Source: Alishewanella jeotgali KCTC 22429 (GTDB lineage Bacteria > Pseudomonadota > Gammaproteobacteria > Enterobacterales > Alteromonadaceae). Taken from it: a DNA stretch of 64,000 nucleotides. Position numbers and translations under genes: made by a program. How positions within the stretch are numbered: position 1 is the stretch's first letter; each line of letters opens with the position of its first letter. Positions 1 through 64,000 of the stretch are shown piece after piece. Under the pieces are notes generated by a model. The model saw only the letters and a program-made list of their open reading frames with translations, was not told the origin of the DNA and did no database searches. The stretch covers positions 1 to 64,000 of the forward strand of contig NZ_AHTH01000004.1 in the NCBI RefSeq assembly GCF_000245735.1, read 5' to 3'.

Positions 1-2714
1 GCGGCGACGCGTTGTAATAACGGCTGTTCGTTAGCGGCGACCGGGCCGTGTGCCAACCAGTGTTGCAGTAATTGCTCGGCATTAACCTGCTGACCGCTGT
101 TGTGCTTCATTGATAACAGCGCTAACTGCACCTGCTGCTTTTCGCTGGGTTCAACCTGAGTTGCACCCTGCCCGGTTAACAGCTCGAGGGCTACTGTCAG
201 TTCACGCCGGCTCAGTAGCGGCGTTGTGCCCTGTAAAGCATCACGATAACCGGCGGGTACCAACTCTGGACGCCACTGGCCTGCAGCCAGCGCTTCGAAT
301 AACTGATTTAACTCGGCTTTGTGTTTTTGCTGGCGCATACCGGCGGCTTTACTGGCTAATTCTGCCGCCAGTTGTTCACGCGCGGCCCGGGCTTCGGCAA
401 GATCCGGTAAGCTCAGCTGCTGCAATTGCTGTTGCAGCTGTTGTACCGTGCTTAAGTCTGTGGCAGCAGTCAGCGCCTGAGCAATATCTTGCAGCTGCTG
501 TTGCAGAGCCGACCACGCCTGTTGCTGCGCGGCTTGCTGCGCCTGATGCTCGGCCTGACGTTGATTAAAGAACCCATCGCACAGTGCGCGGAACTCTAAC
601 CATAAGCTCTGATCCTGTTGCTTGCCAGCAAAACCCAGTTGTTTCCAGCGTTGCTGCAATTCTTTTAACACCGACGCCGTTTGGCCAGCATCGGTTAGCA
701 ATAATGCGGCTTTGGCATCGTCAATCAATGCCTGTTTTGCTGCGGCCTGGGTTTGCTGTGCCTGGTTTAAGCGGGCTTTTAACTGCTGGGTAAGTTGCTG
801 ATACTGTTGCTGTAACGCCTGATAATCCTGCCGGTTTACCGCGCCGGCCTCACGCCAGCGTTGGGTTAACTGACGCAGCGATTGTTCCAGCGCTTTTTCC
901 GGCAACTCTGTATGCAGCAATAACGCCAGTTCGGTCAGAATTTGCTGCCGCTGCGCCAAGTGTGCAGCACGTTCGGCATCCTGCTTGGCAAAAAACTCGC
1001 GACACGGGGCAAAGGCAGCTTCACAGGCCAGGTCAAACGCCTGATTCAGGCTATCGTCTTCCGCCGGATCGGCTTTACCCAGTGAGTTCCAGTTAGCGCG
1101 GCTGAGCTTCACCTGTTCAGCGCGCGCTTTGGCATCGGTTAGCGGCTCAGCAGAAAGTTGCTGCATCTGCTGCAACATCTCGCGTTTTCGTGGCGTGGCA
1201 ATATATTGTTGCAGCTCGTTCAGCGCCTGATACAGTGCGCTAACTTCGCTAAAATCCCGCTCGGCTTGCTGCTGTAAGCTGGCATCCAGCTGCTGATAAT
1301 CCTCGGTCAGACCTTTAAAGAGTCCAAACAACACCTTATAACGGCCGGCACTGTGCAAGCGTTTAAACTCTGCACATTTGCTGCGTAATTGCCGTAACTG
1401 GCGTTGTTGCTGTTGCTGCAAGCCGGTCAGTGCCTCTTTCCAGCGTTGCTGCAGTTGCTGGCGCTCGGCCAGTAATGGCTGTGGCACAGGTAAACCCAGC
1501 CCCTGCTCCAGCTGCCGCCAGCTGGCTTTAAACTGCGAATAATGGTGCTCCGCCACTGGCAAATCGGTTGCGGTTTGCGGCAGTGCTATAGCGCTAAACT
1601 CTGACACTAACAGCGTTAGTTGCTGCAACTTTGCCGCAGCTGCCGGCAAGGCGCTAAGCTGCTGCGCCAGATTTTGTAGTTGCGCCGCCAGCTGTTGTTG
1701 CTCTCTGGCGGCCAGCGGCGCGGCAGAGAGCTCCTGCACCAGTTCACGGTGCGCCGCTTCTAACAATGACAGCTGTTCTGGCGTCAGAGAGGATAGCGCA
1801 GTCAGTTGTACACTGATTTGCTGCTGTAACGCCGTTACCGCCTGATTTAACTGCTGAAAACTGGCTGCAGCCTGAGCCTGCTGCTCGGCCTCCCGCTGCT
1901 TTGCTGCAATTTCGGCTAATTTGGGTGCTAACCAGAGGGATAACTTGCTGTTTAACTGCTGAAACTTATCCTGATACTGTGCCGCTTCGGCCTCAGGTAA
2001 CAACGGCAGATCGGCAGCCAGCTGCTGCCATTCGGTCGCCAGTTGCTGTTGCAGTGCCGGCACGTCGCTCAGGTTAGTGCGCTCGCGAAGCGCATTTAAC
2101 TTGGCCAGTAACAAGGTAAGTTCTTTGCGCAGTTTTACCGGGCGCTGCTTATCTGCCTGTAGCTTGGCCAGTTGTTGTGCCGCCTGCTCGGCCAGTTCGC
2201 CCGGCAATTGCTTCGCCAGCTTATCGAGCTGCTTTTCATCCTGGATGTCGGTAAGTAAGCGCGCTTTTAACGCCACCGGGAAATCGGCATCCTGCAGGCT
2301 TTGCAGCACCAGATCCTGCCGCTCCAGCCGCTGTAGCAAACTAAAGCGCAAACTAACATCGCTATCCTGCAGTGCCAGTTGCTCCAGAATACTGCTACGC
2401 TGACATTGTTCGATAAATTTCTGTTTTAAACCTGCGGCCACCTTACCGGTTAGCAACTGCTGGATCAGCTGTTGCTCGGCATAAAGTTTTAAGCGCTCGG
2501 CGGCGTCCTGCTTACTGGCTTGCCACCACAGTGCAAAATCATTTAAGCGGTGCAACGCGGCCTTGCGCACCGCTTCGGCGCCATCATTAAAGGCCAGCTC
2601 ATGCAGGGTGTTTTTATGTTCGGTATTTTGCGGATCCAGACTTTCCAGCGCCTGTAGGCGTACTGCGGCATCCTGATGTTGCCATTTGGGTTTAAACCAG
2701 CGTTTAAAGATCAT
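1..2714 (-). CDS. DUF349 domain-containing protein (C-terminus cut by window edge)
   Basis: An open frame runs from ATG at 2714 to the left edge, at least 904 codons with no stop in the parts I read. The N-terminus begins MIFKRWFKPKWQHQDAAVRL, which matches my memory of the long DUF349 proteins of Vibrio and Shewanella (about 900-1000 residues). The first 100 residues look like HEAT-type helical repeats, and the rest is a Gln/Leu/Ala-rich helical, coiled-coil-like array as expected of DUF349 repeats. No enzymatic motif is visible and the family function is not established. The start overlaps the 3' end of the upstream yeaC-like gene by 11 bases, so the two are probably co-translated. The Gln-rich repeats explain the several long antisense frames in this stretch. 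Confidence 0.88.
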   Translation of the reverse strand, partial: MIFKRWFKPKWQHQDAAVRLQALESLDPQNTEHKNTLHELAFNDGAEAVRKAALHRLNDFALWWQASKQDAAERLKLYAEQQLIQQLLTGKVAAGLKQKFIEQCQRSSILEQLALQDSDVSLRFSLLQRLERQDLVLQSLQDADFPVALKARLLTDIQDEKQLDKLAKQLPGELAEQAAQQLAKLQADKQRPVKLRKELTLLLAKLNALRERTNLSDVPALQQQLATEWQQLAADLPLLPEAEAAQYQDKFQQLNSKLSLWLAPKLAEIAAKQREAEQQAQAAASFQQLNQAVTALQQQISVQLTALSSLTPEQLSLLEAAHRELVQELSAAPLAAREQQQLAAQLQNLAQQLSALPAAAAKLQQLTLLVSEFSAIALPQTATDLPVAEHHYSQFKASWRQLEQGLGLPVPQPLLAERQQLQQRWKEALTGLQQQQQRQLRQLRSKCAEFKRLHSAGRYKVLFGLFKGLTEDYQQLDASLQQQAERDFSEVSALYQALNELQQYIATPRKREMLQQMQQLSAEPLTDAKARAEQVKLSRANWNSLGKADPAEDDSLNQAFDLACEAAFAPCREFFAKQDAERAAHLAQRQQILTELALLLHTELPEKALEQSLRQLTQRWREAGAVNRQDYQALQQQYQQLTQQLKARLNQAQQTQAAAKQALIDDAKAALLLTDAGQTASVLKELQQRWKQLGFAGKQQDQSLWLEFRALCDGFFNQRQAEHQAQQAAQQQAWSALQQQLQDIAQALTAATDLSTVQQLQQQLQQLSLPDLAEARAAREQLAAELASKAAGMRQQKHKAELNQLFEALAAGQWRPELVPAGYRDALQGTTPLLSRRELTVALELLTGQGATQVEPSEKQQVQLALLSMKHNSGQQVNAEQLLQHWLAHGPVAANEQPLLQRVA

Positions 2715-2985
2715 CGTGTGAAAACCTTGCGATAGCGGCAGGATCAGAAAATTGCTTTTTCAATTCAGCTTTGGATTTATGGACAATTTGACCATCGGCG
2801 CCAACAGTAAAAATCTCGTCCGATTTCATTACCTTGGCCTGATAAGCCATCACCAGTTGCAGGGTGTGCGCTTTTTGCTCGTCAGACAGCGGTGTGCCGT
2901 CGGCCCAGCGGCCAGTTTCGGCCGCCTGCGCCAGTTTTTCGTAGGTGTCAGGCGCCATAGCGCTGACCAGTGCATTAAAATCCAT
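2704..2985 (-). CDS. yeaC: YeaC-like protein (DUF1315 family)
   Basis: A 93-residue soluble protein. Its layout matches E. coli YeaC: an MDFNALVSAMAPDTYEKL-like N-terminus, a central GRWADGTPLSDEQK segment, an LQLVMAYQAK helix, and a C-terminal GQIVHKSKAELKKQF stretch. No catalytic residues can be recognised and the family has no established function. It ends inside the start of the DUF349 gene and lies 1 base downstream of the zinc-ribbon membrane protein gene, so all three are probably on one transcript. Family assignment is from remembered similarity. Confidence 0.85.
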   Translation of the reverse strand: MDFNALVSAMAPDTYEKLAQAAETGRWADGTPLSDEQKAHTLQLVMAYQAKVMKSDEIFTVGADGQIVHKSKAELKKQFSDPAAIARFSHDDL

Positions 2986-2986
2986 A

Positions 2987-3313
2987 CTACTTCTTACGCT
3001 TTAACCAGATAATCCGGGCGCGGCAAACCACATACCAGATAAAACCCAGCGCGATCGCCGCCGTTGAGACATATTCGTTATAGCTGCCGGTTTCCGGTTG
3101 CCACCAGTACAGAATACCGAAGCCACCCAGAAACAGCAGTAACGCCAACATCGACTGATTCATCAGTGATTGTGACTGTCTGAGCATCCGATCCCGGTGC
3201 TGCGCCGCCAGTTTCTCCGGCGTGGCCGCAGTCAGATCGGTTTTACACTTCGGGCACTCTGCTGCTTTGTTAGAAACCCGGTGTTGGCACACCGGGCAGG
3301 AAATAATTGCCAT
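2987..3313 (-). CDS. Zinc-ribbon membrane protein
   Basis: A 108-residue protein. The first 23 residues form a zinc ribbon with two CxxC knuckles (CPVC and CPKC). A charged linker follows (about residues 30-50). Two hydrophobic helices come next (about 54-70 and 83-100), and the protein ends in a KRKK tail. The ribbon would sit in the cytoplasm next to a two-helix membrane anchor. I do not recognise a specific family. It is packed between the M14 carboxypeptidase gene (28-base gap) and yeaC (1-base gap), which suggests co-transcription but does not reveal its role. Confidence 0.7.
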   Translation of the reverse strand: MAIISCPVCQHRVSNKAAECPKCKTDLTAATPEKLAAQHRDRMLRQSQSLMNQSMLALLLFLGGFGILYWWQPETGSYNEYVSTAAIALGFIWYVVCRARIIWLKRKK

Positions 3314-3341
3314 CTGCTGTTCCTGTGTGGTTAGGTTGTTA

Positions 3342-4472
3342 TTACTGGCCTAAATCATCAACTACGGCCAAAATCGCCGTTAATGCATCCTGGCCCAGTT
3401 TCATTGAGCGTACGTCTGACCAGCCATAGGCTTCATCCGGCAGGTTGGCGTTATCTTTAAACGGCATTTCCAGCGTATAGGCCAGGGTTTTAAATTGCTC
3501 GGCAACCCAGTTTGAGCACACGGTTAAATTGGCTTTACCCGGCTCATCGCGATCATAGCCGTAAGTGGTTTGGAACTCTGGTGTTACCGCCAGCAGCGCT
3601 TGCTTAAAGCTGGCTTCTAACTGCGCCATTTTGGCGTTATAAGAAGGCACGCCCTCGGCACCGGCAACAAAGTTGTATGGCAGGTTTTCATCACCATGCA
3701 CATCCAGCAGCATATCCAGTCCCAGCTCCAGCATCTTCTGGCGCACCAGGAACACTTCCGGGCTCTGTTCCATACTCGGGTTTTGCCATTCGCGGTTCAG
3801 GTTAACCCCAACGGCGTTGGTACGCAGATGACCACGCACGCTGCCATCCGGGTTCATATTAGGTACTATGTAGAACACGGCTTTGGCCAGCAGGCTACGC
3901 GCTACGCCGTCATCTTCATCCAGCAGGCGATCTAATAAGCCTTCGACAAACCACTCGGCCATGGTTTCACCCGGGTGTTGCCGGGCAATGATCCAGACTT
4001 TCTTTTTGCTGTCATCCGGCTCACCGACTACCAGCATGCTCATATCACGACCATCCAGGGTTTCGCCCAGTTCAACCAGCTGACAGTTGTAATCGTTTTG
4101 TGCCTGATGCAGCAGATCCATATGCCGCTCGTAGCTATATGGCGCGAAGTAAGCAAAATAAACTGACTCGGCTTCCGGATAATGGGTAATGGTCAGGGTA
4201 TTGCCATCATATTCGGTTTCGACCCGGAACCAGTTCTGCCGATCATAAGAGGCCACTGCCTGATAGTCTTTCCAGCCATCCGGATAGGCCGAGGTGCCGG
4301 CATTGGTAATATGCAGCTTGTGCACCTGGGCATGCGGGCTGTTTAAGCGAAAATGGAACCACTGGTAAAAATCCGACATATTGTCTTTACGGATCGCCAG
4401 TTGAATATTATTCGGATCGGTGGCATTGATAACTTCGATATTGCCACTGTCAAAATTTGCGGTAATTTTCAT
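3342..4472 (-). CDS. M14-family cytosolic carboxypeptidase
   Basis: Zinc metallocarboxypeptidase of the cytosolic carboxypeptidase (CCP-like) branch, 376 residues. An N-terminal beta domain (about 1-125) of the CCP type precedes the peptidase domain. Zinc ligands are visible as HPGE (H166, E169) and DVHGDE (H259). A substrate-binding NLNREW (R227) and a catalytic glutamate in AYTLEMP (E335) are also present. No signal peptide. I chose ATG 4472 (MKITANFDSG), the start I recall for the family; ATG 4484 is four codons upstream, and longer in-frame starts would overlap the DUF2960 gene. Eukaryotic relatives remove C-terminal or side-chain glutamates; the bacterial substrate is not known to me. 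Confidence 0.85.
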   Translation of the reverse strand: MKITANFDSGNIEVINATDPNNIQLAIRKDNMSDFYQWFHFRLNSPHAQVHKLHITNAGTSAYPDGWKDYQAVASYDRQNWFRVETEYDGNTLTITHYPEAESVYFAYFAPYSYERHMDLLHQAQNDYNCQLVELGETLDGRDMSMLVVGEPDDSKKKVWIIARQHPGETMAEWFVEGLLDRLLDEDDGVARSLLAKAVFYIVPNMNPDGSVRGHLRTNAVGVNLNREWQNPSMEQSPEVFLVRQKMLELGLDMLLDVHGDENLPYNFVAGAEGVPSYNAKMAQLEASFKQALLAVTPEFQTTYGYDRDEPGKANLTVCSNWVAEQFKTLAYTLEMPFKDNANLPDEAYGWSDVRSMKLGQDALTAILAVVDDLGQ

Positions 4473-4533
4473 AACAAAACTCATTGGTTGTAGGCTGATA
4501 CGCTGCGGCAATCGAATAGGATCGCGCAGCCTG

Positions 4534-4791
4534 TTATTCTTCTGTTGGCGGATTCTCGCGCACAAAGGCGATCTCTGCAAACCCAAATTTACTAAATGTT
4601 TGTAATCGATAGTTTTTAATTGCCGACTTATCTTTAGCGGTTTGCATTAATTGCTTTTCCATCGCCAGAAACTGCGTTAAGTCAATGCCCTCTTCCGCCG
4701 CGGCGGCTTCATAAGGGTCGCGAAAGCGATCAAAACTAAAGGCAATGACTTTGCGTTGCCCCTTGTATAAGTAGGTGACCTGTCGTGCCAT
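4534..4791 (-). CDS. DUF2960 family protein
   Basis: An 85-residue soluble protein beginning MARQVTYLYKGQRKVIAFSF. It has a central acidic AAAEEGIDLTQFLAMEKQL segment and a C-terminal YRLQTFSKFGFAEIAFV stretch, the arrangement I associate with DUF2960 proteins of Shewanella and Vibrio. There are no cysteine clusters, membrane segments or catalytic signatures. It starts 6 bases after the EamA transporter stop and precedes the carboxypeptidase gene by about 60 bases, in one minus-strand gene run. Function unknown; the family name is from memory. Confidence 0.7.
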   Translation of the reverse strand: MARQVTYLYKGQRKVIAFSFDRFRDPYEAAAAEEGIDLTQFLAMEKQLMQTAKDKSAIKNYRLQTFSKFGFAEIAFVRENPPTEE

Positions 4792-4797
4792 ATCGGT

Positions 4798-5649
4798 TTA
4801 CTCCTGTCTTGCCGGCCGGCATAACCAAAGCGACGCCAGCAAAATTACCGAGCCCAAAGCCAGAGACCAAAGATTGGCGCTGCGGTTCCAAATTAACAGA
4901 TTTACCAGCAAACCCGCCGGGATCAGTGCATTATTCATTACGGCCAGGGTGCCACTGGAGACCAGACTGGCGCCTTTATTCCACCAGTAATAACCGCCGC
5001 CGGAGGCAACTAGCCCGAGCCATAATAATACGGCCCACTGCGTGGCATTAACCGGATATTGGGCTGTGCCGAGGATAAACCAAGCCGGCAGTGCCACCAG
5101 CAGTGCGCCAACATAAAACCAGCCAAACTGCTGGTATTGCAAGCTGGCAGGCGCTTCACCTTGCTGCATTAGCCGTTTATAACCAACCTGCCCGGCAGCA
5201 AAACATAGGTTAGCGCCCTGCACCACCAAAAAGCCAAGCCAGTAATCCGGTGCCGGCATGCCATCACGCATAATCGCCGCGGCCACTACCGCCATTGCCG
5301 CCGCCAGTAAAAAGCGCGGCTGAAAGCGCCCGGCCAGCACATCGTAAAGCAGCGTAATATAAACCGGGGTAAAGATGGTAAATACCAGTACCTGTGGTAC
5401 CGACAACAACAGAAACGACTGATAATAAAACAGATACATCAGCCCCAGTTGCACCGCACCAAGGGCGGCCAGCTGCAGCGCCAAGCCGGCTTTTATCGGA
5501 TAACGCAGCAACCAGGGTAAAAATACCAACAGTGCCAGCGCCACCCGGGTCAGAACGGCAAAGTAGGCATCGACCTGCCCGGCCAGATACACGCCAATCA
5601 GGCTAAATGAAAACGCCCATAACAGCGTAACACCAACGAGATAGCCCAT
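4798..5649 (-). CDS. EamA/DMT-family transporter
   Basis: A 283-residue protein made almost wholly of about ten hydrophobic helices in two similar halves, as in drug/metabolite superfamily (EamA) exporters. The N-terminus reads MGYLVGVTLLWAFSFSLIG and the second half starts near WLGFLVVQGANLCFAAGQVG. It resembles carboxylate/amino-acid/amine exporters, but the substrate cannot be read from sequence. Its ATG shares one base with the stop of the upstream acyltransferase gene (TGATG), which suggests translational coupling. Confidence 0.82.
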   Translation of the reverse strand: MGYLVGVTLLWAFSFSLIGVYLAGQVDAYFAVLTRVALALLVFLPWLLRYPIKAGLALQLAALGAVQLGLMYLFYYQSFLLLSVPQVLVFTIFTPVYITLLYDVLAGRFQPRFLLAAAMAVVAAAIMRDGMPAPDYWLGFLVVQGANLCFAAGQVGYKRLMQQGEAPASLQYQQFGWFYVGALLVALPAWFILGTAQYPVNATQWAVLLWLGLVASGGGYYWWNKGASLVSSGTLAVMNNALIPAGLLVNLLIWNRSANLWSLALGSVILLASLWLCRPARQE

Positions 5650-6788
5650 CAGGCGTTAGCTACCGGCCTTTCAGCCGCTTGTGCATGCTGTTTCAGCACC
5701 GGGGCAGCATACATTTGTGTTAAAAACGGCTGCGACTCCGGCGGTAACGCATCCAGCCTTTGTTGCCAGCTTGCCTGCTGTGCGGCATCGGCTTTGGCGC
5801 TGTCACCTGCGGCCAGATAATTAACCGGAAACAGTTTATAGTTTTGCCAGATCTGCTGATCAATCATCGCGGCCAGCGCGTCAGCATCCGCCGGAATATC
5901 AGTTAACGGTTTAGCGAAAGCAACATGCACCCGGCCTTTAAAGCCGACAATGCCTTTGATAATGGCATCGATATCTTCAAACTCGCCTTTTTGGTAATTA
6001 CCATGCTGCTGTTTGTGAGAAAGTTCTCTGGCTTTATCCTGATCGCAGGGATCTAACTCATACGATAAACACACCGGCACGATATTCAGGTGGCGCATAT
6101 AGTCAGCAAAGCTGTCACCGCGCTTTTTGCCTTCCATATAAAACATTTTCAGAATTGCCGGATCGGTTTCATCATTGCCATCTTTGGCGCGGCCTTCTTT
6201 TTGCGCGATCCAGATAGATTGCTGTTCATCCAGCGAATGGCGGATATAGGCCGAGAGTTGCGACAGGTTTTTCAGCATTTCCCGCGGCCCTTTGGCGCCA
6301 CGTTTGACGATAAAGCTTTTATTCAGCTTCATCAGCTCGGTCGCACAGGCTTTACGCAGCAGGTTATCGCCAATAGCGATCCGTACCGTATTAAAGCCAT
6401 GCTTATGCAAACACCAGTTAACCAGCGCCGGATCCATCGCAATATCGCGATGATTGGAGATAAACAGATACGCCTGACCAGGCTTTAAATGTTCTATCCC
6501 GCTAAAGGTCATGGCGGTAGTCGAGGTTTTTAGCATCCGCTCCATAAAGGCGGCAACCTGCAGCTGCACCTGTTCAATGGAGCGCAGCTTGGCCCATTTG
6601 CGCTTTAGGAAAAACTTGACCGCCGGCGCTAGCAACCAGCCAAAACTGCCGGCCAGATGCGGAAAGCGGTAATGCAAAATGGCAGCAATAAATTCCTGAT
6701 CGGCAATCAGCCGGCCAATAGCGGCTTGAACTTCATGGTCATGATAAGGCCGGATATCGGCAAAAGGATCGTTCTGGATGTCGCTCAC
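5649..6788 (-). CDS. 1-acyl-sn-glycerol-3-phosphate acyltransferase-like protein (PlsC family)
   Basis: A 379-residue PlsC-superfamily acyltransferase, expected to transfer an acyl chain to a lysophospholipid or related acceptor at the inner membrane. Motif I appears as SNHRDIAMD (H113, D119), which spaces His and Asp by five residues instead of the usual four; I recall NHRDI-type motifs in a PlsC subfamily. Motif II is suggested by FIVKRGAKGPRE and motif III by IAQKEGRAKDG. The protein is longer than classical PlsC (about 240 residues), with about 90 extra N-terminal residues and a C-terminal tail. It is the first gene of the leftward run and couples to the EamA gene by a one-base overlap. 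Confidence 0.82.
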   Translation of the reverse strand: MSDIQNDPFADIRPYHDHEVQAAIGRLIADQEFIAAILHYRFPHLAGSFGWLLAPAVKFFLKRKWAKLRSIEQVQLQVAAFMERMLKTSTTAMTFSGIEHLKPGQAYLFISNHRDIAMDPALVNWCLHKHGFNTVRIAIGDNLLRKACATELMKLNKSFIVKRGAKGPREMLKNLSQLSAYIRHSLDEQQSIWIAQKEGRAKDGNDETDPAILKMFYMEGKKRGDSFADYMRHLNIVPVCLSYELDPCDQDKARELSHKQQHGNYQKGEFEDIDAIIKGIVGFKGRVHVAFAKPLTDIPADADALAAMIDQQIWQNYKLFPVNYLAAGDSAKADAAQQASWQQRLDALPPESQPFLTQMYAAPVLKQHAQAAERPVANA

Positions 6789-6926
6789 AAGCTTACAACA
6801 CTGCTAATTATTATAAAGAGGCGTATTCTACTCTTTCAGACAGAATTCGCCAGCATCGTTATAACTTTGTCTGAAACATCGGAGCAGCAGCCTTGGGTAA
6901 AAAAGCTGCAGTCACACAAAAGCGCA

Positions 6927-6954
6927 TTGCATTTCATACCGAAATCATTATGAT
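6927..6954 (+). promoter_or_regulatory. Predicted sigma-70 promoter of tRNA-Pro
   Basis: A -35 box TTGCAT (6927-6932) and a -10 box TATGAT (6949-6954) are separated by 16 bases. They lie 11 bases upstream of the mature tRNA 5' end, with a GC-rich ACGCCC stretch after the -10 as in stringently controlled tRNA promoters. Confidence 0.6.
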
Positions 6955-6965
6955 ACGCCCTACGT

Positions 6966-7042
6966 CGGTACGTAGCGCAGCTTGGTAGCGCACTGTCATG
7001 GGGTGTCAGGGGTCGTGGGTTCAAATCCCGCCGTACCGACCA
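6966..7042 (+). tRNA. proL: tRNA-Pro (anticodon GGG)
   Basis: A 77-base tRNA with encoded CCA. The acceptor stem CGGTACG pairs exactly with CGTACCG, followed by discriminator A and CCA. The D arm contains GCGCAGCTTGGTAGCGC. The anticodon arm is CTGTC-ATGGGGT-GTCAG, with the same T-T opposition that I recall in E. coli proL. The T arm has the GTTCAAATC loop. The anticodon GGG reads CCC/CCU proline codons. The gene stands alone between a minus-strand gene run and the plus-strand SOD gene. Confidence 0.96.
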
Positions 7043-7421
7043 TTTAACCCTCTGCTTTAAATAGTGTTTTTCTTTCCTATCGAAATTAATCGAGTTTTTG
7101 TGTAGCAAATCCGTACCAATACACAGTATTTCAGATTAAGCGCATTCTACCGGTAGCTTTCTGGCATATAACGGCTCTGCACTGCTTCTCAATCAAGCTA
7201 GTGTAAATCGCAGTAACCAAAACCTGTCACAGAGCCGCTTTGTAACTATTTCTGGTTACCGCCAGCAACCAAGCTTTGTACGTTAATTTCCTGTATGGAT
7301 AAATCAAAACTAATCCCAATTCAGTTTATGGGCGTATTTTCATGTGAACTCAACGAGTTGAACACGGTCTGAACCGCTTTGATGGCTGCTTTGTTCGCCT
7401 TTTTTCTTTCAAGGAGTCTGT
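7043..7421 (+). other. Intergenic region between tRNA-Pro and SOD gene
   Basis: I see no gene in these 379 bases. They hold two interleaved inverted repeats: CGGCTCTG (7172-7179) with CAGAGCCG (7230-7237), and GTAACCA (7213-7219) with TGGTTAC (7253-7259). A small dyad AACTC-AAC-GAGTT lies near 7350. A good ribosome-binding site, AAGGAG, lies just before the SOD start. No copy of the tRNA 3' end was noticed that would mark an attachment site. Confidence 0.5.
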
Positions 7422-8114
7422 ATGTTGAAATCTACCCTGCTGAAATCCGTCAGCACCGCTGCCTTATTATTGGCTTCGTTATCGGCTTTTGCGGCCCCTT
7501 TTACCCTGGCCCCCTTGCCTTACGCTGCCAATGCGCTGGAGCCGGTAATTGATGCTAAGACCATGGAAATTCACCATGGCCGCCATCATCTTGCGTATGT
7601 GAATAACCTGAATGCGCAAATCGAAAATTTTCCAAAGCTGGCAGAGCTGAGCCTAGAGCGGATGATGCAGCAGATGTCGTCTTTTAATGCAGCGGTGCGT
7701 AATAATGGTGGCGGGCATTATAACCATCAGCTGTTTTGGCAGTTAATGGCGCCGGTTGGTCAGGGCGGCACACCTTCAGTTGCCTTAACTGCAGCTATTG
7801 AACGTGACTTTGGTTCATTGGATGCGATGAAAACTGCCTTTAATCAGGCGGCGGCCAGCCGCTTTGGTTCGGGTTGGGCCTGGGTAATTGTAAATAAAGA
7901 CGGTAAGTTACAGATAACGTCAACGGCTAATCAGGATAACCCGCTGATGGATGTCGTTGAGGAGCGCGGCACGCCGATTCTGGCGCTGGATGTTTGGGAA
8001 CATGCCTATTACCTGGCCTATCAGAACCGCCGTGGCGATTACAGTCAGGCCTGGTGGCAGCTGGTTAACTGGAATAAAGTGAATAAGTTGTTCGAGCAAG
8101 CCAGTACTAAGTAA
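7422..8114 (+). CDS. Exported superoxide dismutase, Mn-type signature
   Basis: Fe/Mn-family superoxide dismutase of 230 residues. A Sec signal peptide (about 1-24, ending SAFA-A) places it in the periplasm. Metal ligands are H51, H102, D190 and H194 (in IHHGRHH, YNHQLFW and DVWEHAYY). Two discriminating positions read as in E. coli MnSOD: Gly98 in the GGGHYNH segment and Gln171 in TANQDNP. I therefore predict manganese or cambialistic use rather than strict iron. It has a clear AAGGAG ribosome-binding site and is followed by a strong terminator hairpin at 8138-8171. Most bacterial MnSODs are cytosolic, so the leader is notable. Confidence 0.93.
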   Translation: MLKSTLLKSVSTAALLLASLSAFAAPFTLAPLPYAANALEPVIDAKTMEIHHGRHHLAYVNNLNAQIENFPKLAELSLERMMQQMSSFNAAVRNNGGGHYNHQLFWQLMAPVGQGGTPSVALTAAIERDFGSLDAMKTAFNQAAASRFGSGWAWVIVNKDGKLQITSTANQDNPLMDVVEERGTPILALDVWEHAYYLAYQNRRGDYSQAWWQLVNWNKVNKLFEQASTK

Positions 8115-8129
8115 CAGCCAAGCGAAGTT

Positions 8130-8237
8130 GCATTGCCAAAGGCCGCCGTGCTTTGTACACCGCGGCCTTTTCGTATCTGACTCAGAAGAGCATCTGATGG
8201 CACTTAAAGCCACTGTTTATAAAGTCCAACTGCAAAT
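8130..8237 (+). repeat. Direct repeat, copy 1 (intergenic plus yaeQ 5' end)
   Basis: This 108-base segment recurs at 10394-10500 with only a few differences: one C/T change, a small ACTCAG/ACTAA-type change with one indel, and two third-position changes in the yaeQ part. It contains the terminator hairpin after SOD, the yaeQ leader and the first 13 codons of yaeQ. Homology stops abruptly after CTGCAAAT, where the inserted segment begins. Confidence 0.93.
8138..8171 (+). terminator. Intrinsic terminator of the SOD gene
   Basis: Arms AAAGGCCGC (8138-8146) and GCGGCCTTT (8162-8170) pair perfectly. An inner GTG/CAC extends the stem past a C-C opposition, and a short T run follows. It lies 24 bases after the SOD stop. 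Confidence 0.8.
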
Positions 8238-8268
8238 AGTTAGGCTCTGCACTGCCCTTGCAGCTTAG
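8197..8268 (+). pseudogene. Truncated duplicate of the yaeQ 5' end
   Basis: ATG at 8197 opens a frame encoding MALKATVYKVQLQ, identical to the first 13 residues of intact yaeQ at 10460. It then runs into unrelated sequence and stops at 8266-8268 after 23 residues. The base differences from the intact copy are synonymous (Tyr TAT/TAC and Gln CAA/CAG; the next Ile codon is ATA versus ATT). That pattern suggests this fragment descends from a functional yaeQ allele rather than from a decayed copy. Confidence 0.85.
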
Positions 8269-8389
8269 TAAAAACCTCTGCTACAGCAGCTGCTAAGTCG
8301 GGTATCTTAAGTGCAGGTTATTAGCCCTGAGATTGCGCCGTAAAAGAAAGTAACCAAGGGGCCGGCTTACTCGGCATCAGCTACGCTAA
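8238..8389. other. Left end of the inserted segment, no gene seen
   Basis: About 150 bases between the broken yaeQ copy and the lipoprotein gene. I see no coding frame, tRNA or transposase remnant. The 13-mer GGCTCTGCACTGC at about 8243 also occurs at about 7173 upstream of the SOD gene. Confidence 0.4.
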
Positions 8390-9289
8390 TTATAATGCTA
8401 TACGACCAAGGCTAGCCCCGCCCAGTAGGCTTGCTTCACTGGTTAGCAGCAGATCACCCTGATGCCACAGAATGGCCTCCCATTGCCGCGTGGGTCGAAT
8501 ACTATGATACTGTCCCAATTCCCATTGTGGCGTATTATTAACAATAGGAAGCTGCCAAATAAAAGCAGCCACATTCAAAAACCCTAATCGATAGCCGACT
8601 AACGCCAGGCGTTCGGTGTCAGGGTCAAAATCGGCGCCAGTGATTAAACCATTTGTAAAAAACCGCTCACTACTGACCACTTCCTGAACTGCTGTGGTTT
8701 TATCTAGCCGGTATAACCGGGTATGACGATCTTGCAAGTTTTTAGTAAACAGCCACAGTTCATCACCCACCACCGTCAGCGCTTCGCAATCATCGTTATG
8801 GGCATGCGGACGGGTTGAGGGCTCGGTATCTGCCAGCCGAAACATGATTCTTTTCGCAACCACTTCGGCGCCGTCCTCAGCCTGTTCCAAATCTTGCCAG
8901 GCTACTTTATAAATTTGCATCCAGCTGCGATCACCGATATTGTTACCGCAATCAGCGATATACAACCAGTCGCTATCCTGTGCCAATGCTTCCCAATCGT
9001 AATTTGCCGCATTTTTAATATGCACCCGTCGGCTAATCGCATCGCCAGCCTCGGATAACTGATACAAGGTAGCGGCATGGCCGCTGTCGTTATGTGTCCA
9101 TAACCTACCATCACGCATTGCCAGGCCCGATGATTCATCAACCTCAGTTGGTAACGTAGCTAATAAGGTCACATTTAAAGCACTGGATTCGGCTAACGGA
9201 TAATGAGGGCTGGCAGGCGATAACGAACAACTGGTGAGTAAAAACACAGCATAGATCAAAACAAAACTAATCCGTTTACAACCAGCCAT
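8390..9289 (-). CDS. Putative beta-propeller lipoprotein
   Basis: A 299-residue protein with a lipoprotein signal peptide: hydrophobic stretch about 7-18 and lipobox LTSC (Cys about 21). It is probably anchored in the outer membrane facing the periplasm. The mature part has repeated blade-like units: GLAMRDGRLWTHNDSG, DWLYIADCGNN, DCEALTVVGDELWLFTKN, ADFDPDTERLALVGYR and AILWHQGDLLLTSE. These are typical of a six- or seven-bladed propeller distantly like SMP-30 or esterase-like phytase proteins. I do not recognise a specific family and see no catalytic set. It lies within the segment bounded by the yaeQ repeats, in the same orientation as the MNT-HEPN pair. Confidence 0.7.
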   Translation of the reverse strand: MAGCKRISFVLIYAVFLLTSCSLSPASPHYPLAESSALNVTLLATLPTEVDESSGLAMRDGRLWTHNDSGHAATLYQLSEAGDAISRRVHIKNAANYDWEALAQDSDWLYIADCGNNIGDRSWMQIYKVAWQDLEQAEDGAEVVAKRIMFRLADTEPSTRPHAHNDDCEALTVVGDELWLFTKNLQDRHTRLYRLDKTTAVQEVVSSERFFTNGLITGADFDPDTERLALVGYRLGFLNVAAFIWQLPIVNNTPQWELGQYHSIRPTRQWEAILWHQGDLLLTSEASLLGGASLGRIAL

Positions 9290-9322
9290 AATCAGCGCTT
9301 GCCTCCTTAACCAATGCGGGAA

Positions 9323-9424
9323 CTAACAAAGAAACCGAACAACGCCGAAGGTTACACCGCCAACGAAAATTACACCACCACCCAACACCACAACAAAAAA
9401 TACCACCGCTTCCGACTCCGGCAT
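9323..9424 (-). CDS. Possible 33-residue hydrophobic peptide
   Basis: A short frame from ATG 9424 to TAG 9323. Residues 1-6 are MPESEA; the rest is Val/Gly/Phe-rich and could form one membrane helix. It follows the HEPN gene on the same strand and precedes the lipoprotein gene. There is no recognisable ribosome-binding site, and the GTGGTG-like low-complexity DNA could produce such a frame by chance. Reported as tentative. Confidence 0.25.
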   Translation of the reverse strand: MPESEAVVFFVVVLGGGVIFVGGVTFGVVRFLC

Positions 9425-9485
9425 GATTACGTACCAGAGTCAGGCCTTCGATGCTGAATTTAGCTGAAATTTTATGGCTTTGCGG

Positions 9486-9980
9486 TTAAAAGGAATTACT
9501 AGGAAGCAGATTGCGTTGTTCCAGCGCCGAAATCAATTGCATCGCAAAATTTTCTAACAACGGCGTAAAGTTAGCTGCGCTATTAAGTGCATCAGCCAAT
9601 AGCTGCAAGTCTTCTATATATTCATGCACCATTTTGTTTCGCAGTTGCCGGGCCAATAACCAATTTTCAGCAGATTCTAACCAACCAAAACGCTCCGCCT
9701 TGTTTAGATTATCCAAGACCGGGCCCTTGTGCTCACCCAATGCAGCCAAGGTAGCCGGCAACAACTTATCGCCAAGGTTGTCTTGTAACCTGGCAAAACG
9801 GCTGGCAAAAGCATCAAGTTGTTCGGAAAACGCTGGATCAGTATCCAGTTGCTGCAAACGCTCGGGTGTGAGTGGCGCATTAAATAAGCGTTGCAAGGTT
9901 ACTGTGAGTTGTTTCCGCTCCTTGTCGATAACACGAATTAGAAAAGCCAGCCGCAACTGTTCATCAGATAGTGTGGTCAT
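9486..9980 (-). CDS. HEPN-domain protein, putative HepT-like RNase toxin
   Basis: A 164-residue, largely helical protein. Near residues 113-120 it has RNKMVHEY, which fits the RX4HXY signature of HEPN ribonucleases of the HepT type. It overlaps the upstream MNT nucleotidyltransferase gene by 4 bases, the usual arrangement for a two-gene toxin-antitoxin operon. In the studied Shewanella HepT-MntA pair, the nucleotidyltransferase AMPylates the Tyr of this motif and silences the toxin; here the Tyr is present, so the same control is plausible. The N-terminal half is Leu/Gln-rich. Activity is inferred from motif and context. Confidence 0.75.
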   Translation of the reverse strand: MTTLSDEQLRLAFLIRVIDKERKQLTVTLQRLFNAPLTPERLQQLDTDPAFSEQLDAFASRFARLQDNLGDKLLPATLAALGEHKGPVLDNLNKAERFGWLESAENWLLARQLRNKMVHEYIEDLQLLADALNSAANFTPLLENFAMQLISALEQRNLLPSNSF

Positions 9981-10273
9981 AGCGGTATACCCTTTGCCGC
10001 AATCTGGTGAATTGCTGAGCGTTGCAAATTTGGCGCTTGTAATAACACATCAATTTTTTGTATGCCGATACGCTGTATTATTTTAGCTTCCAGGCGGGCA
10101 GCAACTAAAGCGGGCTGACTGATTTCATTAGTGCTGCTTACCAGTAAGTCAATATCCCCGCCCCGGACGTCATCGCGTTGCCGCGAACCAAATAACGTCA
10201 CTGTCGCCTGACTGCCAAGCTCTGCAGATACCACGGCTTTAATTTGCATAATTTGTTGTTCAGTCAAACGCAT
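9977..10273 (-). CDS. MNT-type nucleotidyltransferase, putative antitoxin
   Basis: A 98-residue minimal nucleotidyltransferase. The active site reads FGSRQRDDVRGGDIDLLV: a GS motif nine residues before DID, one shorter than the GSX10DXD of many MntA proteins but of a form I recall in the RGGDIDL subgroup. A third acidic residue is likely in KIDVLL. It precedes and overlaps the HEPN gene, so it is probably the antitoxin that AMPylates the partner. Both genes lie in the segment bounded by the duplicated yaeQ 5' end. Confidence 0.78.
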   Translation of the reverse strand: MRLTEQQIMQIKAVVSAELGSQATVTLFGSRQRDDVRGGDIDLLVSSTNEISQPALVAARLEAKIIQRIGIQKIDVLLQAPNLQRSAIHQIAAKGIPL

Positions 10274-10393
10274 AGTGCCCCACTCCCAGAGGTTTTAGTA
10301 TATACCAAAGCGAAGGAGGAACAACCATTTGGGGCAGATTACATAACAACTCCCCAAAGCGCCTCAGGTTGAATGACTAAAGCACGACTGCAC

Positions 10394-10500
10394 GCATTGC
10401 CAAAGGCCGCCGTGCTTTGTACACTGCGGCCTTTTCGTATCTGACTAAAAGAGCATCTGATGGCACTTAAAGCCACTGTTTACAAAGTCCAGCTGCAAAT
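10394..10500 (+). repeat. Direct repeat, copy 2 (leader and 5' end of intact yaeQ)
   Basis: A 107-base match to 8130-8237. It starts in the yaeQ leader at GCATTGCC and ends 41 bases into yaeQ. The two copies bracket 8238-10393, which is 2156 bases carrying the lipoprotein and MNT-HEPN genes. Confidence 0.93.
10402..10435 (+). terminator. Duplicate of the SOD terminator in front of yaeQ
   Basis: Arms AAAGGCCGC (10402-10410) and GCGGCCTTT (10426-10434) with a T run. It is the same hairpin as at 8138, now 25 bases upstream of the yaeQ start. No plus-strand gene precedes it, so it is a by-product of the duplication. It would insulate yaeQ from read-through, and the yaeQ promoter must then lie within or after it. 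Confidence 0.65.
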
Positions 10501-11011
10501 TGCTGATATGGATCGGCATTATTATGCAGACCACAGCCTGACGCTGGCACAGCACCCGTCGGAAAATAACGAGCGGATGATGGTGCGCTTACTGGCTTTT
10601 GCACTGAATGCCAGTAACACCCTGCAATTTACCAAGGGGCTAAGCAGTGAAAGCGACGAGGCAGAGCTATGGGATCTGGCGCTGGATGGTACCGTTAACC
10701 TATGGGTCGAATTTGGTCAGGCCGATGAAAAATGGCTGAAAAAGGCCTGTAGCCGGGCAAAACAGGTGCACTTATATTGCTATGGTGGCCGGGTGGTACC
10801 GATTTGGTGGCAGGCGAATCAAAGTGCGCTAAGCCGCTATCAGCAACTATCAATTTGGGACATTTCGGAGCAAAGTGTGCAGCAGATGGCCACGTTGGTA
10901 CAGCGCAGTATGAACCTGCAATGTAATATCAGCGAAGGCCAAATCTGGCTATCAGATGACAGCCAGAGTGTGCTGATTGAGCCCGTGCTGTTAAAAGCCG
11001 CCAGCCGCTAA
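10460..11011 (+). CDS. yaeQ: YaeQ family protein
   Basis: A 183-residue YaeQ protein. The start MALKATVYKVQLQIADMDRHYY and the HPSENNERMMVRLLAFAL segment match E. coli YaeQ, as do the acidic LWVEFGQADEKWLKKACSRA stretch and the C-terminal IWLSDD. YaeQ proteins have a restriction-endonuclease-like fold with conserved acidic residues; their biochemical role is not settled. An AAAGAG ribosome-binding site precedes the ATG. The gene sits between two unrelated MNT-HEPN modules, and its 5' end is duplicated 2.26 kb upstream. Confidence 0.93.
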   Translation: MALKATVYKVQLQIADMDRHYYADHSLTLAQHPSENNERMMVRLLAFALNASNTLQFTKGLSSESDEAELWDLALDGTVNLWVEFGQADEKWLKKACSRAKQVHLYCYGGRVVPIWWQANQSALSRYQQLSIWDISEQSVQQMATLVQRSMNLQCNISEGQIWLSDDSQSVLIEPVLLKAASR

Positions 11012-11111
11012 GCCCGGTATTTTTCCTGAATATGCAACTGTGAGCTAACTGGCGATAACCCTGTTATTCTGATACGCTCTTGTTATATCAAAACTTATTT
11101 TATTCAGACTG

Positions 11112-11510
11112 ATGACTAACTCTGAGCCGACAATATCTCGAATTACGCAGCTCGCAAAACAAAACGCGGATATTGGGGCTATCTGGTTATATGGCTCAAG
11201 AGTACAAGGACGAGCCAGGCCAGACAGTGATTATGATCTCGCTGTTGCTTTTAATGATTTCGCACTCGATAACTTAGCGCGCTACAATCGTCCCCACTGT
11301 CTGGCACTTGATTGGGCCGCAGAGCTCGCCCTGTCTGAAGCCAAAATATCTATCGTCGATATCAACCAGGCGCCGATTTATCTGGCGTATCAGATTATTG
11401 ATACCGGACAACTGATATATAGCGATGGTAGTGCAAGAGCATGGCAAGAAATAACGCGGATTAATAGCTTATTTGAGTATCAACAAAGAGAAGCAAGTCA
11501 TGAGGTTTGA
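11112..11510 (+). CDS. MNT-type nucleotidyltransferase, putative MntA-like antitoxin
   Basis: A 132-residue protein with a canonical GSX10DXD active site (GSRVQGRARPDSDYD) and a third acidic position in KISIVDINQ. This is the MntA class, which AMPylates a tyrosine on its HEPN partner. It overlaps the downstream HEPN gene by 11 bases. The sequence differs clearly from the minus-strand MNT at 9977, so this is a separate module rather than a copy. Confidence 0.85.
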   Translation: MTNSEPTISRITQLAKQNADIGAIWLYGSRVQGRARPDSDYDLAVAFNDFALDNLARYNRPHCLALDWAAELALSEAKISIVDINQAPIYLAYQIIDTGQLIYSDGSARAWQEITRINSLFEYQQREASHEV

Positions 11511-11931
11511 AGATGCCGGCTTAAAGCTTTATTTAACTGAAGCCGCCAAACATAAACAAGACTACTGCCAACAATTAGATGAATTGCGTGCAGACTTAGC
11601 CCTGGGGGAACTACGCCGGCGTGACTACCTGGCTATAGAACGTTTATTACAACTGCTAACAGAATTGAGTATTGGCCTGGCCAAGCATTGTTTAAAAAGA
11701 TATCAGCAACACAGCTCTGTCGACGCCTATCAAACTTTCTCACAGCTACATCAGCACGGCATGATTACGGCTGACGAGTTGTCAGAATGGCGCCAGATTA
11801 TTGGTATGCGAAACGGGTTAGTACACGATTACTTAAATATTGATGTCAACATTGTGCGTTTGATTGTGGCGCAAGGGCGTTATCACACCCTTGCAGACTT
11901 TTGTGACAAAGCAATCCTATTTTTACGATAA
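11500..11931 (+). CDS. HepT-like HEPN RNase toxin
   Basis: A 143-residue helical protein of the HepT (DUF86-like) family. RNGLVHDY near residue 112 is the RX4HXY catalytic and AMPylation motif, preceded by the typical WRQIIGM helix. I chose ATG 11500 because AAAGAGAAG lies just upstream; a TTG start at 11473 would add nine residues. The start lies inside the 3' end of the MNT gene, which favours coupled synthesis with antitoxin first. Likely an RNase whose activity is blocked by the upstream MNT; target unknown. Confidence 0.85.
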   Translation: MRFEDAGLKLYLTEAAKHKQDYCQQLDELRADLALGELRRRDYLAIERLLQLLTELSIGLAKHCLKRYQQHSSVDAYQTFSQLHQHGMITADELSEWRQIIGMRNGLVHDYLNIDVNIVRLIVAQGRYHTLADFCDKAILFLR

Positions 11932-11973
11932 TGCTATTGTTAACGTATACACCGAATATCGTTATCTTCTGAC

Positions 11974-12549
11974 TCAGGCCAGCCGCGGATCAGAGACTGC
12001 GGCGCCGGCCTTTTGCTGATTGGCAGCATGAAACGCTAGTAAGGCCGGATAATCTTCCAGATCCAACAATTCGCGGAATATCACCCAGTCCAGTAAGCAA
12101 TACAGTGCCATCGCCGGATACTGCCAGTTGGCAAATTCCTGATTAGCGGCCTGCTGCTCCAGCACAAACATTGAGGCGGCAATCCGCTCTTTTTGCGCAT
12201 TAAAGAACAGCCGATCTTCATTGGTATTCAGGCCGCTGCGGGTACATAAAAATAGCGAGACCAGCGAATCATTGACTGCATTAATCAACGTGAGTTGATT
12301 TTCCTGATACCAACTTAATGCTGCCAGGCCCATTTTCGCCGCCAGATAGCGGTAGATCACATTAGAATCGAAGATAATCTCGTCGTTATCCTGCAACATC
12401 GGGATTTTTAACGTTGGGTTCAGCGCTAATAACTTCTGCCGATCCGCCTCGGCAAAAATATTCATATTGATAAACTGATGTGGTGTTTCAGCCAGCAGCA
12501 GCCGGATCCGTCTTACATAGGGTGAAGTCTGTGAACCGTATAGTTGCAT
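11974..12549 (-). CDS. Glutathione S-transferase-like protein
   Basis: A 191-residue GST. The N-terminal thioredoxin-fold half (about 1-75) starts MQLYGSQTSPYVRR, with the cis-Pro region KIPML and a DSNVIYRYL segment that would contact the glutathione glutamyl group. The C-terminal half is helical. The active-site region SQTSPYV has Ser/Thr rather than Cys and resembles E. coli YibF-type GSTs. The physiological substrate cannot be read. It is convergent with the HepT gene and marks the right edge of the variable locus. Confidence 0.82.
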   Translation of the reverse strand: MQLYGSQTSPYVRRIRLLLAETPHQFINMNIFAEADRQKLLALNPTLKIPMLQDNDEIIFDSNVIYRYLAAKMGLAALSWYQENQLTLINAVNDSLVSLFLCTRSGLNTNEDRLFFNAQKERIAASMFVLEQQAANQEFANWQYPAMALYCLLDWVIFRELLDLEDYPALLAFHAANQQKAGAAVSDPRLA

Positions 12550-12641
12550 TGCTATCGCTCCCGGTTGGTCAAATCATTGTCAGAAAATCGAATAATGCTA
12601 CGCCAAACGGCGTTAAATATCGAAAATAGCTGCCAGCGGCA

Positions 12642-12736
12642 TTGCCAAGCTATGCAGCTTTATTGCATAATCATACCGCTTCATTTTGCTTTATATAAGC
12701 TTGCTGCCCACGTTTTTGCGTGGGCTTTTTCTTTTT
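12642..12736 (+). ncRNA. Candidate small RNA (promoter plus orphan terminator)
   Basis: A plausible -35 TTGCCA (12642-12647) and -10 CATAAT (12666-12671), 18 bases apart, precede a strong hairpin. Its arms GCCCACG and CGTGGGC (12706-12725) enclose a 6-base loop, followed by TTTTTCTTTTT. No plus-strand gene lies upstream of the terminator, and both flanking genes are minus-strand. A transcript of roughly 55-60 bases is implied. This is inference from signals only; I recognise no known RNA family. Confidence 0.3.
12706..12736 (+). terminator. Orphan rho-independent terminator
   Basis: Seven G/C-rich base pairs, GCCCACG with CGTGGGC, are followed by an 11-base T-rich tract on the plus strand only. 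The minus strand lacks a matching T tract, so it does not serve dcd. Confidence 0.75.
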
Positions 12737-12750
12737 AGCGCGCTCTATTG

Positions 12751-13347
12751 TTACAACGCTGTCTTATCATCCTGACTAATACGGCTGGCGACTGCCCCGC
12801 TCTGCTCTTTATATTTGGCATCGCTGCGCTTGTTATAAGGCTTATCCGCCGGTCCCGTCATCAGTTCAAAATTCAGGGCGCCAATTTTCATATTGGGCCT
12901 TAGCGCCAGCGGCAACTTACCACTGTTAAAAAACTCCAGTACGATATTACCCGACCAGCCCGGATCAATGCGATGCGCGGTCACATGCACCATTAAGCCT
13001 AAACGGGCTAAAGAAGAGCGCCCGTCCAGCCAGCCGACGATATCTGCCGGCAGCGTTACCGACTCCAGCGTAATACCCAGCGCCAGCTCAGCCGGGTGCA
13101 AAATAAAGACACCATCGTCCTCCAGTACAATTTCATCACTCATTACGGCATTTAAGGCAGCATCGACTTCAGCACGGGGGCCACTTAAATCGATAAAGGG
13201 CGCGGTATGCGCCTGAAATACCCGAAATTTATGGCCAAGCCGAATATCAACACTAACGCCACTAATCATTTCGGCATCGGGTGCCGGACTGATGCGGATT
13301 TTTCCCTCGGCCAGGTAGGCGGCTATATCGCGGTCACATAATCTCAT
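12751..13347 (-). CDS. dcd: dCTP deaminase
   Basis: Deaminates dCTP to dUTP, feeding dTMP synthesis. 198 residues, about the usual length. The core [20 protein letters not shown] and the catalytic Glu in NIVLEFFN (E138) are intact, as is the C-terminal [14 protein letters not shown] segment that closes over the nucleotide. It starts 2 bases after the mrp stop, so it is probably co-transcribed with mrp. Confidence 0.97.
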
Positions 13348-13349
13348 TA

Positions 13350-14255
13350 CTAATCATCCGTTATAACAATTTCCACGCTCTGGCTGCTGGCACCGGTAAG
13401 TTGCCACAGCAAGGCACGACTAATTTGTTGATAATACTCCAGCAAGCTGGCATCTCCGGCCGTTAAGGCAGTACCACTATCGGCCTGTTCCCGCAGCGCA
13501 GCTTGCAGCGGTAACTGGCCTAGTACCGGCACCTGATAGCGCTCGGCCAGTTTTACCCCCCCTTCGCTGCCAAATACATCATCGCTGGCGCCGCAGCTGG
13601 GGCAGATATAAAAACTCATATTCTCAATCAGGCCCAGAAGAGGGATTTTCACCTGTTGAAACATGGTAATCGCCTTGCGGGCATCGGCCAGCGCCAGATC
13701 CTGAGGTGTAGTCACCACCACAGCGCCCGTTACCGGCAGCTTTTGCGAAATGGTGAGCTGAATATCACCGGTGCCGGGCGGCATATCCACCAGCAGGATA
13801 TCCAGCTCAGGCCACAGGGTTTCATTCAGTAACTGCAATAACGCCTGGCTGGCCATCGGGCCGCGCCAGACTGACGCCTGCTCCGGATCAACCAAAAAGC
13901 CGATCGACTGTAAACAGACACCATGCGCCTGTAGCGGATGCATTAATTTATTATCCGGGGACGTGACTTTCTCACCGGTTAAACCAAATAGCGTGGGTAC
14001 CGAAGGCCCATAAATATCGGCATCTAACAGGCCGGTGCGCACACCCATTGCTGCCAGTGCCATCGCCAGGTTAGCGGAGGTGGTAGATTTGCCGACCCCG
14101 CCCTTACCCGATGCCACCATTACTATGGTTTTAATCGACTTAAAAGCACCGGGTCTGGCTCTTAAGGCTTCAATAACGCCGCTTAGCTCATTCGCGCCCG
14201 GCTCGGGCTCGCCTGCTGCCTGAGTTTTCTTTTTTAGCCAGTTAAACATGGTCAC
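13350..14255 (-). CDS. apbC: Mrp/ApbC-type iron-sulfur carrier ATPase
   Basis: P-loop ATPase of the Mrp/Nbp35 family that carries and delivers [4Fe-4S] clusters as a homodimer. A deviant Walker [10 protein letters not shown], lies at about 50-58. The Switch/Walker B segment is [13 protein letters not shown], and the cluster-binding CPSC is at about 218-221. At 301 residues it is shorter than E. coli Mrp and lacks a full N-terminal MIP18/DUF59 domain. Divergent from metG, with about 140 bases of shared upstream region, as in many gammaproteobacteria. Confidence 0.93.
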
Positions 14256-14398
14256 TCCGTTAAAAGGCTTTTTTGTAGACTAATCGCTTTTGTTGACAAA
14301 TCGTTGGGAAACGCCGCTTGTGCGGATGCGATTTAATGCCGGTTATAGTATCATTAGTTCATATCTTTTCAGTTATTTATTCTCAAGAGCAATCGTCA

Positions 14399-16459
14399 AT
14401 GTCGAGCCGGAAAATTCTGATCACCAGTGCGTTACCCTATGCCAATGGCCCTATTCACCTCGGACACCTGCTGGAATATATCCAAACTGACATCTGGTCA
14501 CGGTTTCAGAAAGCCCGCGGTCACCAGTGTTACTACGTCTGTGCTGATGATGCGCACGGCACCCCTATTATGCTAAAAGCGCAGCAACAAGGCATCACGC
14601 CGGAGCAGATGATTGCGCAAACCAAAATAGAGCATATGGCTGATTTTGCCGGCTTTGGTATCGCCTTTGACCATTATCACTCCACGCACAGTGACGAAAA
14701 CCGGTACTTTGCCAACCTGATTTACCAGCGTTTAAATGATGGCGGCTATATCAAGCGCGATACCATCAGCCAGCTGTATGATCCGCAAAAAGAAATGTTC
14801 TTACCGGATCGCTTTGTTAAAGGCGATTGCCCGAAATGCGGCGCGTTAGACCAAAATGGTGATAGCTGCGATGTCTGCGGTGCCACCTACAGCCCCACCG
14901 AAGTAAAGAACCCGCGCTCGGTCGTATCCGGCGCCACGCCAATTCTAAAAGACAGTGAACACTACTTCTTTGATTTACCGGCTTTTGCCCAGATGCTGCA
15001 GGACTGGACCCGTAGCGGTGCCTTGCAGGATGAAATGGCTAACAAACTGCAGGAATGGTTTAAAGATGGCCTGCAGCGCTGGGACATCAGCCGCGATGCG
15101 CCTTATTTTGGCTTTGAAATTCCGGGCGCACCAGGTAAGTTCTTTTATGTGTGGCTGGATGCACCTATTGGCTATCTGGCCAGCTTTAAACACCTGTGTG
15201 AAACAGCCGGTATCGATTTTGACAGCTACTGGGCACCGGATTCTGACGCCGAGGTCTATCATTTTATCGGTAAAGATATTATCTACTTCCATAGTCTGTT
15301 CTGGCCGGCGATGCTGCACGGCGCGGGTTTCCGCAAACCTAATGCCATCTTTGCCCATGGTTTTGTCACGGTAAATGGCGCCAAGATGTCCAAGTCACGT
15401 GGTACCTTTATCAAGGCCCGTACCTATCTGGATAATCTGGATCCGGAATATCTGCGCTATTACTTCGCCTCTAAGCTAACCAGCGGCATTACCGATCTGG
15501 ATTTAAATCTGGAAGACTTTACCCAGAAGGTTAACGCCGATCTGGTAGGTAAAGTGGTGAATATCGCCAGTCGCTGCGCCGGTTTTATCAGTAAGCGCTT
15601 TGACGGCACGCTTTCTGCCAATCTGAGTGAACCGGAGCTGTTCGCCGACTTTATTAACACTGGGGACAGCATTGCGCAAAGCTATGAGCAGCGGGAATTT
15701 GCCAGGGCCATCCGCGATATTATGGCGCTGGCCGATAAAGCCAATCAGTATATCGATGCTAAGGCGCCCTGGGTGCTGGTAAAAGATGACAGCAAGCAGC
15801 AGGAGGCGCATGAGGTGTGCTCAATGGGCCTGAACCTGTTCCGCGTGTTAATGCATTATTTAAAGCCGGTGCTGCCGAGAATGGCCAGCGACAGCGAAGC
15901 CTTTTTAAATACCGAACTGCTGTGGGCCAATTACCGCGAGCCGCTGTTAAACCATGCTATTAACCCCTTTAAAGCGCTGATGCAGCGCGTCGATCCGCTA
16001 AAAGTGCAAGCCATGGTTGATGCTTCAAAAGAGAACTTACAACCTACTGCTGAGCCGGTTGCAGTCGCTAAAGCTGAAACAGCTAAGGCTGAGGTTAAAG
16101 TTGTTAGCGGCGAACGGGAGCCGATTAGCGAGACCATCAGCATTGATGACTTTGCCAAGATTGACTTGCGGGTCGCGACCATTATCGATGCCAAGCCGGT
16201 GGAAGGCGCCGACAAACTGGTCCAACTGCAACTGGATATTGGCGGCGGCGAAACCCGACAGGTGTTTGCCGGTATTAAAGCCGCTTACACGCCAGAGAGT
16301 CTGGTTGGCCGGCAAACGGTGATGGTGGCTAACCTGGCTCCGCGCAAAATGCGTTTTGGTTTATCCGAAGGCATGGTACTGGCCGCAGGCCCGGGCGGTA
16401 GCGATATCTTCCTGCTGACACCGGATCAGGGTGCCAGCGCAGGTATGCGCGTTAAGTAA
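14399..16459 (+). CDS. metG: Methionyl-tRNA synthetase
   Basis: Class I aminoacyl-tRNA synthetase, 686 residues from ATG 14399 ([18 protein letters not shown]); an upstream in-frame start would add 27 unconserved residues. HLGH at 20-23 and KMSKS at 329-333 are the ATP-binding signatures. A zinc knuckle with CPKCG and CDVCG is present. The C-terminal 110 residues form the EMAP-type tRNA-binding domain (IDLRVATII to [14 protein letters not shown]) that dimerises the enzyme. It is followed 21 bases later by an MFS gene, with an AGGAG site between. Confidence 0.97.
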
Positions 16460-16480
16460 AGTCGTTTACAGGAGCTTAGG

Positions 16481-18007
16481 ATGGCCTCACCGTTTCGCAG
16501 TTTTTCGTCCCTGTTCTCCAGCACCCTGATTATGGTGCTGGGGTCCGGTTTGCTTACCACCTACCTGGCATTGTCATTAAGCCAGGATGGTGTCGAACAA
16601 CTGTGGATCGGTGGCATGATGTCAGCTTACTACTTCGGGCTGGTCGTCGGTTCGAAAGTCGGTCATAAGCTGATTGCCCGGGTTGGTCATATCCGTACCT
16701 TTGTGGCCAGTGCCGGCATTGTAACGGCGTCAGCGCTGTGCCATGCCTTAACCGATGTGCTCAGTATCTGGTTGTTACTCAGGTTAATCGTCGGCACCGG
16801 CATGATGTGTATGTATATGGTGCTGGAAAGCTGGTTAAACGAGCAGGCCGATAGCAGCCAGCGCGGCAGTGTCTTTGCCGGTTATATGATTGTCTCCTAT
16901 ATGGGGATGGTGGCCGGGCAAACCGTATTGTCGTTCTTCCCGGAACTGGGACTGCAACCGCTGCTGTTGATTGGCATTTGTTACGCGCTTTGCATCTTGC
17001 CAATAGCGCTTACCCGCCGCATCCACCCACAGCCTATGCACCCAGCGCCGCTGAAAATTTTGCCGTTCTGGCGCAAGGTACCGCAATCCCTGACCACGAT
17101 TTTGATCGCTGGCGGGATTTCCGGCTCTTTTTATGGTCTGGCGCCCGCCTTTGCCGCCAGTAATGGCATGGGTACAGCCGAGGTTGCCAGCTTTATGTCG
17201 GTAACTATTCTGGCCGGGTTATTAGCCCAGTGGCCAATGGGTAAACTATCGGACCGTATTCCACGTAGCCGTTTGTTACGCTTTAACAGTGCCCTGCTCG
17301 GCATTTTAGTGTTAGTGATCGCACTGCTACCACTTAAAGGCCTGGCACTGCTGATCGCCACCTTTTGCTTTGGCATTCTGGCCTTTACGCTGTATCCACT
17401 GGCCACAGCACTGGCTAATCAGAATATCGAACAACCGGAACGGGTGGCCCTGTCGGCGACCATCCTGCTGACCTTTGGCATCGGTGCCACCTTGGGGCCG
17501 TTGGTGGCATCTTTTCTGATGCAAATGCTCGGTAATGCCATGCTGTATGGCTATATGTCGGTATGCTGTCTGATCCTATTCCTGCGCTTAGCCCGGGTTA
17601 ACTATAACCAGAAAATGGCCAAGCGGCTGCTGGCCGAACAGCAACCTTCAGATTATCAGCTCGCCTCTGGCGATCTGGTGTCTTCCCCGCTGGCTGCAGC
17701 ACTGGATCCGCGCGTTGATGAGCAACTGGTAAAAGAACAAATGCTGGATGAGCCTGCAGTGGAAAAGCCTGATACACAGGCCGCAGATCATACGGATACT
17801 GACGTAGAGCTAACTGTGGCGAACAACGAAGACATGCCTGAGACGACAAGCGACGGAGAGCTTAGCGAGCAACCCCAGCTGGCTGATGCCGCTCCAGAAA
17901 CCATGGTTACTGATACTGCGCCATCAGCCGTGCCTAAAACGGGAGATGATGACACTAGCACGTTAGAGCGGGCGGCCCAAGCCCAGCACAAGCAGCCTGG
18001 GTCCTGA
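16481..18007 (+). CDS. MFS transporter (YcaD-like) with long acidic tail
   Basis: A 508-residue protein. Residues 1 to about 385 contain about 12 membrane helices. A loop with KVGHKLIARVGHIR between helices 2 and 3 and the LESWLNEQADSSQRG segment resemble YcaD/UMF-type major facilitators. The last ~120 residues are hydrophilic and Asp/Glu/Thr/Ala-rich, with no predicted fold, and I do not expect them in the family. Substrate unknown. Ribosome-binding site AGGAG lies close before ATG. Probably in one transcript with metG. Confidence 0.85.
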   Translation: MASPFRSFSSLFSSTLIMVLGSGLLTTYLALSLSQDGVEQLWIGGMMSAYYFGLVVGSKVGHKLIARVGHIRTFVASAGIVTASALCHALTDVLSIWLLLRLIVGTGMMCMYMVLESWLNEQADSSQRGSVFAGYMIVSYMGMVAGQTVLSFFPELGLQPLLLIGICYALCILPIALTRRIHPQPMHPAPLKILPFWRKVPQSLTTILIAGGISGSFYGLAPAFAASNGMGTAEVASFMSVTILAGLLAQWPMGKLSDRIPRSRLLRFNSALLGILVLVIALLPLKGLALLIATFCFGILAFTLYPLATALANQNIEQPERVALSATILLTFGIGATLGPLVASFLMQMLGNAMLYGYMSVCCLILFLRLARVNYNQKMAKRLLAEQQPSDYQLASGDLVSSPLAAALDPRVDEQLVKEQMLDEPAVEKPDTQAADHTDTDVELTVANNEDMPETTSDGELSEQPQLADAAPETMVTDTAPSAVPKTGDDDTSTLERAAQAQHKQPGS

Positions 18008-18015
18008 GCAAAGTA

Positions 18016-19485
18016 CTAGTTTTGAATAATCACAGCTTTATTCCACAGATTCTGGTTTTTCTGATTAATAAAATAGTCATCCGGATGCCAGCAACGTGGT
18101 AATAGTGGCGAAGCCATCCGCTCTTCAAAGTTGTAGACCAGGCGGCGTAAAATCTCGAGCAAGCGTTCTTCAGGAACTACCTCGAGCTTTTTTCGCCCTT
18201 GCGGGAAATACAAATTGTTTTCCGCGCTGACAATACAGCCACGAGCGGAAGCCTGGTAAGTTAGGCTATAGGTTACCATTCGACAAATTGGCTTGCGAAA
18301 ATCCGGTGGATACAAACCGGTGACAATCGCATATTCATATCGCTCCATATCGTTGCCATCTGAGTCTTTAGGAATATAGGTCACGCCATAACCTTGCGGG
18401 AACAAGCCAACGATCCTCAAAAAAGCGGCTACTGCATTTTTGCTTAACTTACCAAGTTCGGCTGTCTTTTCCAAAGCTAATGCAGCCTTGGGTAGATCTT
18501 CATAGTTATAGCTACTACGGGTTGATAACACCATACCGGTATAGATTTGGGGAATGCGCAGAATACTCCCCAATACCTCCTGAGGACGCACCGCCTGTTT
18601 TATTAATAGCTGGATTAACTCTCGCTTTTCAATTTCAAATTGAACAAACCTATCACGCTCTTGCTTGTTACGGCCAGTGTATCGTCCTACCGTAAGCGCA
18701 TCTTGCAGAAAATTTAATGTTTCCGTGTAACTTGTCTGCAAGAACAGATTACGCTCTTCCGCTTCCAATTCGCGGAATTCATCGTAGGTGCCATCAGCCC
18801 CCCGCAGAATATTTTGACAAACAGGATGGCAGCGACCGATATCCTGTAACAGTGCCGCCATCAAAACCGGAACATGCACATCATCACGATAAGGGTGATA
18901 ATCTGTTTCGTCGGTATATGGCAGCGACTTACCCTCTTCGTAACGCTCCAGAATAAACGGATGATCGATCAGCCCATCCATAACCATGCGATCTAATAAC
19001 CTGATGCTCAACACGGCTTTATAAAGATGTCTCGCTTTCTGATTTTCTTTGGCAATATTTCTGCCTCTGGTTGGGCAAATCAGTTGAATAGTACCCAATA
19101 GCTTGGCGCTCAGGTTGTTCGTATCGGCAAAACTGTCCGCCTGACATAGCGAAAGAATATCCCGACACAGTGCGTGTAAATCACTATATCGTTGAAATTT
19201 TGCTTCTTCGATTTCGTTGCTGAAATTTTTATGCTGGTCTTCAGCTTGTTTCAGATTTTTGGCAATCGCGGCTTGATCGCCTTTCTTAGACTGCTGTTGC
19301 CGGTTTTCAAATAGAAATAACTGTTGCTCAAGCTCCGTTGCTTTCTGATCGCGTTGCTCTTTCTCGGCAAACCATTTAATGGCTTGTTCATAAAACGAGT
19401 CCTGCAACGGACTTTGATGATATACCCGCTCAATTAAACGCTGAACAATTTTGGCGTACGCCGCCTTTCCAAAACTCAATGACAT
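18016..19485 (-). CDS. Unrecognised protein with degenerate HD-like segment
   Basis: A 489-residue cytosolic protein. Residues about 40-95 are a Gln/Lys/Glu-rich coiled coil. Near 227-245, VHVPVLMAALLQDIGRCH resembles the helix carrying the HD dyad of HD or HD-GYP phosphohydrolases, but the expected His is Gln (LLQDIG). A late beta-rich part, GLFPQGYGVTYIPKD with RYEYAIVTGLYPPDF, recalls the C-terminal segment after HD-GYP domains. I therefore suspect a catalytically altered HD-GYP relative, possibly a binding protein, but cannot confirm it. It is convergent with the MFS gene (8-base gap). Confidence 0.6.
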   Translation of the reverse strand: MSLSFGKAAYAKIVQRLIERVYHQSPLQDSFYEQAIKWFAEKEQRDQKATELEQQLFLFENRQQQSKKGDQAAIAKNLKQAEDQHKNFSNEIEEAKFQRYSDLHALCRDILSLCQADSFADTNNLSAKLLGTIQLICPTRGRNIAKENQKARHLYKAVLSIRLLDRMVMDGLIDHPFILERYEEGKSLPYTDETDYHPYRDDVHVPVLMAALLQDIGRCHPVCQNILRGADGTYDEFRELEAEERNLFLQTSYTETLNFLQDALTVGRYTGRNKQERDRFVQFEIEKRELIQLLIKQAVRPQEVLGSILRIPQIYTGMVLSTRSSYNYEDLPKAALALEKTAELGKLSKNAVAAFLRIVGLFPQGYGVTYIPKDSDGNDMERYEYAIVTGLYPPDFRKPICRMVTYSLTYQASARGCIVSAENNLYFPQGRKKLEVVPEERLLEILRRLVYNFEERMASPLLPRCWHPDDYFINQKNQNLWNKAVIIQN

Positions 19486-19517
19486 CCGGATGCTGTTCCT
19501 GGGATCAATAATATTAA

Positions 19518-20522
19518 CTAATCAAAGCTCACGATTAACTTGCCAATAGTCTGATTGCTGGCGAGTAATTGGTGCGCTTGCTCTATATCTACGGTGCTAA
19601 ATACCCGATCGATTAGCGGCTTAATGTCGCCAGCGGCCAAATCGGCCGCAAAGTCTGCCCCAAATTGCTGTGTTAACTCTGCTTTGTATGCGCTATTGCG
19701 ATTTCGTAACGTTGAGCACAAAAGTTGACCGCGCTTTCTAAACAACACACTCAGGTCAAACTCAGGAATTTTTCGCCCTGCCATCATCGCATAAATAATA
19801 ATTTTACCATCTTGCGCCAACAAACTCGCTTCCGCATTGAGATAGGCTCCAGCAACGGGATCAAGGATCAAATCTATGCCGGACGGCCAGTGTTGGGACA
19901 ACAGCTGTTTAAAATCCTGTTCTCGGTAATTTATCGCGATGTCAGCCCCCAATTGCTTACATACCGCGGCTTTGTTCGAGTTGCCCACCGTGACGGCTAT
20001 GTGTAACCCCATTGCCTTCGCTAACTGAATCGCTGCCGTACCTACCCCACTCGCACCAGCGTGAATAAGCACTCGCTGGCCTTGCTGCGCCTGGCCTAAA
20101 AAAACCAAAAGCTGATACGCAGTTAAAAAGGTTTCTGCTGTGGCAGCGGCTTGTTGCCATGTCCAACCAGGTGGAACAATCATTGCCTGGCTTGCAGGCA
20201 TTGCAGCGTATTCAGCGTAACCACCACCGTTTACCAAACCAAATACACTTCGACCTATCCAGGGGGACAAAGACTGGTCTGCCACTGCAACAACAGTACC
20301 GGCAACTTCTAATCCCAAAATTTCGCTGTCACCGGCGGGCGCCGGATATAACCCCTGTCGCTGCATCAAATCGGCACGATTAATACCAAAAGCGGCAACT
20401 TTTATCAGTAACTCACCAGATTGAAGCTCTGGCAGTGCCACATTTTGCCAGCTAAGCTGGCTTTCCGCTCCGGGTGATTGCACTACTACAGCCCGCATAA
20501 CTCTGGGCAAGGTTTCAAGCAT
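19518..20522 (-). CDS. NAD(P)H:quinone oxidoreductase, zinc-independent MDR family
   Basis: A 334-residue medium-chain dehydrogenase/reductase of the quinone oxidoreductase (PIG3-like) class. The N-terminal GroES-like part has AAFGINRADLMQRQGLYP and EILGLEVAGTVV. The cofactor fold has RVLIHAGASGVGTAAIQLAKAMG; the catalytic-zinc cysteines of alcohol dehydrogenases are absent. Start ATG 20522 is chosen because AAGGA lies 7 bases upstream; the frame extends further but would run toward the rlmI promoter. Divergent from rlmI. It likely reduces quinones with NADPH; the natural substrate is unknown. Confidence 0.9.
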   Translation of the reverse strand: MLETLPRVMRAVVVQSPGAESQLSWQNVALPELQSGELLIKVAAFGINRADLMQRQGLYPAPAGDSEILGLEVAGTVVAVADQSLSPWIGRSVFGLVNGGGYAEYAAMPASQAMIVPPGWTWQQAAATAETFLTAYQLLVFLGQAQQGQRVLIHAGASGVGTAAIQLAKAMGLHIAVTVGNSNKAAVCKQLGADIAINYREQDFKQLLSQHWPSGIDLILDPVAGAYLNAEASLLAQDGKIIIYAMMAGRKIPEFDLSVLFRKRGQLLCSTLRNRNSAYKAELTQQFGADFAADLAAGDIKPLIDRVFSTVDIEQAHQLLASNQTIGKLIVSFD

Positions 20523-20642
20523 AGGTGTCCTTAAACTGGTGACGAACGTTAACAGATGGGCTCTATAAACCGATTTTCCTTTAGCTTTACCAGTCACTTC
20601 TCTAAAATGCAGCCTTTAGTCTAGCATAGCGACCTACCAGAT

Positions 20643-21845
20643 ATGAATAATAGCAGCGTACCGGCGGTGATCCTGGCCGAGGGCCGTGAAAAAGCCCTGA
20701 ATCGGAAACACCCGTGGATTTTCTCTAACGCCATTGCCAAAGTCCATAATACGCCAAATCGTGGCGACACCGTTGCTGTCGTCAGTAGCAAAGGCGAATG
20801 GCTGGCCTGGGCAGCCTACTCACCTGCATCGCAAATTCGTGCCCGGATCTGGAGCTTTCAACAACACGAACAGATTGATCAGGCGTTTTTTAAGCAACGT
20901 CTTCAGCGCGCCTGGCAACTGCGGCTTAGCTTGTTCAACACAGAGCAGACTAATGGGCTACGGGTAGTGGCTGCGGAGTCAGATGGTCTGCCAGGTATTA
21001 CTATTGATAAATATCAGGACGTATTGGTAGTGCAGCTACTCTCTGCCGGTGCCGATGCCAAACGCAAACAATTGGTCGCTGCGCTGCTTGAGGTATTCCC
21101 GGAGCACAGTATTTACGAGCGCTCCGATGTGGATGTGCGCAAAAAAGAAGGCCTGCCGCTGGTAACCGGCTGGCTGCATTTACCGCGTGGCAGTGGTGAG
21201 GTGCTGATTAAAGAGCACGGTATGACGCTGGTCGTCGATGTGGTTAACGGCCATAAAACCGGCTTTTATCTGGATCAGCGGGTAAACCGCGCCGCATTGC
21301 GCCGTTTTGCAAAAGACGCAGAAATATTAAATTGCTTTAGCTATACCGGCACCTTTGGCGTTGCAGCCTTAATGGGCGGTGCCAAACAGGTGACTAATGT
21401 CGATCTGTCTGAGCTGGCACTACAAACCGCGGCGCGTAATGCCGAACTTAATCAGTTAGATCTAAGTAAACTGAGCAATCAAAAAGCCGATGTGTTTAAA
21501 CTGCTACGACAGTATCAGGAGCAAGGCAAAACCTTTGATATCGTGGTACTGGACCCGCCGAAGTTCGCGGACAACAAAGCCCAGCTTAACAGTGCCTGTC
21601 GAGGCTACAAGGATATTAACCGGGTGGCGATGCAACTGGTAAAGCCAGGTGGTCTGCTGTTTACCTTTTCCTGCTCAGGCTTAATGGAAGAGAGCTTGTT
21701 CCAGAAGGTGGTCGCCGATGCGGCACTGGATGCGAAACGAGATTGCGTGTTTATCGAACGCTTACAACAAGACAGTGATCATCCGGTCGCCAGTTTCTAC
21801 CCTGAAGGCTATTATCTGAAAGGGTTGATCTGCAAAATCTATTAA
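20643..21845 (+). CDS. rlmI: 23S rRNA (cytosine-C5)-methyltransferase RlmI
   Basis: SAM-dependent methyltransferase that in E. coli modifies C1962 of 23S rRNA. 400 residues, close to the 396 of E. coli. An N-terminal PUA domain (about 1-75, [10 protein letters not shown]) is followed by a linker domain. The Rossmann domain has [18 protein letters not shown] (motif I), [11 protein letters not shown] (motif IV) and TFSCSG with the catalytic Cys. A 10-bp hairpin at 21852-21884 follows the stop and separates it from the convergent PilZ gene. Confidence 0.94.
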
Positions 21846-21851
21846 GCTAGC

Positions 21852-21884
21852 GCGGGATGACTGCCATTGTGGTCGTCATCCCGC
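21852..21884. terminator. Hairpin between convergent rlmI and PilZ genes
   Basis: GCGGGATGAC (21852-21861) pairs perfectly with GTCATCCCGC (21875-21884) around a 13-base loop. There is no T tract on either side, so it may act as an mRNA 3'-end stabiliser rather than a true intrinsic terminator. Confidence 0.5.
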
Positions 21885-21893
21885 TGCCGAAGC

Positions 21894-22193
21894 CTAATTC
21901 AATTCCAGAAAAGCTAGCCCAAGCTGATAGCAGTCTTCATTTTCCTGACTGCAGCGCATCACCTTAGCAGTGGCATCTAACGGGGCCACACTGGCGTCGG
22001 GCGACTCTAAACGAACCCGGATTAAGGTGCCCATCTCCAACGGTTCATCGACTTCTACCGCCATACCGGAAGCGCTAAGATCGCGGCACACCCCGTCTAT
22101 TACCCGGGCGGCCTCAGGGTCGTTGATCATCACCTTTACCTCGGCATTGACCATCATGCGGTAAAAGTGGCGGTTATCATTCCTGTGTGGCAT
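21894..22193 (-). CDS. PilZ-domain protein
   Basis: A 99-residue single-domain PilZ protein, expected to bind cyclic di-GMP. The two motif parts are present: RHFYR (RxxxR, about 8-12) and DLSASGMAV (D/NxSxxG, about 37-45). ATG 22193 is chosen because AAGGAG lies six bases upstream; a longer in-frame start would run back to the hrpA stop. There are no other domains, so it would work as an adaptor. It follows hrpA with about 60 bases between. Confidence 0.92.
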   Translation of the reverse strand: MPHRNDNRHFYRMMVNAEVKVMINDPEAARVIDGVCRDLSASGMAVEVDEPLEMGTLIRVRLESPDASVAPLDATAKVMRCSQENEDCYQLGLAFLELN

Positions 22194-22254
22194 ACACAAC
22201 TCCTTCGCTACGCTTTGCATCATCTTAGCAAGCTGTGGCGACGACGCAAGTTTA

Positions 22255-25200
22255 TTATTTAAGCTCCTGCACCGCATGCAAAATTCGCTTTACCGAAATC
22301 GGATAAGGGGTACCCAACTGCTGCGCATGCTGTGACACCTTGAGCTCTTCCAGCATCCAGCGGATCTGACTGACCGGCTCTGGAATGGCCTGACCGGCAT
22401 ATTTACCGAGTAAATTCTGATAGGCCTGTTCAGCCTTTTGATACTCGTGCATCAATAAACGGTCGCGGTTCGGATCGACCGGGAGCTTTTCCAGCCGCTT
22501 TAACATCGCCTGCAGATAGCGCTTCAGATCATCCAGCCTTGCTGCACCATGTTGACTAACAAAGCCTTTAAAAATCAGCTGCTCTAATTGCTGTTTAATA
22601 TCGGCCTGCGCCTGAAAGTGTGCCAGATCCACCTTACCTTTTAAGCGCTTTTGAATGTCGTGATAGACCGTTAAAATTTGCTCCACCTGCAATGCGATCT
22701 GCCGTACCCGCTCATTCAGCTCAGCACGTAGCGTTTCGCGTAACCGCTCAAAGGCGGCTTTGTCCTGCACCGGTAACTGCTGGCGGATCAAGGCATCTGT
22801 TGCGGCGGCGATACAATCATCGATCAGTTCCAGCACCTTACCAAAGGGGTTAAAGTACAGGCCCAACTTGGCTTTGTTCGGTAACGACTCCTGCAGGTAT
22901 TTTACCGGTGAGGGCACATTCAGCAGCACTAAGCGGCGCAACCCCTTAATATGCTCCTGCTCTGCCCGCAGCGGATTATCCAGCAGCTTAATGGCAACGC
23001 TCTGCCCGGCGTCGACCAGCGCCGGAAAGGCTTTAATTTCAAAACCGGCCTGCAGCTTAATATATTCTTTAGGCAGCTCGCCAAAGCTCCATTCGGTCAG
23101 TTGCTCCTGCTCAATGCCCTGCTCAGCCACTTCACTGAGGCTTTGCTGCACTGCGCCCTGTAATTGCTGTTTCAGTAGCGCCAGAGAGCGCCCCTGCGCC
23201 ACCAGCTTACGCTCATCGACAATTTTGAAATTTATTTTCAGATGCGCCGGCAGCTCTGTTAACTGCCAGGCATCGTCAGGGATAGTTATGCCTGACATCC
23301 GCTTTAACTTGCTGCTAATCGCAGTCAGCAGTGGCTCGCTAAAGGGCGTCAGGCTTTGCATTAATGCATCAGCATAATTCGGCGCCGGGACAAAGTTGCG
23401 TCGGTATTGCTTAGGCAGCGATTTAATCAGCGCCACTAATAGCTCATGGCGCAGCGCCGGGATCTGCCAGTCAAAGCCCTGCTCTTCGACCTGGTTTAAT
23501 AATGCCAGTGGGATCAACACGCTGACGCCATCATCCGGCTCACCGGGGGCAAAATGATACTCCAGCGGCAGCGTTAAATTGCCCTGGCGCCAGCTTTCCG
23601 GGAAGCGCTCGGCACTGATATCAGAGGCATCGCGCTGATACAGCAGCTCTGGGTCGAAATTCAGTAACGCTGGCTGCGTCTGGCGGGCTTTTTTCCACCA
23701 TTTGCTAAAGTCGATACGGTTATTGGCCCACTGCGGAATACGTTCGGCGTAAAACGCGGCCAGCGCATCTTCGTCTACCAGGATATCGCGGCGGCGGGAT
23801 TTTTCTTCCAGCTCCTGTACCTTGCTGATTTGTTGCTGGTTGTAACTTAAAAAGGCTTCATTTAAGCCCAGTTCGCCATTGACCAGGGCTTCCCGGATAA
23901 ACAGCTGATGTGATACCGCCTCGTCAATCCGGCTATACAGTACCGGTCTTTTACCCACGATAATCACGCCGTACAGCGCGACCTGCTCGTAAGCAACGAC
24001 GGCGCCTTTTTTCTTTTCCCAATGCGGTTCACTGTAGCTGCGATTGACCAGATGCGCAGCTAACGGCTCAATCCATTCCGGTTCAATTTTCGCTACTGTA
24101 CGCGCATACAAGCGGCTGGTTTCAACCCATTCGGCCGCCATAATCCATTTCGGTTTACGCTTAAACAGATGGCTGCCGGGAAACACATAAAAGCGGGTTT
24201 GTCGTGGTCCCAGATAGTCGGCATCGCTGTCTTTACTGCCGATTTGCCCCAGCAAGCCGGTTAAAATGGCGCTGTGAATAGCCTGATAGCCCGGCGGATT
24301 GGCGTTAAAGCTAAGCTGTTGCTCCTGCGCGACCTGAGTTAGCTGCGCCACCAGGTCCTGCCACTCCCGTACCCGTAAATAATTTAGCAGCTCTTGCTTA
24401 CACAGCCGGCGGAACTGGTTATTACTCAGCGCATCCTGTTGTTGTTGCAGGTAATCCCAAAGCTTTAACCAGCTGCTAAAATCAGAATCCGGATCCGCAA
24501 AGCGGCCATGCAGCTCATCGGCTTTTTGTTGCTTATCCAGCGGCCGCTCGCGCGGATCCTGAATGGATAAGGCAGCAACAATCACCAATACTTGCTGTAA
24601 GGCGCCCTGCTCGCTGGCTGCCAGCACCATCCTTGCAAGCCTGGGGTCTATTGGTAAACGCGCCAGCGTTTTGCCCAATGGCGTTAAACTGAGCTGTTGC
24701 TTACTACGTTGCTGTGGGATCGCGCCCAGCTCTTCCAGTAACTTGATGCCGTCGTTAACAAAGCGGCTGTCTGGTTTTTGCAAAAATGGAAAGGCTTCGA
24801 TATCACCCAGTCCCAGTGCCAGCATCTGCATAATGACTGACGCTAGGTTAGTGCGCAGAATTTCCGGATCGGTAAACTCCGGCCGGCCTAAAAAATCCTC
24901 TTCGCTGTAAAGCCGGATACAGATCCCCGCCGCGACCCGGCCGCAGCGACCTTTACGCTGATTGGCACTGGCCTGACTAATGGCTTCAATCGGTAGTTGT
25001 TGTACCTTGGAACGGTAGCTGTATCGCGAAATACGCGCCGTGCCCGGATCGATCACATAGCGAATACCCGGCACAGTAAGCGAGGTTTCGGCGACGTTGG
25101 TCGATAAAATAATCCGCCGCCCGGCATGCGTTTGAAAAATGCGGTTTTGCTCTGCTGCACTTAAGCGTGCATACAAAGGTAACACTTCGGTATGCGGCAG

Positions 25201-26136
25201 CTTCAGTTTTTCCAGCGCATCGGCGGTATCACGAATTTCCCGCTCACCGTTTAAGAAAATCAGAATATCGCCCGGCGGCTCACGATACAGCTCTTCTACC
25301 GCATCAAAAATACCCTGCAGCTGGTCGCCATCTTTATCATCCTGCTCGGTAAAAGGCCGGTAACGGACTTCTACCGGATAGGTGCGGCCTGAGACTTCAA
25401 TAATGGGGGCATCGAAAAAATGCCGGGAAAAACGCTCAGGATCGATGGTGGCTGAAGTAATAATCAGCTTCAGATCCGGCCGCCGTGGTAATAACTGCTT
25501 TAAGTAGCCCAGCAGAAAGTCGATATTCAGGCTGCGCTCGTGCGCTTCATCGATAATGATGGTGTCGTATTGGTTTAAAAAGCGGTCTTGCTGCATTTCG
25601 GTTAGCAAGATGCCGTCGGTCATCAATTTGACCAGCGTTTGCTGATTAGTATGATCACCAAAGCGAATTTTATAGCCAATTTGCTGACCAACCTGGCATT
25701 GCAGCTCTTCAGCTAAGCGGGCACAGACACTGCGCGCTGCCAAACGTCTGGGCTGGGTATGACCAATAGTGCCGGCGACACCCCGCCCCAGCTCCAGACA
25801 GATTTTCGGAATTTGCGTGGTTTTACCAGAGCCGGTTTCGCCGGCGATAATCACCACCTGATGGGCGGCAATAGCGGCTTTAATTTCGTCTTTTTTCGCC
25901 ACCACCGGCAGCTCAGCCGGATAGCTTAACTTCGGCATGGCAGAGAGCCTGGCCGCTCGTAGCGCAGAGGACTGAGCGATTTGCGCTTCAAGTTTGCTCA
26001 GTTGCGCCGCAGCTTGCTCTGGTGGCAGCTGTTTTAGCTGGGCCAGTTTACGGCGTAGCCGGAATTGATCTTGCAGCAGACACTGACCGATTTGGGCCGA
26101 CAAGGTGGAGACAGTGGATGGTGTTTCGACAGACAA
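22255..26136 (-). CDS. hrpA: ATP-dependent RNA helicase HrpA
   Basis: DEAH-box helicase of about 1293 residues, the usual length. Walker A GETGSGKTT (about 99-107), DEAH (196-199) and SAT motif are followed by the helicase C domain (ILSTNVAETSLTVPGI; RKGRCGRV). The winged-helix, HA2 and OB regions come next, then the long HrpA-specific C-terminal domain. No ATG precedes the conserved region. I chose TTG 26136 (GAGG eight bases upstream) over TTG 26175, which has no ribosome-binding site. In E. coli HrpA acts on mRNA processing and rescue of stalled ribosomes. Confidence 0.95.
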   Translation of the reverse strand: MSVETPSTVSTLSAQIGQCLLQDQFRLRRKLAQLKQLPPEQAAAQLSKLEAQIAQSSALRAARLSAMPKLSYPAELPVVAKKDEIKAAIAAHQVVIIAGETGSGKTTQIPKICLELGRGVAGTIGHTQPRRLAARSVCARLAEELQCQVGQQIGYKIRFGDHTNQQTLVKLMTDGILLTEMQQDRFLNQYDTIIIDEAHERSLNIDFLLGYLKQLLPRRPDLKLIITSATIDPERFSRHFFDAPIIEVSGRTYPVEVRYRPFTEQDDKDGDQLQGIFDAVEELYREPPGDILIFLNGEREIRDTADALEKLKLPHTEVLPLYARLSAAEQNRIFQTHAGRRIILSTNVAETSLTVPGIRYVIDPGTARISRYSYRSKVQQLPIEAISQASANQRKGRCGRVAAGICIRLYSEEDFLGRPEFTDPEILRTNLASVIMQMLALGLGDIEAFPFLQKPDSRFVNDGIKLLEELGAIPQQRSKQQLSLTPLGKTLARLPIDPRLARMVLAASEQGALQQVLVIVAALSIQDPRERPLDKQQKADELHGRFADPDSDFSSWLKLWDYLQQQQDALSNNQFRRLCKQELLNYLRVREWQDLVAQLTQVAQEQQLSFNANPPGYQAIHSAILTGLLGQIGSKDSDADYLGPRQTRFYVFPGSHLFKRKPKWIMAAEWVETSRLYARTVAKIEPEWIEPLAAHLVNRSYSEPHWEKKKGAVVAYEQVALYGVIIVGKRPVLYSRIDEAVSHQLFIREALVNGELGLNEAFLSYNQQQISKVQELEEKSRRRDILVDEDALAAFYAERIPQWANNRIDFSKWWKKARQTQPALLNFDPELLYQRDASDISAERFPESWRQGNLTLPLEYHFAPGEPDDGVSVLIPLALLNQVEEQGFDWQIPALRHELLVALIKSLPKQYRRNFVPAPNYADALMQSLTPFSEPLLTAISSKLKRMSGITIPDDAWQLTELPAHLKINFKIVDERKLVAQGRSLALLKQQLQGAVQQSLSEVAEQGIEQEQLTEWSFGELPKEYIKLQAGFEIKAFPALVDAGQSVAIKLLDNPLRAEQEHIKGLRRLVLLNVPSPVKYLQESLPNKAKLGLYFNPFGKVLELIDDCIAAATDALIRQQLPVQDKAAFERLRETLRAELNERVRQIALQVEQILTVYHDIQKRLKGKVDLAHFQAQADIKQQLEQLIFKGFVSQHGAARLDDLKRYLQAMLKRLEKLPVDPNRDRLLMHEYQKAEQAYQNLLGKYAGQAIPEPVSQIRWMLEELKVSQHAQQLGTPYPISVKRILHAVQELK

Positions 26137-26234
26137 GTTAGCGCCCTCAGCTTTCAGAGGGCGCAATGCTATCAAGTTAGGGGTTAGGAGTGCAACGCTA
26201 CTGCAGCCTTAGCGCCAGCTTTCTTGCGTCCTGC

Positions 26235-26295
26235 TCCGCTTTACCGCTAGCCAGCTTTACTCTAACCAGCTTAACTCTAACCCGCTTTGCTATAG
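26235..26295. repeat. 15-bp tandem repeat at the 3' end of the CBS gene
   Basis: About four degenerate copies of a 15/16-base unit: CCGCTTTACCGCTAG, CCAGCTTTACTCTAA, CCAGCTTAACTCTAA and CCCGCTTTGCTATAG. The array extends into the last codons of the CBS gene and supplies its stop codon (TAG, 26277-26279 on the minus strand). Confidence 0.7.
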
Positions 26296-26696
26296 TGCGA
26301 GTGAAGTTCTTTATCTATGGCGCCTAACACATCAGAGCGGGTAATAATTCCCAGCAGATGACCGTTATCATCAACCACCGGGTAGAGCTTGGGTTTGGCC
26401 TTTAACATGGTTTGCGCCAGATCGATAATGCCGTCGTACTCTTTTACCGTCAGCACCTCGGTCCGCATCACATCACTGACCCGCGCGGCCTGCTGGTCAT
26501 GATAAGTCGACATCAGCATCCGTGCCAGGCAATCCTGCTCGGAGATAAAACCTATAATTTTGCGCTGCGCATCAATCACCGGGCCACCGGTTTGCCGGCC
26601 TTTAATCAGCCGATCCACCGCCATTTCCACTGGCATTTCAGCATCAAAGGTCACCGGATGACGATTCATATAGTCGGCAACTTTTAGTAAGTCCAT
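26277..26696 (-). CDS. CBS-domain pair protein
   Basis: A 139-residue stand-alone Bateman module. CBS 1 runs from about 7 to 57 (YMNRHPVTFDAEMPVEMAVDR to GFISEQDCL). CBS 2 runs from about 76 to 131 (VMRTEVLTVKEYDGIIDLAQ to GIITRSDVLGAI). Such pairs bind adenosyl nucleotides and regulate partners, but no catalytic domain is attached and the partner is unknown. Single gene; its 3' end lies in a short tandem repeat. Confidence 0.92.
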   Translation of the reverse strand: MDLLKVADYMNRHPVTFDAEMPVEMAVDRLIKGRQTGGPVIDAQRKIIGFISEQDCLARMLMSTYHDQQAARVSDVMRTEVLTVKEYDGIIDLAQTMLKAKPKLYPVVDDNGHLLGIITRSDVLGAIDKELHSHYSKAG

Positions 26697-26815
26697 GCGT
26701 CCCCCTTATCTTCTTAATACAAGGTGCGGTTGCCGCAATCCTGTTACACCGGACTTCCAGCTACCGCTTAGTTAAGGTTAGACGATGAAACGCCGTTTTG
26801 CCTGCTATTCACGCG

Positions 26816-27814
26816 TTATTCGGCTTGAAAAATCTCAACTTTAAGTGGTGTCGTATCGCCCAACATCGCCCGGTACATACCCTCGGTATTAAAGGCCCAG
26901 CTTAAGCGCCCTTGCGGATCCACTACAATTACGCCACCCGTGCCACCGACTTGTGCCAGCTCAGCCATCACTTCCGTTGCCGCTGCACTGGCCGTTTTGC
27001 CTTGATACTTCACTCTGGCGCAGATATCTGAAGCAACCTGATAACGGATAAAATACTCACCATGGCCGGTAGCGGAGACCGCACAACTTTGGTTGTCGGC
27101 AAAATTACCGGCACCAATTACCGGGGCATCGCCAATCCGGCCATAGCGCTTGGCGGTCATGCCACCTGTTGAGGTCGCGGCGGCCAGATTACCGGTCTTA
27201 TCAATCGCCACAGCGCCAACGGTGCCCATACGCCAGGCAGGGTCAAAAGGAATGGCTGCCTGATGTGGCTGTGGTTGCAGTGCTTGTTTGGCGCGTTTTA
27301 ATGCCTCATAGCGAAATTCAGTGTTGTAATAGCTGTTGGGAACCCGCTCCAGCTGAAGGGTATCGGCAAAGGCCTCAGCGCCGGCACCGGCGAGCATCAC
27401 ATGCTCGGATTGCTCCATCACTGCCCGTGCCAGCAAGATTGGGTTTTTGATGGTACTAACACCGGCAACGGCGCCGGCTTGCCGGTCTTGCCCCTGCATA
27501 ATAGAAGCATCCAATTCATGGCTTTCATCATAGGTATAAACCGCGCCCTTGCCGGCATTAAACAGCGGCGAGTCCTCCAGAATCATTACGGCGCGAGTTA
27601 CCGCATCCAGGCTGCTACCACCTTGTTGCAACACGGCATAACCCTGTTCCGCAGCATGCTTAAGGGTTGCTTCATACGCCTGACGTTGGGTATCTGTCAG
27701 CTGAGCTTTGTTAATGGTACCGGCACCACCGTGGATCACAATACCGGATGGTGCAGCCGCAAAAGACAGAGCTGGGACGAGACAAAGCGCTGCTAACAAA
27801 GATTGAGGTTTCAT
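26816..27814 (-). CDS. iaaA: Isoaspartyl peptidase / plant-type L-asparaginase, exported
   Basis: N-terminal nucleophile hydrolase, 332 residues. It self-cleaves before Thr198 (MGTVGAV) to give alpha and beta subunits and removes isoAsp or Asn side-chain amides. The GNLAAATSTGG and GDAPVIGAGNFA segments line the active site. A clear Sec signal peptide (about 1-20, ending FAAA) puts it in the periplasm, unlike cytosolic E. coli IaaA. It is divergent from ggt, another exported Ntn hydrolase, across about 260 bases. Together they suggest periplasmic scavenging of peptides and gamma-glutamyl compounds. Confidence 0.92.
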   Translation of the reverse strand: MKPQSLLAALCLVPALSFAAAPSGIVIHGGAGTINKAQLTDTQRQAYEATLKHAAEQGYAVLQQGGSSLDAVTRAVMILEDSPLFNAGKGAVYTYDESHELDASIMQGQDRQAGAVAGVSTIKNPILLARAVMEQSEHVMLAGAGAEAFADTLQLERVPNSYYNTEFRYEALKRAKQALQPQPHQAAIPFDPAWRMGTVGAVAIDKTGNLAAATSTGGMTAKRYGRIGDAPVIGAGNFADNQSCAVSATGHGEYFIRYQVASDICARVKYQGKTASAAATEVMAELAQVGGTGGVIVVDPQGRLSWAFNTEGMYRAMLGDTTPLKVEIFQAE

Positions 27815-27981
27815 AATTCGACTCCGGATATAAAAAGGTTACTGATTGTTGTAAGACATTATCAGACGCAGAGCAACTTATTCCGGCTGATGGTGCTTTT
27901 ATTGCGTTGGATCAAGGCGTCGCAGCAGCAGCACGTTAGACTGGGGCCTGTTGTTATACGTACTGCGTAAACCTGACGCTT

Positions 27982-28009
27982 GGCGCCCCTCTCTGTGGCG
28001 CCTTTTTTT
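27982..28009 (+). terminator. Orphan terminator-like hairpin upstream of ggt
   Basis: GGCGCC (27982-27987) and GGCGCC (27997-28002) can pair around a nine-base loop, followed by seven T. It lies 67 bases before the chosen ggt start, with no plus-strand gene upstream. It could end a small RNA or attenuate the ggt leader. Confidence 0.55.
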
Positions 28010-28075
28010 CATTGTTTCTTTTCCATGCGGCTGATGCTAAGGTTTAGTTTATCGTTAACTCGCCGGTCTCAGCCT

Positions 28076-29764
28076 ATGCTATTGCGTCAAATCAGTCTGA
28101 TTAGTTGCCTTATTCTGGCAAGTCTTAACCTTAACGCGACAGCCAAAACACAGCAGCTCACCGCTGCCGTGGCCAGCCCGGATCAGTATGGTGCGCAAGT
28201 GGCGGCTGAAATCTTGCGCCAGGGTGGTAATGCGGTCGATGCAGCTGTTGCCACAGCCTTTACCCTGGCAGTCACCTATCCGGAGGCAGGTAACCTGGGC
28301 GGCGGTGGCTTTCTGACTTTATGGTTTAATGGCAAGGCCTATTTCCTGGATTACCGGGAAACGGCTCCGGCCCGGGCGCACCGCGATATGTACCTGAACG
28401 CTGAAGGTGAGGTGATTGAAAACCTCAGTTTAATTGGCCATCAGGCGTCCGGCGTGCCGGGCACGGTAATGGGCATGTGGCAATTACATCAGTTATTTGG
28501 TAGCAAGAGCTGGCCGGAATTGCTGGCGCCAGCGATCCAATTGGCTGAGCAGGGTTTTATTGTGCCAGATAAAGCCTATCTGTATGAAGGCGATATGCTG
28601 CAACGCTTTGCTGGTAAAACCAATTTTGTTGCTTACTTTGGCAAGATGCAGCCGGGTGAACGCTTTGTGCAAGCTGAGCTGGCCGCGACGTTAAAACGCC
28701 TGGCTGCCGAGGGCCCGAGCGACTTTTATCAGGGCAAAACCGCTGAGTTGATTGTTGCCGAAATGCAGCGTGGTGGTGGCTTGATCTCAATGGCCGATCT
28801 GGCTGCCTATCAAGCAGTCTGGCGTACCCCTCTGGTAACGCGCTGGCGTGACCGGCAGCTTATCACCGCACCGCCCCCCAGTTCAGGCGGAATTGCCTTA
28901 CAGCAGTTACTGACGCTCAAAGAGCTAAATCAACAACATTTTCAGGATGTTGCACACAATTCCGCCCAGTATGTACACCTGATGGCTGAGATTGCGAAAC
29001 GGGTGTTTGCCGATCGGGCCGACTATCTGGGCGATCCGGCCTTTACCGAGGTGCCGAGCCAAAAATTGCTGGCGCCTGACTACCTGGCCCGGCGGGCCCA
29101 GGAGATCAATCCCAAAGCTATATCGGCCACTGAGACCATTAAACCAGGTCTGGAATCAGAGCAAACTACGCACTTTTCGATTGTTGATCATGCCGGCAAT
29201 GCCGTCTCCAATACCTACACCCTGAATCTGGATTATGGCAGTGGTGTGGTAGTCAGCGGTGCTGGTTTTTTATTGAATAACGAAATGGATGACTTTTCTG
29301 CCAAGCCAGGTGTGCCTAATGCTTTTGGCGTGGTCGGCAGCGATGCTAACGCCATAGCACCGGGTAAACGTATGCTGTCTTCGATGACACCGACTATAGT
29401 GTTAAAAGATAATCAACCGGAGCTGGTGATCGGTACGCCGGGTGGCTCGACGATTTTTACCAGTATTTTTCAAGTGATAAATAATTTGTATGACTTTAAC
29501 ATGACAGCAGAACAAGCTGTCGCCGCACCCCGCTTTCACCACCAGCTGCTGCCAAAAGATCAGATCCGGATGGAAAGTGTGCAAGCTCTGGCTGAACCGG
29601 TACAAGCTGAATTAACCGCCCGCGGTTATTCGTTGCATACGCCAAACTGGGACTTAGGCGATATCCAACTGATCCTGCTTAATCAGGATGGCACACAAGC
29701 GGTGTCCGATCCGCGTGGCCGCGGCGCGACCAGGCTTATCGCCGCGTCGCCTAGCCAGCCATAA
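28076..29764 (+). CDS. ggt: Gamma-glutamyltranspeptidase
   Basis: Ntn hydrolase that hydrolyses or transfers the gamma-glutamyl group of glutathione in the periplasm. About 562 residues from ATG 28076, whose signal peptide (LISCLILASLNLNATA) is typical; ATG 28025 is an alternative and neither has a good ribosome-binding site. The early GGNAVDAAVAT and NLGGGGFLTLW segments are family hallmarks. The nucleophile Thr (about 365) starts the small subunit at THFSIVDHAGN. The oxyanion GTPGGSTI segment is present. A 10-base gap to the next gene suggests an operon. Confidence 0.95.
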   Translation: MLLRQISLISCLILASLNLNATAKTQQLTAAVASPDQYGAQVAAEILRQGGNAVDAAVATAFTLAVTYPEAGNLGGGGFLTLWFNGKAYFLDYRETAPARAHRDMYLNAEGEVIENLSLIGHQASGVPGTVMGMWQLHQLFGSKSWPELLAPAIQLAEQGFIVPDKAYLYEGDMLQRFAGKTNFVAYFGKMQPGERFVQAELAATLKRLAAEGPSDFYQGKTAELIVAEMQRGGGLISMADLAAYQAVWRTPLVTRWRDRQLITAPPPSSGGIALQQLLTLKELNQQHFQDVAHNSAQYVHLMAEIAKRVFADRADYLGDPAFTEVPSQKLLAPDYLARRAQEINPKAISATETIKPGLESEQTTHFSIVDHAGNAVSNTYTLNLDYGSGVVVSGAGFLLNNEMDDFSAKPGVPNAFGVVGSDANAIAPGKRMLSSMTPTIVLKDNQPELVIGTPGGSTIFTSIFQVINNLYDFNMTAEQAVAAPRFHHQLLPKDQIRMESVQALAEPVQAELTARGYSLHTPNWDLGDIQLILLNQDGTQAVSDPRGRGATRLIAASPSQP

Positions 29765-29774
29765 CGGTCGCCCT

Positions 29775-30551
29775 ATGCAGTATCTTTATTCCGGTCTGTT
29801 GTTGGTTATTACGCTGCTTTGGCAAAACAAGGCCACGGCTGATAGCGCCAGTCTGCGTTTTTGTTATGAAGATAAACCGCTGTTACCCTTTTATAATGGC
29901 CACGGTGACTTGCCTGCGCCACAGCCTGGCGCCGCTATCGAGCATCTGCAAGCAGTAGCAAAGGCCACTAACATCGAGCTCGTTCTGATCCGCCAACCTT
30001 GGTTACGTTGTCTGGCGCAACTAGAAGCCAATCAGGTCGATGCGCTGGTAGCGGAATATGCCAGCGAGCGCGACTACTATATGCAGGCGCCACGCCGCCC
30101 TGACGGTCAACCCGATGAGAGTCTGGCCATGAGTAGCTTTAGCCTGTGTCTGACTTATCATCAACAGGGTTTGCTACCGGAGAAACTGAGTCAACAGCGC
30201 GAGTTTGCCCTGGCCCGCCCACTTGGCTACCGCCCCTTGCCGATGCCTGGCCCTCATATTGAGGTATCAGCCGATTCAATTAGCCATGCGCTGGAATTAG
30301 TCAGCTCAGGACGGGTGGACGCGACCACAGTACTCTGTGAGTTGAACGGCATTACTGTCGAGCCCGCCGAACTACTGCTGCGACCGCTGCAGATCTACCC
30401 GACACCGGTGTACCACTCGGTTGGTTATTTAATGTTTAGTAAGGCCTTTTATCAGCAAAATCCGGATCTTGCTGTCAGGATCTGGCAACAGGTGGCGCAA
30501 CAGCGGGATACCAACCGTTATCTGGACTATTTACAGCAGCCACAGCAATAG
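29775..30551 (+). CDS. Periplasmic solute-binding protein-like (SBP_bac_3 type)
   Basis: A 258-residue protein with a Sec signal peptide (about 1-22, ending ATADS). The mature part is a short two-lobed binding-protein fold: LRFCYEDKPLLPFYNG at the start, an AAIEHLQAVAKATNIELVLI helix-strand unit, and LEANQVDALVAEYASERD. These are typical of family 3 amino-acid-binding proteins and their ABC-free relatives. No permease or ATPase gene is adjacent, so it may be a sensor-like orphan. It lies 10 bases after ggt, which hints at binding of a product of peptide breakdown. Confidence 0.72.
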   Translation: MQYLYSGLLLVITLLWQNKATADSASLRFCYEDKPLLPFYNGHGDLPAPQPGAAIEHLQAVAKATNIELVLIRQPWLRCLAQLEANQVDALVAEYASERDYYMQAPRRPDGQPDESLAMSSFSLCLTYHQQGLLPEKLSQQREFALARPLGYRPLPMPGPHIEVSADSISHALELVSSGRVDATTVLCELNGITVEPAELLLRPLQIYPTPVYHSVGYLMFSKAFYQQNPDLAVRIWQQVAQQRDTNRYLDYLQQPQQ

Positions 30552-30624
30552 CAGCTGTACTAAAGCATTATTGCCAGACGTGACGCAGCAACTAAGCTGG
30601 TAGCGTATTTTCTTTGGAGTGACT

Positions 30625-31641
30625 ATGCGCCCTTTTATTCCCAGTGTTTTCAGTACTGCCATGCTGTGCAGTGTCGCCGTACAGGCTGCTGCTCTACCCG
30701 AATTACAGGCGATCCCGGAGCTTAAGCTGTCGCCGTCGCTGACGGTGTCGGGGTTATCATCCGGCGGCTATATGGCAGCACAGTTCCATTTGGCGTTTGC
30801 CCCTGAGGTTTCCGGTGCGGCCATTCTGGCGGCAGGCCCGGTGTACTGTGCACGTAACGATTTACGTCAGGCCTTGGCGCACTGTATGAATCAGGCAACC
30901 GCCGCACCTGATCTGAAGGCGATCAACGCTTACCTTCAGCAACAGCAACAAGCCGGTAAGCTGGCAGCACCGGCAGCGCTGGCAAATAGCAGAGTCTGGA
31001 TCTTTAGCGGGAGCGCCGACAGCACCGTGTTGCCGCAAGTCAGCGCCGCCCTGTACCAGCAATATCAGCAATGGTTGCCGGCGGAGCAGTTGGTATGGAT
31101 TAACGACCAGCCCTTTGCCCATCATTTCCCGACGGCAAAAAGCGGTTTAACCGACTGCAATAAATCCGAGGCACCCTTTGTTGCCAGCTGTGAGTATGAC
31201 GCTGCCGGCAAATTGCTATCCCATCTGCTTGGCGAGCTACAGAACGCCGCCAGCAACAGCAGTGGCACCTTGCTGAAATTTGATCAGCACCAGCTGGCCA
31301 GTGCTGCCCGCGGCCAATTAGCACAGTACGGTTATCTGTATGTGCCAACGGCCTGTGCCTCCGGTAACAACTGTCGCTTACACGTCAGTTTTCATGGCTG
31401 CCGTCAGGACGCCAGCCAGGTGGGCGATGCCTTTATCCGGCATACCGGCTTGAACGAATATGCCGATACCAATCAGCTGGTGATCCTGTATCCACAGGTT
31501 GAGAAAAGTGCAATGTCGCCCTTTAACCCGAATGGCTGCTGGGATTGGTGGGGCTATAGTGGCGAGGATTACGCAACTAATGCCGGCGCGCAAATAAAAG
31601 CAGTAAAACAGTTAGTGGATGCCCTGCAACAGCGCCGCTAG
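30625..31641 (+). CDS. PHB-depolymerase-like secreted esterase
   Basis: A 338-residue alpha/beta hydrolase with signal peptide (about 1-22). The nucleophile elbow is GLSSGGYMAAQ (Ser about 46). An acidic residue in SGSADSTV and His in FAHHFPTAK complete a likely triad. The paired cysteines and the C-terminal HGCRQDASQVGD and NPNGCWDWWGY segments are typical of type-2 poly(3-hydroxybutyrate) depolymerases. ATG 30625 is used because TGGAG lies just upstream; GTG 30619 would overlap that site. No PHB synthase gene is in the window, so the substrate may be another polyester or ester. Confidence 0.85.
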   Translation: MRPFIPSVFSTAMLCSVAVQAAALPELQAIPELKLSPSLTVSGLSSGGYMAAQFHLAFAPEVSGAAILAAGPVYCARNDLRQALAHCMNQATAAPDLKAINAYLQQQQQAGKLAAPAALANSRVWIFSGSADSTVLPQVSAALYQQYQQWLPAEQLVWINDQPFAHHFPTAKSGLTDCNKSEAPFVASCEYDAAGKLLSHLLGELQNAASNSSGTLLKFDQHQLASAARGQLAQYGYLYVPTACASGNNCRLHVSFHGCRQDASQVGDAFIRHTGLNEYADTNQLVILYPQVEKSAMSPFNPNGCWDWWGYSGEDYATNAGAQIKAVKQLVDALQQRR

Positions 31642-31667
31642 TGCTGTTGCAGTTAACTGATGTCACT

Positions 31668-32882
31668 TTAGGTTGCCGGTGTTAACTCACTGGCTGCATT
31701 TTCATCAGCACTGTGCTGCAGCAGTTGCTCCAGACAGTGCTGACGGACCCCATAAAACTGCTTTAAGGCGGCAATCTGTGCCAGGATCGGCGCTCGGGGT
31801 TTTGGTTTTTGTCGCCGGGTCGCCAGGATCATTTTATTTTTACTGGTATGCTCCAGTGAAATAAATTCAAACACCTTGGTATCGTAACCATGGGCTTCCA
31901 GCAGCAGTGCGCGCAGACTGTCGGTCAGCATCTCAGCCTCCTGACCCAAATGAATACCATGCTGTAACATGGGTGACAGTACTGCAGGTAGCTGCACCTG
32001 TGGCCGGATCTCCTTGTGGCAACACGGTGAGCACATAATGATTTCGGCGCCGGTGCGAATACCCATATGGATAGCATAATCGGTGGCGGTATCGCAGGCG
32101 TGCAGCGCCACCATCACGTTAATGCCCTGAGCTTTAAAATGCTTTACATCGCCTTGGGCAAACCGGATGCCATCGAGCTGCAACTGAGTCGCAGTGTTAT
32201 TACACAGGTCAACCAGCGACTGTCTGAGCTCCACCCCTGTTACCTCCGCCGCGATGCCGGCGCTATGCCGGAAATAGTCATGCATCGCAAAGGTCAGATA
32301 CGCCTTCCCTGAACCAAAATCCGCCACATGCAGCTCAGCGCGTTCTAACAAGCCGGTGTCTTTTACTGCGCCGGAGAGAATTTCAATAAACTTATTGATC
32401 TGCTTCCACTTATTCGACATCGACGGAATGATCTCACCACGGCTATCGGTGACGCCTAACGCCGTTAAAAATGGCCGGCTTTGTTCAACGTAGCGTTGCT
32501 TGGCTCTATTATGACTCTCGATTTTGGCCGTTTGTGCCTGTTGCTTAGTGGCCAACAGATACTTACCTTTTTTACTTTTCGACAGTTGCGCGCTATGTCG
32601 GGTACTTTGCAGATTAGCTTGCGCAAACGCTGTCAGCAGGCCATCCAGCACAGTCGCTGCCTGCGCAGCCGGGTAGTTCTTAGTCACATGGTTGGTTTGA
32701 TACTGATACAGAAATTTCAGCTGCCAGCTGTCCTTTAACTGTACCGGTGTAACCTCCAGCCGTTGTAATGCTGGCTCCGTGCCCTGGTATTTACTTAAAA
32801 CCAGCTTGACCAGCTGCTGCTGGTGCAGACTGTCGTTTAACAGCGCGGTAAAACTTAGCCAAGCGGCCTGATGTTCAGCCAA
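31668..32882 (-). CDS. Class I SAM-dependent methyltransferase
   Basis: About 404 residues. The methyltransferase core reads LHVADFGSGKAYLTFAMHDYF (motif I), EVTGVELRQSLVDLC (motif II) and NVMVALHACDTATDYAI. A CSPCCHKEIRP segment follows, as in a group of bacterial and eukaryotic uncharacterised RNA-methyltransferase-like proteins. The N-terminal ~150 residues carry a basic region (SKSKKGKYLLATKQQAQ). I chose TTG 32882 because AGGAGA lies six bases upstream; the in-frame ATG at 32957 would overlap the cardiolipin synthase gene by 52 bases. Substrate unknown. Confidence 0.8.
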   Translation of the reverse strand: MAEHQAAWLSFTALLNDSLHQQQLVKLVLSKYQGTEPALQRLEVTPVQLKDSWQLKFLYQYQTNHVTKNYPAAQAATVLDGLLTAFAQANLQSTRHSAQLSKSKKGKYLLATKQQAQTAKIESHNRAKQRYVEQSRPFLTALGVTDSRGEIIPSMSNKWKQINKFIEILSGAVKDTGLLERAELHVADFGSGKAYLTFAMHDYFRHSAGIAAEVTGVELRQSLVDLCNNTATQLQLDGIRFAQGDVKHFKAQGINVMVALHACDTATDYAIHMGIRTGAEIIMCSPCCHKEIRPQVQLPAVLSPMLQHGIHLGQEAEMLTDSLRALLLEAHGYDTKVFEFISLEHTSKNKMILATRRQKPKPRAPILAQIAALKQFYGVRQHCLEQLLQHSADENAASELTPAT

Positions 32883-32905
32883 CAGTGTTCTCCTAAAAAT
32901 CGCGG

Positions 32906-34411
32906 CTATAAAACCGGGGCCATCAAATGCGCGGCGCGCGATACTGCGCGCCGCCACCAGGGCCGTTCAATAATCTCCGTCAGGCTCATTTGCCGGGAAC
33001 GCTGAAAATCAGCAACAAACATGGTCGCAACCTCAGCATTAAAGGCCTCATCTAACAGCAGCGCGGTAATTTCAAAGTTTAGCCGGAACGAGCGGTTATC
33101 CAGGTTGACGGTGCCAATGGCGCTGAGCTGCTGATCGACCAAAAAACTCTTCGCATGTAAAAAGCCCTGCTGATAGCGATAGATTTTAACACCAGCATCC
33201 AGCAAAGGGCCAATAAAGGCGTAGGCCGCCTGAGTGACCAGCAGATTATCAGTGCGCTCCGGGATCAGGATCCGGACATCCACCCCGCGCAGCGCTGCCA
33301 GCTTCAGTGCCGCCAGGGTCCCCTCGTCAGGTACAAAATACGGACTGGCGATCCAAATCCGCTCGCGCGCACTATGCAGCGCATGTTGAATCAGTAAGCT
33401 GGCAGTTTCAAAGCGATCAGCTGGTCCGGATGGCAAAATCAGCACCGGGATATCACCATCAGCAGCTGCTTCTGCCTGCCAGTAAAGCGCCGGGATGGTT
33501 TCGGCGGTCCAATACCAATCTTCGACAAAAGACAATTGCAGTGCCAGCACGCCGGGACCAGTGAGTTTTAAATGGGTATCCCGCCACTGGCCGTAACGCG
33601 GGACCTGCCCTAAGTATTCATCACCGACATTAAAACCGCCCAGCCAGCCTTGTTTACCATCTGCAATCACGATTTTACGGTGATTACGAAAATTCAGCTG
33701 AAACCGATTGCCCGCGCCCTTGGTGGAATGAAAAGGCCGTACTGCGACACCGGCATCGGTCATTGCCCGTAAATAGCTTTGCGGTAAGCGATAACTGCCG
33801 ATTTCATCATATAAAAAGTATACCTGCACGCCCTGACGGGCTTTTTCAATCAGCAGTTGCTGTAACTGCCGACCGAGCTGATCATCACGCACAATATAGA
33901 ACTGCACCAGCACATACTGCTGTGCCTGGCGAATACCGTCAAAGATACTGGCAAAGGTTTGCTCGCCATCGATTAGCAGTTGCGCGCTGTTACCGCGTAA
34001 AAACGGCATCTTGGCCAGGCGTTCCACTGCTTGCAAACTGCCGCGATCGCGAATGCTGTGTAATACAAAATCCTCAACCCCGGATGCTTTTAACTGATGC
34101 TTGTTAAACAGCTCATGCTCGGTTTCCTGACGCGAGATAACATAGCCCTGAAAACGACTGCGGCCAAAGATCCAATAAGCAGGCACTGCCGCATAGGGAA
34201 AGGTATTGAGGGAAATAATCCAGGCGATGCTGCCCTGAGCTGTGCGCGACGACATCAGGGCATCCAGCGACGATAAGGCACCTGAAAGGTGGAATAAGGC
34301 TAACAGCAACAGCAAAAAGCGGCGCCTTTTACTAAGGCCGCCGACCCGCCTGCCATCAACCAATGGCTGCCGGGCAAAGGCTTGCTGTAACAGAGATTTG
34401 ATTTTTAACAT
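32906..34411 (-). CDS. cls: Cardiolipin synthase, phospholipase D family
   Basis: A 501-residue protein that condenses two phosphatidylglycerols, or uses another phosphatidyl donor, to form cardiolipin at the inner membrane. Two N-terminal hydrophobic helices (about 30-48 and 60-82) are followed by two PLD domains with HKD motifs: HRKIVIADGKQGWLGG and HAKSFLVDQQLSAIGT. Both motifs are intact, each with the GG/GT-N continuation. It is upstream of the methyltransferase gene and 60 bases downstream of zapC. Confidence 0.93.
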   Translation of the reverse strand: MLKIKSLLQQAFARQPLVDGRRVGGLSKRRRFLLLLLALFHLSGALSSLDALMSSRTAQGSIAWIISLNTFPYAAVPAYWIFGRSRFQGYVISRQETEHELFNKHQLKASGVEDFVLHSIRDRGSLQAVERLAKMPFLRGNSAQLLIDGEQTFASIFDGIRQAQQYVLVQFYIVRDDQLGRQLQQLLIEKARQGVQVYFLYDEIGSYRLPQSYLRAMTDAGVAVRPFHSTKGAGNRFQLNFRNHRKIVIADGKQGWLGGFNVGDEYLGQVPRYGQWRDTHLKLTGPGVLALQLSFVEDWYWTAETIPALYWQAEAAADGDIPVLILPSGPADRFETASLLIQHALHSARERIWIASPYFVPDEGTLAALKLAALRGVDVRILIPERTDNLLVTQAAYAFIGPLLDAGVKIYRYQQGFLHAKSFLVDQQLSAIGTVNLDNRSFRLNFEITALLLDEAFNAEVATMFVADFQRSRQMSLTEIIERPWWRRAVSRAAHLMAPVL

Positions 34412-34471
34412 GCGGTAACAACCAGCTCAGAGCGGCCTGACACTGTGTCTGCAGTTGAGTATGTGACCGCA

Positions 34472-34987
34472 TCAGGCGGTACGGGCATAACCGACATCAA
34501 CCTCAGTCGGCAAGGCGCGGTTGCGCAGCACGCGGATCACGGTATGGCGGCTAAGCTGTTTGCCGGCTAAAGACTCGCCGTCTTCAAGCAACAAGCATTC
34601 GACACATTCCAGATCCGAGGCCACAACCAAAGCCAGTAAGGTATCTTTACCTTGCAACTGCACCAATTGATACAAACCGCTATCCTGCGCCCGCTGGGTC
34701 GCGAAATACCAGCTTTTATGGGCACTTAGTTGCCGGTAACGATTAGCAAGGGCATGTAAACAGAGTTCAAAGCGCAGAGCGTCATCAGCAATGACTGGCT
34801 GCAGCGCTTCATGAAAACGCCAGAAAGCTTCCGCTTCCGCCAGTGAAAATGGCTGGCGGACGGGTTTGTCATTCAGGTTGGCAGCAGACAGCTCAGAGCT
34901 AAACTGCAACTGGTCATCAATATCCAGTAGCAGCCGATCTTGCTGTGGGCAATAATACCAGGTCCATTGCTCTGACGGCGTTAACAT
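34472..34987 (-). CDS. zapC: Cell division protein ZapC
   Basis: A 171-residue protein. The WTWYYCPQQDRLLLDI N-terminus and the central LHALANRYRQLSAHKSWYF match E. coli ZapC, which stabilises FtsZ protofilament bundling at the Z-ring. The C-terminal IRVLRNRALPTEVDV segment also fits. Position directly downstream of pyrD is the order known in E. coli, which supports the call despite modest sequence similarity. Confidence 0.88.
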   Translation of the reverse strand: MLTPSEQWTWYYCPQQDRLLLDIDDQLQFSSELSAANLNDKPVRQPFSLAEAEAFWRFHEALQPVIADDALRFELCLHALANRYRQLSAHKSWYFATQRAQDSGLYQLVQLQGKDTLLALVVASDLECVECLLLEDGESLAGKQLSRHTVIRVLRNRALPTEVDVGYARTA

Positions 34988-35037
34988 CGCTCTCCTAAAT
35001 CTGGTCAGACTACGCAGTAATTAGCACTAATATAGCA

Positions 35038-35088
35038 CGCTGATCAAAAAGTTAAAGATTATTTATGTCTAAAAAATGTTGATCAGCG
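35038..35088. repeat. 10-bp perfect inverted repeat between pyrD and zapC
   Basis: CGCTGATCAA (35038-35047) and TTGATCAGCG (35079-35088) flank a 31-base A/T-rich spacer. It lies 9 bases past the pyrD stop and about 50 bases before zapC. It could be a long-loop hairpin, an operator, or a processed element. Confidence 0.6.
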
Positions 35089-35096
35089 ACGGATCT

Positions 35097-36107
35097 TTAT
35101 AACGCATCAACGATTGATTTTACCAGCGCCGGCCCGCCGTAGATAAAACCGGTATACAGCTGCAACAAGTCGGCGCCCGCCGCCAGTTTTTGTTGGGCAG
35201 AGCTGACATCATGGATCCCGCCCACACCAATAATCGGAAAATCATTGCCGACAGCCTGGCGCAGCTGGGTTAATACCGCTGTGCTACGCTGTTGCACTGG
35301 CTTACCACTTAAGCCACCTGCTTCGTCCGCATATTTTAATCCTGCTACCAGGCTACGATCCAGGGTGGTATTGGTGGCAATGGCGCCGTCCATTTTACTG
35401 CGCAGTAAGGTCTCTGCCACCTGCTCTACCGCGACGCTGTCCATGTCCGGCGCGATTTTTACAAAGACCGGCACATAGTTATCATAGTGTGCCTGCAAAT
35501 CTAACTGTTCATTCTTAACGCTTTGTAATAAATCAAATAACGCTTCACCGAATTGCAGGTCGCGCAGACCGGGGGTATTGGGCGATGAAATATTGACCGT
35601 AATATAGCTGGCATAGGGATAAACCTTACGCATACATTGCACATAGTCGTCTTTGCCCTGTTCGTTTGGCGTGTCCTTATTCTTGCCGATATTAATGCCT
35701 AGCACGCCTTTAAACTGGCTGTGTTTGACATTGTTAACCAGATAATCGACGCCTTTATTATTAAAACCCATGCGGTTAATAATGGCTTCAGCCTGCGGCA
35801 AGCGGAACATCCGTGGTTTCGGGTTGCCCTCCTGCGGCCTTGGCGTCACGGTACCCACTTCCAGAAAACCAAAACCCATCTGGGCAAAGGCAGTAATACA
35901 GTCGGCATTTTTATCCAGCCCTGCAGCCAGACCAACCGGATTTTCAAAGCGGATACCGGCTACCGTTTTCGGTTTGGCGACCAACTGTTGCCGCCACAAG
36001 GCTGACAGTGGCGTATTTACCAGCCGCTTTAAACTGCCAAGGGCAAAATCATGTGAGCGCTCGGCATCACAACTAAACAACACTTTTCTGGCAACTGGAT
36101 AAAACAT
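35097..36107 (-). CDS. pyrD: Dihydroorotate dehydrogenase, class 2
   Basis: Membrane-associated flavoenzyme that oxidises dihydroorotate to orotate using the quinone pool. 336 residues, same as E. coli. An N-terminal helical extension ([19 protein letters not shown]) is the quinone-tunnel domain. FMN site [10 protein letters not shown], catalytic serine segment [14 protein letters not shown], and the phosphate-binding IGVGGIHD are present. A terminator at 36123-36150 separates it from the upstream gdhB. Confidence 0.97.
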
Positions 36108-36122
36108 AACAAATCCTGCAAT

Positions 36123-36150
36123 AAAAAATACCCCGGCTAAGCGGGGTATT
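36123..36150 (-). terminator. Intrinsic terminator of gdhB
   Basis: On the minus strand AATACCCCG pairs with CGGGGTATT (36142-36150 and 36127-36135) around a six-base loop. A TTTTTT run follows at 36128-36123. Confidence 0.88.
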
Positions 36151-36179
36151 GTAATGACTTCAGACTAAAGTTAACAGCA

Positions 36180-39100
36180 TCAGACCGACTGACTTAACAA
36201 CATCAGTTCACGCATTGCTACTGAAAACTTCGCAAACTCATGGCTTTGCGTAGTCTTAAACTCTGACAACATTAACCGCCAGCGTTCAACCAGATGCTGA
36301 TGCTGATCCAGCCAGTTCTGGATAATGTCATCGGCATTACAGACACTGCCACAGCTCTTCACTACCACTGAGGTTAAACCACGTTGTTGCCAATCCAGCT
36401 CCTCGCGGTACGAAGCCCGTGCCAGCGCCTGCCAGTGGTTTGCCACCGGTTGGCGGGTAATTTGCTCCAGGAACCAATGCAGATCCAGTTTATCACCCAG
36501 TTTGAAGTAAATTTCCGCTACCATCGGTAGTGGCGTCTGCTGGGCATCGGCAACCTGTGCAATATCCATTACCGAGAATACGGTGCTTAACTGCGTCAGA
36601 TAACGTGCCACAGTTGCCGGGATCCCCTGCTCTGTCAGCTCATTACATTTCTCAGTCAGCTCCTGCATCTCACGCTCGGCCATATAGTTAGCCAGATCGT
36701 TACTGATGCTCTCGTAAGCCGGTTTAAAGAACTTGATGGTCTGGTTAATATCCAGCGCCTTGTCGCGGTGACGCACAAACCAGCGGGTAGCCCGGCGCAT
36801 GGTACGACGTAACTGGAACAAGACCCGGCTTTGCAGTGCCGCCGACACTTTATTATCCAGTTGTTCCAGCTGCTGCCAGTACTTGGCCACATCGAACAGT
36901 TCACGCACTATGGCATAACAAATAGCCACTTCCGCCACGCTGGCACCGGTTTCTTCGAACATACGCTGCACAAAGTTCGGGCCCATTTCGTTAACTAGCA
37001 TATTTGCAAGCTTGGTGGCCACGATCTCGGCTTTCAACGGATGCTGACTGATTTCCTTGCCAAACTTCTGTTGTAATACTGCCGGGAAGGCACCGGTTAA
37101 CAACTGCTGGAAGTAAGGATTATCCGAAATCTCCGGCGTCACTAAACGCTCTTTTAACACCATCTTACCGTAGGCAGTCAGGATCGCCAGTTCAGGACGG
37201 GTTAACCCCATGCCTTTGGCCATCCGATCGGCCAGGTCGTCATCTGATGGCAGGAATTCCAGCTCACGGTTTAATTTGCCGTCTTTCTCCAGGGCATGGA
37301 TAAAGCGGGTATATTCCTTGATCTGTTCAGAACCTAACAACGACGACAGACTGATACTCTGGGTTTGCCGGTAACAATCGCCGATCACGATCGCAGCCAC
37401 ATCATCCGTCATATCATTTAGTAATTTATTACGCTGTTTCAGCGTTAAATCACCGGCTGCCGTCAGGGAGTTTAACAGGATCTTGATATTAACTTCGTTA
37501 TCCGAACAGGTTACACCGCCCACGTTATCGACGAAATCGGTATTGATACGACCACCGTTGGCCGCATATTCAATCCGGCCACGTTGGGTACAACCCAGGT
37601 TGCCCCCTTCACCGAAGATCCGTGCGCGCAGCTCGCGACCATTGACCCGCAGTGCTTCCGAACCACGGTCACCGACTTCAGCATGGGTTTCGTTGCTGGC
37701 TTTGACGTAGGTACCGATACCGCCGTTCCAAATCAGGTCGACCGGCATCATCAAACATTCCCGGATCAGCTCATTTGGCGTCATGCTCGTTTTGGTCGTG
37801 CCCAGCATCTCTTTCATTTGCGGGCTTAACTTAATTGACTTGGCGCTACGGGCGAACACGCCACCGCCTTCAGAAATCAGTGCTTTATCATAATCATCCC
37901 AGGTAGATGTCGGCAGATTAAATAAACGCTCACGCTCTTTAAAGGAGCTGGCCGCATCCGGATTCGGGTCAATAAAGATATGCATATGGTTAAAGGCAGC
38001 CTGTAAGCGAATATGCTTAGACAGCAACATGCCGTTACCGAACACGTCACCGGCCATATCACCAATAGCAACACAGGTGAAATCGGTGGTCTGGCAATCG
38101 ATACCAATTTCGCGGAAGTGCCGTTTTACTGCTTCCCAGCCGCCACGGGCCGTGATGCCCATTTTCTTATGGTCATAGCCGTTCGAACCGCCGGAGGCAA
38201 AGGCATCGCCCAACCAGAAACCGTAATCTTCCGAGATACCATTAGAAATATCCGAGAAGGTCGCAGTACCTTTGTCGGCCGCAACAACCAGGTAAGGATC
38301 ATCTTCATCTAAACGCACCACATCTTTTGGCGGCACGATCTGACCCTGTTTAATATTGTCAGTAATATCCAGCAAGCCACGGATAAAGGTGCGGTAACAC
38401 TCTTTACCTTCATTGATAAAGGCTTCGCGACCGCCGGTTTCCGGCAACTTCTTACAAACAAAACCGCCCTTGGCACCAGATGGTACTATTACGGTGTTCT
38501 TCACCTGCTGTGCTTTTACCAGGCCCAGCACTTCGGTACGGAAATCTTCGCGTCGATCAGACCAGCGTAAACCGCCACGGGCGACCTTACCGAAACGCAG
38601 ATGCACACCTTCAACCCGTGGTGAGTAGACGAAGATTTCAAACATCGGCATTGGTAACGGCATTTCCGGGATCAGATCAGGTTTGATCTTAAAGGAAATA
38701 TAAGGTTTTTCAGCACCATCGTCATAACGCTGGAAGAAGTTAGTACGCAGGGTAGCGTTAATCATATCTACAAAACGCCGGATAATGCGGTCGTCATCGA
38801 GGTTAGCCACATTTTCCAGCTGAGCAGCGATTTGCTCTTCCAGTTTCTCCAGCTGTTTGGCGCTGGTTTTTTCGCTGGGTGAGAACTTGGCATTAAACAA
38901 CTGTACCAGTAAACCGGCCAGGGTCGCATAACGGGCAAAGGTGCTCTCGACATAGCTCTGACTAAAGGTGCTGCCAATCTGGCGCTTATATTTGGCGTAC
39001 GCACGCAGAATAGAGGCTTCACGCCCGCTCAGACCGGCACCGAGGATCAGGCGGTTAAAACCGTCATCTTCCAGCTGGCCCGCCCAGACTTTCGTCAGTG

Positions 39101-41006
39101 AGTCCTGGAAGCTTTGCGACGCAGCGGCGAAATCGGCAGGCACTTCACCGTTTAACTCCATTGCGAAGTTCAGGATCCAGCTCACCGAGCCGTCCGGGCA
39201 CTTAACAGCATAAGGTGTTTCACCGATAACCCGTAAACCGAAGTTTTCCAGCATCGGCAACACATCAGACAAATGAATTGGGTGATCTTTATGGAACAGA
39301 TTCAGCCGCACAGCTTTACTGTCCTTGCCCTCTTCCTGTGGCCGGTAGAACAACATTTCCAGTTTATGTTCGGCAGATAAAGACTCCAGTTTACCGATGT
39401 CGACCAGCGCATCATTCGGTAACATGTCTTCTTTATAGGCGCGCGGGAAGGCATTAACATACTTGCGGCTTAACTCGCGACCGCGGGCTTCGCCGTACAC
39501 ACCGATCAAAGCTGTTTCCAGTTTATCTTCCCAGGTGCGGGCGGCTTCAACCAGATTACGTTCGATTTCTTTCACATTATACTCGACTTGGCTATCGTTG
39601 ATCCGCACCAGATAATGGGTGCGAGCCAACACAGATTCTGAAAAATAGGTCGTAAATTCAACCGGCTCGGTTGAACCAAAGGCCTGGGCCAGGATGGCCT
39701 GGGTGTCTTTACGCAACTGGGTGTTGTAGCGCTCACGCGGTACATACACCATCGCCGTGACAAAGCGGCCAAAGGTATCTTCACGCACAAACAGCCGTGT
39801 CATATCCCTTTCCTGCATTTGTAACACACCACGGCTTACGTCTAACAATTCGTCAGCATTGGCCTGGATCAGCTCATCGCGGGGATAGGTTTCCAGAATA
39901 TTCAGTAAGGCTTTATAAGCATGGGTTCCCACCGCAAATTCAGACTGCTCCATCACCTGTTGCAGTTTGTTTTTCAGCAGTGGAATATCGGCGGCGCTGT
40001 TGTTATACAGACTGGATGAATATAAGCCGATAAAGCGATCTTCACCGACCACCTTGCCGTTTTTGTCAAAGCGCTTCACACCGATATAGTCAATATAGGC
40101 CGGACGATGGACCCGCGATTTGGCATTGGTTTTCGTCAGGATCAGCAAACCGCTGGACAGGGCTTGCTGACGGCCGCGCTCCGGCAATTCTGACAGCATC
40201 AGATCTCGCGGCTCAGAGCGGCGCATCAGACCCAGCGCCGAATCACGGTCACCGACAATCTGGTAATCACCTTTTACCGGCTTGATTTCATAAGAGCGGT
40301 AACCCAGCAGCGTAAAATTATCTTTTACCAGCCAGTTTAAAAACTCGGTGGTTTCGGCCAGCTCGGCTGCCGATGCCTTACCGGCATGTTTAGGTAAGGC
40401 TTTGATCACATCTAACAGCTTTTGCCGCGCCGGCTGCCAATCCTGCACCGCCAGCGACACATCTTCCATGACCGACAGCAGTTCGGCTTTTAACGCCGCT
40501 ATTGCATCGGCATCGGTCATACGATCAATTTCAATATGGAATACGGTTTGCTGAGTACTGGCGTCGGCTAAGCGACCCAGCTTAGCGAACTCAGTGATGG
40601 CGTTTTTGCTATCACGTTTGGTTTGCAGCGGATAATGCAACAGTAAATGCGCAGTAATATTGTGCCGGTTTAGTGCCATCCGCACCGAATCGACCAGAAA
40701 TGGCATATCCTGCACCACGATTTCAACAATGGTGTGTTTGGATTCCCAGCCATGACGGGCAATTTCCGGATTGAACACCCGGATCCGCGCTTGAGGTTCG
40801 GCATGTTGGTTAAAGGTTTGCCACAAACTTAATGCCGCACCGTACAGATCACTGTCGTTACGACCTACCAAATCTTCACTGGAAATATTGCCATACAAAG
40901 TATGGGCAAATTTATCGACCAGCTCGACCTGCTCTTTTACTTTTTGTTTGATGAGTTTGCTGACATTTTGTAGTAGTACTGAGGGTAGACCGTCTATCTT
41001 TGCCAT
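36180..41006 (-). CDS. gdhB: NAD-specific glutamate dehydrogenase, large (180-kDa) type
   Basis: Oxidatively deaminates glutamate to 2-oxoglutarate with NAD+. 1608 residues, typical of the L_180 family. An N-terminal ACT-like regulatory region of about 700 residues includes HTIVEIVVQDMPFLVDSVR. The catalytic core then has VARGGLRWSDRREDFRTE, the lysine-bearing VPSGAKGGFVCKK, and the NAD fold near FGEGGNLGCTQRGRIEYA. A helical C-terminal region follows. It stands alone with its own terminator. The enzyme usually supports use of glutamate and arginine as carbon sources. Confidence 0.96.
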   Translation of the reverse strand: MAKIDGLPSVLLQNVSKLIKQKVKEQVELVDKFAHTLYGNISSEDLVGRNDSDLYGAALSLWQTFNQHAEPQARIRVFNPEIARHGWESKHTIVEIVVQDMPFLVDSVRMALNRHNITAHLLLHYPLQTKRDSKNAITEFAKLGRLADASTQQTVFHIEIDRMTDADAIAALKAELLSVMEDVSLAVQDWQPARQKLLDVIKALPKHAGKASAAELAETTEFLNWLVKDNFTLLGYRSYEIKPVKGDYQIVGDRDSALGLMRRSEPRDLMLSELPERGRQQALSSGLLILTKTNAKSRVHRPAYIDYIGVKRFDKNGKVVGEDRFIGLYSSSLYNNSAADIPLLKNKLQQVMEQSEFAVGTHAYKALLNILETYPRDELIQANADELLDVSRGVLQMQERDMTRLFVREDTFGRFVTAMVYVPRERYNTQLRKDTQAILAQAFGSTEPVEFTTYFSESVLARTHYLVRINDSQVEYNVKEIERNLVEAARTWEDKLETALIGVYGEARGRELSRKYVNAFPRAYKEDMLPNDALVDIGKLESLSAEHKLEMLFYRPQEEGKDSKAVRLNLFHKDHPIHLSDVLPMLENFGLRVIGETPYAVKCPDGSVSWILNFAMELNGEVPADFAAASQSFQDSLTKVWAGQLEDDGFNRLILGAGLSGREASILRAYAKYKRQIGSTFSQSYVESTFARYATLAGLLVQLFNAKFSPSEKTSAKQLEKLEEQIAAQLENVANLDDDRIIRRFVDMINATLRTNFFQRYDDGAEKPYISFKIKPDLIPEMPLPMPMFEIFVYSPRVEGVHLRFGKVARGGLRWSDRREDFRTEVLGLVKAQQVKNTVIVPSGAKGGFVCKKLPETGGREAFINEGKECYRTFIRGLLDITDNIKQGQIVPPKDVVRLDEDDPYLVVAADKGTATFSDISNGISEDYGFWLGDAFASGGSNGYDHKKMGITARGGWEAVKRHFREIGIDCQTTDFTCVAIGDMAGDVFGNGMLLSKHIRLQAAFNHMHIFIDPNPDAASSFKERERLFNLPTSTWDDYDKALISEGGGVFARSAKSIKLSPQMKEMLGTTKTSMTPNELIRECLMMPVDLIWNGGIGTYVKASNETHAEVGDRGSEALRVNGRELRARIFGEGGNLGCTQRGRIEYAANGGRINTDFVDNVGGVTCSDNEVNIKILLNSLTAAGDLTLKQRNKLLNDMTDDVAAIVIGDCYRQTQSISLSSLLGSEQIKEYTRFIHALEKDGKLNRELEFLPSDDDLADRMAKGMGLTRPELAILTAYGKMVLKERLVTPEISDNPYFQQLLTGAFPAVLQQKFGKEISQHPLKAEIVATKLANMLVNEMGPNFVQRMFEETGASVAEVAICYAIVRELFDVAKYWQQLEQLDNKVSAALQSRVLFQLRRTMRRATRWFVRHRDKALDINQTIKFFKPAYESISNDLANYMAEREMQELTEKCNELTEQGIPATVARYLTQLSTVFSVMDIAQVADAQQTPLPMVAEIYFKLGDKLDLHWFLEQITRQPVANHWQALARASYREELDWQQRGLTSVVVKSCGSVCNADDIIQNWLDQHQHLVERWRLMLSEFKTTQSHEFAKFSVAMRELMLLSQSV

Positions 41007-41185
41007 TATTGCATCCTTTTATCAATCACTGCGACATTGCAGGATCCACAAAATTAACGGGGATGTTTTAAGCTGCGCAGTGTAGTAGCTATTGTAGCGC
41101 TTTTGAAGCGATATTTGTGGCTTTTAAGCTGGTTATACCACTGAATTGCAGGCAGTTCTGGCTGATTATTCAATGGCTCTAAATA

Positions 41186-41209
41186 GAAAATGGCCTTTCG
41201 GCCATTTTC
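41186..41209 (-). terminator. Intrinsic terminator of the DUF1302-MMPL operon
   Basis: GAAAATGGCC (41186-41195) pairs with GGCCATTTTC (41200-41209) around a four-base loop. It lies about 38 bases past the MMPL stop, with A/T tracts on both sides. Confidence 0.78.
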
Positions 41210-41246
41210 TTGGTTTTCATTGCATAATTATTTGCAAAAATATTTT

Positions 41247-43565
41247 TTAATTATTTTTGCGCCAGAAAAATGCAGCCAGTGCCGGTAGTACTACTATCGC
41301 CCCTAACATGTTTACAATAAACATAAAGGTCAACAGGATCCCCATATCTACCTGGAACTTCAGCGCTGAGAATACCCAGGTGCTGACACCTATCGCCAGT
41401 GTAATACCGGTAAAGAGTACGGCGCTGCCGCGCTCTTTCAGCGCTTCAAAATAGGCCTGCCGCAGCGGCATACCATCGCGCAGCTGTTGGCTCATCGTCG
41501 ACAGGATATAGATACCATAGTCAACACCGATACCGACACCCAATGCAATAACCGGTAAGGTCGAAACGGTTAAACCGATTTGTAGCTTGGTCATCAGTGC
41601 CGTTGCCAATACCGACACCACATACAGTGGGATGATCACGGCAGCGGTCGCTTTCACAGAGCGGAAGCTCAACAAACAAAGCACGATCACTGCAAGATAA
41701 ACGTACCACATCATCGGTTGCTGGGCGGCGCTCACCGCCTCGTTGGTTGCGGCCATAACACCGGCAGGCCCGGTGGCTAACATAAAGCGGGTCTCGGCAT
41801 CACCCAGTTCAGTACCGTGTAGCTTGGCAGCGCGCACAACCCGCTCAATGGTTTCAGCTTTGTGATCTTCCAGGAAAATCATTACCGGCATCACCGAGCA
41901 ATCGGCGTTTAACAAACCGGTACTGGTTTCAACCCGTGACGAGGCTTGTACCAGGCTTTGGGTATTGCGCGGTAATACCCGCCATTTCGGATTGCCTTCG
42001 TTATAGGCGGCGTTAATCACTTTCGATACCGAGGACAAAGACACCGCTGACTGTACGCCGGGCACATTCTCCATTAACCACTGGAACTGATCGATCCGGT
42101 CCATAATGTCATGGCTGGTACAGGCACTTGGGATACTTTCAACCATCACATTGATATAGTCTACCGAGATCGCAAAACGGTCGGTGATCAAAAACGTATC
42201 TTGGTTATAGCGCGAATCTTCATGTAGCGCCGGTGCGCCGGCATGCAGATCGCCAATTTTCAGTTGCTGGCTCTGCCAATAACCGTAAGCGAACAGCGCG
42301 GCTGTACATACCAGGATCACCGCGGCGTAACGACGGGTCGCAAAGGCCGATAACGCATACCAGACTTTCTCGGTAGCCGGGCTTGGCTCTGACACCCGCT
42401 GCTGATAGCTCTTGCTAAAGCGCACAAAAGACATTAACACCGGCAACAGGATCAGGTTAGTCAGGATAATCACCGCCACACCCAGACTGGCAGTAATCGC
42501 CAGTTCGCGGATCACGCCGATTTCGATAATCAGCAGCGTCAGGAAACCGACCGTATCTGATAACAAGGCCACGCCGCCCGGTACCAGTAACTTACGGAAA
42601 CTGGCTTGTGCGGCGGCCTTGGCATTCATGCCGGCGGCAACCCTTTTCCCGGTGGAGTTGATCATCTGCACGCCATGGCTGACGCCGATGGCAAATACCA
42701 GGAATGGCACCAGAATCGACATCGGGTCGATCCCAAAGCCTAGCACGGTTAACAGCCCCATCTGCCAGACCACCGCAATCAAGGAACAGGCTATCGGTAG
42801 TACCGTTAACATCACCGAGCGCGAGAACAGGAACACCATAATAGTCGTAATCACTATGGCGATACCAAAGAACGCCACTACGCCCTTGGCGCCTTCAGCG
42901 ACATCGCCCACCATCTTGGCAAAACCGATAATATGGACGCTGATCTGCTCACTCTGATATTTACCGCGGATGTCATTTTCCAGCTTGCCGGCAAAGGCGA
43001 TGGTATTAAGTGGTAGGTTGGTTTCCGGATCGATCTCCAGCAAGGAGGCGGTGATCATCGCACAGCTATAATCATCTGCGACCATGCGACCGACAATGCC
43101 CGCTTTCTCGGCGTTTTCTTTAACCCGGGCCAAACCTTCCGCATCGGCGGTAAAATCAGCCGGGATCACCGGGCCACCGGCAAAGCCGTCTTCTACCACT
43201 TCAATAAAGCGTGTACTGGGGCTAAACAGCGATTTAACCAGTACCCGTTCCACCCCCGGCGTATACACCACATCATCGTGAGCACGGCGGAAGTTATCAA
43301 AGAAGTTAGCATTGAAAATATCGCCACTGGCATCACACATGGCGATCAAGATGTTATTGGCGCCACCAAAATCCTGCTCATGCTTGAGGTAGGTTTGCAT
43401 ATATTCATGCTTGAGCGGAATATTCTTACTAAAGGCCGCGTCGAGCTTGATGTCGGTGGCCCGCCATAATAAAAACAGCGTGGCCAGCGCAAACAGCACC
43501 AGCACCGCCAGGCGATGTCGAAACAGGCTATATTCGAACTTATTAACCAGCCAATTTATACTCAT
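41247..43565 (-). CDS. MMPL-type RND superfamily transporter
   Basis: A 772-residue inner-membrane protein with the RND/MMPL plan. One N-terminal helix (about 17-35) is followed by a periplasmic domain (40-220), a cluster of helices (about 225-390), a second periplasmic domain, and a second helix cluster (about 610-770). Its sequence VSHGVQMINS in helix 4 and VGIGVDYGIYILS in the second half are RND hallmarks for proton relay regions. The half-size relative to AcrB fits lipid- or hopanoid-type exporters. Last gene of the cluster; starts 1 base after the YCF48 gene stop. Substrate unknown, probably hydrophobic. Confidence 0.88.
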   Translation of the reverse strand: MSINWLVNKFEYSLFRHRLAVLVLFALATLFLLWRATDIKLDAAFSKNIPLKHEYMQTYLKHEQDFGGANNILIAMCDASGDIFNANFFDNFRRAHDDVVYTPGVERVLVKSLFSPSTRFIEVVEDGFAGGPVIPADFTADAEGLARVKENAEKAGIVGRMVADDYSCAMITASLLEIDPETNLPLNTIAFAGKLENDIRGKYQSEQISVHIIGFAKMVGDVAEGAKGVVAFFGIAIVITTIMVFLFSRSVMLTVLPIACSLIAVVWQMGLLTVLGFGIDPMSILVPFLVFAIGVSHGVQMINSTGKRVAAGMNAKAAAQASFRKLLVPGGVALLSDTVGFLTLLIIEIGVIRELAITASLGVAVIILTNLILLPVLMSFVRFSKSYQQRVSEPSPATEKVWYALSAFATRRYAAVILVCTAALFAYGYWQSQQLKIGDLHAGAPALHEDSRYNQDTFLITDRFAISVDYINVMVESIPSACTSHDIMDRIDQFQWLMENVPGVQSAVSLSSVSKVINAAYNEGNPKWRVLPRNTQSLVQASSRVETSTGLLNADCSVMPVMIFLEDHKAETIERVVRAAKLHGTELGDAETRFMLATGPAGVMAATNEAVSAAQQPMMWYVYLAVIVLCLLSFRSVKATAAVIIPLYVVSVLATALMTKLQIGLTVSTLPVIALGVGIGVDYGIYILSTMSQQLRDGMPLRQAYFEALKERGSAVLFTGITLAIGVSTWVFSALKFQVDMGILLTFMFIVNMLGAIVVLPALAAFFWRKNN

Positions 43566-43566
43566 A

Positions 43567-44616
43567 TTATTCAGACTTACTTATCGAGGTTAATCTCACA
43601 CCAGTTTCCGTCACCAGCACCAACTGTCCTGCCAGTGGCAGACCATTTAAAATTGCCCGACCGTCAGTTTGCGACAGATCGCGAAATGTTTGCCCATCAT
43701 CGCTACTGAGTAACAGGGTGCCGGCATTCCCGGTCAGGAAAAGTTGTCCCTGTTCATCTTCAAAGATGCTATTAAGCGTCGCCGATTGCGGTAAGCTGAT
43801 ATCTTGCCAGCTTTCGCCGTCATCTGTGCTGCGAAACACATTACCGCGTAGCCCCGCTACCAGTAACGAACCCTGCTTGGTGCGATGCACATCAAACAAA
43901 GAGCCGTTATAAAAGTTTTCCAGCCGTTGCCAATTTTCTCCGCCATCCTGACTGACAGCAACAAAGCCCGCCTCGCCCACCATCAGGATTTCATCGCCTT
44001 GCACCATTAAGCGGTTAAAGTGCGGCAGTACCGACTCGCGCTCCAACAAATAGCTTTCAGGATCAGTCTCTGCTAACTCAGCCAGAAACTCCTGATCTTC
44101 TTCCGAAGCCAGTGCCAGATAAAAGGCCTTGTGCCAGCTGTCACCGCCATCCTGAGTGGTATAGTACATGCCGTAAGCACCAATGGCCATGCCACGCTGG
44201 CGGTCAAAGAAATAGACATCCATTAACGGCTTGTCGAGTTGTGGCAGAAATTGCTGGATCTGCCAGCTCTTGCCGCCATCCTGAGTGTGCAGAATAGTGG
44301 CATCGTGCCCAACGGCCCAACCATAATCCGCATCGACAAAATAAACGGAGGTCAGCAGTGCCTGCACCGGTACCTGCGCCTGCTGCCACTGCCGACCATC
44401 AGCACTTAACAATATATGACCGCGTTCTCCGACCGCAGCAAAACCAGCCGTTGGGATCGCGACCACATCCGTCAATAAACTGCGTTCGGCCAGTGGTACC
44501 ATAAAGGCCGCCTTGGGTGCGGCATCGGCAATTTCATCGTCAGTTTCGGCAACGGCAATGGCCAGATGGGTCAGGGACAACACCGACATACAGCCGGCCA
44601 GAAAATACTTATGCAT
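43567..44616 (-). CDS. YCF48/BNR-repeat periplasmic protein
   Basis: A 349-residue protein with signal peptide (about 1-22, ending AVAE). The mature part is a beta-propeller of YCF48/photosystem-II-stability type. At least five Asp-box-like repeats are visible: LLSADGRQWQQ, LHTQDGGKSWQ, YTTQDGGDSWHK, AVSQDGGENWQR and FRSTDDGESWQD. Such propellers often act as assembly or partner-binding factors. It lies between the DUF1329 and MMPL genes, with a terminator between DUF1329 and itself that may reduce downstream expression. Confidence 0.88.
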   Translation of the reverse strand: MHKYFLAGCMSVLSLTHLAIAVAETDDEIADAAPKAAFMVPLAERSLLTDVVAIPTAGFAAVGERGHILLSADGRQWQQAQVPVQALLTSVYFVDADYGWAVGHDATILHTQDGGKSWQIQQFLPQLDKPLMDVYFFDRQRGMAIGAYGMYYTTQDGGDSWHKAFYLALASEEDQEFLAELAETDPESYLLERESVLPHFNRLMVQGDEILMVGEAGFVAVSQDGGENWQRLENFYNGSLFDVHRTKQGSLLVAGLRGNVFRSTDDGESWQDISLPQSATLNSIFEDEQGQLFLTGNAGTLLLSSDDGQTFRDLSQTDGRAILNGLPLAGQLVLVTETGVRLTSISKSE

Positions 44617-44665
44617 AGCTTAGTTACACGCTCTGATTATCAAGCGCAGGCTGATGCCTGCAGTT

Positions 44666-44691
44666 AAAAAAAAGGCTGGCTCGAGCCAGCC
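44666..44691 (-). terminator. Strong terminator or attenuator after DUF1329 gene
   Basis: The perfect palindrome GGCTGGCTCGAGCCAGCC (44674-44691) is followed on the minus strand by eight T. It lies inside the four-gene cluster, so genes 3 and 4 either have their own promoter or depend on read-through. Confidence 0.85.
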
Positions 44692-44708
44692 TTTTTCCGG
44701 CACCCGGT

Positions 44709-46070
44709 TTAGCGGGTACCCTCACGACGCAGCGATGCTGGTGTGAAGTCGTTATCAGATAAGGTGACAGAGAAGTCATACATCTTATCTTCGTTATCCA
44801 GACCAATCGCGATATAACGGCGCGAGTTCAGGTCATGATAAACTTCCAGCGTACTCCAGTGCGTTGGTACTTCGTAGTAGTTTAAACCGTGCGCCACGGC
44901 AACGCGGTACAGATCACCACGGTTGTCGTACAGATCGGCAACATGGATCTGCCAGCTATCCTCATCGATAAAGAACACCCGTTTGCCATAAACGTGTCGG
45001 GTACCCTCTTTCAAGGTCGCTTCCACTACCCAGACCCGGTGTTTCTCATAACGAACATGTTCAGGATTAATATGACCAGGCATCAGAATATCTGAGTACT
45101 TCAGATTATTGCTGTGCAACTTGTAGTCATTGTAAGCGATATACATTTCGCGCTTACCTTTTAACTCCCAGTTGTAACGGTCAGGCGAGCCGTTAAACAT
45201 ATCAAAATCATCGGTAGTACGCAGACCATCCGATGCCGTACCTGGCGCATCGTAGGCCACGTTTGGCGCGCGACGCACCCGACGCTGACCGGTGTTATAG
45301 GTCCAGGCCTGACGCGGCGTTGCCACCTGGTCCATGGTTTCGTGTACTAATAAAGCAGTACCGGCCAGACGGGCTGGCGTGGTGACGCTTTGCTTAAAGC
45401 GGAACAGAATATTTTCAGACTGCAGTACTTCCGGGGTCGCATCCGGGTGGGAATACTTAAACATAATCTGCTCGTCAAAGCCGATAATGGTATAAGCGCC
45501 CTGCGCAGTTGGTGCAGCCTGGCCACCATTACGGCTGGCCGCAACACCACGGTAACGGACGACATGGTTCCATATTGCTTCCAGACCGTTGCTTGGGATT
45601 GGGAACGGGATACCAATGGCAGCATTACGCAGACCATTACCACCCTCAACTAATTCGGCGTTAGCGGCAATCTTCTTAGTAGCATCATAAAAATATTGTG
45701 GAAATGAAGCACTACGACGAGTTGGGTAGATATTCATTTTGAACGTATCAGGATACAGATCAAACAACGCAATCTGCCCCGGGCTCAGGAATTGCCGGTA
45801 TTGCTCCAGGTTGGCTTTGGTAATAGTAAACAGGATTTTATCATCCGCAAACGGATTAGGATGATGATCACCTGGCTTATAACCCGCTGGTGCTGCCAGA
45901 ATACCGCCAGTCCACTCTGGAATGGTACCGGCAGCATTACCTGCTTTCTCAGCGCCAACCGGCGTTAAGTCCTGCCCCAGACGCGCCACCTGATCTGCCG
46001 GTAACTTTGCCAGAGCATTACAACTGAACACCAGCGCAACAGCTGATGCTAATAGGGTGAGTTTTTTCAT
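44709..46070 (-). CDS. DUF1329 family periplasmic protein
   Basis: A 453-residue protein with Sec signal peptide (MKKLTLLASAVALVFSCNALA). ATG 46070 is preferred because the longer frame overlaps the DUF1302 coding end and lacks a signal peptide. The mature start KLPADQVARLGQDLTPVGAE is the DUF1329 hallmark. I recall that these proteins are predicted to have a LolA/LolB-like lipid-binding fold. The DUF1302-DUF1329 tandem is common in proteobacteria that grow on hydrophobic substrates. Likely a periplasmic carrier between the MMPL transporter and the outer membrane, by inference. Confidence 0.9.
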   Translation of the reverse strand: MKKLTLLASAVALVFSCNALAKLPADQVARLGQDLTPVGAEKAGNAAGTIPEWTGGILAAPAGYKPGDHHPNPFADDKILFTITKANLEQYRQFLSPGQIALFDLYPDTFKMNIYPTRRSASFPQYFYDATKKIAANAELVEGGNGLRNAAIGIPFPIPSNGLEAIWNHVVRYRGVAASRNGGQAAPTAQGAYTIIGFDEQIMFKYSHPDATPEVLQSENILFRFKQSVTTPARLAGTALLVHETMDQVATPRQAWTYNTGQRRVRRAPNVAYDAPGTASDGLRTTDDFDMFNGSPDRYNWELKGKREMYIAYNDYKLHSNNLKYSDILMPGHINPEHVRYEKHRVWVVEATLKEGTRHVYGKRVFFIDEDSWQIHVADLYDNRGDLYRVAVAHGLNYYEVPTHWSTLEVYHDLNSRRYIAIGLDNEDKMYDFSVTLSDNDFTPASLRREGTR

Positions 46071-46086
46071 AATTCGCGCTCGTCCC

Positions 46087-48162
46087 TTAAATAGAGTACT
46101 TGATATTGAAAGAAATAAAGTCACGGTCAGCGGTGTTATTGGTAGTGCCCACGCCGCCCCAGAACCAGTTATAACTTAATTCGCCAGACCATTTGTTCAG
46201 GTAATCGAAAGACACAGCGTAAGACGCAGACTTACGATCTTTAACAAACATAAACAGTGGATCAGGTGTAATACCGTTCACATCATGTGAGAACACCAGA
46301 CGCTGTGATAAGTTCACCCCAGCAAACACGTTGTTGTAATCCGCCTTGGCTAACACCCGGTAACCCCAGGCCGATGCCGTTGGAAACGGGTTAGTTTCAG
46401 GGCCATTCGATAAACCAGTGTGTAAACCTTGTGACGGACCATTAGCACCAATTAATGGCGCGCCGCTACGGTCAGTATTAGGACCATTTAGCCGCAGCAC
46501 GTCCTGCGCTGGCATATTGTTAATCCGCACGCCACCCACTTCCGCTAACATTGTGAAGTTATCTGCACCCAGCGTCGGGCCAAACAGATGAGTAATGGTT
46601 GTTTGTGCTTGCACGGTATCACGTAAGATATAGCCTTGGGCATAATCTCCCGGTGTCGCTTTGGTACCAATAAAACGACCAAGTTGCGAGATACCGACCA
46701 GATCCGGACGAATACCGGCATTACCTAGCTGCTCTGGCATACCGGCATACAGAATTTCCACGTCGTCGATCTGTAGCGGTTCATCTTTACGGTAAGCGAT
46801 TTCACCGGCGACCGAGGTCGTACCCCAGTTGGTGTTAAAGCTAAAGCCGTAAAGTTTGATATCTTCCGGATATTCCAGTAAGCCTTTAGAGAAGGCCCGC
46901 AGGTTCTGTACATTGTCTTTGTTCAGATTACCGGCGTTTTGTACCAGATAACCCAGGTCGGCCTGAATCGCCTGCTGGCGGAAATCTGAGGCAATACCTG
47001 AGATCACCGGCACCCGGCTGTGATAATTCATGTAATACAGCGCAAACTCGGTATCGCCTAAGTTAGGCGCGAAATATTCCAGTTTAATACCGTACTGACC
47101 GCCATCATCGGGCTTAATTTCACCGGCATCACCAAAAGGCCGCAGTGCAACCTTGGTAGGATACGCCAGATAAATTTGTGATGCCTGGGCAGCAGAAATC
47201 TGACCGGCCGCTACCGCAGCACCTAAACCATTCAGATTTTGCAGTATGAACGCCAGGTCAATATCCGGGTTACCGGAGAAACCTAACTGAATATTCTGGG
47301 CATAACCACCGCGGCCAGCAAAGTCGTTAGTTGAGAAGTAAGTGCCCGGAGGTGGCAGATAGCTTTCCTGCCAGCTGTACTGATAGAACAGCTCTGCTGA
47401 CAGTTGATCGGTCAGACCGACAGCCAGCGTTACCATACCGGTAGGAATAAAGGCTTCTTTTAAATCCGCACCCGGTGCGCGCAGGATCCCGACGTCGACC
47501 GGCGTAATATTGATACCGTGCGGGATAAAGGTGCTTTCACCCCAGCTCAATACCTGATTACCCACCCGGATAGTGACCGGATTCATACCATCGTTAAAGG
47601 AGAAATTGCCGTACACAAAGGCATCAAGTAAACGTATATCTTTACAGGCGAGTTCGCGCGAGCGTTTATCGTCACAAGGATCAACCTTGTTACCACTCAG
47701 CGGATTAGTATAGGCAAAGCTGCCTCTGTTCATTGCTGTGTCATAGAAGTACATAAAACGGCTAAAGAAACCGATGTTATCTTTCTTAATCGACAACTCG
47801 TGCAAGCCTTTAAACATACTACTGAACATATCACCACGGTCGAAATTCAGGTTGCCGGCGTCGCCGTTGCTGGAATAGGCGCCCGGTCTGAGCCAAATTT
47901 CGGAGGGAGTATAGATAACGTTAGTCGCAGCGTTGTAACCGGTCCAGTTAAAGCGTGGATGATTGACTTTGGCAATAGTGTCCCAATTACGCTCCTCAGT
48001 GCGCCAACTGGCACCGTATGAGAAGGTCGAGTCAAACACCACTTCTACATCACCGAAATTAAAAGTGGCTGCCTGAGCCGGTGCATAAGACAGCGCGAAC
48101 AGCGCGGTGGCAATACCGGCTGCCAACGGACTTTTTGCAAAGCGGATTGGCCTTTTCTTCAT
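46087..48162 (-). CDS. DUF1302 family outer-membrane-like protein
   Basis: A 691-residue protein with signal peptide (about 1-31, ending PAQAA). The mature part is rich in alternating, aromatic-bordered strands and ends in an aromatic-rich strand (DFISFNIKYSI), as outer-membrane barrels do. The N-terminal FNFGDVEVVFDSTFSYGASWR and VGNQVLSWGESTFIPHGIN segments are typical of DUF1302. A CDDKRSRELAC pair could form a loop disulfide. First gene of the cluster; 16 bases separate it from DUF1329. Substrate unknown. Confidence 0.9.
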   Translation of the reverse strand: MKKRPIRFAKSPLAAGIATALFALSYAPAQAATFNFGDVEVVFDSTFSYGASWRTEERNWDTIAKVNHPRFNWTGYNAATNVIYTPSEIWLRPGAYSSNGDAGNLNFDRGDMFSSMFKGLHELSIKKDNIGFFSRFMYFYDTAMNRGSFAYTNPLSGNKVDPCDDKRSRELACKDIRLLDAFVYGNFSFNDGMNPVTIRVGNQVLSWGESTFIPHGINITPVDVGILRAPGADLKEAFIPTGMVTLAVGLTDQLSAELFYQYSWQESYLPPPGTYFSTNDFAGRGGYAQNIQLGFSGNPDIDLAFILQNLNGLGAAVAAGQISAAQASQIYLAYPTKVALRPFGDAGEIKPDDGGQYGIKLEYFAPNLGDTEFALYYMNYHSRVPVISGIASDFRQQAIQADLGYLVQNAGNLNKDNVQNLRAFSKGLLEYPEDIKLYGFSFNTNWGTTSVAGEIAYRKDEPLQIDDVEILYAGMPEQLGNAGIRPDLVGISQLGRFIGTKATPGDYAQGYILRDTVQAQTTITHLFGPTLGADNFTMLAEVGGVRINNMPAQDVLRLNGPNTDRSGAPLIGANGPSQGLHTGLSNGPETNPFPTASAWGYRVLAKADYNNVFAGVNLSQRLVFSHDVNGITPDPLFMFVKDRKSASYAVSFDYLNKWSGELSYNWFWGGVGTTNNTADRDFISFNIKYSI

Positions 48163-48486
48163 GTTGTTGTCTCCCCCCCTGTCCCGACAGGTAGTGTTAT
48201 GTGCTTTTTTATTTATTGTGCTGGTAGCTGAGCAGAGCTCAAACCAGTTCCTTTCATTAAAATAATTACATCATTTACCGGCGTTAGCAAGGCTTGCCTA
48301 AATGTAAATCTGTTGATTTTTATTCAATTTTTAACCGTATTGCGGTATTAGGCGCTGGCATCGACGGTTTACAGTTTAACCTTGCAGGCCGGACCAGCTA
48401 CACCTAAAGCTAAGCTAATGAAATTAAAGGTCAAACCAGCTAATAATGCAAGTTAATGTTTTAATCTCTTGTTTAAAGTATAAACT
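48163..48486 (-). promoter_or_regulatory. Upstream region of the DUF1302 cluster
   Basis: 324 A/T-rich bases without a gene. An imperfect dyad, TTAGCAAGGCTTGCCTAA (48284-48301), is the best operator-like element I see. I could not fix a promoter with confidence, and no regulator gene lies beside the cluster. Confidence 0.35.
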
Positions 48487-48711
48487 CTAATTAATTTTTT
48501 CCAGTTGCAAAAATTCTCCATTGTCCGTTACCGTTAACCGGAAACGGCCACGGATGCCAATGGCGCTGATAAAGGGTTGGAAATGCCGGAAAGCGAGCTG
48601 GATCCGCTCGCCACTGTCCGCGGTAACCAGCACGTAGCGCGATTGCCCTTGGTAATAACGCTGACATTTTTCAACTGACAAAAATGCCCCAAACAAATAG
48701 CTGCGACTCAT
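48487..48711 (-). CDS. DUF2835 family protein
   Basis: A 74-residue soluble protein. The CQRYYQGQSRYVLVTADSGE and AFRHFQPFISAIGIRGRFRL segments match the layout I recall for DUF2835: a small beta-barrel-like protein with a YYxG motif and a late GIxGxFRL strand. Function unknown. It overlaps the pepN stop by 4 bases and is therefore translationally coupled to pepN. Confidence 0.78.
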   Translation of the reverse strand: MSRSYLFGAFLSVEKCQRYYQGQSRYVLVTADSGERIQLAFRHFQPFISAIGIRGRFRLTVTDNGEFLQLEKIN

Positions 48712-51281
48712 ACCAGGCTTCTACTAACCTTCTCATACAGGTCATCGGATAGATCACTACGCTTAGCCAATTGCTGTAGTAAGGCGATTAAAATCTGCTG
48801 CCGCTGCTGATCATAGCGCTGCCAGGATAACAGCGGCGTAATTAAGCGTGCCGCCAGCTGCGGATTAACCTGATCCAGCCGGCCTACGACATCGGCCAGC
48901 AGACGGTAACCCTCACCATCAGCCCGATGAAATTGCGCCGGATTACGCTGTGAAAATGCGCCATACACCGCCCTGACCCGGTTTGGATTCTTCCAGCTAA
49001 AGGCCGGATGCTCGGTTAACTGCACCATGGCAGCAAAAACTTGCGCTTTGGGCGAGCTGACGACCAGATTAAAGTACTTGTCCAATACCTGCACATCATC
49101 AGCAAAGCGCGCCGCGAAATCCTTTAGCAAGGCGGCTGTTTCAGCTACTCCTGCTAACTGGCCACAACGCAAAGCCGCCAGACGATCGGTCATATTGTCA
49201 GCACTGTGGTATTGTTGCTGCATTAAAGCAGCGCCTGCTGCGCCGTGCACCAGATAGCTTAAGCACAGATTCCGTAGCGCCCGGCAGCCGACTTGCGTTT
49301 GTTCATAAACATAGGGTGTTACAGTTAAACGCTGGTAACAGGCCAACCAATCTTCATACAAGGCCGTGGCCAGTTGCTGCTGCAGGCTGTCCAGCGCCTG
49401 CACCAGCGCCTCGACCGGGATCTGCTGATATTGCTCGGCCAGACTATCAAAATCCGGCAGCTGTAACAGTTCCGCCGTTAACGCCAGATCAGCCAGCGGC
49501 TGTTGCAACCAACGGCGATACAGCGCAAGCAAAGCCGGACTTAACGTGGGTAGTTCAGCCGCAGCGATGGTCTGCTGCAACAACTGACTCCAGTATTGCT
49601 GCATCGCATCCCAGCGTGCAAAATCATTACTGGCCAGCTCGGCAATGCTCAGCCACTGCGCGGCAGTATACTGGCAATGTAACTTAACCGGCGCGGAGAA
49701 ATCCTCCAGCCAGACCACTAACGGGTTATCAGCAATGTTATCAAATAAAAATTCGGCCGACTCGGCGCTTAGCACCAATAGTTGTTGCTGGCGGCGGCCC
49801 GTTGCGGGTTGCAGGATCTCAATTTTTACCGGGATCACCAAGGGTAACTTTGACAGCTGATCAGCTGTTGCCGCAGTGTGTTGACGCAGCTGTAGTCTAA
49901 GCTGTTGCCTATCCGGATCGTACTGACTGGAAACGGTTAATTCCGGTGTGCCGGACTGACTATACCAGCGGCGGAACTGCGTTAGATCCTGACCAGTAGC
50001 ATCCTGCATGGCCTGCACAAAATCATCACAGGTTACCGCCTGCCCATCATGGCGCTGTAAATACAGACTATGGCCTGCAGTAAAGCCGTCACGTCCGAGT
50101 AAGGTTTGCAACATCCGGATCACCTCTGCGCCTTTATCATACACTGTGACCGTGTAGAAATTATTCATTTCCAGCACTTGCGGCGGGCGGATCGGATGCG
50201 CCATCGGGCTGGCATCTTCGGCAAATTGGGCAGTACGGATCAGCTTTACCGCATCAATCCGGGTCAGGGTGGCAGAGGCCATATCGGCGCTAAACTCCTG
50301 ATCGCGAAATACTGTTAAGCCCTCTTTTAAACTCAGCTGAAACCAATCGCGGCAGGTGACACGGTTCCCCGTCCAGTTATGGAAATATTCATGACCGATA
50401 ATAGATTCGATATTAAAGTAATCGCGATCGGTGGCAGTAACATCATCTGCCAGTACGTACTTGCTATTGAAAATATTCAGCCCTTTATTTTCCATCGCCC
50501 CCATATTAAAAAAATCAACGGCGACGACCATATAGCGATCCAGATCATACTCCAGACCAAAGCGCTGCTCATCCCAACGCATCGCCCGCATCAATGACGA
50601 CAGCGCAAAACCGGCACGACTGCCCTTACCTTTCTCGACAAAAAACTCCAGCTCTACCTCACGGCCACCGGCAGTGGTAAAACGATCAGCCAACCGGTCA
50701 AAATCGCCGGCAACCAGCGCAAACAAATAACTGGGTTTGGCAAAGGGATCATGCCAGGTAACCGCTGTACGGCCATCGGCCAGTAGCTCGGTTGCAACCT
50801 TGTTACCGTTCGACAGTAAAAACGGCAACTGCACCGTATCAGCGACCAGCGTAGTGGTAAATACTGACAGTACATCGGGTCGGTCCGGGTAATAGGTGAT
50901 CCGCCGAAAGCCCTCTGCCTCGCATTGTGTGCAATATACCCCTTCTGCCAGATATAAGCCTTCCAGCGCAGTATTCTGCTCAGGATTTATTTCAGTAACC
51001 AGTTGCAGGCTACCGCTTGCCCCCGGATCGGTGATCATCAGTCCTTTGTCATTCAGCTGATACTCTGTCTGCTGCAGTGGCTGCCCATTCAGCTCGATAC
51101 TGATTAAGGTTAAGGCCTGACCATCTAACCACAAAGGTCCTGCACTCTGGCGTCGGAATACTAACTCAGACTGCACGCGGGTTGCGGTCGGATGCAGCTC
51201 AACCCGCAACCTGGTTTGCTCAATCACAAAGGCCGGGATCTGATAGTCCGCTAAACGTTTTGGCTGACGAAGATCGCTCAT
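48708..51281 (-). CDS. pepN: Aminopeptidase N
   Basis: M1 zinc aminopeptidase that removes N-terminal residues from peptides in the cytoplasm. 857 residues. GAMEN at 261-265 binds the N-terminus. The zinc site HEYFH is at 297-301, with the third ligand Glu320 in SLKEGLTVFRDQEF. The N-terminal beta domain and the C-terminal helical solenoid are both present. A DUF2835 gene overlaps its end, and a terminator at 51317-51344 separates it from nhaC upstream. Confidence 0.97.
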   Translation of the reverse strand: MSDLRQPKRLADYQIPAFVIEQTRLRVELHPTATRVQSELVFRRQSAGPLWLDGQALTLISIELNGQPLQQTEYQLNDKGLMITDPGASGSLQLVTEINPEQNTALEGLYLAEGVYCTQCEAEGFRRITYYPDRPDVLSVFTTTLVADTVQLPFLLSNGNKVATELLADGRTAVTWHDPFAKPSYLFALVAGDFDRLADRFTTAGGREVELEFFVEKGKGSRAGFALSSLMRAMRWDEQRFGLEYDLDRYMVVAVDFFNMGAMENKGLNIFNSKYVLADDVTATDRDYFNIESIIGHEYFHNWTGNRVTCRDWFQLSLKEGLTVFRDQEFSADMASATLTRIDAVKLIRTAQFAEDASPMAHPIRPPQVLEMNNFYTVTVYDKGAEVIRMLQTLLGRDGFTAGHSLYLQRHDGQAVTCDDFVQAMQDATGQDLTQFRRWYSQSGTPELTVSSQYDPDRQQLRLQLRQHTAATADQLSKLPLVIPVKIEILQPATGRRQQQLLVLSAESAEFLFDNIADNPLVVWLEDFSAPVKLHCQYTAAQWLSIAELASNDFARWDAMQQYWSQLLQQTIAAAELPTLSPALLALYRRWLQQPLADLALTAELLQLPDFDSLAEQYQQIPVEALVQALDSLQQQLATALYEDWLACYQRLTVTPYVYEQTQVGCRALRNLCLSYLVHGAAGAALMQQQYHSADNMTDRLAALRCGQLAGVAETAALLKDFAARFADDVQVLDKYFNLVVSSPKAQVFAAMVQLTEHPAFSWKNPNRVRAVYGAFSQRNPAQFHRADGEGYRLLADVVGRLDQVNPQLAARLITPLLSWQRYDQQRQQILIALLQQLAKRSDLSDDLYEKVSRSLV

Positions 51282-51316
51282 ACGATATATTCCTACTTCT
51301 ACTGCTGTCTGATGTT

Positions 51317-51344
51317 AAAAAGCCTGAATCACTTCAGGCTTTTT
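51317..51344 (-). terminator. Intrinsic terminator of nhaC
   Basis: AAAAAGCCTGAA (51317-51328) and TTCAGGCTTTTT (51333-51344) pair around a TCAC loop. It starts 3 bases after the nhaC stop, and the minus-strand T run makes it a classic terminator. Confidence 0.92.
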
Positions 51345-51346
51345 TG

Positions 51347-52828
51347 CTAGCTATTTTTACCGGCTAAGATGGGGGCAACCGACTCCGGCGGCGTTAGGCG
51401 TAAGATCTTAATACCCAGATAGGCATAGATCACCGCCAGCACCGGATTAATCAGGTTAAAGAAGGCATAGAACAGGTAATCCAGTGGATTAACGTTCAGT
51501 ACGCCGTGCATATAGGCACCACAGGTATTCCACGGGATTAAAGGGCTGGTAATGGTGCCGCCATCCTCCAGTGCCCGCGACAGATTAACCGGCGCCAGGC
51601 CCCGGCGCTCATACTCTTCTTTATACATCCGACCCGGCATCACAATCGACATATACTGATCAGCGGTTAAGATATTGGTCGCCAGCGAAGTTGCCATAGT
51701 GCTGGTAATTAACGAACCTGTACTGCGCGCAAAGGCCAAAATCGACTCGACAAACTTACGCAGTAAACCAATATGCTCAACCACAGCGCCAAACATCATG
51801 GCCGAGAAAATTAACCAAATCGTATTCAGCATGCTGGCCATACCGCCACCACTTAGCAAACTGTCCATATCGTCATTGCCGGTACTGATACTAAAACCGG
51901 CAAACAGTGTCTGCCACACCAGTTTAAATACCGCCACCAGTGCCGGTAATTGCTCATCCGCTAAGCGGCTAATCAGCTCTTGCTGGAAAAATAGCGCCCA
52001 GACACCACCGAGTAAAGCACCGATAAAGACCGTCGGAAAAGCCGGGATCTTACGCATCGCCATCAGCAGTAGTACTGCCAGCGGGACCAATGTCCACAGA
52101 CTAATATTAAACTGACTCTGCAACACGGCACTGATTTGCTCAATGTGCGCCAGGTCGGCACTGACGGTACTGTTAAAGCCGATCAGCACAAAGCCAAGCA
52201 ACGCCAGTACTATGCTGGGAATAGTGGTCCACAGCATATGCCGGATATGCTGGAACAGATCGGCACCCGCGACAGCCGGCGCCAGGTTAGTGGTTTCACT
52301 CAGTGGCGAAATCTTATCGCCAAAATAAGCGCCTGAGACAATGGCACCGGCGGTAATAGCCGGCGATAAACCCAGGCCGGTCGCGACACCAATCAACGCC
52401 ACACCTATAGTCGCGGCAGTGGTCCAGCTACTGCCGATACTCATGGCCACAATACCACACAGAATACAGCTGGCGGCATAGAACCAGCTCGGGCTAAGCA
52501 GCTGTAAACCGAAATAAATCAGCGTAGGAACAGTACCAGACAACAGCCAGGTGCCAATCAACGCGCCCACCGCCAGCAGAATTAATACCGCTGCCAGCGA
52601 TAGCGAAATCCCCTTTACCATGGCCTGTTCAATCGACTGCCAGCTATGGCCATTTTTCAGGCCAATCACCACGGCAACCGCAGCCGCAATAAAGAGCGCA
52701 ATTTGGTTCGGGCCATAGGACGAGTCATCTTTAAACAGGATCACTGACGCTGCCAATAAGGCAATCAGCACCACCATCGGCAGCAATGCATCAAGCAAAC
52801 TCGGCGCTTTTTGTGTTGTGTTATCCAT
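51347..52828 (-). CDS. nhaC: Na+/H+ antiporter NhaC family
   Basis: A 493-residue integral membrane protein with 11-12 helices. The GTWLLSGTVPTLIYFGLQLL and SSWTTAATIGVALIGVATGLG segments, the AGAIVSGAYFGDKISPLSETTNLAP loop, and the late EDGGTITSPLIPWNTCGAYM segment are NhaC hallmarks. It exchanges sodium for protons or a related organic-acid pair. It starts 14 bases after the NSS transporter stop, so both are likely one operon in which a Na+ symporter and a Na+ extruder are co-expressed. Confidence 0.92.
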   Translation of the reverse strand: MDNTTQKAPSLLDALLPMVVLIALLAASVILFKDDSSYGPNQIALFIAAAVAVVIGLKNGHSWQSIEQAMVKGISLSLAAVLILLAVGALIGTWLLSGTVPTLIYFGLQLLSPSWFYAASCILCGIVAMSIGSSWTTAATIGVALIGVATGLGLSPAITAGAIVSGAYFGDKISPLSETTNLAPAVAGADLFQHIRHMLWTTIPSIVLALLGFVLIGFNSTVSADLAHIEQISAVLQSQFNISLWTLVPLAVLLLMAMRKIPAFPTVFIGALLGGVWALFFQQELISRLADEQLPALVAVFKLVWQTLFAGFSISTGNDDMDSLLSGGGMASMLNTIWLIFSAMMFGAVVEHIGLLRKFVESILAFARSTGSLITSTMATSLATNILTADQYMSIVMPGRMYKEEYERRGLAPVNLSRALEDGGTITSPLIPWNTCGAYMHGVLNVNPLDYLFYAFFNLINPVLAVIYAYLGIKILRLTPPESVAPILAGKNS

Positions 52829-52842
52829 TTGCTGCTTCTCCG

Positions 52843-54249
52843 TTAGTTGCCGCTAAAGGCACGGAAGATATCCAGCACCCCAATCAGATTGAAAAACACA
52901 ATAATCACTGCTACCGGCGTGATCCAACGGATAGCAAAGCGCCAGCACTGATACGCCAGCTTGCTGGTCGCCAACTCTTCACGGCTGGCCCGCTCCGACA
53001 TCACCCAACCGGTAAAGATCGCGATAAAGAGCCCACCAATTGGCAACATAATTGCCGAAGTCAGATAATCTTTCAGTTCAAATAAACTGGCAATAGGTTT
53101 GCCGAGCAGAGTCCAGTCCAGCGTCGCCCAGGCAGCACCAGAGAATGAGAACACCGTTGCCAACCCGAGCAACCATAAAGAGATACCAGTACCTAATGTT
53201 GCCTGGTAACGCTTTAAGCCTTTCGTTTCAACCAGCCAGGCAACGGTCGACTCGATCATTGCTATGGCGGAAGTGAAGGCCGCAAAGACTAACATGACAA
53301 AAAACAGCGTACCAAATAAGGTACCAAAGGGCATAGCACCGAAGGCAATCGGTAAGGTAACAAAAATCAGGCCCGGGCCCTCGGCCGGGGTTAAACCATA
53401 ACCGAATACCAGCGGAAAAATCGCTAAGCCGGCCAGTAAAGCCACAGCGGTATCACAGAGCGCGATTAATAGCGTGGTTTTGCCGATAGACACATTAGAC
53501 GGTAGGTAAGCACCATAAATAATCATTGCACCTGAGGCCAGGCTTAAACTAAAAAAGGCATGCCCAAGCGCCAGCAGTACCCCATTCATAGTCAGCTTGG
53601 AGAAGTCAGGCTTAAACATAAACTCCAGCGCTTCGGCAAAGGCGCCGTTTAAAGCAGAGTAGATTGCCATCAATAACAACAACACAAACAACGCTGGCAT
53701 CAGATAATTAACGGCTTTTTCCAGCCCCTTATGCACACCGCGGCCAACCACATAGATCGTCAGTGCCAGTACGACGGCGGAGAATCCCATTAATAAATAA
53801 GGATTACTGATAAACTGGCCAAATTCAGCGCCGACTTCGGCGGCTGGCATATCAACAAAGGTGCCGACGGCCGTTTTGTACACATAGTACAGCGCCCAAC
53901 CGGCGATCACGGCATAGAACGACAGGATCAGGTAGCTGGCCGCCAGGCCACTCCAACCGGCGAGTTGCCAGCGGGTACTAGCATTGGCTTCCAGTGCCAG
54001 GGTTTTCACCGATAAACCGGGGCTTTGCCGGCCACGCCGGCCAATCAGCACTTCCGACATCATCACCGGAATACCGATTAGAAAAATACATAACAGGTAG
54101 ACCAATACGAAGGCACCGCCGCCGTTTTGTCCCATAATGTAGGGGAATTTCCAGATATTACCTAAACCGACTGCAGCTCCGGTGGCTGCAAGAATGAAAG
54201 CCAGACGGCTCGACCAGAGGCCGTGCACGGATTGACGAGTTCCCGACAT
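52843..54249 (-). CDS. Sodium-dependent transporter, NSS/SNF family
   Basis: A 468-residue LeuT-fold transporter with about 11-12 helices. The first helix contains AAVGLGNIWKFPYIMGQNGGGAF, the Na+ and substrate-binding unwound region. Helix 6 contains the FFSLSLASGAMIIYGAYL segment. The substrate is probably an amino acid, uptake driven by Na+. It is first in the pair with nhaC. The prc gene upstream ends with its own terminator, so a promoter for this pair should lie in 54250-54297. Confidence 0.92.
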   Translation of the reverse strand: MSGTRQSVHGLWSSRLAFILAATGAAVGLGNIWKFPYIMGQNGGGAFVLVYLLCIFLIGIPVMMSEVLIGRRGRQSPGLSVKTLALEANASTRWQLAGWSGLAASYLILSFYAVIAGWALYYVYKTAVGTFVDMPAAEVGAEFGQFISNPYLLMGFSAVVLALTIYVVGRGVHKGLEKAVNYLMPALFVLLLLMAIYSALNGAFAEALEFMFKPDFSKLTMNGVLLALGHAFFSLSLASGAMIIYGAYLPSNVSIGKTTLLIALCDTAVALLAGLAIFPLVFGYGLTPAEGPGLIFVTLPIAFGAMPFGTLFGTLFFVMLVFAAFTSAIAMIESTVAWLVETKGLKRYQATLGTGISLWLLGLATVFSFSGAAWATLDWTLLGKPIASLFELKDYLTSAIMLPIGGLFIAIFTGWVMSERASREELATSKLAYQCWRFAIRWITPVAVIIVFFNLIGVLDIFRAFSGN

Positions 54250-54297
54250 AGTTAACCTTTATAATTATTATGTTGTTGTAATACGTATTATTATTGA

Positions 54298-54323
54298 GAA
54301 AAGGCGGTAAAAACCGCCTTTTC
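54298..54323 (-). terminator. Intrinsic terminator of the msrC-proQ-prc operon
   Basis: GAAAAGGCGGT (54298-54308) and ACCGCCTTTTC (54313-54323) pair around a four-base loop, 10 bases after the prc stop. Confidence 0.88.
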
Positions 54324-54332
54324 TTGCTTTGG

Positions 54333-56354
54333 CTATTTCTTCGCCAGCCGGTTTAACTGCAACCAGTCAGACGTAATATAAGCGGCCTCTTCCAGTAGTG
54401 GATCCAGCTTGGTCAGTACTTCCGGCGCATCATCTACCGACTTCACGGTAGGCAGGGCCAACCGCTTCAGACGCTCATTAGTGCGCTGTAGTGCTCGCGC
54501 TTCGTCGGCTTCGCGTTTGGCAATCCGCTCCGCTTTGTTCAGTGAAATGCGTTTATCATCTTTCTGTTGTTGATATTCAGCAATATCCGCCAGCAGATAA
54601 CTAAACTCTACTTCATTGGCAATGCGTTGCTGATGTTTCTTCACCAGGGCCGGTACCAGCTGCTGAATGTCCTGCTGCGCACTATACTGTGCCGGGGCTA
54701 TGGCATCCCAGGGTAAAGCATAATCTTCTTTGCTCTCACCCCATTCCGCCGGATCAATCGCCGATGGGAAGCTGATATCGGGGATCACACCCTTGTGCTG
54801 AGTACTGCCGCCGTTAATGCGGTAGAATTTGGCCATCGTATACTGCACGCTACCCAATGGCTGCTCAAACATATCGTAGATGCGGCCAATACCACGGTGC
54901 TGCTGCACTGTACCCTTACCGAAGGTTTGCTCACCAATCACCAGGGCCCGACCATAGTCCTGCATCGCTGCGGCAAAGATCTCAGACGCTGAAGCACTGT
55001 ACCGGTCAACCAATACCGTTAGCGGACCATCATAGTAAGAAATGCCATCGCGATCGCCATTTAAGTCAATTTTGCCATCACCGTAACGGATTTGTACCAC
55101 CGGACCGCGTTCAATAAAGAGGCCGGTCAGTAGCGTCGCTTCCTGCAGTGAGCCGCCACCGTTACCACGCAAATCAACAATCAGTGCCTCGACTTTCTGT
55201 TCATTGGCTTCGGTCAGCAACTTTTTCACATCTTCAGACAGGTTATTGTAAAAGCCCGGAATGGTAATAACACCTACCTTGCTTTGTAACTCGCCCAGCT
55301 TCGGCTGTAACACTTCAAATTTTGCAGCCCGATCTTCCAGTCGGATCTTGTCGCGCACAATCTCAACGATCTGTGTTTGATTATTCAGATCACTGCCACC
55401 TAACACCTGTAACCGCACCCGGCTGCCTTTGGGACCTTTAATTAAATCCACCACGTCATCCAGGCGCCAGCCCACCACGTCTACGAAGTCTTTGTTATCC
55501 TGCGCCACACCAATAATCCGATCCTTCGGCTTTAGACGCTGGGTTAAGTCTGCCGGACCACCGGGTACCAGACTCTGGATCACGGTATAGTCTTCTTCAG
55601 CACGCAGCACGGCACCAATACCTTCCAATTGCAGATTCATATCCTGCTGGAAGCGCTCTGCATTGCGCGGCGACAGATAAGAGGTGTGCGCTTCCACTGC
55701 CCGGCCGAACGAATTCATCACCAGCTGGAAAACGTCTTCGCTATTGGTTTGCATTAAGCGTTTTTGGGTATTGCGGTAACGCTTTTCCAGGATCTCTTTC
55801 GCTTCATCCAGCTTTTTGCCAGTCAGCTTCAGATTCAACAGGTCAAACTTGACTCTCTGCCGCCATAACTCATCCAGCTCGGCATTATCGACCGGCCAGG
55901 CCGCATCTTCACGATCGTAGACATAATAGTCATCGGCTTCAAAGTCATGCTCCTGCGCCAACTGGGCAATGGCAAAGTCAAAGCGTTCAAAACGGCGACG
56001 CTGCGCCAGATTAAACATATCAAAAGCGAAACTCAGATTGCCGCGGTTAATCGCATCGTCAAACTGATTACGATATTGCTCAAACTGCGCCACATCACTG
56101 GCCAGCAGATGATTGCGGAAAAAATCGAGGTTTTTTAGGTAGAGGTCGAAAATTCGCCCTGACAGCTCATCATTTAACTGTACCGGAATATAGTGAGCCC
56201 GGGTAAAGGTGGCTGCGACACGCTTACTTGCCGTGGCATGCTGCGGTGACTGATTGATCACCGGCAAGGCATTGATATCCGGCGGACTCACCGACTCCGC
56301 TGCTACACCTAAAGCTAAAAATAATCCAACCGCTATCAGGGAAAATTTCTTCAT
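54333..56354 (-). CDS. prc: Tail-specific protease Prc (C-terminal processing peptidase)
   Basis: Periplasmic S41 serine protease, 673 residues, with signal peptide (about 1-19). The N-terminal domain is followed by a PDZ domain (about 230-320, LEGIGAVLRAEED to GPKGSRVRLQV). The catalytic core has RGNGGGSLQEA, the nucleophile within YSASASEI (middle Ser by alignment to E. coli) and the general base Lys in QTFGKGTVQ. It trims C-termini such as FtsI and, with NlpI in E. coli, controls peptidoglycan hydrolases. It lies 17 bases after proQ, the same order as in E. coli. Confidence 0.96.
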   Translation of the reverse strand: MKKFSLIAVGLFLALGVAAESVSPPDINALPVINQSPQHATASKRVAATFTRAHYIPVQLNDELSGRIFDLYLKNLDFFRNHLLASDVAQFEQYRNQFDDAINRGNLSFAFDMFNLAQRRRFERFDFAIAQLAQEHDFEADDYYVYDREDAAWPVDNAELDELWRQRVKFDLLNLKLTGKKLDEAKEILEKRYRNTQKRLMQTNSEDVFQLVMNSFGRAVEAHTSYLSPRNAERFQQDMNLQLEGIGAVLRAEEDYTVIQSLVPGGPADLTQRLKPKDRIIGVAQDNKDFVDVVGWRLDDVVDLIKGPKGSRVRLQVLGGSDLNNQTQIVEIVRDKIRLEDRAAKFEVLQPKLGELQSKVGVITIPGFYNNLSEDVKKLLTEANEQKVEALIVDLRGNGGGSLQEATLLTGLFIERGPVVQIRYGDGKIDLNGDRDGISYYDGPLTVLVDRYSASASEIFAAAMQDYGRALVIGEQTFGKGTVQQHRGIGRIYDMFEQPLGSVQYTMAKFYRINGGSTQHKGVIPDISFPSAIDPAEWGESKEDYALPWDAIAPAQYSAQQDIQQLVPALVKKHQQRIANEVEFSYLLADIAEYQQQKDDKRISLNKAERIAKREADEARALQRTNERLKRLALPTVKSVDDAPEVLTKLDPLLEEAAYITSDWLQLNRLAKK

Positions 56355-56371
56355 AACTCTCTCGTTTTACG

Positions 56372-57163
56372 TCAGGCTTGATACAGGCTATCCTGACGGG
56401 TTTTGATGACCATGCCTGAACTCAACTGCACTGTCACATCAGGCAAATTGACTTCGGTTACCGTCGCCGGCATTGGGCTTGAACCAAGTTTAACCAGCAC
56501 CGCTGCCCCTACTTTCAGCTGTTCAGCAACCAAGGCTGTTAGTTGTACTACTGGCTGTACCACTGCAGGCTTTTCTGCTGCACGGGCTGGTTTTGCCGAC
56601 CGCTGTGCAGCATTAGAGGCTGCTTTTGGATTTTTGTTCGCGTTTTTTTGTACCGGTCTTGCCACTTTGTCTTTCGCAGCTGCTCTGTCAGCCTGAGGCT
56701 TAGCAGTTTGCTGTGCCCGTTGCTCCTGCTGTTTTACCTTACGTTTCTCAGCGGCTTTTTGTTTACTTTCCGCCAATAATTTTGCCGCATGCTCTGCCTG
56801 TTGGGCGTCAATCAGCTCGGCCGGTTGGCCTTCCAAATCAATCCGGTTTACGCCTTCTTTAGTCGCCTCCAGGTAACGCCAACTGGACGTGTAAACGCGC
56901 AGCGCCTGGCGCAGCTGGGTTTTACTCACCGTCGCGTTTTCACCTAAGCGGGCGGCCAAGTCCTGAAAGATACCGACTTTTAATGGCTGTAAAGGTCCGC
57001 TGCTAATAAAGCATTTCGGAAAGCTCTGACATAGAAATGCCAGTACATCTTTAACATTAGCAGGTTTTTCTGATGTCGGAACAGCTTGTTGCTCGGTTGT
57101 TACTTGTTCCAGGGTTGTTGCTTGTTCCGGGGTTTCAGCCGTTACGGGGGTTGCAATGGTCAT
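56372..57163 (-). CDS. proQ: RNA chaperone ProQ
   Basis: About 263 residues. A short disordered N-terminus precedes the FinO-like RNA-binding domain (about 35-140: FLCQSFPKCF, LKVGIFQDLA, LRVYTSSWRYLEATKEG). A long Lys/Ala/Gln-rich linker and a C-terminal Tudor-like beta domain (LKVGAAVLVKLGSSPMPATV) follow. ATG 57163 is chosen because the longer frame overlaps the upstream gene. ProQ binds structured sRNAs and mRNA 3' ends. In E. coli it also affects ProP; the conserved proQ-prc order fits here. Confidence 0.94.
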   Translation of the reverse strand: MTIATPVTAETPEQATTLEQVTTEQQAVPTSEKPANVKDVLAFLCQSFPKCFISSGPLQPLKVGIFQDLAARLGENATVSKTQLRQALRVYTSSWRYLEATKEGVNRIDLEGQPAELIDAQQAEHAAKLLAESKQKAAEKRKVKQQEQRAQQTAKPQADRAAAKDKVARPVQKNANKNPKAASNAAQRSAKPARAAEKPAVVQPVVQLTALVAEQLKVGAAVLVKLGSSPMPATVTEVNLPDVTVQLSSGMVIKTRQDSLYQA

Positions 57164-57170
57164 GCAGCAT

Positions 57171-57482
57171 TCACTCTTCTTCGTCAGCAGCAGGCTCGTC
57201 ATCAGCCATGCCTTCTTCTATTTGTTGTTGGATATAGGACAGCGCCCAATCAATCAGTTCGTCTTCGTCAGCGTCCAGTAATACCGTATCGCCGCGCAGC
57301 TGTTCCCACAATTGTGGCATCAATTGCTGGATTTGGGTAATACTCAGGCTGTCAGGCAAGGCATCCCATACACTATGCACTATGGCATTAAACTTATCGG
57401 CAACCAGCTCTTCTTCGCCGTCCCAGTCACCGACTTCTTCCACCTGCAGCAGGTAATCCTGTACCGAGAGCAAGTCTTTCAT
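57171..57482 (-). CDS. Unrecognised acidic protein in the proQ operon
   Basis: A 103-residue, strongly acidic protein with no signal peptide or membrane segment. It is mainly helical, with VEEVGDWDGEEELVADKFNA and LLDADEDELIDWALSYIQQQ segments and an Asp/Glu tail. I do not recognise the family. Its ATG shares one base with the msrC stop, and its stop lies 7 bases before the proQ start, so it is translated within the msrC-proQ-prc operon. A small acidic protein here could bind a basic partner such as ProQ, but that is speculation. Confidence 0.75.
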   Translation of the reverse strand: MKDLLSVQDYLLQVEEVGDWDGEEELVADKFNAIVHSVWDALPDSLSITQIQQLMPQLWEQLRGDTVLLDADEDELIDWALSYIQQQIEEGMADDEPAADEEE

Positions 57483-57952
57483 CAGGCGGCAACCAAGGCT
57501 TGTTCAAACGCAGCAACCAAGGCAGCCAGGCCTTGCTGATCGACGTCGTCAAAGCGGTTAAGTGACGGACTGTCGATATCCAGTACCGCAATAATGTCAC
57601 CACCTTGCCTTACCGGTAACACAATCTCTGAATTACTGGCGGCATCACAGGCGATATGACCCGGGAATTCATGCACATCGGCAACGCGTTGGATTTCCCC
57701 CGTTGCGACACAGGTACCACAGACGCCCTTGCCCACCGGGATCCGTACACACGCCACCTTACCCTGGAACGGGCCCAGTACCAGTTCCCCCTGACGCATA
57801 ATGTAAAAGCCTGCCCAGTTTAAATCAGGCAGGCTTTGAAATAATAAAGCACTGAAATTGGCCATATTGGCAATCACATCGGTTTCTTCCTGCAGCAAAG
57901 CCTTAGCCTGCTGCAGCAATTCAGCATAGAGTGCGTGTTTTTCGCTCGACAT
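57482..57952 (-). CDS. msrC: Free methionine-(R)-sulfoxide reductase
   Basis: GAF-domain enzyme (YebR/fRMsr) of 156 residues that reduces free methionine-R-sulfoxide. The LNWAGFYIMRQGELVLGPFQG strand region and the conserved cysteines in VACVRIPVGKGVCGTC and HIACDAASNSEI are intact; one of the first pair and the last form the catalytic disulfide. First gene of the msrC-acidic protein-proQ-prc operon. Confidence 0.95.
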   Translation of the reverse strand: MSSEKHALYAELLQQAKALLQEETDVIANMANFSALLFQSLPDLNWAGFYIMRQGELVLGPFQGKVACVRIPVGKGVCGTCVATGEIQRVADVHEFPGHIACDAASNSEIVLPVRQGGDIIAVLDIDSPSLNRFDDVDQQGLAALVAAFEQALVAA

Positions 57953-58086
57953 CTTCGTTCGTAAAGTGAGTTAGGGTCAAAAGCAGTACATTACTTGTTT
58001 TAAGCACTAATTTAAACCTTTTTTAGCGCGTCGCGCTGGCGGCCAGGCGCAGTCAGTACACTAAACAGCGTTAATTGCTGCTTATT

Positions 58087-59937
58087 TCAGCAAGGGCCGC
58101 TCGCGGCGTTAAACTGTAATGGATTGGCGGGATACAACAGCTGTGGTGCCTGACTCTGATGACTGAACTTGCGGGTGTCTTTATATGGCAGCTTCATAAA
58201 GCCCCCAACTCCGTCACCACTGATTAAACCGACCTTACTGAGAATACTCTGCAGTAGCCGGTTAAATTCTGGTTCAGCCGCCGGATCCAGCAGGCGGTAG
58301 TAGCTGTGGATTTTCATATATAAGGGCGTGACCTCAAAGATAATACAACCGGTATGCCGGATCAGGTTAAGCCGCGCGATATCGTCCATAATGGCATCGG
58401 GTAATACCAGTTGCTCATCCGGATCCTTGCCATCTTCAAAATAAGAGTGCTGCTTACTGGCCTCTTCTGCACTGAGTACCGGCGCCAGCTGATACGGAAT
58501 TCGACTCTCTGCTGGCGCCACAAAGGGCTCAGCTTCCGATGCGCGGCTAATATGAATAGTATTGCGGGCATTAAATAAACAGGCTTTAAAGATCCCGACC
58601 TTGCCAATAGCGCGGGCCAGCGTCACCACGTTATTGACCGCCAGCGCGAAGGCCTGACTCAGGCTCTGATCATATAAATTCAGACTGCTGTCGATATAGA
58701 TGCCGCCGGCCTGCCAGTGGATGGCTAAACCGCCCACAACCGGATAGCGCCCGAGCCGGCTGACGGCAGCGATAAAGGCTTTTTCGGTTTCGCCCATCCC
58801 TTCCAGATAGTTTTTGTAATAGCGTTCCAGCTGCACATCATCGATGTAGGCGATATCCAGCTCTTCGTTATGCTCGCGTAAAAAGGATTTGCGCGACGAG
58901 TACACCACGGTATCCAGCTCACGCCGCTGTGGGCTCACCCAAACCGGCAATACGGGGCTGTCATCAAACAGCGGCAGTTCCGGTAATACCAACTGCTTTA
59001 GACGCGGCATCTGCTTAATAAAATAATCACCGGCCTGCTGGCGTAATGTCAGATCATCGGCCAGCATACTATCAAGCATGGTGGCAAACTCCAGCGGCAA
59101 ACCCAGACTACGTGCCGGAATAGCTTTGCGGCCGAAACGGCAGGCCTGCCCCGAGGCCAGCGCATAGAGGGTACTGGCGACGCCCTGCTCGTCAAAGCGT
59201 GGGCTGGATAACTGCCCGCTGCGCTGTTCCGGGCCAATAAAGTAGACATCGCCCATCCGGGCATTGGAGTGTTGCAGATCGGCTGACATCAGCTGCATCA
59301 CATTATTCGACAGATAATGCCCCTCGTGATCCAACTGAGCAAACACCGAGGAGCCCCAGTCAATCAGGCTCAGGTGGCCGCTTTGCTCCTCAAACACCAG
59401 ATTGGACGGCTTAATATCGCCATGGACTATCGGCGCCGGCGCGCCGTCTTTTTCGATACTACGTAAATATTGCAACAACTCAGCCAGTTGCGCCGCCAAA
59501 TCCACCAGCAAACGCACCGGCAGGCGGCCATGCTGCAGGCTGTATTGCTCTAAATCAATACCCGGCGCCCGATCCATCATCAGAATGCCCTGCTTGCGCA
59601 CTACCTGATAAGTGATATAACGCGGCACCGCCGGATGTTGTACCTGCGACAACATATAGGCTTCATCGGCAAGCCGTTCCTGAATATGCTGCGGCAGATT
59701 AATCCGCGAGAACTTAAACACATAGCATTCGTCGTTAATGCCAAAGCCGGCAAAGGCAAAACCGTAAGCACCTTTACCGAGCAAATGGATATCCCGGTAT
59801 CCCAGTTGTTGTAACTTGCTGATACAGAGCGCCACCCAATCTTTCAGCTTTTTCGCGTCATTGGCGTTCAGCAGATAGATCGACTGTTCTTCCGGGATAT
59901 AGAAATTGCGCAGATTACGTTCTTGCATCAGGGCCAT
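58087..59937 (-). CDS. Hanks-type Ser/Thr protein kinase with unknown C-terminal region
   Basis: A 616-residue protein. The kinase domain spans about 48-320: glycine loop GKGAYG (54-59), ATP-anchoring Lys in VFKF (75), likely C-helix Glu (92), catalytic HGDIKPSN (172-179) and metal-binding DWG (193-195, replacing DFG). The set is complete enough for activity. Residues about 330-600 form a separate domain that I do not recognise, with no membrane helix. It lies 25 bases after a lipoprotein gene, which itself follows recD. Target unknown. Confidence 0.85.
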   Translation of the reverse strand: MALMQERNLRNFYIPEEQSIYLLNANDAKKLKDWVALCISKLQQLGYRDIHLLGKGAYGFAFAGFGINDECYVFKFSRINLPQHIQERLADEAYMLSQVQHPAVPRYITYQVVRKQGILMMDRAPGIDLEQYSLQHGRLPVRLLVDLAAQLAELLQYLRSIEKDGAPAPIVHGDIKPSNLVFEEQSGHLSLIDWGSSVFAQLDHEGHYLSNNVMQLMSADLQHSNARMGDVYFIGPEQRSGQLSSPRFDEQGVASTLYALASGQACRFGRKAIPARSLGLPLEFATMLDSMLADDLTLRQQAGDYFIKQMPRLKQLVLPELPLFDDSPVLPVWVSPQRRELDTVVYSSRKSFLREHNEELDIAYIDDVQLERYYKNYLEGMGETEKAFIAAVSRLGRYPVVGGLAIHWQAGGIYIDSSLNLYDQSLSQAFALAVNNVVTLARAIGKVGIFKACLFNARNTIHISRASEAEPFVAPAESRIPYQLAPVLSAEEASKQHSYFEDGKDPDEQLVLPDAIMDDIARLNLIRHTGCIIFEVTPLYMKIHSYYRLLDPAAEPEFNRLLQSILSKVGLISGDGVGGFMKLPYKDTRKFSHQSQAPQLLYPANPLQFNAASGPC

Positions 59938-59962
59938 TACTCAGCAATTTGACTCAGCGATT

Positions 59963-60676
59963 TTATTCAACGATACCACGCGCCATCTGGGCACTGATAT
60001 TAAAATACCAGTTAAACTCATGCTCATCGCGTGGATTAACGATAGTCATCAAATCAAAGGGTTGCTCCTGATGCCACACCAGCGCCTGAGCCTTAGCATT
60101 AAAACCATGCAGATTGATAAAGGTATAGAGCTCAGTGGTGCTGGTACAGAAAAATGCGGTTTCCGGCGTTTTACCATCACCACTTTGCCAGATTGCGGCC
60201 ATCAGACCGTCTAACACTTCCTGATGATACTCGCCCTGCTCGGTATTGCCCGACTCAAACTGACAGACCATAGCACCATAATGGCCGTTTAAGCTGATAA
60301 ACTGCTCCGCTAATAGTTTGGTAGTATGACTCAAACACTGCTGCCAGTCTTTTTTGGCGATGGCTTCAAACATCAGACTGGACAGTGCCCGCTCCACCAT
60401 ACTGTATGGCCGGTAAGCTGAGGTTTTGGTATAGGCCTGCCGCAAACTGGCCAGTCGCCTTGGCTCTGGTGCTTGCTGCACCTCTGAGAGCAACAGCTGA
60501 TAGTGCTGGTCCGCCGCGTCTTGTTGCGCTCTCTGCGTAGCAGACATTAGGGGTGCAGCAGTCATTGGGGGCGCAGCAGACATCGCAGCTGCCGCACCCT
60601 GCTTTGATTGAAGCGGTTGGGCACAGCCGCTCAGTAATATCATTAAGGCTGTTAAAATACCGATCCGAAACACCAT
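59963..60676 (-). CDS. Lipoprotein, DUF4919-like
   Basis: A 237-residue lipoprotein: signal peptide 1-17 with lipobox LSGC (Cys18). An Ala/Pro/Met-rich linker is built from 18-bp repeats (MSAAPP, MTAAPL, MSATQR). The helical domain (about 70-237, LASLRQAYTKTSAYRPYSMVE and GHYGAMVCQFESGNTEQG) resembles DUF4919 proteins in my memory. Function unknown. It lies between recD (23-base gap) and the kinase gene (25-base gap), so it could be a kinase partner in the envelope, by position only. Confidence 0.7.
   Translation of the reverse strand: MVFRIGILTALMILLSGCAQPLQSKQGAAAAMSAAPPMTAAPLMSATQRAQQDAADQHYQLLLSEVQQAPEPRRLASLRQAYTKTSAYRPYSMVERALSSLMFEAIAKKDWQQCLSHTTKLLAEQFISLNGHYGAMVCQFESGNTEQGEYHQEVLDGLMAAIWQSGDGKTPETAFFCTSTTELYTFINLHGFNAKAQALVWHQEQPFDLMTIVNPRDEHEFNWYFNISAQMARGIVE
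60530..60583 (-). repeat. Three 18-bp tandem repeats in the lipoprotein linker
   Basis: Units ATGTCTGCTGCGCCCCCA, ATGACTGCTGCACCCCTA and a diverged ATGTCTGCTACGCAGAGA encode MSAAPP-type hexapeptides. The array length could vary in frame and so change the linker between lipid anchor and domain. Confidence 0.8.
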
Positions 60677-60699
60677 AGTAGTATCCTTTGCTAATGGTT

Positions 60700-62769
60700 T
60701 TATTCATCTAAGGGCAAGCGCCCGGCCCGCACGGTGCGTCTTTGCACCGCCTGTTTCAGCACCTGATAGTCTGGCACCACCAGAGTCAGTTGCTTTGCCG
60801 CCCGGGTAATACCGGTATACAACAGCTCGCGGCAGAGTACCGGGTTATCCCGCTCCGGCAACACCAGCACGGTATGACTGAACTCTGAGCCCTGCGACTT
60901 ATGCACTGTCATCGCAAAGACGGTTTCAACAGCACCCAGGCGGCTAGGTAAGATCCACCTTAACTGGTTATCAGCATCAATAAAGACCACACGTTTTTGC
61001 TGATCCTGCGGTGAAATCAGGACAATGCCGATGTCACCATTACGCAAATTCAGATTATAGTCATTACTGCTAACCATTACCGGCCGCCCCTCATACCAGC
61101 TATCCTGCTGCAAACTGCGACTGGCCGGCAGTTGCGGCAAGGCCTGTTGTACCAGCTGATTTAAACCGACAACGCCAAAGGGACCTTCACGCACGGCCGT
61201 TAATAACTGAAATTGCTGATAGCTGTTAAGCACCGCCCGCGCCCACTGCTCAATAGCGCCCGCCTCGGCACCCGCGTCAGGTTTGGCCGCTAGCTGCTGC
61301 CAGTAGGCGGCAAAGCCACGACGGCACAAGGCTGCTAACTGTTGCAGCGGATCTTGCTCCGGCTCCCCGGCTAATAACTGCAGATCCTGATAGCCCGCCT
61401 GACCTGATAACAAATAATCGACCTGCGCCTGCTCACCCTGATTGACTGCGCGGGCCAGGGCGCCAATACCACTGTGTTGATCAAAACGCCGGCTAACCCG
61501 CAACATCACCACCTGTTGTAGCCGCTGCCGCGGCGTGCTGGTTGCCAACTGCGCTGGTATGGGTGCGGCGCTGAATTGCTGCAGATAAGCCATAGTTTCT
61601 GCACTATAGCCACCCTGCTCGGCATCCTGACAAAGCTGTCCTAAAATAGCGCCGGCTTCTACTGAGGCCAGCTGATCCTTATCACCTAACAAAATCAGGC
61701 GGCCATCCGCCGGCAGTGCCGCTAGCAGCGCCTGCATCAGCTCAATATCAATCATACTGGCTTCATCGACAATCAACACATCAAGCGCCAGCGGTTTACT
61801 GCGCTGATGCTTAAATTGCCGGCTGCCGGCTTGTACCCCCAACAGTTTATGCAGGGTCGCGCTGTCGGCGCGGATCGCGGCAACCGCGCTCTGCCAGTCC
61901 TCTGCCAGCGCTTGTAAGCTTTGCATCGCCTGGGTAATCGCCTCTTTCATCCGCGCCGCGGCTTTACCGGTGGGTGCTGCCAGCTTGATAGTCAGTGGCG
62001 TGGCCGACAAACGCTGTAACAGCGCCAGTAAGCGCACCAGGGTATAGGTTTTACCGGTGCCCGGCCCACCGGTGATCACACTAAAACGGCTACGCAAGCT
62101 ATTGGCACAGGCCAGCTTTTGCCAATTGATCTGAGCGAAGGCATCGCCAGCGCTGGCGGCTAACGACTCAGCGCCAAACAGCTGATCCAGATAACGTTTT
62201 AGCTGCGCTGGCTCAGCCAGCAGCGTTACCGCTTGCATTAAAGCGCGCAAGTCGGCGGCGATCTGTTGCTCTGCTGACCAATAGCGGGCGAAATAGAGTA
62301 TCTGTTGATCTAATACCAGCGGCCGTCCCGGCGCTGCGCTGGCAATCGACTCAGCGTTGGCCGGTGTTACGGTAAGCACCGTATCACACTGTGCCAGGCT
62401 GGCCTCCAGCTCTTCCAGACTATATGACGCCAGCAGCAGCGCCGGATCCGGTAACAGACTGCCATCCTGCTGGCTTAACGCCTCAGGGGTTAACTGCGCA
62501 CTCTGGTAATTGAGTAGCTGTGGCGCATCGGCCAGTAAATCCGCCAGTGGCAAACAGACATGGCCGCGGCCAACCTGCCGTGACAGTAAGGCAGCAAGCA
62601 ACAAACTCAACGGTTGTACTGTGGGTGCGTTCTGCGCCAGAAAGCGGGCAAAGGCCAGGTCAAGCTGACTTAACAGCTGCTGGCGCTGATAGGCGGCCAG
62701 TAGCGCCAGCATCGCCTGACGATCCTGCAGCCGTTGTAATACCTCAGGTAGCATTGTACTAATCAGCAT
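60700..62769 (-). CDS. recD: Exodeoxyribonuclease V alpha subunit RecD
   Basis: 5'-3' helicase motor of RecBCD, 689 residues. Helical N-terminal domain (about 1-180), then superfamily 1B helicase motifs: Walker A GGPGTGKTYT, DVLIDEASMID (motif II), LILLGDKDQLASVE (motif III), and late VFAMTVHKSQGSEF and LYTGITRAAKQ (motifs V-VI). Its ATG lies inside the recB 3' end (11-base overlap), the conserved recB-recD coupling. An internal ATG at 62754 would be a slightly shorter alternative. Confidence 0.95.
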   Translation of the reverse strand: MLISTMLPEVLQRLQDRQAMLALLAAYQRQQLLSQLDLAFARFLAQNAPTVQPLSLLLAALLSRQVGRGHVCLPLADLLADAPQLLNYQSAQLTPEALSQQDGSLLPDPALLLASYSLEELEASLAQCDTVLTVTPANAESIASAAPGRPLVLDQQILYFARYWSAEQQIAADLRALMQAVTLLAEPAQLKRYLDQLFGAESLAASAGDAFAQINWQKLACANSLRSRFSVITGGPGTGKTYTLVRLLALLQRLSATPLTIKLAAPTGKAAARMKEAITQAMQSLQALAEDWQSAVAAIRADSATLHKLLGVQAGSRQFKHQRSKPLALDVLIVDEASMIDIELMQALLAALPADGRLILLGDKDQLASVEAGAILGQLCQDAEQGGYSAETMAYLQQFSAAPIPAQLATSTPRQRLQQVVMLRVSRRFDQHSGIGALARAVNQGEQAQVDYLLSGQAGYQDLQLLAGEPEQDPLQQLAALCRRGFAAYWQQLAAKPDAGAEAGAIEQWARAVLNSYQQFQLLTAVREGPFGVVGLNQLVQQALPQLPASRSLQQDSWYEGRPVMVSSNDYNLNLRNGDIGIVLISPQDQQKRVVFIDADNQLRWILPSRLGAVETVFAMTVHKSQGSEFSHTVLVLPERDNPVLCRELLYTGITRAAKQLTLVVPDYQVLKQAVQRRTVRAGRLPLDE

Positions 62770-64000
62770 CGGCGACCTCCACAGCAGACTGTGGCTCTTG
62801 TTGCATAAAGTATTGCTCTAAACTTAGGATCAACGACTCCGGTACCCGATCGATAAAGGCGCCCCGGCTGCTGGCTTGCTGGCCACGCAAAAACAGATAT
62901 ACCACGCCGCCGATATGCTGCTGATAGCTGTAAGCGCCTTTTAAGCGGGCTTTTAAAAGCTTATGCAGGGCCAGGCTATAAAGCACATATTGCAGCTCAT
63001 AGCGGCTTTGTAAGATTTTCTGTTGCATCGCTGCCGGGTGATAAGCCGCATCATCCGGCCCCAGATAGTTTGATTTGTAATCCAGCACGTAGTACTTACC
63101 CTGATGTTCAAACAGCAAGTCGATAAAGCCTTTTAACATGCCATTTAAGTAGTTGCGGCTAAGCTCAGGTCTGGCGGCACCGCCCAGCACAGCGGCACTA
63201 ACCCACTTATCCAGTTGCCGGGTACTGACCCCCTGCACGGCGAACCAGAACTCAGGCTCAGCCCGATAGCTACGCAAGGCATTAAGTGCTACCTGCCCCC
63301 CCCCCGGTAACGGAAAACTCAGCTGCAGATAGCCATGTAACCAACGACTTAATAACTCTGCGCGCTGCGCCCAGCTGCCGTGGCGGCAGCGCCGGGCAAC
63401 CAGGCTTTGACACAGCTCAGGATCTGCAGCCACGGCGGCGAAGCCGTGCTCGGCTGCATCCTGCAACAAGTTATGCAGCAAGGTTCCTGGCCCGGCGCCG
63501 CGTGGAAAGTCATGCAAACTGACTAAGTCTGGCGTTGCTGGCAAGTACTGCGCTACAGCGGCAAACTGCGCTGTACTGTCTGCTGCCAGGGTTGCCGGGG
63601 AGGCATTCGGCATGACTTCTGCAAGCAGCGCACTGGCCTGTTCTTCCAACAGGTTATGTTCCAGCGCGGTATCGCCCTGACTGGCAGCACCATAGGTTAA
63701 CGCCGAATAACTTGCGATCCACCAGGGCACAAATGGCTGCGCGGTATTGCGTTGCCGCGCGGCAAACTGTGAGGCTGAGCCACTAAGCACCGGCGGCAAA
63801 TGCTGCGGTGTGCTAAAAGCAGGCAAGGCAACCACCTGAATGTCTTTGCCATTAGCAGGCCACAGCGCCTCGGCTTGCTGTAGCAGCTGCAGCGGCTCTG
63901 TCGCCTGATCACAGCCCAGCAGATAGGCCAGCGCTGAGCGCTGCCAATCACCTACCGGACTTAAACTAAGCCAGGTCGCATATTTGGCCCGGGTCACCGC
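62759..64000 (-). CDS. recB: Exodeoxyribonuclease V beta subunit RecB (C-terminal part)
   Basis: An open frame from the right window edge to the stop at 62759, at least 413 codons. It begins in helicase motif VI (VTRAKYATW), so the helicase domain lies outside the window. The C-terminal nuclease domain is visible: SYRAEPEFWFAVQGV (acidic ligand), NGMLKGFIDLLFEHQGKYYV and LDYKSNYLG, giving the Asp, Asp-x-Lys catalytic set of RecB. Degrades and processes double-strand ends with RecC and RecD. Confidence 0.93.
   Translation of the reverse strand, partial: AVTRAKYATWLSLSPVGDWQRSALAYLLGCDQATEPLQLLQQAEALWPANGKDIQVVALPAFSTPQHLPPVLSGSASQFAARQRNTAQPFVPWWIASYSALTYGAASQGDTALEHNLLEEQASALLAEVMPNASPATLAADSTAQFAAVAQYLPATPDLVSLHDFPRGAGPGTLLHNLLQDAAEHGFAAVAADPELCQSLVARRCRHGSWAQRAELLSRWLHGYLQLSFPLPGGGQVALNALRSYRAEPEFWFAVQGVSTRQLDKWVSAAVLGGAARPELSRNYLNGMLKGFIDLLFEHQGKYYVLDYKSNYLGPDDAAYHPAAMQQKILQSRYELQYVLYSLALHKLLKARLKGAYSYQQHIGGVVYLFLRGQQASSRGAFIDRVPESLILSLEQYFMQQEPQSAVEVADAD

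What the first reader, a model, noticed from the sequence alone, without database searches (positions are those of the whole stretch)
8130..10500. 2.2-kb insert bounded by a direct repeat that duplicates the 5' end of yaeQ
The sequence at 8130-8237 (SOD terminator, yaeQ leader, first 13 yaeQ codons) recurs almost exactly at 10394-10500. Between them lie a lipoprotein gene and an MNT-HEPN pair. The ancestral order was probably SOD-yaeQ. Differences within the coding part are all synonymous (Tyr, Gln and the next Ile codon). This fits an incoming element that carried a yaeQ 5' end from another functional allele and rebuilt the gene, as integrating elements do at gene ends. No integrase or transposase is visible, so the mechanism is open: integration helped in trans, or homologous exchange.
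Basis: partly seen in the sequence, partly recalled or inferred. Interest (0 to 1): 0.7.

Follow-up and report, generated by a model that had tools for sequence, protein, structure and literature searches.

The report
Truncated gene relic beside imported toxin-antitoxin genes
A short broken copy of the start of a housekeeping gene marks where a stretch carrying toxin-antitoxin genes was spliced into a bacterial chromosome, most likely by ordinary but sloppy DNA recombination rather than by a mobile element with its own integration enzyme.

Summary
The repeat is real: 8130-8237 recurs at 10394-10500 with four substitutions and a 1-base indel. The same joint occurs in Alishewanella agri, so it is no assembly artefact. 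The ancestral order SOD-yaeQ-GST is confirmed: SOD stands directly before yaeQ in 10 of 31 genus genomes. A. aestuarii has this unit without the left copy and without SOD; its similarity to the window starts at 8238, where the left copy ends. The left copy is best read as the stump of another chromosome's yaeQ, left by recombination homologous on the right and illegitimate on the left. Window and A. agri later exchanged the joint by homologous recombination (block 99.4% identical; highest of 212 other windows 97.2%). Scans found no recombinase between the repeats; searches found no plasmid or phage carrier. Polarity and route are inferred. Known kind of event; modest interest.

The parts
7422..8114 (+). 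Fe/Mn superoxide dismutase gene, resident left neighbour
   Evidence: Pfam Sod_Fe_N/Sod_Fe_C; directly before yaeQ in 10 of 31 genus genomes; no close ortholog in G003 (best 54%)
8130..8237 (+). Left copy: SOD terminator, yaeQ leader and first 13 codons of yaeQ; stump of a broken yaeQ (24-codon ORF)
   Evidence: hairpin z = -3.5
8238..8251 (.). Joint. Similarity to the A. aestuarii cargo starts here (9 of 14 bases, near-identity from 8251)
8390..9289 (-). Putative lipoprotein gene, no family match
   Evidence: found in 3 of 31 genus genomes
9486..9980 (-). HEPN1, HEPN-like putative RNase toxin (RNKMVHEY = RX4HXY)
   Evidence: no Pfam match; weak NCBIfam HI0074 match, E 0.019, below cut-off; MNT1-like match beside it at all 13 other-locus places examined
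9977..10273 (-). MNT1, nucleotidyltransferase-fold putative antitoxin (GSX9DXD)
   Evidence: Pfam NTP_transf_2 E 9e-6; MntA model below cut-off
10394..10500 (+). Right copy, joined to the intact yaeQ
10460..11011 (+). Intact yaeQ
   Evidence: Pfam YaeQ E 6e-74; groups with A. tabrizica, A. longhuensis and G019
11112..11510 (+). MNT2, MntA-family antitoxin (GSX10DXD)
   Evidence: NCBIfam MntA_antitoxin, 79 bits, cut-off 60
11503..11931 (+). HEPN2, HepT-family RNase toxin (RNGLVHDY = RX4HXY)
   Evidence: NCBIfam HepT_toxin, 87 bits, cut-off 60; Pfam HepT-like
8238..11975 (.). Block exchanged between the window's lineage and A. agri
   Evidence: 99.4% identity against 92.9-95.8% in SOD, GST and DCD; inside it 10274-10500 is only 96.5%

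Best explanation
The left copy is the stump of a SOD-yaeQ chromosome's yaeQ. That chromosome recombined with DNA of the type now seen in A. aestuarii (lipoprotein-HEPN1-MNT1-yaeQ-MNT2-HEPN2-GST). The right side joined by homology; the left side joined illegitimately, fusing yaeQ codon 13 to the intergenic DNA beyond the lipoprotein gene (homology-facilitated illegitimate recombination, HFIR). yaeQ function was not lost, because the other parent brought a whole yaeQ. The finished joint was then passed between the window's lineage and A. agri by ordinary homologous recombination, and the two 107-base copies may since have exchanged short tracts by gene conversion. Shown: the joint, the alternative left neighbours, the ancestral order, the near-identical block, the mosaic identity. 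Inferred: which parent was recipient, the one-ended mechanism itself, and uptake by transformation or another route.
For: Ancestral order: SOD directly before yaeQ in 10 of 31 genus genomes. In A. aestuarii (G003) the cargo and right copy are present, but the left neighbour is a pectate lyase gene and neither left copy nor this SOD exists; that left segment has only short or diverged patches in the other five genomes tried. Window/G003 similarity begins at 8238, the first base after the left copy. The right side is colinear in all three genomes through GST, DCD and the start of metG. Window and A. agri share the joint; the block is 99.4% identical while SOD is 93.9% and GST 92.9%, and none of 212 overlapping windows of that size elsewhere in the 64 kb exceeds 97.2%. 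Mosaic identity across the 64 kb suggests frequent homologous recombination. yaeQ is native to the clade. No recombinase family was found in the ORFs scanned between the repeats; no carrier was found in the plasmid, phage and viral-contig searches made. A ComEC-type competence domain and dprA are present in all three genomes, although E. coli has both too.
Against: No clear microhomology at the exact joint (a shared AAATTG lies a few bases off), and five of the bases 8243-8250 differ from A. aestuarii, so the joint is not a clean two-parent fusion. No close relative with an empty SOD-yaeQ site was found: among Alishewanella the nearest are A. tabrizica and A. longhuensis (YaeQ 75-79% identical). 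Polarity cannot be fixed. The left limit of the window/A. agri exchange falls at or near the joint and the right limit at the GST stop codon, which could also suggest a discrete unit. The block is not uniform: 10274-10500 has 8 differences in 227 bases. The conversion reading is weak: the T that both A. agri copies share at 10489 is also in A. longhuensis, so it may be ancestral. Competence was not shown.
Confidence: 0.6

Rival explanations
1. A fragment carrying lipoprotein-HEPN1-MNT1 plus the yaeQ 5' end circularised by end joining and entered by one homologous crossover in the 107-base segment, giving cargo between two copies. No site-specific enzyme is needed.
For: Gives the same SOD-copy-cargo-copy-yaeQ topology. 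In the E. coli study PMC3240628 (passages) most of the 60 Lac-minus clones analysed showed partial gene duplication, put down to a single crossover.
Against: Requires a recipient that already had SOD-yaeQ-MNT2-HEPN2, seen in none of 31 genus genomes. The block shared with A. agri runs well past the right copy.
Confidence: 0.15
2. Integrating element that targets the 5' end of yaeQ and rebuilds it, with a recombinase acting in trans.
For: A repeat at a gene 5' end with an intact rebuilt gene; identical left joint in two species with diverged left flanks; sharp block edges.
Against: No recombinase in the ORFs scanned; repeat found in only 1 of 30 relatives; cargo present without the left repeat in A. 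aestuarii; different material without repeats in G019; the shared unit does not end at the right repeat; no carriers found.
Confidence: 0.1
3. One insertion with a 107-base target duplication in the common ancestor (staggered break filled with foreign DNA); A. aestuarii later lost SOD and the left copy.
For: The topology is that of a target duplication; copy divergence in the window (4 of 107 plus an indel) is close to the divergence between the species.
Against: The later replacement in A. aestuarii would have to end within about 14 bases of the copy/cargo joint by chance. No known transposon makes duplications this long (recalled).
Confidence: 0.15

Closest known systems
Homology-facilitated illegitimate recombination (S. 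pneumoniae, A. baylyi, P. stutzeri, E. coli; PMC3240628, passages read)
   Same: One homologous end, one illegitimate end, no integrase; about 1 kb inserts coupled to deletions of resident DNA
   Different: Seen here only as a relic; the usual 3-10 bp microhomology is not clear at the joint; the broken resident gene was replaced by a whole allele
Displacement of T6SS effector genes in Vibrio cholerae leaving orphan immunity genes (PMC5361080, passages read)
   Same: Imported toxin-type module anchored by homology on one side, resident gene remnants left; the authors propose an HFIR-like mechanism
   Different: Here the stump is a housekeeping gene 5' end and the cargo is MNT-HEPN pairs
Integrating elements that rebuild a gene 5' end, such as SXT/R391 at prfC (recalled, no call)
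   Same: Gene start duplicated with an intact gene at one end
   Different: No recombinase found, no recurrence, cargo present without the repeat
HepT/MntA type VII toxin-antitoxin of Shewanella oneidensis (PMC7641770, passages read)
   Same: MNT2/HEPN2 carry GSX10DXD and RX4HXY and pass the curated cut-offs
   Different: MNT1/HEPN1 are below the cut-offs and MNT1 has GSX9DXD

Membership tests
HFIR product | One end joined by extended homology | tested here: met
   Right side colinear and homologous through yaeQ, MNT2-HEPN2, GST, DCD and metG in all three genomes
HFIR product | Other end joined without extended homology | tested here: met
   Window and A. aestuarii show no aligned similarity between 7053 (tRNA-Pro side) and 8237
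HFIR product | Microhomology of 3-10 bp at the joint | tested here: inconclusive
   None at the exact joint; AAATTG shared a few bases off. In PMC3240628, 3 of 4 E. coli HFIR clones also had none (passage)
HFIR product | RecA dependence, uptake of linear DNA | not testable with these tools
   ComEC-type domain and dprA present, which does not show competence
Integrating element rebuilding a gene end | Own or linked recombinase | tested here: not met
   No recombinase family in the ORFs scanned between the repeats or in the second pair; ORFs under 60 aa were not scanned
Integrating element rebuilding a gene end | Recurrent occupancy with the same repeated ends | tested here: not met
   yaeQ 5' duplicate in 1 of 30 relatives
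Integrating element rebuilding a gene end | Excised circle or empty site in a sister strain | not tested
   No strain-level genomes were held
Type VII HepT/MntA pair (11112-11931) | MntA and HepT models above cut-off, GSX10DXD and RX4HXY motifs | tested here: met
   motif definitions in PMC7641770
Type VII HepT/MntA pair (9486-10273) | MntA and HepT models above cut-off, GSX10DXD and RX4HXY motifs | tested here: inconclusive
   RX4HXY present, but MntA model below cut-off, HepT model not matched, and GSX9DXD

The most novel reading that the evidence does not exclude
yaeQ between two MNT-HEPN pairs acts as a recombinase-free travelling unit: the host gene gives the homology that lets it enter relatives, and the flanking toxin-antitoxin pairs penalise cells that lose or replace the allele, so the unit spreads by homologous recombination alone.
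Probability: 0.08. Interest if true: 0.6.

Novelty: new member of a known kind. Interest (0 to 1): 0.3.

Why it matters
If right, it is a clear natural example of how small toxin-antitoxin loci enter and spread among species without an integration enzyme, leaving a short gene stump as the only scar. It also warns that direct repeats at gene ends are not by themselves evidence of an integrating element.

Tried and rejected
Searches for carriers: HEPN1 protein in plasmids and viral contigs (8 pattern matches, none a relative), the DNA of 8130-12000 in plasmids (near mode) and phages (distant mode): no match. The other cargo proteins were not searched in those collections. PADLOC gave only weak matches, the best being MNT2 to PDC-S09 at E 6.8e-8. 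PHROGs gave none for 7 ORFs. Solved-structure searches with HEPN1 (best E 0.14) and MNT1 gave nothing useful.

A 13-base match (GGCTCTGCACTGC) between the joint (8243) and the SOD upstream region (7173) was considered as templated filler. It occurs a third time elsewhere in the own genome and is not kept at the SOD position in A. agri, so it stays only a possibility.

An integron attC reading of GTTAGGC at the joint was considered by eye only and set aside, since no integrase was found; no attC search was made. Assembly artefact was rejected (same joint in an independent assembly). A repeat flanking the downstream MNT2-HEPN2 pair was looked for and not found (best 9 bases).

Papers: PMC3240628, PMC5361080 and PMC7641770 were seen as passages. 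In the listings for the HFIR term (10 of 49 papers listed), yaeQ with genomic island (1 of 1) and Alishewanella with horizontal gene transfer (10 of 14), titles and abstract starts showed nothing on this locus. That is not proof that nothing is in print.

Full report
Observation. The repeat is present as described: 8130-8237 and 10394-10500. A search of the 3.83-Mb own genome with 8110-8330 finds these two places and no other at E <= 0.001. After leaving out one extra base at 8183 the copies differ at 4 of 107 positions. The shared segment holds the SOD terminator hairpin (z -3.5 and -3.8), the yaeQ leader and 13 codons. The third (ATA against ATT) is the joint itself, since the A at 8238 begins the sequence alignable with A. 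aestuarii.

Host. Among 30 relatives of its genus, contig lengths and places identify G005 as Alishewanella agri BL06, G003 as A. aestuarii B11, G011 as A. tabrizica, G023 as A. longhuensis and G019 as Rheinheimera sp. UJ63. The window is probably Alishewanella (inference).

Ancestral order. Counting the own genome, 31 genus genomes were compared. In 10 (G001, G004, G006, G008, G010, G011, G022, G023, G026, G028) the SOD gene stands directly before yaeQ, with 73-106 bases between the aligned ends. In 2 (the window and G005) the insert lies between. In 1 (G019) SOD lies 9.4 kb before yaeQ, with other genes between, among them two transposase-type genes. G003 has no close ortholog of this SOD (best 54%). 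The other 17 have none near yaeQ. The wider interval from tRNA-Pro to yaeQ is variable across the genus: 1.0 to 15.7 kb in the 25 of 30 relatives where the tRNA lay inside the fetched stretch.

Cargo. The lipoprotein gene occurs in 3 of 31 genus genomes: the window, G003 and G005. In a draw of 295 genomes of the order, 42 had a match (own included); the best outside the genus by E-value was 43% identical. HEPN1 had 16 matches in 13 of 31 genus genomes, 3 at this locus; an MNT1-like match lay beside all 13 others (L059-L071; eight of them only 32-40% identical or broken in HEPN1), so the two genes tend to travel together. A second pair, MNT2-HEPN2 (11112-11931), stands directly after yaeQ in the same three genomes and beside yaeQ in none of the other 28. 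It passes the NCBIfam MntA and HepT cut-offs. The cargo genes have 44-48% G+C, against 51% for the window.

The key comparison. In A. aestuarii the cargo, the right copy, yaeQ, MNT2-HEPN2 and GST are colinear with the window. The left copy is missing and the left neighbours are a pectate lyase gene, an unassigned gene (its ending looks like PEP-CTERM by eye), a SatD-like gene (below Pfam's cut-off) and a DUF3307 gene, then tRNA-Pro. Similarity with the window begins at 8238, exactly after the left copy: 9 of 14 bases match up to 8251 (a level reached by 0.2% of 14-base stretches of that locus), with near-identity from 8251 on. So two different left sides are joined to the same right side at one point, which is what a one-ended illegitimate event leaves behind. 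If instead a target duplication had been ancestral, A. aestuarii would later have had to break at that same point by chance.

Spread. Window and A. agri share the joint. Between them 8238-11975 is 99.4% identical, while SOD is 93.9%, GST 92.9% and DCD 95.8%. Of 212 overlapping windows of the same size elsewhere in the 64 kb, none exceeds 97.2%, although single kilobases left of SOD (4-7 kb) reach 98.1-98.7%. The block is not uniform: 10274-10500 has 8 differences in 227 bases. It includes yaeQ and the second toxin-antitoxin pair, so the unit exchanged is not the 2264 bases between the repeats. Inside it, 9330-10162 holds 0 of 833 A. aestuarii-specific differences, against 106 of 2883 in the rest; the stretch was picked after seeing the data, but the gap of 834 bases exceeds the longest of 2000 shuffles (437). 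The HEPN1-MNT1 pair was probably exchanged once more among all three. Overall identity is a mosaic (G003 71.6-100%, G005 70.2-99.4% per kilobase), so homologous recombination looks frequent here.

The copies. Only 1 of 30 relatives (A. agri) has a yaeQ 5' duplicate. Upstream of yaeQ, 1.7 kb was examined in G016, about 4-7 kb in eight others and 14-25 kb in the remaining 21. In 14 of the others there were only short hits (15-38 bases, E 0.001-0.04), several of them a yaeQ 3' hairpin matching itself; I did not count these. In A. agri both copies carry T at 10489 where the window's two copies and A. aestuarii have C, and its left copy otherwise equals the window's right copy. This may be gene conversion between copies, but A. 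longhuensis also has T there, so the T may be ancestral. Either way it blurs where the left edge of the exchanged block lies.

Mechanism. The best reading is homology-facilitated illegitimate recombination, confidence 0.6, with the joint then carried between species by homologous recombination. A ComEC-type competence domain and dprA are present in all three genomes, but E. coli also has both, so competence is not shown. Against this reading: no microhomology at the exact joint, five altered bases within 8243-8250, undetermined polarity, and exchange limits close to the joint and to the GST stop codon. The paper on E. coli HFIR (PMC3240628, passages) also reports single-crossover products with partial gene duplication, kept here as a rival at 0.15.

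Verdict. yaeQ groups within the Alishewanella part of the tree, so nothing indicates a distant donor for the gene itself.

Noticed in passing
window 27000-57000: Identity with A. agri falls to 70-86% per kilobase, while A. aestuarii stays at 93-100%; one of the lineages has probably replaced this stretch, which includes NAD-glutamate dehydrogenase.
   Followed up: partly
window 18016-21000: A stretch with an unassigned 489-aa gene and a zinc-type alcohol dehydrogenase is only 71-77% identical to both A. agri and A. aestuarii, between better conserved flanks.
   Followed up: partly
window 6966-10460: The tRNA-Pro(GGG)-yaeQ interval is variable across the genus (1.0-15.7 kb in 25 of 30 relatives), so this is a flexible region even without yaeQ duplication.
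   Followed up: partly
window 9330-10162: The HEPN1-MNT1 stretch shows no A. aestuarii-specific difference in 833 bases, probably a separate recent exchange of the toxin-antitoxin pair.
   Followed up: yes
window 7173-7185 and 8243-8255: A 13-base match between the SOD upstream region and the joint, possibly templated filler DNA.
   Followed up: partly
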